From Macrocystis pyrifera (Eukaryota; Sar; Phaeophyceae; Laminariales; Laminariaceae): a stretch of 64,000 bases of DNA. This document shows, piece after piece, positions 1 through 64,000 of this stretch. The notes under the pieces are model-generated. The model was given only the letters and a program-made list of their open reading frames with translations. It was not told where the DNA came from and ran no database searches. The DNA lies in assembly GCA_031763025.1 (NCBI GenBank), contig JASSKH010000006.1, positions 15,093,479 to 15,157,478 on the forward strand. Direction: 5' to 3'. The position numbers and the translations under genes were made by a program. The stretch's first letter is position 1, and the number at the start of each line of letters is the position of its first letter.

Positions 1-33
1 GGCAATTTAATGCAGAATCCACGGATAGGCAGT

Positions 34-160
34 GTGCCAGCTGGGTAGGGCGCGGGTCGGGGCTGCGCCAGGGCCCGCTCCCCGCCGCCTCGCCCGTGAA
101 GCGTTGAACTCATGCCTGGTATTTAGAGCCGACCTGCTTCCCGCCGTCTCGCCTGTGAAT
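34..160. repeat. GC-rich dispersed motif, first copy
   Basis: A GC-rich stretch containing GCTGGGTAGGGCGCGGGTCG and then a CGCTCCCCGCCGCCTCGCC-like core. The same core recurs at about 1097-1145 and 1590-1632. The core also appears in part near 130-155 of this copy. It belongs to the dispersed family described at 1005-1645. No ORF here is supported. Confidence 0.5.
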
Positions 161-369
161 TGTGGTAGGTATGCCTGTTATATTTATTTATTTTCAGCTG
201 ATACGTGTGTACCACGTACCGATATGAAAAGTTCTGCTGTGTACGAGTACTCGTAGTTGGCCCGGCAGTAGGTCCCGCACCGAACAACTTCGAATTGACG
301 CGACCAAGAGCTGAACCCAATAAAATGCCTCAGATGAAGTACTTCCGTATCGAATCGGTGAGTGATCGG

Positions 370-670
370 AGAAATCCAGTAGTGTTTCAGTGCCGGTTGA
401 CCGGAAAGCCAAATTATATACCAGGTACTTCGTACCATGGTACGGGTAGACATCAGACAATATATCGAATTAATGGTAGGTTGGCGACAGATCTATACTT
501 TGATTGAGGTTGGATTCAAGCGGTAATTGTAGGGAAGGGAGTTGGAAAATCTTGATTGAATTACTGTAGACGTTGAAATGTCAAAATAGCGTTGGAAAGC
601 AGGGCACTCGGGGATTTAGTTTATTTGTTGTGACAGCACCCAGTAACTAAAGTATAGTCACTGAGAATAA
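370..670 (+). repeat. Diverged direct repeat, copy A (copy B 2428-2672)
   Basis: This roughly 300-bp stretch matches 2428-2672 in the same orientation. Shared landmarks in order are AGTGCCGGTTG, GCCAAATT, TTGGCGACAGATC, GGTTGGAT, TTGGAAA, a GGG(A)CTTAGTTT-like segment, TGACAGCACCCA and CTGGGAATAA or CTGAGAATAA. The copies differ by many substitutions and small gaps. No terminal dinucleotides, primer-binding site or coding sequence support calling them ends of one element, so they are recorded only as a direct repeat pair. Confidence 0.6.
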
Positions 671-1004
671 TCGTCACTCGTACACATCCCATTACGTATT
701 TATACATACGAGTACACTCCCTTAGGTACGGGACTCGTATTCACAGCTCGTATATATAAGATGCAAGAAGACAGGGCTGGAGTTATCTCATCCGTACCAT
801 CATAGCATGGACATGATCGGTTACCCACCGGCACGGCAGCACCAGGTGTCGTGGACATGATCGTTCGCCACAGCGGATGCTATTGAGAATGCGGTTTGAC
901 CCCTTGACTGATCACCCTCCTACATTGCAACTGGTAGTGTAAATAGCATGGCACGCAAAGGGGTCTCTCCACGCGGGTCCCATCGGCACTTCTTCGAGTT
1001 TGAC

Positions 1005-1165
1005 TAGCCTACTCCGCCTCCTGGCGATTCCATTCAAGCAACAATCCAGGGAGTGGGGCCATCCTTGACCCGCACACGTAGTTTGTCGGCTGGGCGAGGC
1101 GCAGGTCGCGGCTGCGCCCCGACCCACTCCCCGCCACCCCGCCTGTCACGTTTGGTGATAGGTCC
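1005..1165 (+). repeat. Dispersed direct repeat, copy 1 (copy 2 at 1500-1645)
   Basis: Copies at 1005-1165 and 1500-1645 share CCTACTC(C/T)GC, CTGGCG(A/G)TTCCATTCAA, GGCCATCCTTGAC, CGCACACG or CGCATACG, the GCTGGGCGAGGCGC core and a CTCCCCGCC end. Only the 3' half is shared with 34-160. The pieces look like copies of one non-coding repeat. The interval 670-1004 holds nothing recognisable. Confidence 0.6.
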
Positions 1166-1499
1166 GATAGAAACTCGTAGAACACTCAATTCGAAATCAA
1201 TCGTAGAACTCTACTGCACCTGCTGTTTGCATTTGCATTGTGTACAGTGTACAGTATTAATGTGGGTCAGTTTTCTACTCCTTCACCCCTCTGCTATTTC
1301 TTTCAATACCCGAACAACAAGAAGTACTGCTACGTACGTGCTACGTACGTTGTGGATGCTTTGCTGCTGCTTGGCATTCTCCGTGCATTTTGTCATCCAA
1401 TCTGAAGTAAATGTCGAGCGGCGTAACTTGTATCGTTTCATCGCAAGTTCACCATGTTGATTTATTTATCGTCACATCAGACAGATTGAGGAACGACCG

Positions 1500-1645
1500 T
1501 ATGACCTACTCTGCTTCCTGGCGGTTCCATTCAACCAATATCCAAGCGTCTGAGAGGCCATCCTTGACACGCATACGGGCTTTGTCAGCTGGGCGAGGCG
1601 CGTCCGGACCCGCTCCCCGCCGCCTCGCCTGTGAAGTCCCGAGCG
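1500..1645 (+). repeat. Dispersed direct repeat, copy 2
   Basis: Second copy of the repeat at 1005-1165, in the same orientation and ending in the GC-rich CTCCCCGCCGCCTCGCCTGT core. It abuts the inverted repeat cluster that starts near 1676. Confidence 0.6.
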
Positions 1646-1675
1646 TGAGTTCGGTCGTCCCAAATAATAAATGGT

Positions 1676-2225
1676 AAGGTACGCAGCAGCGGCTACGAGC
1701 CCGGAGCGCGTGTCCGGTCGTCGTAAATAACTGGCAAAGGGCAGATAGCACCAGGGCGAGGCTGGAGCACATGGTTTGATCGGGATGAGGATTTTGCACC
1801 TCTTGAGCTATTTTTGCTTGCAAACTAGAAAAAGAGCCTACCCGAGCTTGTTGCTTTTGCTATTGCCAGTTAATCACAATGACCGGACACACGCTCGGGC
1901 CTCCTAGCCGTTGCTGCCGTGTACTTGGCCCCTTTTCGGGACGCCCGAACACACGCTCGGGCCTCGTAGCCGTTGCTGCGGTGTACCTCGCCCCTCGTTC
2001 GGGACGAGCAATACACGTTCTTGCCTTGTAGCTGCAAGCTCGGGTCAGCTCCTTATATTCTTCGCAAGGACGAAGAGCTCATGAAGGGACGTAAAGTCCT
2101 CGTCCCGACCAACCAAATCATGCCCTCGAGCCTCGCGCCGCTGCTGTGTGCCTTGCCAGTTAATCACGACGACCGGACGCACTCTCGGGCCTCGTAGCCG
2201 CTGCTGCTGTGGGCCTCGTATCGGT
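1676..2225. repeat. Cluster of inverted and direct copies of a 60-bp unit
   Basis: The unit reads roughly GCCAGTTAATCACGACGACC followed by GGACACACGCTCGGGCCTCG and TAGCCGCTGCTGC. Forward copies lie near 1865-1922, 1940-1985 and 2152-2208. An inverted copy lies near 1680-1740, so the cluster can form a large stem. No coding signal is seen. From 2225 to 2428 nothing is recognised. Confidence 0.6.
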
Positions 2226-2427
2226 TACGATAGATGGAGAGATATATAGCTAGAGAGACAGCTACGTAAAAAACCGTAAGAAGACACCGTCGAAAAAATC
2301 TCTTAGACCGAAGAAATGTAGCATTTGACGGCACGAAGTGCTCGAGCAGACCAATGCCCGTCGAAAAGATAGAGATCCCTATAAAGTAACTTAGATAAAA
2401 TATTGAACTTGTGCGTGATTAGCGATA

Positions 2428-2672
2428 AGTTCTTCAAGTGCCGGTTGGAGCCTTATAGCCAAATTTTGTGTATCAGATCAAGTAACGAATTGGTGATTGA
2501 TTGGCGACAGATCCATTTCTTGGTTGAAGTTGGATGAAGTAAGCAGTTTAGGGAGGAGGGAGGGGATTGGAAAAAGCGATGGGATTTGACAACACTGTTG
2601 AAAAACAGGGTATTTCGGGACTTAGTTTCATTGTCGTGACAGCACCCACTAACTACGTCACTGGGAATAAAT
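2428..2672 (+). repeat. Diverged direct repeat, copy B
   Basis: Partner of 370-670, about 2 kb downstream in the same orientation, with the same ordered landmarks ending in TGACAGCACCCACTAACTA and CTGGGAATAA. The DNA between the copies consists of other repeats and contains no recognisable protein domain. Confidence 0.6.
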
Positions 2673-2737
2673 AGCATGCCATGATCCATAATATATTTAT
2701 GCTGTAATATGACCAAATGAGGCCGTCACGCGCGAAA

Positions 2738-3048
2738 CACTTTTTCGGCGATGGACCGCGCGCATCAGTGTCTTAAAATGGGATTCACGGTTTTCCAATC
2801 GCAAGCTGTTTTGCGTGCAATGCGAGAAGGAGTGTTCCAGGATCCTTGCCCTTCTTCGCCCAACAAATTGCCGGTTCCCCTCGTGCTGGTTTTTCGAGCC
2901 GGGTTTACGAGTTCTATACTACAGCAGATTGCCCGATGTGGGTGTGTTGTTACTGATCCTTTTCCCGCTGGGCGCGCAAAGAAGCTTGCCATCGGAAACC
3001 GTGAATCCCTCTTCAGGAAACTACACACACGATCCATCGCCAAAAGAG
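2738..3048. repeat. Long inverted repeat with arms of about 95 bp
   Basis: The left arm starts GGCGATGGACCG and runs through GGGATTCACGGTTTTCC and GCAAGCTGTTTTGCG. The reverse complement of the right arm starts GGCGATGGATCG and runs through GGGATTCACGGTTTCC and GCAAGCTTCTTTGCG. By eye the arms are roughly three-quarters identical, with about 110 bp between them. All frames are fairly open, which probably reflects base composition. It could be a MITE or a hairpin-forming transcript; no target duplication was identified. Confidence 0.6.
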
Positions 3049-3163
3049 GTTCGCGCTGTTGTTGCCTCGAGCTCCCCAGGAACGTTTGCTTGCTCCTCTA
3101 AGCTGGCTCTCTGGGGTGTTACTCTCTGTGGATTCGCGTGCTGACTGGGTTTGGGTGGTTGGC

Positions 3164-3500
3164 TCAAAGGAGAACGTCGATGAATCGGGGGTTGCTCTTT
3201 CCGACTGCCCAGTTGTCCAGCGTGCCTCTTTTAGCAGGAGGCGTCGCTGGTTCCATCATCCCGGGAGAGGAGCCGCTGCCACCAGTATTACCAGGGAAGC
3301 CCATGCCACGACCACTAACAGACAAAGAAGACGATCCACCAATTCCTGCGTCCTCGGTGGCATCCATCGCTTGTGGTTGTGGCCCCGAGCTAGCTGTGCC
3401 ACCCTCTTTCGTAGACACGGTCCCGCGCGGTATCGTCGTGTCCCCAGTCGACCTCCTCTGCTCTGTGCACTCTCCAGCCTCCAGCCCTGCTGCCTGATGA
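3164..3500 (-). CDS. Possible decayed coding segment, Ser/Gly/Pro-rich
   Basis: A minus-strand frame open for about 112 codons, ending at a stop near 3164. It encodes a Ser/Gly/Pro-rich stretch with the tail AKRGTLDNWAVGKSNPRF. The tail vaguely recalls the linker before DNA-binding regions of some transposases, but no family is recognised. No clear start, splice sites or continuation were found, and the opposite strand is also open. It may be chance, or a remnant of a gene or transposon. From 3655 to 4276 nothing is identified apart from a short ACCAGGTACCTGGT palindrome near 4081. Confidence 0.2.
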
Positions 3501-4276
3501 AGGTTACCCCGACGTTGCCCCGAACCCCGTTTTTATGGAGTTCGCATCTAACGGCGGTAATTTCTGGCGCCAAAACTGTCTTTTTGTTTTCAAGCGTTGG
3601 GGCGTTGCCTTACGCAAATAATACAGTTGAGGGACGAAGCAGCGTCTAAGACAAGCCCCTGCTGAGAAAGGGCTCGAAGACACTATTCAACACATGCCTT
3701 AGCCGCTAGGGCTTTTGCTGTGGCGCGCCCAAAAGACCTGTCTCCTCCATGCCCTTTTGGGAACCCGAGATTATGATATGACCGTAACAAAAAAATAGTT
3801 TACAGGTCATGAACCAACCGTCTATGAGCTATAGAGCAGAGTGAGCACCCCAACAGTACTGTAGTAAGGGTAAGATTGTGCTGCCTACCCCCCCTGTGTC
3901 GCACTGTACGACTCCTTGCTTTCACCCTTTGCAACTCGGACATGGAGTTATACGTACCACCCGTTGCCAATCATGCAGAGGCCGATGCAGTAAAAAAATA
4001 TTCACTTTTTTTAATCGTCGATGTTACCCTCTCAAGTCCCTAGAGGGCTAATATTTACTACTAGGTAGTATATTTTACACACCAGGTACCTGGTGCCCGG
4101 TAGCATTGTTGTCGGTGCGAGCTCCCTCCAGTGTCGTATGCAAGCATCCGATCCGGGGGCACACACACCTGGTATACGAGTAGCAGGCATTCCTCCTCCC
4201 CTCGCCAATACGATGCTTCTGCACGGCGTTAATCATGTACTGTATTGCCCTCCCTGGTCGCCGGCTTGTGGAGCAG

Positions 4277-7200
4277 ATGCACAGGTCCATGTGTGACGAC
4301 AACTTGCACGTGCAGCCGGACAATACCATCGCGGGAACTCGGCAGGAGCTGGATAGCACCATCGCCGCGCTAAGGAAAAATCTGGCAGAAGAGGTAACCT
4401 TAACCTTTGGTTTGGTGTGGTTTGGTTTGGCATGGTGGTGTACGGCTTGGTTTGGCTTGACTGGGCTTGGCTTGAGTTGGTTTTGTTTGGTTTTGTTTGG
4501 TCAGGCTTGCTTTATTTGTGTGGCTGTTTGGTTTTATAGTTGGTTTGGTTTTGTTCGGTTTGTTTTGGGTTTTGGTTTAGTATGGATATTGGTTCGGTTT
4601 TGGTTACTATATTGGTCTTGGGTGGTTTTGATGCGGGTTTTTGTTGTTAGTTTAGTCATTGGCTTAGGTTGGTTTGGGGTTTGTGTTTTGGTTTGGCTTG
4701 ATTTGATTTGATCGGGCCTGGCATGGTTGTGTGATTTGGTTCTGTTTGGGGGTGGTTTGGTCTGTTTGGTTTGGTTTGTTTACTGGTTAGAGATTTGTAG
4801 TTTTCGTTGTCTACAGTAGATTGGTTTAGTTCGGTTTGGTTTGGTCTTTCTTTTGGTGTACTATTAATAGCATTAGTGTGGTTTGGTTTGATTTGGTTTG
4901 ATGTGTCGACGGTATTAATTTTCGCGCATCAACCGTGCAGTAGATGACATTCCTATTCGTTCGTGCATGCAAACAGGCATACCTGGTATCTGGTCGTCTT
5001 GAAGCCTATATAGCCGTTGAATTTATTCGGTTGCTATTCAGCGGTTACCGTCGTTTTTGCGCCTGTCCCGCATCCCGCAGACGGCGGCGCGAAAGAAAGC
5101 CGAGGACACCGTTGAAGACCTCATGGTGAAGGATAGGGCCCACGCTGGCCTGCATGGACCAGAGTTCGACGCCCCGGTGGTTAGCGAAGACATCGAGGTA
5201 CAGCAGCAGAATGAACGAGCGGAGTTTCACGGTCGGTTGGGGCGGCATCCATCCATCCATCCATTTATCCATCGATTTATGAAGCCATCCATGCGTGCAT
5301 TCATGGAGTCATCCATTCATCGATCCATCTACCCATCTATCCATCCATCCGTCCATCCATTGGTTGTTTTGGTTTGGTTGTATGGTTATTGCTTGTTGGT
5401 TTAGTTTGCTCGCATGATTTCTTGTTTGCTTCTCTTGTTTGCGTGCTTGCGTGCGTGCGTGTTTGCTTGCTTGCGTGCTCGCCTTCGTCCATCTCGTTAT
5501 GGGTCGTGGACTTGGAAAATAAAACCAGAAGTGTTGATGTTTTCGCTATATAGCCCTGACCCTGACACTATCCCCAAGACGTTTTACTGGCGCTCGCTAT
5601 AGAACGTAGAACGTAGTACGTAGTGTTTACGATTTGGCTCAGCGACAAAAATGGTTGATAGTCCGCGCTACCTCCTCATTACATGAGCCATCTTCATTGC
5701 CAGGAATATCCTCAGGCGGATAGTGTTACTTTTTTAGGTCGTGTAACACTTTGGCCGGGATACACTCTTCGTTTTGTACTACTTATAGTGTGAGAGTCCA
5801 AAGGGGTATTGTATTCGCGACCAGAGAGGTAAATTTCAACAATTTTGTCGAATCTGAGCCAAGGCGCAGACAGCCCCTCTGCTATTTAATGTTTTGATAG
5901 CGGTGGGTGGCGTCTTGCGTTTGCGGTGGCGTGTGTTCCAACATCCGTGGGGCTCCCGACCACAAGAATAACGACGCCGCTGCTCATTGCCAGAATGAAA
6001 AAAACAAATCAAGTGGTGGCGTGGGGTTTGTTTTTGCTTGGGTTTTGTGTACCCTTCTTGAGACAGTATGGCTTGCGAGTACACGCCTCCTGTCTGGACC
6101 TCGGAAATACCGTTGACATACCAGTACCGTGTGACACGCAAGATGATACACCCCCCGCCCTGGCTGGGCACATTTTCCAGGGCCGGTGTTCTCCAGGGCA
6201 TGGGAGGCGCACACGCCAAAAAGGTTGGCTTTGGCATGTATGTTGTGGGCGTTGACACTCTCACCGTTGCCGAGAATACCAGCTATAGCATATATAGTCT
6301 CGGTGACGTTCGTCCGAGAGGGTGTGTCATCATGTCACGCCACAAGCGCTACACGGTATGTAGGAGTGTGATAAATTCTTACACCGGCAATTTTTTTTTT
6401 GGCGGGGTTTTCCTGAGCAGCTCCGCGTTTGATTTTTTCTGTGCGTGACTTTTTTCGGGCAGCACGAGAATACGCACGGAGGCTCGCTCGGTGGTTCACA
6501 AATGACACAATCACGGTTTTGTCAGGCCCTGCAATTGCTGGCCAGCTACTATTAATATTTTGCGGCACTGCCTGGTTGCCTTTTCTCCCAGTCTTTTAGC
6601 CGGTGCCGTCGCGTGGTGTATCTGTCCTATCCACTTGGTCTTTTCGCCGCTCGCGCAATGAGCCAAACAAGATTTTCCGATGAAGCTCAATTCTTCCAAC
6701 AGGCCCATAAAAAACATCAACTACGCTAACATGCCTTCTATTCTCCTAGTGCGACAAGCCATGGATTGTTTGCGGTTCGACTATTTTCCGACCGTAATGC
6801 TCTCTTTTTCTCTGGTTCGATGACTTGCTGCGTGCGCGCAGAACGAAAGCTTGCACGGGGTCATGATCTTCGACGAACCGCCGCTAGGCGACTTTAAGGA
6901 TTTGCTGGAAAAGGCCAAGGCAGACCACGACAAAACCCAGCTGGAGGTCGAGGTCTTGGAGTCCAAGAACGAGGATCTCGAGCAACAGGTTCGTTCCTTG
7001 ATGTCTTTGGGAACAAAATGTGCTATTACGGTAGTACTGCTGTACCACTCTGCTGGATAATATAAGGTATTTATTATGTTCATATCAGAGTCCAAATGGT
7101 TGTTATATTTTCACAGTATTGCTATAGGCGAGAGTGGTATTATAGGAGAACGCTGTTTATCGTGCACGAAGGAAGATAACACGTCGAGTTTATTTCAACT

Positions 7201-9006
7201 CAGGGGGGTACACACAACATAAGAAGGGGGTACACAACAACAAAAAAAAAGGGTGCACACAACCAAAAAAGGGGGTACACACAACCTAAATGGGGGTACA
7301 TGCGACCTAAAAAGGGGGGTACACACAACTAAAACGGGGTACACAGAACAGAATGGAGGGGCACTCAACGAAAACGCTTGCCAGTACAGCTTTTTGTACC
7401 GTGCGGGTCGATGTCATCACCACTACCCACCGACCTTTTTGCGTTCGCCTTGCACACGGGGGCCAACGCCTTTCGTCTGCCATGGAAACCCTTTTACAAA
7501 GCTGGTTCCGTGCTGCTGCTGCTGCTGCTGCTGCTGGGCGATGTCGTCACCACTTTCCAAGAAATACTTCGAAGTATGACTTTTGGAGACCGGTTATTTT
7601 TGAGCGTGCAAAGGCCTCTTTTGCACGTGTCGGACAGCTCATCTACAGATAGATATTATAGATAATGTATATCCTAACGTGCCGTTATGAGACGTTGTGC
7701 AGGATCTATCTGTGCAGTACATATCCAACGCAGGAAACACGTCCTAGACCATGCAGCAGATTTTTCGGGTCCCACCCTAAAGCGGCATGAACGATAGGTC
7801 CTACAGGTCAGGAATCTATCCATCTGCCCTGATTTATCTAGATAATGGATTGTGGAAATCGATGGTCTAGATGATGATCTGTCTGATGTTTGTTATTTTT
7901 GCCTTGAACCAATAGTGTAACTGCTCTCCTGCAAAACTGATAATTCTGAAGTTCTTACGTAGCTTGTCCCTAAAAATGTGGATGCGGCGATAAATGGGTT
8001 ATCATGGTATTTCGGGGGACCATATTTAATAGGACCAAATATTGTTAGTAAAAATAGGTAAATATATAGGCTTTTGTGTGTATCGGAGGTCCTATTTAAT
8101 ATGGCCCCTCGTAATAGTATCCTAATTTTGTTTGTAGGAGGGCGGCGTGTCTACGGTAGGGTTGAACCGTGGCCTCCTACGGGGCATATTTTGCTTATCG
8201 CCGCCCTCTTCTTCTTGGCGCCCCCTGGGGTCAAAACTCTTCCATCCGCTGTCGAAACCCCCACTTTTTTTTCTTTCTAGCTGCTCTCCCTTCGGCTCGA
8301 GATAGAGTCGCGCCGCAGCCTGGGCTTGGAGAAGGCCGAGGGAACTTCAGGGGGAGATGGTGATGGGGGTGGCGGGGGTGGCGGGGTTGGGAGGGGCGAT
8401 AGCAACGAGGCCACAGGGGATAACTTCAGGGTGGGGGGGCTTGAGGCCCGCGGGAAGTCCGGCCTTATGAAGCACAGATTCGGCAGGCAGACCGCTTCTG
8501 GAGAAGGAAGTAATAGAAACTAAGGTTGGGGTCTACCCGACCGACAATGAGTTGGGTAAGGCGAAGTCGGAGAAAAACCCGTCCAAGAAAGCCTCGCTCG
8601 AGGAGAAACTCCCCCCTGCCAACCAGTGGATCATTGGAGTGGATTCCGGGGGGCAGTCGAACGAGGCGGAGAAGACGGAGAGGGAGGGGGGAGGGGGGGG
8701 GCGTGGTGCCCCCGCCCATGGTGACAGCCGCGACCATCTTGCTTCTGTGAATTGGGGGGTGAGTTTGGAGGGGTTTTTTTCACGTGAATTGTTGGGTTGG
8801 GGGCGTTACGTGATAATTCTTTGGTGTATTTAAACCAATGAAGGAGAGGCATTTTGTTGTTATTCTTATATGATATAGCGTACTGGTATGTATTAAGTAA
8901 TTAAGAAGACACCTCAGTTGCGAGATCGTGATATCGTGTTTTCCCTCGAAAGGGTATTTTATTGTGTCTCTTGTCTGCTGGCAGAGCTGTGACGGCGGCG
9001 ATATTT

Positions 9007-9039
<33 letters not shown>

Positions 9040-9156
9040 GTACTCAAGCTATGTATGGCCTTCATCGTATGACTCTTGACCCTCGCATTCCTACAATCCC
9101 GGGACCGAGCACGTCGAATTTTCACCGACAAGAGGGGCGGTCATTAGAGTCCTACG

Positions 9157-9188
<32 letters not shown>

Positions 9189-11939
9189 GGTTGTTGGTGG
9201 TGGTGGTGGTGGTGGTAGCTCTTATGTTGATACTTTTATAGTACCGCACTTTTATAGTACCGCACTCCCGTTTTGGGGACAACTCACTTGGAATTAGAGT
9301 GGTTTGTCCCCAAATCGAGACTGCGGCACTAAAGGGGTTAACATCGCTGTTGTCGTTGTCGCTTTGGTGCTCGCTGACGTCAGCGATTTTCATGTGGCTG
9401 CTATTGCGGTTGTTGTTCTTGCTGGTCACTGCTTCTGTTTTTCGTTTATGTTGCTGTTACTTCTGGTTCAGTTGCTTTTGTTTGGTTGTTTTTTCGTTGC
9501 CGCTCTTGCTGTCGATTTCGTTCCCGTTTCCCTTTTGGTGTTGTTTACTTCTTCCTTTCCGTTTTAGTTCCCCTCTTCTGTTCCGCTTCTTACGTTGTCG
9601 CTTTCGTTTCCACCCTCGCTTTCGTTTTGGCGTCCGTTTTCGTTTCCGTTTTGGTTGTAATAACACCAACGTTACAGCAGCAGCCGGACATTCCCGATGT
9701 CGGTCACCAAAACCCGGCCCTCTCCAACGCCGACGGACAGGACGAGATAACCTTCGAGGTCCACGTAGACAGTAGCCTGCCGGACCAGGCCTCAGGAGGA
9801 AGGGAGGAAAACCTCGCACAAAAATTCAGCCGCACGGGCAAATGGAAGGACACGCCGAAAGACAGTGATGTGGAGGACGTTGGGGGCAACACCTCCGGAA
9901 AGACCCAGCCAGAGGAGGGTATGGAGGATATTGATGGAAACGACTCCGAGATTGTCCATGAGGGGAGCGGGGAGAATGATGCAGTCGAGGGCATCGGGGA
10001 TTGGGTCGTGGAGGAGGGGGTGGACTCGTGGAAGGTTCAGCGCGATGTGGAGGACGAGAGAAATGTGGACGTCGAGGGTGCGAAACGCGCGCGCAAAGGG
10101 TTTTTAAGAAGGTCTTCTGCTGGAGCCCTAGAGAGGCTGGCTAAGCGTCCACAAGGACAGGGTGAGGCGGGCGGTGGTGGCGGGCTGAAGGGCAACGATG
10201 AGATGTTGACGGGGGATCCGGTTGAGTTCGCCGGTGCCGAGGATCCCGGCGAAGACTTATTTGGTGGGTTGCTGCGAGGGGGCGAGGAGAAGAAGGAGAG
10301 GGAGGGTGATGGCGAGGAAGAGGGCGATAAGCAGGATGGTGATGAGGAGAGGGGGGGATAACGGGGAGGAGGATGACGAGGAGCCGGAAAATAGTAAGGA
10401 GGAGGACGATTACCTGCTGCCACAGGAGATAGAGAAAGTGGAAGGCGCCGACGCCCTTGCCGAGGGCAACTCGAAGGACCGGCTGGCCAAGCCGTTTTTT
10501 GAGTTGAAGGACCCTGACGTTGACGAAGAAGGCCAAAAGCCCCCCCCCACGGTTGCCTCGTTTGTCGGAGTCCATTCCAAGGACCATTCCGAGGGGGGGG
10601 AAAACGGGGACCGTTCGAAGGCCGTGCGAAACCCGGAGGCACCACCCGCTGCTCGCAACGGAAACTTGAGAGGTTCCGCGGTAGATGTGGAGGGCGCGGT
10701 CCCTGAAGATGAGGCTGCACTAGGGAAGGCCGAATTGCCCTCCGCGGTAGATGGTGGGGTCAAGGACCAGGATAAGGAAGACAAGGGTGAGGACAGGGAG
10801 GAGAGGCGGGCGGAGATGGGCACGGGTAAGTATAAGCGGGATGATCAGAGCGACGGTGGGCTTGGACGTGGTGCCGGAAATGATAAGCCCGGGGCGCTTG
10901 AAGCGGGGGTAGAACCGGGAAGAGTGCAAGGTGTGGGGGAGGACAAGGAGGGGGCTAGAGGAGGCGTTTCGGTCGGGGCGAAGAACGAAGAAGCCGCGGC
11001 CGATCCAAGCTTGGACGAAGAAGAAGCGACGTCCTTAGGCGCTCAGGGAGTTTCCGGGGACCAAACTGGAGACAACGTTGCTGGCCGCGATAACGCCGGC
11101 GGCAGTAGCAGCAACCGCAGAAGCGAGCCGGAGAACCGTGGCGAGGTGATAGATATGGGAGCGTCGACTGACGAGGAGGCTCTGGAAAAGAAGAAGGCAG
11201 CTGCGGTGGCGGCGCAAGGGCTCTTGCTTCCGAAGGTCGAGCTCCCCACCGAGGAGAACGAGCCGGTGGGGCGAGAGGTCACGGAGGAGGAGTTAGAGCA
11301 GGCGGAGGCGGGGGGGGGGGGCGGCGGGGGAGTGACAGCGGGGACGGGCTGGGCGCGGCGGAGCGGCTTGAGATGGAGCTGGAGAAGGCCAGTGGCCCAG
11401 ACGATGACTTGGAGGAGGAGAATGAAGATGAAGACGACGACCCCGCTTCGTCTGGCGGCAATGGCTACGGCGGTGGCAGCGGTGGTGGCGGTAGTGGTCG
11501 CGTTGGTGGACGCGGGGATGGGGGAAGCGATGACCGGAAGGGGCAGAGTCGGACGCCCGCCCACAGGAGCGACGACGACGCCGAAGTTGCAAGTGGCGCC
11601 GACGGTGACGATGATGGCTTTGCACACAGCACCATCGGCGGACGCCCCCGCGAGCAGGAGCAGCGATCCGCGTCCCGTTTTGAAAAAGAGTCCTCCTCGT
11701 CCTCCTCGTCCTCCTCCTCTTCCTCTTCCCCTGCCACACGGCGGGACGACGATGACACGGCATACGAGGCGAGCGGCGGTGACAGCGAAGATTATGACGA
11801 GTTCTCAGAGGGTTCAAGTGAGAAGGCGTCGTCCAGAGGGCGGCGTCGCCGTCCCCCCCCCCCGCGCCACGAGATTCCTGACTCGGTGTTGTTGAAGCGA
11901 GATGAGGACGCGCGGAAATTTATGGCGCGGTCGTCTTGA
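4277..11939 (+). CDS. Unknown coiled-coil and acidic disordered protein (multi-exon, two apparent frame changes)
   Basis: Proposed exons are 4277-4393, 5081-5197, 6842-6988, 8281-8359, 8487-8758 and 9681-11939. Most borders are AG/GT and phases agree; the 8360-8486 intron is the least certain. The first 150 or so residues are charged and heptad-like (ELDSTIAALRKNLAEE, TQLEVEVLESKNEDLEQQLL), so a coiled coil is likely. The last exon encodes about 750 residues dominated by Glu, Asp, Gly and Ser, with a Ser run and the C terminus EDARKFMARSS. That exon changes frame at the G7 run 10351-10357 and again in the G run near 11310-11320. The two changes compensate, so either homopolymer errors or real indels are possible. 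The ATG at 4277 directly follows an acceptor-like GAGCAG, so upstream exons may exist. Function is unknown; a structural or chromatin-associated role would be a guess. Confidence 0.6.
4395..4915 (+). repeat. TTTGG-rich pentamer tract in an intron
   Basis: About 500 bp of degenerate TTTGG and TTTGGC units on the plus strand, directly after the proposed donor at 4394. The long open frame across it (Trp/Phe/Gly/Leu-rich) is an artefact of the repeat. The strand asymmetry (T and G on one strand) is strong. Confidence 0.85.
5246..5365 (+). repeat. ATCC tetranucleotide microsatellite
   Basis: Imperfect CATC and ATCC units with interruptions such as ATTT and ATGG. It lies in the intron after the proposed exon 5081-5197. 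The following 5405-5490 is a TTGCTTGCGTGCGTGC-type tract. Confidence 0.85.
6181..6355 (+). CDS. Possible additional exon of the acidic-protein gene
   Basis: A stretch between the acceptor-like ATTTTCCAG and the donor-like ACACG/GTATGT at 6356. It encodes AHAKKVGFGMYVVGVDTLTV and more in one open frame. The flanking exons 5081-5197 and 6842-6988 already join in phase without it, so it may be an alternative exon or chance. No domain is recognised. Confidence 0.25.
7203..7367 (+). repeat. Minisatellite, unit about 25 bp (GGGGGTACACACAACCTAAA)
   Basis: About seven imperfect head-to-tail units of GGGGGTACACACAACCTAAA with A-rich length variation. It lies in the proposed intron 6989-8280. Confidence 0.85.
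7507..7535 (+). repeat. CTG trinucleotide repeat
   Basis: About nine CTG units in the proposed intron 6989-8280. The interval 7560-7580 contains the palindrome ATACTTCGAAGTAT. From 7585 a fragment of the GGAGACCGG TIR family begins. Confidence 0.85.
7640..7900. repeat. GATC-rich dispersed repeat, copy 1
   Basis: Shares short ordered blocks with 18290-18900, 46780-47010 and 61430-61690. These include GCCGTTATGAGACGTTGTGC (compare GCCGTTGTGAGATGTTGCGC at about 46820), a GGTCCCACCC or GCCGGGTGGGA block, and the closing GATCTGTCTGATGT. The copies are strongly diverged and rich in GATC and TAGATC palindromes. Confidence 0.55.
8011..8113 (-). mobile_element. Short MITE (TTACGG family), near-complete copy
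   Basis: Terminal inverted repeats CGGGGGACCATATTTAATAG at the left and, as reverse complement, CGAGGGGCCATATTAAATAG at the right. The centre TAAAAATAGGTAAATATATA is shared in the opposite orientation with the copies at 21512, 34559 and 62360. There is no coding capacity. The mobilising superfamily is not settled; a TA-type duplication is possible. Confidence 0.8.
9008..9038 (+). repeat. Poly-G run of about 31 bases
   Basis: An uninterrupted G run just after GATATTTCG in an intron. Such runs are prone to length errors, which matters because two G runs in the downstream exon appear to change frame. Confidence 0.95.
9155..9220 (+). repeat. GTT then GGT trinucleotide repeats
   Basis: A tract of GTT units followed by GGT units. 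On the opposite strand it gives a Gln-run ORF that is an artefact. Confidence 0.95.
9255..9331. mobile_element. 77-bp perfect-ended hairpin, probable tiny MITE
   Basis: Left end TAGTACCGCACTCCCGTTTT plus GGGGACAA. The reverse complement of the right end is TAGTGCCGCAGTCTCGATTT plus GGGGACAAA. The loop contains CACTTGGAATTAGAGT, which recurs near 51024-51042; related GGGGACAA blocks occur near 30893. A 16-bp TTTTATAGTACCGCAC duplication precedes it. The following 9340-9670 is a low-complexity tract of TTTCG, GTTGTT and CGTTTTCG units with no supported exon. Confidence 0.6.
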
Positions 11940-12880
11940 TCCCTCTAGGGACTGCGCCCGCCATGTTCCGGGGAAAAACTATTTGGAAGTAGTTTAGGTC
12001 GATTTTGCAGTAGTAGAACAAGCTGCTCGGAATTTTTGTGGTTTGTTTTTTTTCCTGCAGTATAATAGTAAATTAGTCAAGTGTTTTATCAGATTTCGGC
12101 TTCCGGTGAATGGTGTGGGCGTCGTTTTTCGTTTTCGTTTTTCGTTTTTTTTTGGTCCGGGTGTTTGTCGAATGGGGGAGTATGACACCGTTTACGTGTA
12201 TCGCTTGGTCTTTGTTTGCTTCTATGATCCATTCAGTTTAGAAGCCTGTGTCGTGTGTGGGCGATTTCGCGATGTATGTTGGCCCATCGCGTCGATGCCA
12301 TATCAAGGAGGTGGCAGGTAGGGGGGGGGTGCTTTAGTGTACCCCACCCCCCCCGCACCTTCCCCCTCCCCCTTTCCCCTTTCCTTTTTTTACCGTCCGA
12401 GTGCAGCAGAATCCTTGCCGTTGCATGCTGTACTACTGAAGTATGTCGCTTAGCCCTTTTGCTACTGCGAGGAATAATCTTTCCCACTCGTACCCCAGTT
12501 CCAAATTGTGGGTGCAGTTGTTACAGTAGGGTTGCCCCGAAATAAAATATTCACGCAGCGCTGGTGGCTGCTGGGCTAAATGGGCCGGGGTGGATGGTTG
12601 CGTAATATTGGTAGAGCATGCTGGCGAGCAGAAGCGTCTATTTTTGATTGATGTGCATGTGTGCATGTTTTTTATATTTTGATTATTACTATAAGGACGC
12701 CAGTAGCTGTGAGTTTGGACTATCGAATAGTCGACTATTAAAATTAATATTAATAGTCGATTTTGACCTTTGCAAGCATCATACCTCAGCCAAGCCTGTT
12801 ACACATTTATTTCTGCAACAGCAGTAAATGGATGTTTTTCTCGAGGGTGTGCTTAGTTTAAAGTAGGGTATGTACTATGG
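11940..12880. other. 3' flank of the acidic-protein gene, no gene seen
   Basis: Follows the TGA-terminated last exon. It holds a CCCC-rich tract near 12337-12380 and an AATAAA at 12541. A hairpin near 12724-12764 is built from ATAGTCGACTAT and TTAATATTAATAGTCGA. No coding sequence is convincing on either strand. Confidence 0.5.
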
Positions 12881-12972
12881 ATATACCCGGGTATCTTCCC
12901 TGGTATCTACCCGGGTATCCGAGTATATGACCGGGTATCTACCTGGGTATCGGGTATCTACCCGGGTATGAC
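12881..12972. repeat. CCCGGG-centred 12-bp minisatellite
   Basis: Degenerate units of TATCTACCCGGG, each centred on a CCCGGG or CCTGGG palindrome, about seven copies. Both strands look alike because the unit is nearly self-complementary. Confidence 0.8.
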
Positions 12973-13077
12973 CACCATGACCAGGTTTGGTGCCTGGGGA
13001 CCCCACAGTATATATTGGTACTTGAGTAACCTCAACACACCCTCGGGTTTTTCTAGGAGGCGAGAAGGTATTGGTCC

Positions 13078-13255
13078 GTAGGCTATCAGTAGGAGCTCTA
13101 AGCACTGTAGATATACAGTAGTACGTTGGCTATTAATCGGAGCTCTAACCACTGCAGAGATACAGTAGGCTGTGAATAAGAGCTCTGAGCGCTCTGTAGA
13201 GATACGGTAGGCTGGCAGTAGGAGCTCTTGAGCATTATGCAGAGATACGTACGAT
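13078..13255 (+). repeat. Degenerate tandem repeat, unit about 50 bp
   Basis: Four imperfect units share GTAGGCT, GGAGCTCT or AGAGCTCT, a (C/A)AGCACT block and AGAGATAC(A/G)GTA. Unit lengths vary. No gene is present. Confidence 0.65.
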
Positions 13256-13326
13256 GTTACGATGTTACGACTTGACGGTACGATGTTACGAAATCTCTCG
13301 GTTTGCTTATCAACCAAAATGCTAAT

Positions 13327-13544
13327 GGGAGACCGGTATTTTTGGACTCGTCAAGGCCGAGGCTCAACATACTAGTTTTAGTGTTGGAGCGGTCAGTCGA
13401 GGGGTCGCTTCAAGGCTGGGGCTCAACATACCAGTTTTAGTGTTGGAGCCGTCAGTAAAGGGGTCGCGTCAAGGCCTCTTTGGGCCTTGTTATACTAACT
13501 TTGGTGTGCGGGGCGGTCAGTCAACGGGTCAAACCGCTGTCTCC
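13327..13544 (+). mobile_element. GGAGACCGG-family TIR element with internal tandem expansion
   Basis: Starts GGGAGACCGGTATTTTTGGA and ends GGTCAAACCGCTGTCTCC, giving short inverted ends (GGAGACCGG against GGAGACAGCGG). Inside, a unit of about 70 bp (CAAGGC, GGCTCAACATAC, TTTTAGTGTTGGAGC, GGTCAGT) is repeated two to three times. Shorter copies lie at 17781-17877 and 24929-25028. No ORF. Confidence 0.65.
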
Positions 13545-13833
13545 TGTTAATGACATCTGTATTTGTGCGGCGAAGAGCCACTTTTTTTTTGTATGCGATG
13601 CGGAGTGGGTACAAAGTTTTGTTCGTCTCATAAGGCATCCGTCCCTGTCGTAATATTGACCAGGCTGTGCTGCGTGCTGCGTGAGCATCTATTTATAGGT
13701 GCTCACTGATAATGGCGCATGCATAGAGACGCCCGTCACAAAAATAATATTACATGTAATACGAGGTACACTATTAATAATATATTACAGTGCATACCAT
13801 TGACAAGTGTGGTATGTTCAATCTCTATACTAC

Positions 13834-13912
13834 ACGTGTACCAGTACATGATGTCAGCCTTTCATGCATGGTGATGTCAGCCTTTCATGCATGGTGATGT
13901 CAGCCTTTCATG
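13834..13912 (+). repeat. 24-bp tandem repeat, three copies
   Basis: GATGTCAGCCTTTCATGCAT plus GGT, repeated three times almost perfectly, which suggests recent expansion. The following stretch to 14204 contains only a T run and AT-rich DNA. Confidence 0.9.
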
Positions 13913-14204
13913 CGTGCGCACCGTGCATGCAAGAACGTTTTTGTTTTCTTTCTTCCCTCTAGTATACCGTGTTTGAAGTTTTTTTTTTTTTTTTCATTTT
14001 GATTTTGTCTGTGCTCACTCGTAAGTGAGAGGCCTCGCTCGTACCTCGTCGCCCACGGCCCGGTATGATACATGGCGTTCGAATAGCCACAAGTAAGCTT
14101 GGCGTTGCAACGCTGTTTGTTGTTCGCGTCTGTTTGTGCTGGTAGTCATTAGGGGATGTTAACATTTTTTGTCTTGTTTCTATAAATTCGATGCAAATCG
14201 ACAG

Positions 14205-14330
14205 AGAGCAGTGAGAATTCCGAAGCCCTTGCACGATACAAATGGAGGCACGTCCCGGGGGGGAAAGGGGGCGTCACTCGTGACCGCGGCTTGTCCGAAG
14301 AGCCCCAGAGGGTAATCAACTGGTACCAGG
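14205..14330 (+). CDS. Candidate internal exon of an unidentified gene
   Basis: An open frame bounded by acceptor-like AATCGACAG and the strong donor CAG/GTAAGA at 14331. It encodes SEALARYKWRHVPGG, then GVTRDRGLSEEPQRVINWYQ, which reads like real protein with balanced codon use. It joins in phase 0 to the candidate exon at 14496. I do not recognise the family, and no upstream exon was found. Confidence 0.45.
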
Positions 14331-14495
14331 TAAGAGTTGATCTGGGAGAAAGTAAAAGTGAAGAAAAACAAAAACAAAAAAATATTGCGCAAGTTTTGTT
14401 TATGTGTCGTAGCTTGCATCACGGCGCGACGGACGTGGATGGCGGTGACGACGTCGAGAATCTATCGTGGTGTTTTTTGCATCCTCTCCGTGCAG

Positions 14496-14590
14496 ACTGG
14501 AGCGGACGGCAAGTACGTATCGATGGCCAAATACTGGTCGCGTGTGGTATCGGCTGCCGAATGCTGGTGGCGTTGTTTAAACGGCCAAAT
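14496..14590 (+). CDS. Candidate exon leading into the 28-bp minisatellite
   Basis: After the acceptor CTCTCCGTGCAG the frame reads TGADGKYVSMAKYWSRVV and continues into the tandem array. The sequence coding for SMAKYW (ATGGCCAAATACTGG) is exactly the core of the following repeats. The 3' boundary cannot be fixed. Confidence 0.4.
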
Positions 14591-15125
14591 ACTGGTGGTG
14601 GCGTGGCGTAGACGGCCAAATACTGGTGGCTTGATATCGATGGCCCAATACTGGTGGTGGCGTGGTGTAGACAGCCAAATACTGGTGGCGTGGTATCGAC
14701 GGCCTAGTACTGATCGCGTGGTATCGACTGCCAAATACTGGTGGCGTGGTATCATTGGCCAGTATACTGGTGGTGCCGTGGTGTAGACGGCCAAATATTG
14801 GTGGCATGGTATCGAGGTTTAGTTCGATGGCCAAATACTGGTGTGTTTTGTTACTGATGGCCAAATACTGGTGGGGTGATATTGACGCCAAGTGCTGGTG
14901 GCGTGATAACAACGACCGAATACTGGATGCGTGATATCGACGGTCGAGCGCTGGTGGCGTAGTATCAACGGCAAATTACCGGTGGCGTGGCATCGACGGC
15001 CTAATTCTGATGCAGTATCGATGCCCAAGTACTGGCAGCTTGGTATCGACGGCCAAGCACTGGTGGTGTCGTATCGATGGCGAAATACTCGTGGCGTGAT
15101 AACAACGATCAAATACTGGCAACGT
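14517..15125 (+). repeat. Minisatellite, 28-32 bp unit, about 21 copies
   Basis: Consensus GATGGCCAAATACTGGTGGC followed by GTGGTATC. About 21 imperfect copies, counted on the AATACTGG core and its variants. Later copies are more diverged. The unit length is not a multiple of three, so translations across it are meaningless. The first copy overlaps the candidate exon at 14496. Confidence 0.92.
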
Positions 15126-16490
15126 GATGGACAGTCAGAGGCGGCGGGGAAAATTCCCGCCTCTTTCTCAGCAGTTATGTCATACCTGGTATAATATGAG
15201 GTAGGATGAGTAGTACACCTGTAGTATGCGCAATAACAGTACGTTTTTTCGTGTATAGGCACCGCAGGCTACCGCCGTGAATATTGAGGCGTGTTCATGG
15301 AGGGGTATAAAGCGTCTCTGAACCTTTTTGACTACCAGGAAAAATAGCTGAATTATAATTTCATAATTTGTCTCAAACAACGGTGGGTACAGCTATGGAG
15401 GGAGGTCAACCATTTACTAGTCACTGCAAGAGGAATATTCCCACTATAGTTCCTACTGATTTGTCTCTGCAAGTTGGGATGCAGTTGTGAAAGGGTTTTT
15501 AGTTTCGAGCGTGCGTTCAAATGATTGATACGTCAGGCATCTACACTTGAAGTTACTTAACGTGGAGCCTGAAACCCAGGGGTGTCTGCTAAATCCCCCC
15601 CCCCCCCCGTAGTCATGTGCTCCGTCTCGAAAGGGATGCGTGGTCAATGGTCAAATGACTAAGGCAAGCAACAAATGAGTACGCCCCCCCCCCCGTAGTC
15701 ATGATTTGAATCCAGCCAGTCTAGGGGGTCCCGATAATTTTTCGCGTTGTATGGGGGACAAGATAGCGGAAATGAAACGGAGAGTCTCCGCTCTCCTGGT
15801 TGGTGAGGGGTCTTTCCGTTTTTTTGTTTTCCATTCGTGCCGAGTTGATATTACTATGGGTATGTTTTTTTTCAATGTCGTTCATGGCGGTGCGGTGGGG
15901 GGAACCGCAATGAAGTACAACCCGATTAATTTGTTGAATGGTTTGCATTGTGTGTGTGGGGCCGCCCTATCAACAGTGGCGTTGAGTGAGAGTGAACTTT
16001 GTCTCTTCCGTAGAGGGTGCTGTGGTAGGTGTCGATGTGTTTGTGTCATGGCGACTTTCTTCATGATGATGCTCCCGTGCGTGACGCGAGCAGCGCTGGA
16101 GCCTTCCACTCGCACACCGCCCTAGCCGTACAGCATCATATACAACGAGTACAGTACGCGGCACTGTTAATCTCGTATTAATAGTAACTAATACTAATTT
16201 CAGGCTGAGTTAAATTGAAATTCAAGAACTTCCAGTAAACATTCGTGCTGCGTTCGAGGAGGAAATACCATCAATGATGATTCGGGGAGTAGTGCAAGGG
16301 GGTCGGCAGAACGGTACGGAATCTGCTAGACTGCGCCGCAGGCCAGAACAATGTCAAACTGCCCAAACAGCCCCCTAGGCCACACTCCATCAGTCAAAGC
16401 TGCTTTTTCTGCGGAATCGACGTCAGAAGTACCGAATATATTTCATTTTTTTGCTGTTTTTTTTTGCCTTTGGCTGTTTTGAAAAACATA
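15126..16490. other. No gene recognised; two C runs followed by CGTAGTCATG
   Basis: C runs each followed by CGTAGTCATG at 15596-15617 and 15685-15703 form a short direct repeat. A short open stretch at about 15750-15800 encodes MGDKIAEMKRRVSALL but has no convincing splice context. Nothing else is supported. Confidence 0.4.
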
Positions 16491-16504
16491 AATATCATAA
16501 GAAG

Positions 16505-16545
16505 GCGTTGACCCAACCGTAACCATAACCCCAACCCTAGTCCAG
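16505..16545 (+). repeat. Short telomere-like CCCTAA-related tract
   Basis: Contains AACCGTAACCATAACCCCAA followed by CCCTAG, a degenerate interstitial tract only tens of bases long. It is too short and irregular to be a telomere. From 16545 to 17780 I see no supported gene; the 135-codon ORF at 17202-17609 is of random-like composition. Confidence 0.4.
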
Positions 16546-17780
16546 CTGCCAGGCTTAAGGCGCGACTGGAGCGCGACTTCGCCGCGTGTTTCGGACAACC
16601 TGAAAACAGTGTGCGGGCCACCACAAAACTTAAAATATTTTAGGTGCTTCATCTGGTCGGTATGTTTTGTGGTCAAGAACACGTCAGACTATTTTGTTCA
16701 ATTCCTGGGAGTTTACTACCTCCATCCTCATAATACTGATCGTGGGGCTATTGTGTGTGGTTGTGTGTGTGCTGATGATGCTGGTGGTGTCGTTTTTACC
16801 TACGAGTGCTCGTACTGTAGGGCAGCTTTTTTATTCGGTACATCGGCTGACTTGTGACAGAATTCGCAGCAGTCTCCCAGTGTGTATTAATGTGGGGGTC
16901 TTCAAAATCTCCGCTTCACTCACCCGCTTCAACATCTATCTACGCCTCATAATTATTTAGCGGTATTCATTTATTAATATTGACAGTGGCGACGGAAAAC
17001 CAAAGAATAAACTCTTGGGAACTACTCGTACGTTAAGGGAAATTTTGAAGGGGGGCGACATGAGCTGCGATGTCTGCAGTCAGTCCGTAAGAGTGTCGTT
17101 TATACTTGATATTTTGTGTGAAGTCTGAGTGATGGGTTCCATGTGGTGAAAAAAAAGGTCTGGCTAGTCGCTCAGGAAAACAAATTTCGCATTGCACGCC
17201 TTTGTTTGCAGGAATAAGAAGTCACCTGTGGTACGCAACATTTTCAAGAATTTCGCGAGTTACACTCTCCTCGGCACCAAGAAATTGTACTCAAGCATTT
17301 CTGCTGAAATCGGAGAGACAAAAAAGACACCAGGCTGAGCGAAAAAAGGACTTTCTCTTCACCTGTGGTTTACTGCTGTGTATATTGGTGTGTTATGTTC
17401 GTACGTTTACTACTAGTAGTAGTAGTGCAAACCCCAAAAGACAAAGAAAGGACATTTTCAAAAGAAGCCAAAGAAACGCCAGCACGAACGGACGTCCTCC
17501 GTGCTTCCGTGCTTCTACAGGCTTTTTAATACAGTGCAAACCGATGGGCTACGTGCGGCAACATAAACAAAGGAACAGTTACTGCCGTCACAGACCATTA
17601 CCGCGATAGGTACAGACTCGATATGACACGCGCTTTCTAAAGGAAAGCCGAAGCAACTCGAACGAAGACGACCGAACGCCACCCATGCTTACATGGGGGC
17701 CATCGCCAAACTGCGATCAGATCAGCTGTCGGTCTCGATAAACGATCACCGTAAGCACAGATAGATGATCAAGTACACTG

Positions 17781-17877
17781 TGGACCGGTCGTTATGGGAT
17801 CGTCAAGGCCCTTTCTGGTTGAGTATGCTGATTTTTGTGGGGGCGGGGTTAGTCAATGGAGCGAACCGCGGTCTCCC
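17781..17877 (+). mobile_element. GGAGACCGG-family TIR element, short copy
   Basis: Begins TGGACCGGTCGTTATGGGAT and ends GAACCGCGGTCTCCC, matching the ends of 13327-13544 and 24929-25028. It contains CGTCAAGGCCC and GTTAGTCAATGGAG between them. It is a non-coding copy of about 97 bp. Confidence 0.7.
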
Positions 17878-18289
17878 TAGCGACCCCGACCAAAGATTAC
17901 AGGATGCCTACCTGCACGTCAAGTAGGACGCAGCGCGCGTTTCTCGCTCTTGACATCCGCCCATGCATGCACGCACGCACGAGATCGCGCTGCGACAACA
18001 CGCACTGGGAGACTGTCAAGCAAGTCATACCTTTTCACACTCTGCCCCGCAAAAAAAAAAAAACGTTTGATGTTCATTGTAGAGCAGGGCAAGCGTTGCC
18101 CTGCTGTTCCCTAGGTGTTACCATTTAATACATGGTTGGACGGAGGTATAGACATTTCAGGGATTGGTCGAGCTTAGGAAAGCGGCCAAAAAGCTGGAAC
18201 GATACGTTCGCAAAGACGTCGTTAGATATTCATATCAGACTGCAAGCGGGGGCTATATTACCGGCTAATTTGGTGGCATTATACACAAC

Positions 18290-18900
18290 GGGAAGATGAG
18301 ATCGCCACAACAGTACATGATCTAGATCTTTCAAGAAAGAAGACGTCAGAAATACCCCTGATTTGTATCTTCTGCACGATCTACTATCTGTAGATCATGT
18401 TTGCCGGGTGGGATCTGTATGGCACAGCTCTTGCCCACATGCTTGCCAGGTGGGATCTGCAAGATACGGCTTTTCTTGCACGACACGAACTAACGGCAAA
18501 AATACGGGACATAGAGGATCTACATCAGGTCTCGTGATTCAGATGGATTAACAGCACAGTATGGAATCTATATGATCTACAGCAGGCGACCTCTTGATCT
18601 GTCTGATGTTGGGTAAACATTTCACACCTCGGAGAGGTAATTCACAGATAGATCGTGATCTATATCTAGATATTTCGGGGAAAAAATGTACAGTAGTCCT
18701 GATATGTATGATCTACAGCCCATTTTACCGGGTGGGAGTCGTGTACCCTGCATGATCTATCTCGGGCATGTTCCCTGGATTGGATCTGTATTGCACAGAT
18801 CCCGCAAAACGTGTAAAAAATGCAGGTTAGGATCTAGATGATCTATCTGATCTACACTAGATCGTGATCTCTCGGACGTGTGAATTTTTGTATTGCGGAC
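18290..18900. repeat. GATC-rich dispersed repeat cluster
   Basis: Several adjoining copies or parts of the family also seen at 7640, 46780 and 61430. Blocks include ATGATCTAGATCTTTCA, ATGTTTGCCGGGTGGGATCT, GCCAGGTGGGATCTG, CTTGATCTGTCTGATGTT and CCTGGATTGGATCTG. The many TAGATC and GATCTA palindromes give repeated potential stems. No coding sequence. Confidence 0.6.
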
Positions 18901-18942
18901 GACCGGCTCAACCCTTGAGCTACTGTACTTCACTTTATATTG

Positions 18943-19020
18943 GCAGCTAATGTTGCATGCTTCACATTGGCGGCTAATGTTGCATACTTTACATTGGCAG
19001 CTACTGTAGCATGCTTCTTA
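18943..19020 (+). repeat. 33-bp tandem repeat, 2-3 copies
   Basis: Units of ATTGGCAGCTAATGTTGCAT plus GCTTCAC, separated by about 30 bp. The interval 19020-19619 contains a 91-codon ORF of unremarkable composition and nothing recognised. Confidence 0.8.
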
Positions 19021-19619
19021 CACAATCATACCCTCCGCGATGACCGCCGGACAAGCTTTTCGTTCAATCTGGTGTTCTCAAAAAAAAGGAGAAAGTAATG
19101 GTTTCATGTCTTTCACCCACTTTTCACTGCTGGATACAGCGACAACGCGACCACTGGAGTCGATATTGGTGGCGCGCGTTTCCGCGTACCACCAGAAAAA
19201 TGCTTCCATTCTAGAAAACCCCTGCTTGATACCGCGACACTACAGCAGCAGCAGAACCGGTCTTCGCGACGCACGTCTCCGCGTGCAACCAGCGACCACT
19301 CACCACCCCGAATAGAAAACCGAACCGCTATTATAATAGTTTGGATATTCGGTGCGTAGGTTCCTGCATGTAAACATCAGAAACGGATCTTGCTTTGGCG
19401 TCCCGTCTTGTTCGGTCCTTTCACCAGGTGTCAGTATCTCGAATAAGATGTCTCCCCTAGCTCCTACCCCCCCGCGCTAGGCCCGCACTGCTTCATCTAA
19501 CTCCTCGTACCGGTGAAAAGCGGAATACCCGTTCTCTTTCTGCTCTTTTGTACCGACCCTGGAAGCAGACGTGTACTGTACTGAAACGGCTCGGTTGTGG
19601 CTGTACCGGTTCAGTTGTA

Positions 19620-19805
19620 ACGTTCAGTTTGTACCGGTTACCTGGTAACCGTTCAGCTTTTAACCTCAGCCAGTAACCGCTCGGTTTGCACCTCGTAGTT
19701 AGTAACCGTTCAGCTTTTTAACCTCGGCTAGTAACCGCTCAGTTTGTAACCACGAAGTCGTAACCGCTCAGACGTAAACGCTCGGTTACAACCGCACAAT
19801 TTGTA
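19620..19805 (+). repeat. 29-bp minisatellite just 3' of the delta-subunit gene
   Basis: About five to seven units of GTTCAGCTTTTAACCTCGGC plus TAGTAACC, with shortened units at the right end. It lies immediately beyond the TAG stop (19813-19815) of the minus-strand delta-subunit gene, so it probably forms part of that gene's 3' UTR. Confidence 0.85.
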
Positions 19806-19812
19806 ACGGCTT

Positions 19813-22800
19813 CTAGGCGAGCGTGAGGCCGATAGCTGCTGCCATCGCTTTGCTGGTCTCGACACCCACTTGCGCTTCGGCTGCCTCGCGAGATCCCTCC
19901 GCCGCGGCTTCCATTTCGCGCTTCGACGTGTCGAACGCCGCCTTCACCTGTTGGAAGACCGTGGAATACGGGTGATGACGTGGGAAACCGTGGAATGGGG
20001 GTCATGACGTGGAAAATCGTGGCATGTGGGTGATGACGTAGAGAACCGTGCCAGGGAGGTAACAGGGTGAAAACCGTGGCATGTGGTTAGGGCATGGATA
20101 GCTGTGGCATGCTAGTGATGACGTGGAAGCCCAAGGCATGGGTAAAATAAAGTCGACAACCGTGGCATGGGGACGACGACGTGGAAAACCGCGACATGCG
20201 AGAGTGATAACGTGGGAAACCCTGGCATGGGGGTCAAGGTGTGGAAAACCGTGGCATGTGGGTGATGCGGTGGAAAACCGTAGCATGGGGGTGATAATGC
20301 GGAGAGCTTAGGAATGACGTTGGAAACCGTCGAATATGGGTCGTGACATGTAAAACCATGAATTGCCGGCGATGAACGACGAAAACCGTGGCATCGGGGA
20401 TAAAGCATGGAAAAATCGTGGTATGGGGGCGATGTCATGGAAACACCGTGTCATACGGGGGTTGTGACGTGATAAACCGTGGCGCGGGGGTCAAGACGTG
20501 GAAAACCGTGGCTTACGGGGGGGGTGTCGTGGAAACCACAATGGCATGGGGGCGTTTTCTTGGCCCGAAAAGGGAGAACACGTTTTGGGAACAACCTACT
20601 TGAAATTATATATAGTGGAAGAAGTTTTGCAGTGGTAAACGAGGGTTTCACCGAAAAAATACACGACCAACCCATGTATTTTCACAACCCAGTTCGGCAT
20701 CACGCACGACGCCGCACATAAGGCCTTGAGCCTTGCCCAAAACAAGAAATTGTTGGTGTTGGCCTGTGCATACTTGTGTAGTTATTGATGCTAATAACGG
20801 CATCAATCGTGTGAATAGTATTGTGGAACCAGGCCCCCTTTCCCTAAATGGTACCGCCTCATTCTACACAAGTTCAAGGTCACACCCAAGGTCGGTCAAT
20901 TCGTTCCGTGTAGACCCGGGGTACCGATCAATCTCCGTGTGTACTGTGTACGCCACACCACAACCGCAAAAGGGAGAAACCTGCGCGGGGCGTCCGCCCC
21001 ACACTCGCGTCGTTATCGCCCCGTTCCGTGTATTCATACACCCGAGGAACCTGTTTGAGCCAGGCGTCCCCCCCACAGCAAATATGTGCCCGGTACCAGT
21101 ATTACTCGTACAACTCACCGCTGCCTCATCGAGCTCTTCCACTCTGACGGCCTCGATGGCGGTGATGTCCGTCACGGACGACGGGTGGGTCAGAGCGAAC
21201 CCAGCAGACACGAAAAACTTTTCCGGCTCTTGTCCCTGCCGCGATCAGTCACGGCGAGGAGGTGCACGGTCACGGTGAGAAACAGAAAACGTTTCAGTTA
21301 CGGGTCATATTTACAATAGTAATTTTGCTGGTTTATCAACCCCCTTTTAAAAACGCCAAGAATACGCCACGCCGCTTCCAAGTACCAGGTAGTTTGCAGC
21401 CAAAAGCGTGAAGTCATTTTGTAAGAGGGGTACATACTGGTGATTTTGGCCATACCTTAAGCATATACATCGAATCCTGGCACACATCGAACATATAATA
21501 AAACGTTCCTATTACGGGGGACCATGTTAAATAGGACCTACGGTACCCACAAAAACCTATATATTTTCCTATTTTTACCAACATTAGTTGGTCATATACT
21601 ACTGAAATTGTAGTCCGGGTCTACACGAAATTACGATACCATACCTTCCCCAGCTTACCCCAGCAGCGCGAGCTTTTACATAAAATACCATCCCCAACTC
21701 AGTAGGCCGAGCTACCACCCCCTACACAGCGCTTAGTTTTATCCTGACGGTTCCAAAGGGCACCCGCCGAGTGACGGTTACAGAGAGCATCCCTCTGACT
21801 GATGGGTACAAAAGACGTATTACCGAGTGCCGGTTACAAAGGGCATCCCAGCAAGTGACGGATACAAAGGGCATCCCGCCGACTCGCGGCTACGTACAGC
21901 GTCCATCCCGCCCACTGGTGGTTCCAAAGTGTGTCCCGCCGACTGATGGGTTAGAAAATGTATCCCGCTGACTGACCCGTATGAAGTACATCCCGCCGAC
22001 TGACGGTTACAAAGGGCATTCCGCATTCCACAGACTGGCGGATAAAAAGTATCTCGCCGACCGACGGTTACAGAGCAACCTGCCGACTGACGGTTACAAC
22101 GTGCATTCCGCCGACTAACGGATAAAGAGTACATCCCGCAGACTGAAAAATACAAAGTGCAACCCGCAGGCTGACGGCTACAAAGTGCATCCCGCCGGCT
22201 GATGGCTACAAAGCGCCTCCCGCTGATTGACGGATAAGAAGCATATAACAAATCCGGCCGACTGACGGTTGCAAAGGGCATTCCACCGATTGACGGTTAC
22301 AAAGTGCATCTCACCAACTGACATTTACTAAGTGCCTCTCGTCGAATGACGGTTACTTATATCACCAACCACAGACTGACGGTTACGAAGTGTATCCCGC
22401 CGATTGACGACTTCAAGTTATCAAGGGCATCCCAACGACTAATGATTACAATTTACATATAGCAAGCCTGTACAAGTAGCATTGTATAAAAGGCACCAGA
22501 GTTATTTCCAATATTGGGGTTCAAAGTGGCTCACCGGCTCGTGCAGAACCTGGACAACACCGGGTTTGAGCTCGGCGACGATCGGAGAGTGACCGGCGGT
22601 CACGCCGTACTCGCCCGCGCTTCCAGGGATGATGACCTGATAACAAAGAAACATCGAAAGAGCCACGGCACACCGGCATTAGAGGGAAGACAATAACAAG
22701 CAAACACGCTATTTTAGTTAGTGCAATGGCGATTCATGCTGGCACAGCTCTAATGTGCGTTTGCGGTGGTACGAGATGGTTCTTGACGAAACGCCTCCGC

Positions 22801-24777
22801 GTCTGAGACCCGTGCTCACCGTGGCCAGAGTCACGATTCAACAACGAACTTTAAAATGACGCAACACAGAGGACAATATCTTGCAGCAGGCACCAGGTAT
22901 ATACCTGCCGTTGCTGGCCTCTGCTGGCCTCTGCTAGGTACACCTCTGTAAAAATAAGGGCTACTTGGGTATCCATATAACAAATATTCCCTATATCTAC
23001 GGACAGCCTTCTATGGGTTATCTATGTGGGGATGTGGGGTTTCAAGCGTAAACGTCAGCGTCTACACCACCCAAACGTTCCCTCCATCTACTGTACAGAC
23101 TGGTATCATATCATATGTGTCGTGCTTGCGGGGGTTTTAAGCGTGAATGAATGTGGACGCGCACACGTGACAGTTGACTGACCTGGTCAACCACCTTGTC
23201 CTTGTAGATGCTCTCGTGGGGGAGGCAGAAGTTCAGCTTCATCGCCGCCGGGGCCTCGGCTGTCGACAAACACCTACCAGGTATATACCAATACAAACAG
23301 CGGTAGAAAAATAAACTGTAGTAAGATAATGACAACTGGTACATACGATAACGATACCCATTGGCTGTTGTTGGTAGGGCTGGGCCCTGCTACTGCTTGC
23401 ACACAAGTAATATGTACATACTGGCTGCGTAAGATGCCAGCACGCTGCACCCGAACGGTACAATGAACAATTACTTAATAGTACGACGTACGACGTAGCG
23501 TGGGGAAAGTGTGGAACCCCAACCGCAAGTGATCAAGCCGCACACACCGGCATACTACTTTCGGCTCTCGGCGGGAATACAAGGAGCGCTTAAACATTAA
23601 TATTGAGACGAAGCGGTCCTTAAATTTCCGCCCACAGTGGTGCACTACACGTAACCTAACTCAAGTTATCAAGCCTATTCACTATTCACTGCCGGCCCGG
23701 TGATAAAAAAGAGCCGCACTAGTCCACAAGAAACCCACTCTCAAACTTCCGGGGAAATAAGAATTTCGGGAGCGGTCACACGTTCTACTATTAATATTAT
23801 AGTACTAAAAACTACCTGTGTACATTAGTCTCCTCATCAAAATACAGTACCCGGTAAGAACTAACCCTCAGGTCCGCAATATTGCTTTCGCTTGGACTCG
23901 CATATGAATGTCAAGCGGTACCTATATTCTCGGCCGGTGTGGTATATATTGAGCGGGTATCCCAGTTTCTTATTGTAGGGCCGGCACTGACTGCTGTGTG
24001 CCTGGTATGTGCATACTCCGTCCGTACTTGGCACAGCAGCAGTACGAGTGTCATGGCAAAGCAAGACGCACTCAACGCATGCAAACAAGCTCTTGTGTCA
24101 ATGCGCGAAATGCGTGAGGCACTTCCTGGAATGGTGAAACTTGCGTCGTCCTGTCAATGCAGAATGGGTCAGGGCAAGACGCAAACCGATTGAAGTTGTT
24201 CTAACTGCCTGTGTGTTGCATAATAGAGAGGAAGCGTTCGCACTGCAGCAAGATGGAGGGTTTCCTGGTAGGCTAGTCCAGTGAATGATAGAAGGCAATC
24301 GCTTGTGCCAGAGAGAACTCGGGAGTTCGTGCCCCTAGGTAGCTCTGATGTCCCTTACAGTAGGTATACCTGATACTGGTGACTGCTGTTGCTTGTACGT
24401 ACTGCTGCTGAATGTACTTTCAAAGTACACCAGACATCAGCAAACAGGGTCTAAAATCGTGTGCGTGAATGACATTTGACTCGACGAACAATATAGGTAC
24501 AACTACTGCAGTTCCGAGCTCGCCGACGGCAACACCCTGACCACTCCTAAACTAGCACCAGCGAAGCAATCAACGGCATGCACGGCTTCCACCTAGTGCA
24601 CCCATGCCCCCCTTAGAACCCTTTGCATCACCCACTCACACACCTGATGCGGTTGGTATCGTACTCTAAAACCAGCTAGAAAGGCCTAGAAAAACGTTTA
24701 ATTGCTCCCCACCTCGCAGATCGCAGCGCAGGCCGAGCCGCAGCCCCCGCCACACGCCTTGCAGCAACTCCAAGCAT
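19813..24777 (-). CDS. ATP5F1D: Mitochondrial ATP synthase F1 subunit delta (bacterial epsilon type)
   Basis: Minus-strand exons read in order: 23259-23183 (EAPAAMKLNFCLPHESIY, KDKVVDQ), 22636-22535 (VIIPGSAGEYGVTAGHSPIV, then AELKPGVVQVLHEP), 21235-21119 (KFFVSAGFALTHPSSVTDIT, AIEAV) and 19947-19813 (VKAAFDTSKREMEAAAEG to LTLA and stop). All junctions are GT-AG and in phase. The first three encode the N-terminal beta-sandwich, including the G-HSP and KFFVS-GFA signatures of plant and fungal delta. The last encodes the C-terminal helical hairpin. The protein forms the central stalk with gamma and epsilon. A candidate first exon, 24777-24713, starts MLGVAARRVAGAAARPALRS: no acidic residues, transit-like. 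A 26-nt exon at 24665-24640 would restore phase but implies a 47-nt intron. The 5' end is therefore tentative and the rest firm. Two of its introns carry minisatellites. Confidence 0.92.
19950..20545 (+). repeat. 29-bp minisatellite in the last delta-subunit intron
   Basis: About 20 units of GTGGAAAACCGTGGCATGGG plus GGTGATGAC. The array begins within a few bases of the 3' splice site of the minus-strand intron 21118-19948, so the acceptor region itself is made of repeat sequence. Copies vary by substitutions and small indels. Confidence 0.92.
21512..21593 (+). mobile_element. Short MITE (TTACGG family), 3'-truncated copy
   Basis: TTACGGGGGACCATGTTAAA, TAGGACCTACGG and CACAAAAACCTATATATTTT then CCTATTTTTACC, ending at GTTGGTC without the right terminal repeat. 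Lies in the delta-subunit intron 21236-22534. Confidence 0.75.
21735..22450 (+). repeat. 30-bp minisatellite in a delta-subunit intron
   Basis: Roughly two dozen units of GACGGTTACAAAGGGCATCC plus CGCCGACT, diverging at both ends. Lies in the intron 21236-22534. The unrelated array 19950-20545 in the next intron has the same period. Confidence 0.92.
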
Positions 24778-25187
24778 CCTGAGCAAGTTGTACCAAAGAA
24801 CCTACGTTACTGCCTCTCCTCCTGAGCTAGGCGCGGATGCTTCCTCTACGTGCCAGTACAGAGTTCACTAATCGCGATTGGTTCTGCGATGTTTTCTGGG
24901 TCCGTCCGTGAATCAGCAAAATATGCCAGAAGACCGGTCATTCTAGACGCGTCAAGGTGTAATTTTCCTTTAATATACTATGTTTATTATTACCATGCAG
25001 TCAGTCAAGAAGTCAAACCGCAGTCTCCCAGCATCTTTGTGAATCAGTCGCCTAGAGACACTTTCTAAAAGGCGTTTCGGGTTTGGGTGATGGAGCGGAG
25101 ATTCCCCGGTCTCGAGAGCATATGGGGTGGGCCAGGAACACTGCAGTGCGGGCGTGTCAGATTATACCCCTTTAGGCAGGAACAACG
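24778..25187. promoter_or_regulatory. Putative bidirectional promoter between delta and beta ATP synthase genes
   Basis: About 410 bp separate the candidate minus-strand start codon of the delta gene (24777) from the plus-strand ATG of the beta gene (25188). No TATA box is obvious at a fixed distance from either start. A TIR element copy occupies 24929-25028 inside it. The shared-promoter role is inferred from geometry alone. Confidence 0.55.
24929..25028 (+). mobile_element. GGAGACCGG-family TIR element inside the shared promoter
   Basis: Starts AGAAGACCGGTCATTCTAGA with CGCGTCAAGG, and ends CAGTCAGTCAAGAAGTCAAA with CCGCAGTCTCCC. These match the ends of 13327-13544 and 17781-17877. About 100 bp, non-coding. 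Confidence 0.7.
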
Positions 25188-42930
<17,743 letters not shown>

Positions 42931-43105
42931 AACCAGCCGTTCAAGTCAGCCTTTGCTGGTCAAGTCAGCCTCTGCTGATGCTGACAGCTTGCCTTAGTTA
43001 GAGCGTCGCGTACACGAACACTTTAAGCGAGAGCAACGCTACGACTCGATCGTTCTCGTATAAGTAGCCTGGCTGCTTGAGCTGGTTGCCAGCGCGATCC
43101 TTTTG

Positions 43106-43272
43106 TGTCACAAAGTCGCCGCTTTTACGTGCGCACGCTCGGGTTGGGTGCACGGAAAGCGGTTACTAGGCACGTGGCAGGCGTGTGTCACAAACGTCGC
43201 CGCTTTTACGTCTGCAATTTCGTGTGCGCGCACGAAAAGCCGTTTACTATTGCTAGGCATGTGGGAGGCGCG
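43106..43272 (+). repeat. Tandem duplication of about 80 bp in the beta 3' flank
   Basis: TGTCACAAAGTCGCCGCTTT, TACGTGCGCACG and GAAAGC-GTTACTAGGCACGT are repeated once with changes at 43187-43272. The position, within 350 bp of the beta stop, suggests it could be part of the 3' UTR. Confidence 0.75.
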
Positions 43273-43739
43273 AAGGAGGGGCTAGGGGAAGGGGATCGAG
43301 AAGGACAGTTGGGATGCGCAAGGAAGGTGTTGCATTCTCACGAACGCGTGTTTTCCTTGCTTACCGTTTTACTGATTTGGGGAGGTGTCTGCAACGAGTA
43401 TCGAACACATTTGGGTTATAGCGTTAGCAGGCATGGGAGAGCACGCCGGGCAGGCAGGCCTTCGCGGATTTTGTGAAAACACCGCCGGCGCCACTTTTTC
43501 GTCATTTCAGCGCCGCCATGAGAGGCATTTGTGCAGTGGTGCGTTAAATGCGTTTACACTGGTGATGATGAAAAGGTTTTTTTTTTACTACGGTAACGAG
43601 CCGCTTTGCGACGGTCAGATGGTCATGCTCCACAACACCAGTTTGTATGGTTGGGCGCGAAAAAAGTAGCACGTGCTGTTCCATACTCACGTCTTTTTTC
43701 CCCTTGGTCGAAAGCAAAAACACTACATGTCAATTCACC

Positions 43740-43995
43740 GAACACATCCGTGAGTGTTGCGAACGTCGTTTTACGCGTATAATCGATAAAACCAAAAGCG
43801 AAAACGTACGCTCTATATACCAGGTATACCCAGTAGTAATGCTGTCCCAAACTCCCCAGTGTATTTTTTTTTGTCCTCGAAAGTATACACACAAAGACAC
43901 GAAAGCATCCGTAAATGTTGCGAACGACGTTGTATGCGTACAATCGATAAAACGACGGGCGAAAAAAAACACTATTATAGTACCAGGTATACTAT
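43740..43995 (+). repeat. Direct repeat pair, each followed by TACCAGGTATAC
   Basis: ACATCCGTGAGTGTTGCGAA to ATCGATAAAAC (from 43747) recurs as GCATCCGTAAATGTTGCGAA to ATCGATAAAACG (from about 43905). Each copy is followed within tens of bases by TACCAGGTATAC. The region 44000-45410 has no recognised gene; an 81-codon minus frame at 44014-44259 is of unknown meaning. Confidence 0.7.
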
Positions 43996-45418
43996 CGTAT
44001 AAAAGGTAAGGGGTCAGGCAACCATCCTTGAAAAACACCACCTCCACTCGTGCCTGGAGTTGATCACGAGCAGGCACAAGCAGGCACAGCTAACAACCAC
44101 TATTCCGGAGCACGCCTTTAATAAGTCAATAGCAAAAGGTAAAACCGTCCCCAGTGTGGTGTTCGGTCCATGCCATACGCTTTGGGTCAGATACACCCAT
44201 TTTTGACACACTCCTTGATAGCGACCGAAGCAATGGTTGGTAACTTTGGTGGTTGTCAACCGTCCAGGAGCTACAGAGCAACGTCAGAGCCTATTAATAG
44301 CAGTAATGGTGGGATCACGTTCGCGTTGTTTCAACTCGGACACCGATTTGCATAATCCCTCACAATGACGCAGCAGTGGTTGCCCTTTGCTGTAATTTCT
44401 TCTCTCAAGTCGGAAGTTCATTAAGTCGCCTGGCCATGACGTTGATGCATACCCTGCTATTGACCGGTGAGTGAGTGGTGAGTGAGTGTCATCTGCAGAA
44501 TCCCACCGACACTAACTACGACATATCGTACATACTCAAGAGTCAAGGTCCTGAAATCAGTTGATTCAAAATCCCTCAAGTTGTGATTGCAAAATCAATG
44601 TATATGCTGCCCTGCTCTTTTTGAAATATGTGAGCCACGACACACGAAAACAATGTCTCACCAAGCTTGTACTTCTTTGTGCGTTTGACTCGGGGCTGTG
44701 CAAAATGCGCTCGACCTGTGCGGGAACCGTCCGTAGCCAAGTTTTCGCCATTTGCCCCGACTACTGATGTTGGACCGGTGCTGCCTGAACTGAAAACAAT
44801 GCAGCAACTCCTACTGAGGAAGTGTTTCCTGACACCAACAGTATTGTATTTTTCCTGTTGAGCCCCTCGGTACCGCTTGCCTCACGAGGTCAAACATCCG
44901 ACGGCCTGTCTGCCTGTCCCGCTCGGGCCCGTTAGGATGAAATAAATGGCCCGAAACAAGCCAACGAAAAACATTCTACCCATACGCGTACGAGTACAAA
45001 CAAAATAAAAAAGGGGAGTCACGTCTGCATCCTTGACGAGGGATGTAGCACACGCGCGGCCGGCAAATTTTCACACCCGCTGGCAAAGCGGATTTATCTA
45101 CTACTAATCAGTCGGTCGAACACACCACTAACGACAAAATTGTCAACAGCACTTTCCTAACAAAAATGGACCGCTTGTTCGTTCGTTGAGCATCACTATG
45201 GCAATACCGCAATAAATTGCTCCAAGCCTGCCAGGCGCGCGCCCTGCTGTAAAAAGCAAAACCAAAAAAAAAAAAAACGACGCCGGCGAATACATACACA
45301 CGCACGAGTTTGCTGCAACCGATAACTTAAAAAATAACCAACAGCGCGCGAGGGCTGTAGTGTACAAGCCTTGCCTTGGCACAGACGCGTGCTACAGCAG
45401 TAGGGGTAGCACCTAATT

Positions 45419-45650
45419 TTGCCTTCTGAGGCTCCGCACTTGAGGAGCTCCATACTACTTGTAAGTCATTAGTAAGTCACCCAAAAACTGATTTCGAGAG
45501 AGGATGAAAGTGCAACTTGGTGAGCAATCCCAAAGCCTATACTCAATGTAAGTATACCACGAATAATATTGCAACCACGTAATGAATGGTTTTCCAACGA
45601 TATTAGGTCAAGGAGTCCGTTGAGTCATCAACATTTCGGCCAATCAGCTG
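45419..45650 (+). repeat. Dispersed repeat shared with 60208 and 62023
   Basis: Blocks TTCTGAGGCTCCGCACTTGA, GGAGCTCCATACTA, AGTAAGTCACCC, TGAAAGTGCAA and CCAACGATATTAGGTCAAG are found in the same order at 62023-62250. The first blocks are also at 60208-60275. Non-coding. From 45650 to 46263 nothing is identified. Confidence 0.7.
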
Positions 45651-46263
45651 CGCTACAGTATTTCCCCCATCGTAGCACGCCTCCCCACTCTTACTACACC
45701 CTCTGCAAAACGGTTGGGCTTCAGACCCTAACCCAGACCGTCTGAGGAATTTCTCGGTATGTAGTAAGGCTCATGCCGTCTGATTTCTAGGAGGGATTAT
45801 CATCAGCGAATACTTGTTGAGCTAGCCAAGCCCGGAGAACTAAGCATCCTGAAACACCTCAGAACAATAATCCCTCATCACATGATCGAAACCCCACACC
45901 TCCGTAGATCAGTATCGATATCCGCAGTATCACAAACAGACGGCGTAGCATAGTGCGGACAATCAAGTATGTCGTCGAAGCTGAATTGAAGTCGTAAACA
46001 CCACTACTCCTGTAGCGCAAAGGGGGCTTGGTGCTTCATACAGGTGTTTCCATATCGTGTGCTGCGGATGCGGAAACTATGCAATTCACACTAACCCAAG
46101 CCATTATTTCATTAATTCCACCCACCCTGACAATTCTACAAATACGTAACACCAGCAGCTACCGCTACAAGCCAAGGCAGGGTGGGGGTGGGGAGAGAGT
46201 TTCTGCAGCCGGAGGGGGCGGCGCATAATTGTTGTAGTCACGGCAGCGGTGCCAGAGGTGTCG

Positions 46264-47304
46264 TCAATCGTCCCCATCGCCTTCCGCTGTGGCAGCCTGA
46301 GCCTCTCGAAACTGCCATTCTTGCCGACACAAGGGGCACTGCTGCTGCCGGTTCTGCTGGGTGGCGAACTGGAGGTGCTTGAGGACGCAGTGCATGTGGA
46401 AGGTGTGGTTGCATTGTCCCCATACTGCAGTCGGGACGGGGCAAGACGTGGTGAGACACAGCGGGGAAAGAGGGTGCACGCATGTCATGCGGTGCAGAAG
46501 GAGTTTGTAAAAACACGGTCAGCTCGTGTCATCGTCATCGTCCGGAATACTACTATTAATAATAGGCGACACACAACCAACTAACCCTACAACTACTACC
46601 ACTACTACTGCTGCTGCTTCTATTACCACGAGTCGTGCACGCCCGCTCCACCCAACCCGTACCCCAAATACAATGTCGCTTCCTTAAGTAGGATTCGCAC
46701 GCTCCAAGACAGCAACATTCTCATTAAATTGTATGATTCAACGTTCTGCACGACGGACAGGCCAGTCAGATAGATCAGACAAAATAGTCTACAGTAGTAG
46801 ATTGTCTAGGTCCTATACTTGCCGTTGTGAGATGTTGCGCAAGAGCGGTATCACGCAGAACCTACCCGGCAAGCATGTGCGTAAGAGCTGTGGCATACAG
46901 ATCATACAGATCCCACCCAGAAAACACGATCTACCGTGCAGACCATATATACGAGGGGAATAACTACACAATTAAATGGTGATCTGATCTGTCTGGTGTG
47001 TGCAATCTTCCACGTGACCTAGGTAGGTTTTGCGGCGGTGGTAGAACAACGCACGCGACGACCAGGGCCGACCACCACCAACAACGCCGTCTGCGGGCAT
47101 GAAGGCGGGCGGGGCAAGCCATAAATACCTGAAGCGTCATTTCGAGCAGACGAGAAACAGAAAGGGTTCTGGCGAGGGGTCTCACCAGGCGAGCAGTTGT
47201 CCCCGGGAACCGTGCAGTCCGGACAGCACGCGTCGAAAGCTAGTCGGCAAATGCCGCATACATCTTCGTTAACGTCCCACTTCCACACCGCCACCCCGTG
47301 CCAC
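46264..47304 (-). CDS. APC11: APC11, RING-H2 subunit of the anaphase-promoting complex
   Basis: Exon 47304-47186 encodes WHGVAVWKWDVNEDVCGICR, then LAFDACCPDCTVPGDNCSP. After a GT-AG intron, exon 46424-46264 encodes VWGQCNHTFHMHCVLKHLQF through QQCPLCRQEWQF and a short acidic tail, ending TGA. The order of Cys and His ligands (GIC, CCPDC, GQCNH, HMHC, CPLC) and the spacing are those of APC11, which binds E2 enzymes and catalyses ubiquitin transfer to cyclins and securin in the nucleus. The conserved MKVK start is missing here. The first exon must end with two bases of a codon. A candidate lies at 54039-54061 and is listed separately. Confidence 0.93.
46780..47010. repeat. GATC-rich dispersed repeat copy in an APC11 intron
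   Basis: Shares GCCGTTGTGAGATGTTGCGC, CAGATCCCACCC and GATCTGATCTGTCTGGTGTG with copies at 7640, 18290 and 61430. Sits inside APC11 intron 47185-46425. Confidence 0.55.
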
Positions 47305-50300
47305 CTAAAAACATGAAAAAGAAAAAAAAAACACACACACACACAGCGGTTGTGAACGACGGCCAGACGAACGGATGCTCCCTCATTCGTTTTCATAAAC
47401 CCTCCGGTAATTTCCTGCATCAATCATACAACACAACTCTCCTTTCGTTTTATATTTTATTCGCTCCACATCGTTATGTTCTTTTGATATGGGGTCCCCT
47501 CGTTTTTTTTTTCGGTTGCGACTCATGTACACGGGGAATAAATCTCAGTTCAACATTAAAATCAGAGGCAAACGGGAATTATACTCATGCAGTAGGCCAG
47601 AGTGGTGCGGTGATAACAGCCGTCTGGTGGGAGCTTACAGCAGCACGACAATAATTATTAACATGCTGCCTAGGCATGTGCCGAAGACCTCCGTGCATTG
47701 GTCTTTGGGTACACCCCCTCATGTGTTGATGGCCTCACAGTAGTGGACATTTGGCCACATCAACACATCAACATATCAACGCATCAACCCGAGCCGCTTC
47801 GTGTGAGCGATTCTGCAAGGAACGAAATGTGCATGCTTTCGACATTTTGTCCCAAAGGGGTTGTGATTAAGAACCAAATGTGTCAGGAGGCATACCAAGC
47901 AAGGGAAAACGCGCGCTGTCACTCGCTAACATCTAGTGTGTTGGCGGCAGTCAAGGCCAATTTCAAATGCTAATGCCCTCGATGAAATGCATTCGAGCGC
48001 TGTCCTCAGTCTTATTTTATGTGAAGTTTCAGTTGGAGTTGGTGAGAGAGACGAGAGAGACCAGTCGGCACCGGCACAGAGGGTACCCCAGCAGGTGGAG
48101 TTTGGCTCAGAGTGAGCGCCTGCGTGGTGGCTATCGGCACTACTCGTGGTCGCACTGGGCGGGGATATGGGATATTCGTCGCGGTTCGTAAAGGGCATTC
48201 AATATCCTACATACAATTCTGCTTCGTGTTGTTGGTAGTGATGCAACAGACTCTTCCGCACCTTACTATTACTAAAAGAGCTAAGCGAGTGTGGGAACGA
48301 CGAACGCAACATATCCACGGCGGCAGTGGTCAAGCTCCTAACAGCATAGAGCTACTTCGTTGGCGGGTGTTGTATTGTCATAGATGTGTTGTCGTCATTC
48401 TCAGCCTGGTCATTATAGTACTAAAGACAGATGTCCCGCCAGCTGGACCGGAACAGGCGACAGGTGCTGCCAGCCGGCAGAGACTCCGGGCACACAACAA
48501 GCCAGGGACGACCTCGGGGACACAGGAACAACACTTCGGTTTCAGAAGCCGCAACGCACCACGGCAGCACGAGCACCTGCACCAGTACTACCGCCACAGC
48601 ATTGGGATCGATTTCATGGAGATAATCGGTTTCGCAGTGCTAAGTACATTACTTGAGCGATGCGCGTCACAGCGCAGAAACCTTGTACAACTACAACTTC
48701 CTGTTGCGCGAGCTTGTCTCTGTCTAGGATAACGCATGGTCACTGGATGTCTTGGATGTTCACGGGTGGAAATAGCAGTTTAGTGTGAAGAACACAAAGA
48801 CCCAGAGCGTATACCAGGCGGTGTCTGGTACCAAGCAGCCCTATTTTGGTTTACCGCGTGAAATGAACGCAATTAAGTGCACACACAGCAATTCGATACG
48901 AGTCGACGCGAGAAGACTACTGTGTCAGTTGCGAGTCTTGAGTGGGGTACCTGATTCAAAAAGAGGCCAACCGCGTGTTTATTCGGGGGGGCCTATATCA
49001 CTTTTAATTTGAAATTCTGGCTTCTGGACAAGCCGTGGTCGCATGTGTCGTCCCTTCTCCGCTTGTTATCGCCCAGACGGTTCAGCATTCCCGACTGCTC
49101 GTCGATTTTCATCGAGTTTTGCCAACTAACCCTCTGAAACGAGATACAGTCCCCAGGCCGGCGGAAAGAGCTTATCTGCTTATAGTAGTAGTTGCTCGGT
49201 ATCTGTCTCGCTTCGTTCTCATTTTGGTCGTGCCGTCTTATTTTAACTACTTACTGCTGTGGAGACCATTTTGCAAAACTCTGAGTTTTCCAAATACGCA
49301 GCTTGTTATAATCAGACATGGCGATCCTTAATATCTAGTGTGTACGGTGGTTTTTGTTTCAAGTGCTCCTTTTTCACTGCATGCCCACGATTAGTCACTC
49401 TGACAGCACCCCAGACAGCAGGCGTGTTCCTCTCTGTGTTCACGACTACCGTGCGTTTCGTAAGGTGCAGGCAGCACTCCAGACAGCAACCGCTGTAGTC
49501 AGCATCATAGCCACGAGTTGGTTAGTTATGGGAACGGGGGGAACTCTATGCTGTAGTTCAGGGGATATACCCGCGACCATGTTAGTTGAGTTTGCACATT
49601 GTTTTCATGTTGTGTGTGCCTTCTTCGTCTCGTGTATTTTTAGGTGGGAAGAGTCGTGCTTCCCAGCCGATTAAAAAAAAAAAACGGTTTTTCGGATCTT
49701 CCCAGGGCTCCAGCACCTTTGTGTGACCACGGACTCCTCGATTCAAAAGGTAATGTGAGAACAGCAGTCAAATCACGATTCTCTTCAATGATGTGACAAA
49801 AGGCACGCCTGCCCTGTTGTGCTGCTGTGAACTTGGCGTATTTGATTATACCCTATTAGTTAGAACAAATCACACCCACCGACTCCTCTCGAATAACGTT
49901 TGCTACTACCGTAGGTACCCCTATTAATAGCACTGCTGACCACTCTCAACATATTGGCGTCCAAGCCTAAGGCCCTTCCAAAATAACATAAATGTAAGAA
50001 GCGTTTTGATCGAAATATTAGTACCCCAACGGTCTTATTTTCTGCCCGGTCAGAGTCTATTGGCATTTCGCATAGATCATGTGATGATGACGTGGTCGAG
50101 TATCAGTGGGGTACCCGATTCAGGAGCCCTTCGTGCTATACGCGTGCTCGAGAGTGCTCTCAGTGCGGGGCATGCCCTTCTCAACGCTTCCTGCTCCATA
50201 CGTGCATGCTTCTTATAATCTACAAGGATATTGGGCATGCATGCTCTTCTCGTGTCCTCGTAGGATTGAGTCCCTCGGTTCAACACCATTTCCCTTGATT

Positions 50301-52300
50301 GGGTGGGGTGTCCACAGACAAGAAGAGTTAAACACACAGCGGTGGTGTTTTTCGTTTTCAACAGCATTTCCCTTGTTAATAACGCTCTTCACACCTCCTG
50401 CTCCTTACGTGCATACTTGTGGTGTTGGTGCAGCAGTATGGTATCTATACTCGTTCGTGCTCGAGAGCCCTCTGCGCGGGGCATGCTCTTCTTGTGTCTT
50501 CGTATGGTTGAACCCCTCGGGTGGTGTTGGTAGAGTATGTATGGGTATGGGTATGATTTTGGTACGGTACGGTGTGGCATGGTGCGTGGTGTGGCACGGT
50601 ACGCGATATGGTATGTTGGCATGGTATCATGGTACGGTTTGTTTGGTGGATAAACTGTATGGAAAAATCACGGTGCGTGATAAGGTATGTTGGTGGTATG
50701 GTATGATGGTGCGGTGTGGTAGATATGTTACATGACTAAATATCGCCTGGTGGTATGTTATGTTTCAGTTTATTTATAAGTAAGGTCTGTGAGAGTCGAA
50801 TACGTCTTATGAACATCTGTAATGAACTAACATATAGATCATTGGAACGAATTACTTTCAATTCGAAGATGTAGGGGATGCGGACAGACAACCAAATCTG
50901 CAATTTCCAAAATAGACTCAGTTTTACAAACTAAGAATTTGATGTATTTTAGGGGAAGCTAGCACCCTGAGGAATGCGTTGTCAAGTACCCGCGCGCAGG
51001 CGTTTCGGCAACGTGTACATACCACTTGGAATTAGAGTAAGGGGTTTGAAACCAACATCCGTCTTTCGTAGATGTAGAACACTTGATGCAAATATGTAAG
51101 AATCCTGAGTTTTTTAGCCCATTTTTGGGCCCAATACCTTACTACCCATCATGGAAACGTAGTTTTGTCTCTCACAGCATCTTCGACGACGACTTCCTAA
51201 GATATGTACCATCTACCTGGAGAACAGCAATCTTCTAGTGAAGGCCATTTCTTCGTCGGTGATGTAGCCATTGTGCTATGCTCCCTTGCGTGAAATAAAA
51301 CATTTCGGCGTTTAGGGGAGTTTTTCGAGCTACTCGCTCGCAACTTCGAATACACGAAAACATCTCGTGAGTCGTTTCTCGCTGCCTATGACTGCCGTCT
51401 GGCGCACCCGACGCCCTCACGCACCCATCATGAGCATCCCTCGATTTCGCGGGCTGTAGTTTCGTGTGAGGAGCTCTAGCTGCCCGCAAGTGAAGTGCAA
51501 ACGTTCAGTTGGGGGTTGCTTTTAGTCTCATTTTGTGCACCCCAATTTTCGAGCGATTTCGATCACTGGAGCACCTGTAAGTCGAGGTGTAGGCCTCTGT
51601 TGAGAACCTGCAGGGGATTCATCTCGAGAGAAACACAAGTTGCTGTGCTGAACTTCTAACAAGTCACCGTCGCTCTCCGGTAAGCACGAACCAGCCGAAG
51701 TTCTAAACGCAGCGAGTTGAGATGGCGATGGTTTTCTCTGTTCCGATAAACATCTATAATTAGAGTGACCGGAAACCCGGGGACCAGGAGACCTTGGGTG
51801 CCAGCGTGGCCTTAAGGGGCGAAAGTGCTGTCTTCTCTGTAACATCACTGGGGAACGCACCTGGTATGGCAGTAATCAGAACCAAATATGATGTGTAAAC
51901 ATACCGGGATACATGCTGTTTAGTTCCTTCGTGGGTTACGATTACTATGGCCCCCGTAGTATTAATAGAAATAGCACCCCCTCGTCCCCTGCGCCCTTCG
52001 TCAAATTTCGAACAGGGTCCGGGATGATACATGTCCCACGAGAAATTTCAAAATTCCACCTTCAAACACAAGCCCAGCGATTTGAGGGAAAGCATACAGC
52101 TTCTATACACACAACACAAGAGGTTGCGTAGATACTGCACTTCGATTGAACTCTCAACATCCCTGCGCGCTCTTGACTGCACTTTGCACAATGATAGGCA
52201 TTACCGTTACGTACAGTCGCAGAATACGGTGCACAGGACGCGGAATGACAGCGGCGGCGATCATAATTAAATACCACCCCGTACCGATCGTACGTACTCG
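47305..52300. other. No confident gene; possible long APC11 first intron
   Basis: If the candidate first exon at 54061 is right, this is APC11 intron sequence. A 206-codon plus-strand frame (48112-48732) is the longest unexplained ORF, but its composition is not protein-like and no domain is seen. Nothing recognisable lies in 48733-50139 or 50740-52300. Confidence 0.4.
50140..50540 (+). repeat. Tandem repeat of about 300 bp, partial copies
   Basis: GTGCTCGAGAGTGCTCTCAG, GCGGGGCATGC, TTCTCGTGTCCTCGTA and CCTGCTCCATACGTGCAT recur as GTGCTCGAGAGCCCTCTGCG, CGGGGCATGC, TTCTTGTGTCTTCGTA and CCTGCTCCTTACGTGCAT about 300 bp later. Followed at 50545-50735 by a GGTAC/GGTAT pentamer-like tract. Confidence 0.7.
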
Positions 52301-52308
52301 TGCCCTAA

Positions 52309-53168
52309 GGCCAATTCTTATGCAGTCGGAAACTAGGATTGAAAAAGCCGGTTTCCGATCGGTTATTTTGCCGACTGGATTATGAATAGCTACCCTTCTT
52401 ATCGTTCGTCGGACCGAATACACAGTTTTTGTGCTTTTTCTGGAGACGTTTGATGTAAGGGGGTGACTTTCAATAGATTGACTAGTATTAGCTCCAAGAA
52501 AAAAGGGTACATAGGGCAGGCGGAAGTCGGTTCGAAACTGCTTCCCTCGCCGTAACGCTCGTGGGGTCAGAGAGGTCTTCATTTTCCAGCAGCTGCGCCC
52601 AACCACACATACATGTTGATGTCTCGCTTCTTCCTCGAGCAGCGTGTGAGCTGCACACGCGGAGCGTTCTCCTCCATCTCGTCCTCGAGGCCATCGCGGC
52701 GCTGGGTTTCTTCGAGAGTCGCTAAAGCTACAGCCAGCGCAGCAGTTGGTAAAAGGTCATCGATACCGCGCACTGTGGCCATCGGGTGCTGTCACGCGCA
52801 GCAATTTTGCTGACGGGGGTAGATAAGGATGTATCACGCTGACTCGCGCCGAGCAGCAGCAGAAGTGACCGCAGCCAAGCCAGCGTCGCAGATGTCGTGG
52901 TGTGGGGTCGTGTCGTATGTGGTGTTGTTGTGTGGGTGTGTGATATTCGTACGACTATGCGGCGGGACTTCCTAACAAATCCGATGCATGAATACGACTG
53001 GCGCGTTGGATCGAAAATCTCAGTTTTTTTTACTGTCTCGTCCGGTTGGAAATCATAACCGAAAAATCTTGGATTGAAAAGGCGCTTTTCAACTGCATAA
53101 GAATGCCATTTTTGTCTCCGATCGGAAACCTTTTTCAGTCCTAGTTTCCGACTGCTTGAGAAGTGGCC
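52309..53168 (-). mobile_element. PIF/Harbinger-type DNA transposon remnant with TAA target duplication
   Basis: The left end GGCCAATTCTTATGCAGTCG continues GAAACTAGGATTGAAAAAG. The reverse complement of the right end is GGCCACTTCTCAAGCAGTCG, continuing GAAACTAGGACTGAAAAAGG. The 860-bp element is flanked on both sides by TAA (52306-52308 and 53169-53171), the TWA duplication typical of PIF/Harbinger. Inside, the minus strand carries a 67-codon frame (52782-52579, MATVRGIDDLLPTAALAVAL onward). In another frame it has RGKQFRTDFRLPYVPFF, resembling the N-terminal part of Harbinger-like nucleases. The catalytic region is absent, so this is a non-autonomous, internally deleted copy with the frame broken at least once. 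Confidence 0.8.
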
Positions 53169-53310
53169 TAACTAAGAGCTGCGGTTACTGAAAAACGTTC
53201 TATAAATGATTATTTAAAATTGTCCTGTTGACCCGGGCAGCATCCAGGGGAGCCGCTGGCCTACATCTCTGACAAGAAATTACGTACAGAATACGCGCGT
53301 TCGGTTTACC

Positions 53311-53487
53311 ACTATACTTTTTTAAAAATTTTAATTACGTCAGCTGTGAGTTCGACTGATTAAATAGTGAAAAATGGAATATAGACGAGACGTATTACGC
53401 AGCTTACAAAGTTCAAAGTTGAGTATCAACTACTTAATTAATCAGTCGAACTCACAGCTGACGTATTTCAAAATTTATAAAATAGTT
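53311..53487. mobile_element. Hairpin repeat with perfect 27-bp arms
   Basis: ACGTCAGCTGTGAGTTCGAC plus TGATTAA at 53337-53363 is perfectly inverted at 53438-53464; AT-rich flanks extend the pairing. The right half plus TATCAACTACTTAATCAG recurs at 56400-56500. Pieces (CACAGCTGACGTATTTCATA, GGAATATAGACGAGA) recur at 54672-54740. Both 0.8-kb MITEs lie next to copies of this repeat. Confidence 0.75.
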
Positions 53488-53703
53488 GTTGGGCGGGTCG
53501 GGCGCTTCATACACCAGGCTTGAACCCTCTACCAGTACGAGTGTACGATAACATGTAGCACTTTACTACTCGTAACACCATTATTTCATGTCCCGTTCCC
53601 CATCTCCCTTGTCTTTTGCGCTTGAGCGCTGAGCGCGCTCTCTAGGCCTTGGTTTGATTGCGCCGCATTATCATCCTCCTGCCCCGAGTTCCGTTTCTCA
53701 CCC

Positions 53704-53804
53704 TGCAGCAGCAGCAGCAGCAGTGGGAGTGGGAGGAAAAGGGTTTAGTCCGCCAGGAAGATTAAATTGACATGACCAGGATGCGCGGGGCGAGAAACGG
53801 ACCA

Positions 53805-53837
<33 letters not shown>
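53704..53837. repeat. CAG and CTG repeats in inverted orientation
   Basis: Six CAG units at 53706-53723 and about eleven to twelve CTG units at 53803-53836, roughly 80 bp apart. Together they can pair. Minus-strand reading gives a Ser run that is an artefact. Confidence 0.9.
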
Positions 53838-53838
<1 letters not shown>

Positions 53839-54038
53839 TATAACGTAATGGCGAGACAGCCAGGGAGAGATGTTAACGGAAAGAAGAGAAAAAATAAAAA
53901 AAAAAAACTAAAAAAAAGACAAATTATATTCAATCACTGGATAATCATCGCGGAAGGAGGACGGCAGTACAGGTAACGAGCGCGAAATAAAACCGAAACC
54001 ACAGGATGAACATAACACATCTGCTCGTCACACAGCAC

Positions 54039-54061
54039 TCACTTTTGACCTTGACCTTCAT
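54039..54061 (-). CDS. APC11: Candidate first exon of APC11 (MKVKVK)
   Basis: On the minus strand ATGAAGGTCAAGGTCAAAAG followed by TGAGTGCTG encodes MKVKVK, the conserved APC11 N terminus (MKVKI in animals and plants). The best donor, A/GTGAGT at 54042, leaves one base, but exon 47304 needs two. The next donor, GA/GTGCTG at 54038, fits and gives MKVKVKSEWHGVAVW, one residue longer than usual. The implied intron is 6.7 kb. The motif match is good, but distance and phase leave real doubt. Confidence 0.42.
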
Positions 54062-54282
54062 GCTCGAAGCGTACAGCGAACGTTGAACACACAGGGATAA
54101 AACAGGTAACTGGTAAAAGGCTTCCTGAATTTACAATTTACTCTGTCGACTTCCCCGAACCACACCGCCGCGAGGAACATGGAACTCCTTTTTGACCCCC
54201 ATCCTGTGCCTGCTTGGAAAGTGTTCCCTTCTCTCCTGCTGTTCAGGACTCCTGATTCCTAGCTTCTCAGACGAAGCACAAC
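54062..54282. promoter_or_regulatory. Possible shared promoter of APC11 and the oxidoreductase
   Basis: About 220 bp between the candidate APC11 start (54061, minus) and the oxidoreductase ATG (54283, plus). No specific element is recognised. It depends on the APC11 first-exon call. Confidence 0.3.
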
Positions 54283-57200
54283 ATGGCGGAACCTGCGGCA
54301 AGCGCCTTGCGTCGACAGCCGTGGAACCCCATCCTGGCAGGGATTATGAGAGGTTTGAATCGCATGACAACTACCGTGCCCCCTCCCCCATCTTCGAGCG
54401 AAGGGGACAAAATACTAGTGGTTCAAGTCCACCCCTCCGGAAAGGCTCCGTCCTATACGTTGGCGCTGGGCAACGCCGTGTGCGATTCGCTGAAGGCCTC
54501 AGGTGCGTTGCGCTGCTACTCTGTGGTATCGTTTCGATGCGCTGGCTCTGTGGTTGTTGAACCTCCCCGTATCTCGTGGTCGAAGCTTGCCATACACCTT
54601 GGCGTTGCAGAACGGCGTAGGAATACATTGCCAGCTACGAACCAGGTACGAACCACTCTTTTTTTTTTTCACAGCTGACGTATTTCATAATCATCTCCAT
54701 TTTATAAAATCAAATGGAATATAGACGAGAGACGTATTAAACGGCGAACACTAAGACCTATCCCAATGGAAACGCGAAGTCCGAAAGTTTTTTTTCAAAA
54801 ATATTGCTTCGAAAAAACAGCCGAAAATATCCTCGTACCGCCGCTGTGGGAAAAAAGGGGAATTTTTTTTGTTTTTTTCTTCTTTTTTTTCCAACGGCTG
54901 CAGGCGGCGCAATTTGTTTTCTCTCGTTGTCAACACGCTGATAAAAATCAGCTCGTGCGACGATAGATGCTCGATCTCGGTATAGACTCAACCCAAGGCC
55001 AACCCGCTTGGTGTCGGGCAAGGCCAACGAGTATTAGTATAGATGACGGCATCGAAGATAGAAAGTGAATACATGCTCTAGGGGGCGAGAGCTTGCCGGC
55101 GGCGTCCTGCGGTATACTCCCAAACCTGAAAAAAAGCCTGTTTTTCGCCATTCGAGACGGATCGAGAATTTTTGTCTTCTGTTTTGTACACACCAGCGGC
55201 TATTTGCTTTTTTACGTACGCCTGGCCAGCGCCCGCCGCACGTCACTGGCCATTGTGCGAAGACGGTGACCCAAGGGTGGGTCGGAGCCCCTAACGAGCG
55301 CACTCCGTTGAGAATTCATGACGCAATCGTTGGTTTTGTCTATCGATGTCTGTCGAGGACTCGGAATCTCGCCGCTTCGAACCAAAGATCGGCCTGAATT
55401 TTTCTCAAGCCGATCTTGGCCCAACATCGGCCCCAGATTTGTTTTTTTCGGGCTTTTCCAAAATTTGGAAACTTTTTTTTTTTCTGAACGTGCCCATAGG
55501 AAGCGTGTTCTATTTTTTTTTGGCGGGTATCTTTGGGATTCAAACTTTTTATTGATACTTCGCTTTCCCATTGGCATAGGTCTAAATTTCGTTATTTGGA
55601 AATAAAATTTCAATTCCAATGAATTTTAATTTGATTTCGAAAAAAACTGTTTGTATCCTATCGGGAAACGGCGCATTCATTGTCAAACAAAAAGGAAATC
55701 GAAACAACCTGGTATAACGCAGCGCGTCACACAACGCCCAGCCGACAAACAGCGACGAGCGCAGAGGAGAGCGAAGGTTTGCGTTGTCGCGTGCGCGCCG
55801 CCGCCAGCATTTTTTTCTTTTTGGTGGCGCAGGATAGGAGGCTCTCACTCTCAGGGTGTCTTGGGTGGGGGGGGGGGGTCCTCAAGCGCCACGTGCGGAA
55901 CAGCAACGGTGGTGCAGCTATCGAGGTCTCGAGTGCATCCTCTGTTTTTTTGTTCGTTTGCTCGGTTTTCGTGATGGTTGGTCGATCGAGCAGGCCGAAA
56001 ATTGGGCTTGCGGCCGCGATGATTTATTTTGAGGCGCCACCGCCGGGGTACAATGTGCTATGGTCTGTGGCCGTGGGCGCAGCTATTGCCCCGCGCCAGT
56101 CGTTGAGGTTCGCGTGTTATCGCCTTGACGGTGGTCACCGAAGCGGCCAAGAATCACCCCAGACTCCAGCGGGGGTGTTGACCCACCATGAACATGCTAC
56201 ATCAAGGCTGATCAACTCCCAAATTCGAAATTGAAATTAAAAAAGTCACACGAGAAAAGTCCCAAAAGACTTTTCACTCAAATTGCTTTTTTTTTTCTAA
56301 TTTGCCCCTTCGAATTCTGCCTGGTCATTCACTCTTCGGCCAATCAGATGCAAATTAAATTAGAAAAAAAAAAAAAATCAAATTGAAAGAACCTGAAGTC
56401 CTCGATAAGATGGACCCTTATGCAGCTTGCAAAATTGAGTATCAACTACTTAATCAGTCGAACTCACAGCTGACGTATTTCATAATTTTATAAAAAAATC
56501 GAAAGGGATTTAGACCTATGCCATTGGAAACGCGAAGTCGAAAAGTTTTCTTTCAAAAATATTGCTTTGAAAAAACAGCCGAAAATATCCTCGTACCGCC
56601 GCTGTGGGAAAAAAGGGAAAAAAATGGTTGATTTTTTCCTCTTTTTTTTCTAACGGCTGCAGGCGGCGCATTTTGTTTTCTCTCGTTGCAATTGTCAACA
56701 CGCTAATAAAAATCAGCTCGTGCGACGATAGACGCTTGATCTCGGTATAGAGTCAGCCCAAGGCCAACCCGCTTGGTGTCGGGCAAGGCCAACGAGTGTA
56801 GATGACGGCCTCGAAGATAGAAAGTGGATACATGCTCTAGGGGGCGAGAGCTTGCCGGCGGCGCCCTGCGGTATACTCACAAACCTGAACACAAGCCTGT
56901 TTTTTGCCATTCAAGACGGATCGAAAACTTTGTCTTCTGTTTTGTACACACCAGCGGCTAATTGTTTTTTATCGTACGCCTGGCCAGCGCCCGCCACACG
57001 TCACTGGCCATTGTGCGAGGACGGTGACCCAAGGGTGGGTCGGAGCCCCTAACGAGCGCACTCCGTTGAGAATTCATGACGCAATCGTTGGTTTTGTCTA
57101 TCGATGTCTGTCGAGGACTCGGAATCTCGCCGCTTCAAACCAAACATCCGCCTGAATTTTTCTGAAGCCGATCTTGGCCCAACATCGGCCCCAGAGTTGC

Positions 57201-60200
57201 TTTTTTTTTTTTCTAAACGTGACCATAGGAGGCGTGTTCTAACTTTTTTTTGGCGGGTATCTTTGGAATTCAAACTTTTTATGGGAACTTTGCGCTTCCA
57301 TTGGCATGGGTCTTAGGCCATATTTTTATGCTGTTTCCTACTGGTATGCGATTCGATATTTGAGCTTCAGATTTTGACCCGATCGCATTTTCGTTCTTCA
57401 CGTTAAACAGGTCTTGCTACTCGTCAACATCCAGCACAACCAGTGTCCGTGCCGATTATTCAATCCTAGAGAGATACAAGTTCTCTGGTCACAAAACTAC
57501 GCCACAGAGACACGACATTGTTATGCAGTAAGCAGAGTAGACAAACGCAATGCCATGTCATCATACTGGATACGACAGGCACAGCATACACATTCTATGG
57601 AAGAGAGATATTAAAAGAAAACGAACAGACGAACAAGGAAACATGGGTTTAGGGTACACGTACTTGATTTTGTTGTGTTTCCTGGTTCCCCAGCTCGAAA
57701 ATCGGTATAATTTGAAGACGAAAACTCTACCCCTGACATGTGTCAAACAGAATTTCTCGTAGCAGGTGCCACCACGACTACTGCTGTACGACATCTACAT
57801 CAGAGCTTCTCCGCCCCCTCATCAGTAGGAGGGTGACAGTACCACCTGCAGCATGTCTTGGGGACACGGCCCGAACGTTGCTGTGGACAGACACATTGTG
57901 CCTACGAGTACTCGTAGATTTGTAGAGTTGGGTTTCGTTCGGTAGAACTAAAGAAACAAAAGACCGTCATGATATTTTACCGTTCCGTTTTTTTCAAAAC
58001 CATGGCCCAGCCAGGTGCCTCTAGAAACACGTTGCCGCACCTACCGTAGCTCGACCAACTCTGAACGACTTACAACCGCGCCAACACGAGAAGGTTTCGT
58101 TGATATTTTTGCATGTACAGAGCCCTTTGGGGCTGGCATTGGTGCCGTTTGCGTTGAGCGCGGTGGACCAACGTGGCCAAAACAAATGCTGAATCACACA
58201 CACTTATAGAGAAACTTAAAACCAAGGTACCCTAGACTCGTCCGACCCGTTATGAAGAGGTTTTTTTCTCTTGGAAAACTAAGAAAAAAGAGGCTCGCGC
58301 GCCTCATGATGATGTGATAGTATCGTATCAATATCACTTCGAGTCTGGGCATAGTTGTTACTATTTTCGAGGATTGATACTGCGAGTACTGGGGGTACCC
58401 AGAACAAGGTTTCAGACCGATGTTAATCGAAACAGTGTCTCACATACCATAGACAATAATGTACCTGCTATGAATACGTCCTTTAGGGCACGAGGTGCGG
58501 GTGACCAACCTGTACGACGAGAAGTTCCAGCCAGTACTGGGGGGGGACGAGCACCGAAGATTCTTGACAGCGTACCGTGAAGACTGCCTGCAGGAGGATA
58601 TGAAGAGCCACGTGGATAACTTGCTGTGGTGCTCGGGGTTGGTGCTGTGCTATCCAACGTGGTGGTACTCTTTCCCCGCTATCTTGAAGGTAATCGTGTG
58701 CAGAGATACTGTAGTAACTACCTGGTAGACTGCACCAGTACTCTTAACATCCACTTAAACGTTGACCTTCGTATGAATTGTGCTTGTACCTTGGCTTTTG
58801 TACGGACTATGAACGGACTGCATAGGGATACAAACTGTTCCTACCTATGATATCTGGTCTGAATTTCCAAGTAACATGACCGTGGCACGTGCGCGCTGTG
58901 GTAAATGAGTTGGTGGTCGTTGTGTCGCCGCTTCCCATGATCGTCTGTCTGTGTCAAGCGCAGGCCATGCAGATCAAACTTGGTAACGGGCGTGTTTTTC
59001 ATTGCGCCTTGCATTACGCCCGCGTTGCGAAGGAAACGGATTCTATGCCATACCAACTGCGGTAACATTAGGACTTGCGGGATTACCTTGCCGGGACGAC
59101 TAAAGTTACAAAACTACTATGTGCTGGGACGACTTGGGATGCCTTGTTGTTGTTAGCCCGTACACGAGATCACGAACGGGTGATCGCACAGCTGTGCCAT
59201 CGTCTTATTAATAGCCATTTTAACACTGCACTGCACTGCACTGCACTGTACGTGTACGTACATATATTCCACTCTAATGAGAAATATTAGTATTAGTATT
59301 AGTGTTAATAACTTATCGTGAAAACGGGAGTGCGATCCTATACGGGTTAAGATTGGCCGAAAGGTGAAAATCAATGCTGGAATCACAACCGCAGCCCCCA
59401 CATGTCCCTACTGCCTCGTGCTGTCGTATCATGTAACGTTGTGGTGCCTCTATCCTTCACCCCCGCCCCCTCCCCCCGACACAGGGCTGGCTGGACCGAA
59501 GTTTTATGCCAGGCGTGGCCTTTGACATTGCCAACGGTGTGGACAGACCTCACGCTAGGACGGGTCTCGTCAGTCGCCTCGTCAACATCCGAAAGGTCAG
59601 GCCAAGATCCCTTTGAAAGTGCATGTCTGCGGCATGACTCGAACATTCTAAAGGCAAGAAGAGGCGCCATGATTCCGTATACACGAGCCTCCGCCACCGC
59701 AAAAGCTGGAGACATCAGAGCATGGTAACACGACAGCGTTGATTTTAAGGGTTGCAATCCTTTGGTGGCGTCATGTTAGGTCCAGTTCTCAACAGCCACT
59801 CAACCCCGGGTAGTGTTTTTTGTTAGATACGCTCCATATCCACTGAACTACCAGGTATTCGTCAGCGCGAACTTAAGAAAGAGTGTGATCATGGTAATGT
59901 CTATACATGCCATGTATTTTATTACAATAGTGCAAGACGTGCAAACGACGTGCAAACCGCGCTGACCATCACGATTGTTTCTTAGAGGACTGATTGGTTC
60001 GCGTTGTGCTCGATGAGTAGCGCATTGATTAGTTTTTTTATGCCCCCCATTCGAGGTATACAAACCTTGCTAGACATATCATGGACACAAATGGTCGTCA
60101 TATCTTATCGTCCTGTTTACCTTGGTTTTCTTTTACTGTAGAATTGTTTTCACATTAATAGTATTATTTAGTCGTATCATTAAGACGGTAGGGTTGCACC

Positions 60201-61393
60201 TCTTTTTTATGAGGGTCCTTCACTTGAGGCGTTTTGTAGTATTGCTACTAATACTGCTATCAGTAAGTCATCCAAACACCGGTGTAGACAAAGCTGGTTT
60301 AGAGATAAAATGAAAACTTCTCTCAATGAACAATTCCGTACATCACGAATCATATAGGTGCATTCCAACGGGAATATTGGGTAGTCCTTCAGTCGGGGAG
60401 TGTGCTCTTAATAGTGTAGTCACTCAGCTAATACATTGGCTAAAGTGTGATACGTACCCCTGTATAGGCACGCCTCCTGGCGAGTCGCCCACCAACATAT
60501 TTTTTTCGAATAATATGCTACAGGACACGTGCTACCGACGGTCGGACGTATCACTGAGCTTGAAAAGCCAAGTATCGACCAACAACTACGGTTGGGCTCA
60601 CAGCTTCTGCCGCATTTGTTACGTTTCGTAAAAAAAAAACACTCAAAGGAAAACTGAAATATTAACCCTAACCTGGCTGGACGATATTTTTTTGTTTGTG
60701 ATGATAATGAGTGTTATGTTCCATTGAAAAAAAACACTCGAATGGAAAACTGCAAGTGCAAACCCTAGCCTGGCTGGACGATATTTTCTTGTTTATCATT
60801 ATGATGATGATTTGTGCATGATGTTCTGACATTGGCTCTTTTCCCTGAAATCTCGGCCGTGGTCTCGAAACAGACTAAACTAAAAGCGTCTCAATGGAAG
60901 AAAATAATTCCTAAACAATAGGCGCCGTAGTACCAGTACAGGGGAACGGTACTATCGAGCCGTGGTATAGCATCCCGTGTCACTTGCAACCACATCATAT
61001 CAGGAGTATATCCGTGGTATGTACACCCGAAAAAAGAAAAGGAAGACGCACGAAGAAGGGCAAAAACAAAGAACAGAGAAACAAAACAAAAGGAAATATA
61101 AAAAAGGTGTGTGTCCTCCTGACGAGCAAAACTCTGAAATACGCCCCGGTGTTTTGCGCCCTGTGCTTGACTGCTCGCTTCAGGTTGGTGTGGTCACCAC
61201 GTTCGGGAACAAGTTTTGGGAGGTGCTATATGTAGGCGATCCGGGCAGGCGGATCATTTCGCGGGGGCTTCGACCCTTGTTTCACCCAGAATGCACGCTG
61301 CTTTGGAAAGGGCTGTACAACGTAGAGAAGTGTAAGCCGGAAGTCAGGACGGCGTTTCTGGAGGATGTCAAGAGGTCTTATCGAGATTTTTAG
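54283..61393 (+). CDS. Flavodoxin-fold NAD(P)H:quinone-type oxidoreductase
   Basis: Four exons: 54283-54502, 58487-58689, 59485-59595 and 61184-61393, with GT-AG borders, consistent phases and a TAG stop, giving 247 residues. Residues 1-40 are Arg/Pro-rich and may be a targeting extension. The flavodoxin-like domain starts DKILVVQVHPSGKAPS. Exon 2 gives HEVRVTNLYDEKFQPVL and the signature CYPTWWYSFPAILK, which continues over the splice as GWLDRSFMPGVAF. Exon 4 gives VGVVTTFGNKFWEVLYVGDP and a C-terminal helix. These match the Flavodoxin_2 family of FMN- or FAD-dependent two-electron quinone reductases, common in bacteria and also in eukaryotes (NQO1-like). The substrate cannot be told from sequence. 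Intron 1 (4 kb) hosts two MITEs. Confidence 0.9.
54755..55582. mobile_element. 0.83-kb Harbinger-like MITE, copy 1 (TSD TAA)
   Basis: Ends GACCTATCCCAATGGAAACG and, as reverse complement, GACCTATGCCAATGGGAAAG. Flanked by TAA on both sides (54752-54754, 55583-55585). About the whole length aligns with 56513-57312, including GAAAATATCCTCGTACCGCC, CAACCCGCTTGGTGTCGGGC and AAGGGTGGGTCGGAGCCCCT. No transposase; short open frames on both strands are artefacts. Confidence 0.88.
56385..56510 (+). repeat. Partial copy of the 53311 hairpin repeat
   Basis: GCAGCTTGCAAAATTGAGTA, TCAACTACTTAATCAGTCGA and ACTCACAGCTGACGTATTTC match 53398-53475. Only one arm is present. The MITE copy 2 starts directly after it. 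The stretch 55586-56384 has AT-rich inverted segments (CTAATTTG and its complement near 56300-56360) and no gene. Confidence 0.7.
56513..57312. mobile_element. 0.80-kb Harbinger-like MITE, copy 2 (TSD TTA)
   Basis: Ends GACCTATGCCATTGGAAACG and, as reverse complement, GACCCATGCCAATGGAAGCG. Flanked by TTA on both sides (56510-56512, 57313-57315). It is the same family as 54755-55582 but lacks about 30 bp internally. Direction relative to the host gene is the same in both copies. Confidence 0.88.
57313..58486. other. End of oxidoreductase intron 1, fragment of the 40165 TIR family
   Basis: GCTGTTTCCTACTGGTATGC and CAGATTTTGACCCGATCGCA at 57330-57390 match the right end of the element at 40165-40607. 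The remainder to the acceptor TCCTTTAG at 58486 shows no repeats or genes. Confidence 0.55.
60208..60275 (+). repeat. Fragment of the dispersed repeat at 45419 and 62023
   Basis: GAGGGTCCTTCACTTGAGGC, ACTAATACTGCTATCAGTAA and GTCATCC resemble the first blocks of 45419-45650. In oxidoreductase intron 3. Confidence 0.45.
60628..60805 (+). repeat. Tandem duplication of about 100 bp
   Basis: AAAAAAAACACTC, AAAGGAAAACTG, AACCCTAACCTGGCTGGACG and ATATTTTTTTGTTTGTGATG are repeated once from about 60728 with AACCCTAGCCTGGCTGGACG. In oxidoreductase intron 3, which otherwise (59596-61183) shows no gene. Confidence 0.85.
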
Positions 61394-61429
61394 GGTGTTA
61401 CCATAATCCTGATAACGTTTTCACACTGA

Positions 61430-61690
61430 CGGACAAATCGCCTGCTGATCATTGGTTCCTACTTCATGATCTCGATCTTTCAGGGAAGATATATCCCTGA
61501 TCTGCACGATCTGCATGATTTAGGTCATGTTGCCGGGTGGGAGCGGCTTAGTCTACTCGATATAGCAAATATTTCCTGGATTGGATCTGCACTCTACAGA
61601 TCCTGCGCAACAGGTCAAAATGGTAGGCTAGGATGTGGATGATCTATCTGTAGATGATCTTTCCGATGTGTAGAGTGTGTTTATCCGGCC
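61430..61690. repeat. GATC-rich dispersed repeat copy
   Basis: ATGATCTCGATCTTTCAGGG, CCCTGATCTGCACGATCTGC, ATGTTGCCGGGTGGGAGCGG and TCCTGGATTGGATCTGCACT align with 18310-18800. Lies just downstream of the oxidoreductase stop. Confidence 0.65.
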
Positions 61691-62022
61691 GTGCCGTGCC
61701 GTGATTGATGGAGAGCTTGAGCTGTGACACGCTCTGTATCTAACCGCTGCATGGGACAATTAGCAAACTGCTGTTGTTCGTGTTGACGTTTTTCCAATTG
61801 CATTTCGCGTCGCGGGTGGCTGTGGACCTCGCCTAACGAGAGAGCTGAGAATATCAAACAACCGACTGGACCTATTTTTCCATGATTTTGTGTTGCGCGC
61901 AATATGTAAGTTGGGTTGGGGGTCATCGGTCATCAGTCATCAGTCATCACACTTACTTTTCCGAAGAATGGAATGTTTTCATTTCAAACGCATGCTACGG
62001 TAGAGGTGCGCCATTTTTTTTC

Positions 62023-62250
62023 AGAGGCTCCTACTCACTTGAGGAGCTCCACACTATTAGTAAGTCACCCGAAACTAGGTTGAGCAAAAATCAAAATGGA
62101 ATGGTTGATATTAAAGTGCAATAGTTGATGAATAATCCCGTTAGCCAAGTCTAGAAAAAATCATTTTTCGAAATAAGGTTGACATTCCGACGATTTTGGG
62201 TCAAGAAGCACTGTCATTCAGTTTCAAATATGTGCCAATACTATGGTAGC
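62023..62250 (+). repeat. Dispersed repeat, second long copy
   Basis: CAGAGGCTCCTACTCACTTG, AGGAGCTCCACACTA, GTAAGTCACCCGAAACT, TAAAGTGCAA and CGACGATTTTGGGTCAAGAA parallel 45419-45650 in order. The preceding 61690-62020 has no recognised gene. Confidence 0.7.
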
Positions 62251-62359
62251 ACGCGACTTCACATGCATCATATTTATGCCTCTTTTGTACCATACATCGT
62301 TTCGCACTGCTGTAGTACGTACCACTCTGATCGGAAATATAAGGAACGTTCAGGAACTA

Positions 62360-62465
62360 TTACGGTGGTCCATAGTTAACAGGACCTATGGTGTACATAA
62401 AAACCTATATATTTACCTATTTTTACTAACAAAGTTTGGTCCCGTTAACTGTGGACCCCCGTAAT
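62360..62465 (+). mobile_element. Short MITE (TTACGG family), complete copy
   Basis: Left end TACGGTGGTCCATAGTTAAC and reverse-complemented right end TACGGGGGTCCACAGTTAAC, a terminal repeat of about 25 bp with few mismatches. The interior ACATAAAAACCTATATATTT and ACCTATTTTTACTAAC is shared by all copies. At about 105 bp it is the best-preserved copy. Confidence 0.85.
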
Positions 62466-62825
62466 AATATAAGGACCAAGCGGTCATTATATTCACGCCC
62501 AGATTGGTACACGTTTTTGAGGGCAGGGTGCTGCGGTTGCTGGTATTGACGCTCTCTTATTCATTCTCTTATTCATTGGTGCGAGGCGTGCTCAAGGGCA
62601 AGTGAAACGAGTGAAAGAGGGGGGGTGGGGCAGGTACCATCTGGCTTCAACCGGCCATAATCTACTGGCAAGGGTACGCACGTCACCCCCAACTTCAATC
62701 ATACAAACACCCCGTGAAATCTGACGTATAAATACCTGGTATGGACATACCACATACCACGTGCGTACATCCTGAAGAGTACGGTAGGGTTGCAAGGTAC
62801 GAAAGCGAGGAGTGAACAGTTTATC

Positions 62826-64000
62826 ATGGACGAGGATGGCACGCTGTTGCGAGATCAAGCGCGAATTCGTGAAAGATGGGCGGGGCACTACCACAAACTA
62901 TTGAACACGAAATCGCTGAAACTTGACCCCACGATCATCGACCTAGTGCCACCACGACCGCTGAAACTATCCCTTGGAAATGAACCATCCATTGACGAGA
63001 TGATGGAAGCAGTGAAGGGTATGTCAAACTGGAAAGCCGTTGGACCAGATGGTCTCCCGGTCGAAGTACTGAAACTTGACCACCCCGCTTTCGTGCAGTA
63101 TTTTCACAGTATCCTTGTTAACGTTTGGGTAACGGGAGAAGTCCCCCAGCAATGGAAAGATGCGATCATAAAAACCCTGCATAAAAAGAAGGATAGAACT
63201 GATTGCAACAACTACAGAGGTATTTCGCTTGTTGCTCACGCAGGCAAGGTGTTGCTGAAAATCGTTGCGTCCCGTCTAAGCAGCTACTGCGAGACCGAGC
63301 ATATACTCCCTGAAGAACAGTGTGGCTTCCGCCCCGCACGGTCAACAGTCGATATGCTGTTTGTCGTGCGCCGGTTGCAGCAGCTCGGGCGGCAGAAGAA
63401 AATCCCCCTGTACATGTGCTTTATCGACTTGCAGAAAGCGTACGACTCTGTCGACCGAGAACTGTTGTGGGAGGTACTCACACGCCTTGGTGTACCAACC
63501 AAGATGCTCACAATCATTCGCAATTTTCACGAAGGCATGCGGGCTCGCGTGCGTGCGGATGACGGTGAACACTCGGACTGGTTCAATGTAACCCAGGGAC
63601 TGCGGCAAGGCTGCGTACTATCGCCGTTACTGTTCAACGTGTTCTTCGCCGCTGCGATACACATCGTGCTGGTACGCTTCAGCAAAGACGAATGCATCGT
63701 AAGGGATTTGGTTCATCTCGAAGAGGACAGGGTTGTCGGAAAAGAGGAACCGTTGGCATGCGTGCAAAGGGCTGTGTGGGGCATGTTGTATGCAGACGAT
63801 GCAGGAATAGTCTCGAAGTCGGCGGAAGGCCTTGCGAGAATGATGACAGTCATCGTGACTGTCTTCGAAGCAGTAGGTCTCACGGTATCCGAGAAGAAGA
63901 CAGAGACGATGCTCCTACGAACACCGGATCAGACGTTTACCACCTCACCGCTCGCGATCGAAGCTGCAGGCCAAAAGTATAAACAGACGACCCAGTTTTT
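62826..64000 (+). CDS. LINE (non-LTR retrotransposon) reverse transcriptase, 5'-truncated, runs off the window
   Basis: One open frame from ATG 62826 to the end of the window, 391 codons with no stop; it is open back to 62718. Reverse-transcriptase motifs in order: [44 protein letters not shown], motif [15 protein letters not shown] (Asp at residue 201), motif [18 protein letters not shown], motif C YADD (Asp 324 and 325) and motif [12 protein letters not shown]. The GPDG, FRP and YADD pattern is that of non-LTR elements, possibly RTE- or Jockey-like. The apurinic-type endonuclease expected upstream is absent, consistent with 5' truncation at insertion. The 3' part lies beyond the window. Confidence 0.95.

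Follow-up and report, generated by a model that had tools for sequence, protein, structure and literature searches.

A survey of 64 eukaryotic genomes lists the genes for the beta and delta subunits of mitochondrial ATP synthase as a conserved divergent pair (PMC2871058, Table 1; Davila Lopez et al. 2010). The entry comprises four pairs in three species of the groups Fc, Fz, and H, the legend giving Fc as Chytridiomycota and H as Heterokonta (PMC2871058). In the 64,000-nucleotide stretch of Macrocystis pyrifera DNA analyzed here (the window, to which all coordinates refer), mitochondrial F1 beta likewise adjoins mitochondrial F1 delta in divergent orientation. The group Fz does not appear in the survey legend and is presumably the zygomycete fungi. 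The published pair thus consists of the same genes in the same head-to-head orientation and includes Heterokonta, the group of the brown algae, although the surveyed heterokont genome may not be that of a brown alga and the likeness is one of gene names and orientation (PMC2871058). The preliminary description of this DNA had held that nuclear genes for different F1 subunits are normally unlinked, which fits most of the surveyed species but overlooks this very divergent pair in print (PMC2871058, Table 1). The pair in the window is real but known in kind, being a further instance of the recorded heterokont and fungal beta/delta layout.

The second point of comparison is Ectocarpus, the best-studied brown alga, whose genome is described as tending toward opposite strands for neighboring genes and in which divergent pairs are common, with a median gap of 409 bp (PMC7784034). 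Pairs closer than about 600 bp have a common nucleosome-depleted region and histone marks, and transcript abundances within divergent pairs are uncorrelated (r of 0.042 for all pairs and 0.054 for those under 600 bp) (PMC7784034). Close divergent pairs there are arranged head-to-head as here, and their median of 409 bp compares with 410 bp at this locus, where the distance is taken between start codons and not, as in Ectocarpus, over intergenic regions, so that the gap definitions may differ (PMC7784034). The common chromatin and the uncorrelated transcripts were measured in Ectocarpus, whereas the present locus is described from its sequence. The finding is less of a surprise given that the beta/delta pair has been published before and that many Ectocarpus genes are spaced this closely.

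The third described system is HSPD1/HSPE1, the genes of mitochondrial HSP60 and HSP10, a known head-to-head pair from worm to human that has a common bidirectional promoter and corresponds to groEL/groES (PMC10498591, PMC12116465, and PMC5053987 taken together, which are also the source of the kelp genome data given below). As here, two nuclear genes of one mitochondrial complex lie head-to-head and their bacterial homologues are found in one operon. A bidirectional promoter has been described there, whereas the promoter region here is a candidate suggested by the layout.

Gene models of the F1 beta and delta subunits

Both genes were rebuilt exon by exon; most exons were placed by conserved F1 words, and the models were finished by reading the splice borders. 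The beta gene occupies positions 25188-42930 of the plus strand and consists of 12 exons with a total of 1527 nt including the stop codon, encoding 508 amino acids. On the minus strand, the delta gene extends from 24777 to 19813; its 5 exons total 510 nt including the stop codon and encode 169 amino acids. The outer limits of the pair, 19813 and 42930, are the ends of the delta and beta stop codons. The genes are adjacent, lie on opposite strands, and face each other with their 5' ends, so that the rebuild bears out the strands and the head-to-head arrangement previously proposed. The distance between the start codons, earlier given as about 410 bp, is exactly 410 bp in the rebuilt models (24778-25187). 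The genes are also adjacent and divergent if the first exons are set aside, as had been claimed for that of delta, since delta exon 2 ends at 23273 and beta exon 2 starts at 26754.

The first exon of delta (24713-24777, minus strand) contains the start codon and the presequence MLGVAARRVAGAAARPALRSA and ends at a phase-2 donor, GTGGGG. It is followed on the same strand by exon 2 (23183-23273), exons 3 (22535-22636) and 4 (21119-21235), both anchored by conserved words, and exon 5 (19813-19947) with the stop codon TAG. The first exon of beta (25188-25245, plus strand) contains the start codon and a presequence of 19 amino acids and ends at a phase-1 donor, GTGAGT, while the conserved protein begins in exon 2 (26754-26881). 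Conserved words anchored plus-strand exons 3 (30017-30130), 4 (31247-31366), 5 (31889-31963), 6 (32559-32765), which encodes the P-loop GGAGVGKT, 7 (37891-38001), 8 (38714-38869), 9 (39741-39860), and 10 (41660-41815). Exon 11 (42291-42512), encoding the DELSEDD motif, and exon 12 (42871-42930), with the stop codon TAA, come from the rebuilt model, as do beta exon 2 and delta exons 2 and 5.

All introns of the two models (15/15) have GT...AG ends, and no internal stop codons were found in the beta or delta frame of the complete rebuilt models. The introns of beta measure 358-5125 bp and those of delta 546-1439 bp; long introns are called frequent in Laminariales in a Saccharina paper. The GC content of the window (49.0%) is closer to that of three kelps (49.4-50.4%) than to that of Ectocarpus (53.6%). 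These values, the alternating strands of the recognized genes, and the short divergent gap would be in keeping with a brown-algal, probably kelp-like genome. That either gene, or the two together, should be a processed copy or a pseudogene placed here by accident has a negligible probability. Both are intron-rich and intact and have canonical splice sites, and this reading was rejected on these grounds.

The protein families were assigned by Pfam, with matches of beta to ATP-synt_ab (4.8e-70) and ATP-synt_ab_N (6.5e-20) and of delta to ATP-synt_DE_N (2.6e-15). Among solved structures, a 238-residue partial beta query had its best matches at 1.6e-107 to 7e-107, including chains named mitochondrial, and the top chain named chloroplastic was at 9.4e-90. 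For delta, the best match was 2xok_H (1.3e-25), followed by chains named mitochondrial delta at 1.1e-24, and the top chain named chloroplastic was at 2.1e-12. The bacterial homologue of mitochondrial delta is epsilon, and epsilon chains were also among the solved structures matched by the delta sequence. As judged by sequence similarity, the nearest solved relatives of both proteins are mitochondrial and not plastid. The window contains two complete and intact nuclear genes, those of the mitochondrial F1-ATPase beta and delta subunits.

The first exons hold targeting presequences only and cannot be tested by homology; a control was therefore run. All ATG...GT candidates of 45-134 nt in the right phase were counted. 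To pass the rule, a candidate needed three or more K+R and no D/E within its first 30 residues, a share of A, L, S, V, T, or G of 60% or more, and a donor agreeing at no fewer than 4 of 6 positions. The 6 kb preceding exon 2 contained 60 beta-type and 91 delta-type candidates. In the whole window, on both strands and with the chosen exons included, 5 of the 1433 beta-type and 7 of the 1502 delta-type candidates passed, and arithmetic from these counts gives about 0.2 (beta) and 0.4 (delta) passes expected by chance per 6 kb. The chosen exon 1 of each gene passed the presequence-plus-donor rule, and there were no other passes among the 12 best-charged candidates for each gene in the 6-kb region before exon 2. 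Both leaders contain arginine or lysine, lack acidic residues, and are rich in alanine, which is typical of mitochondrial import, and both first exons join exon 2 in frame. Given the expected number of chance passes, each predicted first exon, assigned by presequence likeness and phase, is likely but not certain.

Several repeats are located in the introns. Degenerate tandem arrays of 28-29 bp units were found at 19952-20552 in delta intron 4 and at 21744-22409 in delta intron 3, and a further array of 28-bp units lies at 14517-15097. The 5.1-kb beta intron 6 contains a 155-bp direct repeat in five copies, 61-100% alike, at 35874-37389. A 68-bp repeat, possibly a small mobile element, is present in one delta intron (21511-21578) and two beta introns (34558-34625 and 38022-38089), the latter copies being 90% and 63% identical to the first.

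The 410-bp interval and co-regulation of the pair

The interval between the predicted start codons (24778-25187, GC 49.5%), which includes the 5' UTRs, is a plausible candidate for a shared promoter region of beta and delta. An unrelated gene transcribed between the two would have spoken against the pair as first described, but scans with Pfam, Rfam, and for tRNA revealed no recognized gene family in the gap. Its longest stop-free stretch is 80 codons, 59 counted from an ATG, and the three longest gap frames (80, 63, and 43 aa) had no Pfam match. Ten further frames, 94-226 aa long and located near the 5' ends or within introns, contained no Pfam family above the cut-off, the single sub-cut-off match, to a zinc finger, being in a tandem-repeat frame. 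A nested or intervening gene of a recognized family was rejected on the basis of these 3 gap and 10 surrounding or intronic frames, although small or non-coding transcripts of an unfamiliar kind may still occur in the gap. Moreover, no gap segment was among the 75 best coding-like segments in a codon-use scan trained on beta and delta, and neither an Rfam family at the gathering score nor a tRNA was found in the whole window.

The composition of the gap is average, with an AT content of 50.5%, which ranks at the 40th percentile among 2000 segments of the window. None of the five words tried gave a clear promoter signature in the gap. CCAAT occurs once, compared with a mean of 0.6 per window segment. 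The palindrome TCGCGA is present at 24872, beside a minus-strand CCAAT at 24881, but its frequency is marginal (4.4% of window segments have as many), and since five words were tried in all, it counts as no more than a lead. No bacterial-type promoter was found at 24500-25400, and there was one terminator-like site versus 1.1 expected, in a scan that is not meaningful for a eukaryote.

The locus is likely to be an unexceptional, compact pair of divergent nuclear genes, both intact, with the gap acting as shared open chromatin with two core promoters. A single nucleosome-depleted region would most likely cover the 410 bp between the start codons and contain two outward-facing core promoters, and beta and delta would therefore share open chromatin. 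We infer that the gap drives both genes and that transcription starts lie inside it.

The layout had initially been thought to suggest co-regulation, which does not follow, given that transcripts of divergent pairs are uncorrelated in Ectocarpus, also under 600 bp (PMC7784034). The spacing found here is the typical layout, and the typical layout does not imply co-expression there. On this analysis, tight co-expression of beta and delta would not follow from the layout and is not favored by default.

The stronger proposal is that selection has made the gap a working bidirectional promoter for the joint regulation of beta and delta, with elements keeping the two transcripts in step, as claimed for HSPD1/HSPE1. 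Both proteins belong to the same complex, and the HSP60/HSP10 genes provide a precedent of a head-to-head pair with a common bidirectional promoter. Adjacency by chance has a low probability, about 0.0011 for any two of the five F1 genes and 0.0105 for any two of the 14 subunits, as computed, like the other chance figures given here, for a genome of 17,406 genes. Against this, F1 contains three beta per one delta, so there is no obvious need for equal output from one promoter, and no outstanding common motif was found in the gap. The survey records the pair in distant groups, which favors such selection, but in only 3 of 64 species, so the linkage is not required (PMC2871058), and close divergent pairs of Ectocarpus are not co-expressed on average (PMC7784034). 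Taken together, we consider selection for co-regulation rather unlikely.

It is also possible, though doubtful, that beta and delta are chance neighbors in a genome rich in short divergent pairs, with no functional or historical meaning. Short-gap divergent pairs are very common in Ectocarpus (PMC7784034). Moreover, about 0.28 adjacent pairs are expected per genome among 70 respiratory-chain and ATP synthase genes (70 being an assumed round number), so that some linked respiratory pair somewhere is unremarkable. The recurrence of beta and delta in distant groups is less so: this named pair is expected about 0.0001 times per genome, yet it is reported as divergent in other groups too (PMC2871058).

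One locus alone is a well-supported annotation and a good example of a known arrangement, not a discovery. If the pair proves to be widespread in brown algae, it would provide a natural test of whether subunits of one complex are co-regulated by a head-to-head layout, in a lineage with many such pairs but no co-expression seen on average.

Comparison with bacterial atp operons

For comparison, 81 loci with a beta homologue were used, 80 being the top-ranking ones among 588 confirmed matches in genome contigs and 1 coming from viral contigs. The homologues atpD and atpC were located near each other on one strand in 80 of the 81 loci and on opposite strands in none; in the exception, the contig stops 153 bp beyond the beta frame, which leaves the neighbor out of view. 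Scans of viral contigs revealed no delta relatives, a single beta locus with bacterial gene content, and no eukaryote-looking locus for either protein.

As in the bacterial arrangement, homologous genes lie side by side here, bacterial epsilon corresponding to mitochondrial delta. The bacterial genes are co-directional, whereas here they are on opposite strands and have introns and presequences. Since the homologues share one strand in 80/81 loci and are divergent in none, the pair is not an unaltered operon remnant, and a retained operon was ruled out by its orientation.

The nearness of the homologues in 80/81 comparison loci would fit a modified scenario, in which atpD and atpC were transferred to the nucleus as neighbors and later came to lie head-to-head through an inversion. 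Parallels can be pointed out: the authors of the survey note that the S16/L13 divergent pair is also one prokaryotic operon (PMC2871058), and HSP60/HSP10 likewise correspond to one bacterial operon. Nevertheless, with 0/81 comparison loci divergent, an extra inversion is needed, an independent origin in every line is equally simple, and the scattered occurrence in the survey (3 species) means many losses if the pair is ancestral (PMC2871058). A flipped remnant is therefore improbable. Its fuller version, which we likewise regard as improbable, is that the nuclear pair is a relic of the endosymbiont atpD-atpC, in which the inversion swapped the operon promoter for a bidirectional one, and that it survives in some heterokont and fungal branches, with HSP60/HSP10 as a comparable case. 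The beta/delta pair also adds a data point on whether bacterial operon neighbors tend to re-emerge as nuclear divergent pairs.

Other features of the window

Outside the pair, an APC11-like gene lies on the minus strand at 46267-47423, convergent with beta. The APC11 RING-H2 profile PF12861 matched two frames, 47022-47423 over profile positions 1-26 (1.4e-09) and 46267-46518 over positions 25-65 (5.5e-12), and these are probably two exons of a gene for anaphase-promoting complex subunit 11. A plus-strand frame at 58474-58725 had a Flavodoxin_2 match (3.8e-14) and is probably an exon of a quinone-reductase-like gene. The recognized genes, and only these, alternate in strand: delta (minus), beta (plus), APC11-like (minus), and flavodoxin-fold (plus, 58.5 kb).

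On the plus strand, positions 9378-11936 contain long open frames that are acidic and of low complexity and whose codon use resembles that of coding sequence; the two frames tested, 9378-10358 and 10210-11892, had no Pfam match. At the opposite end, a plus-strand reverse transcriptase frame (RVT_1, 2.1e-34) at 62718-63998, likely belonging to a retroelement, reaches the end of the window.
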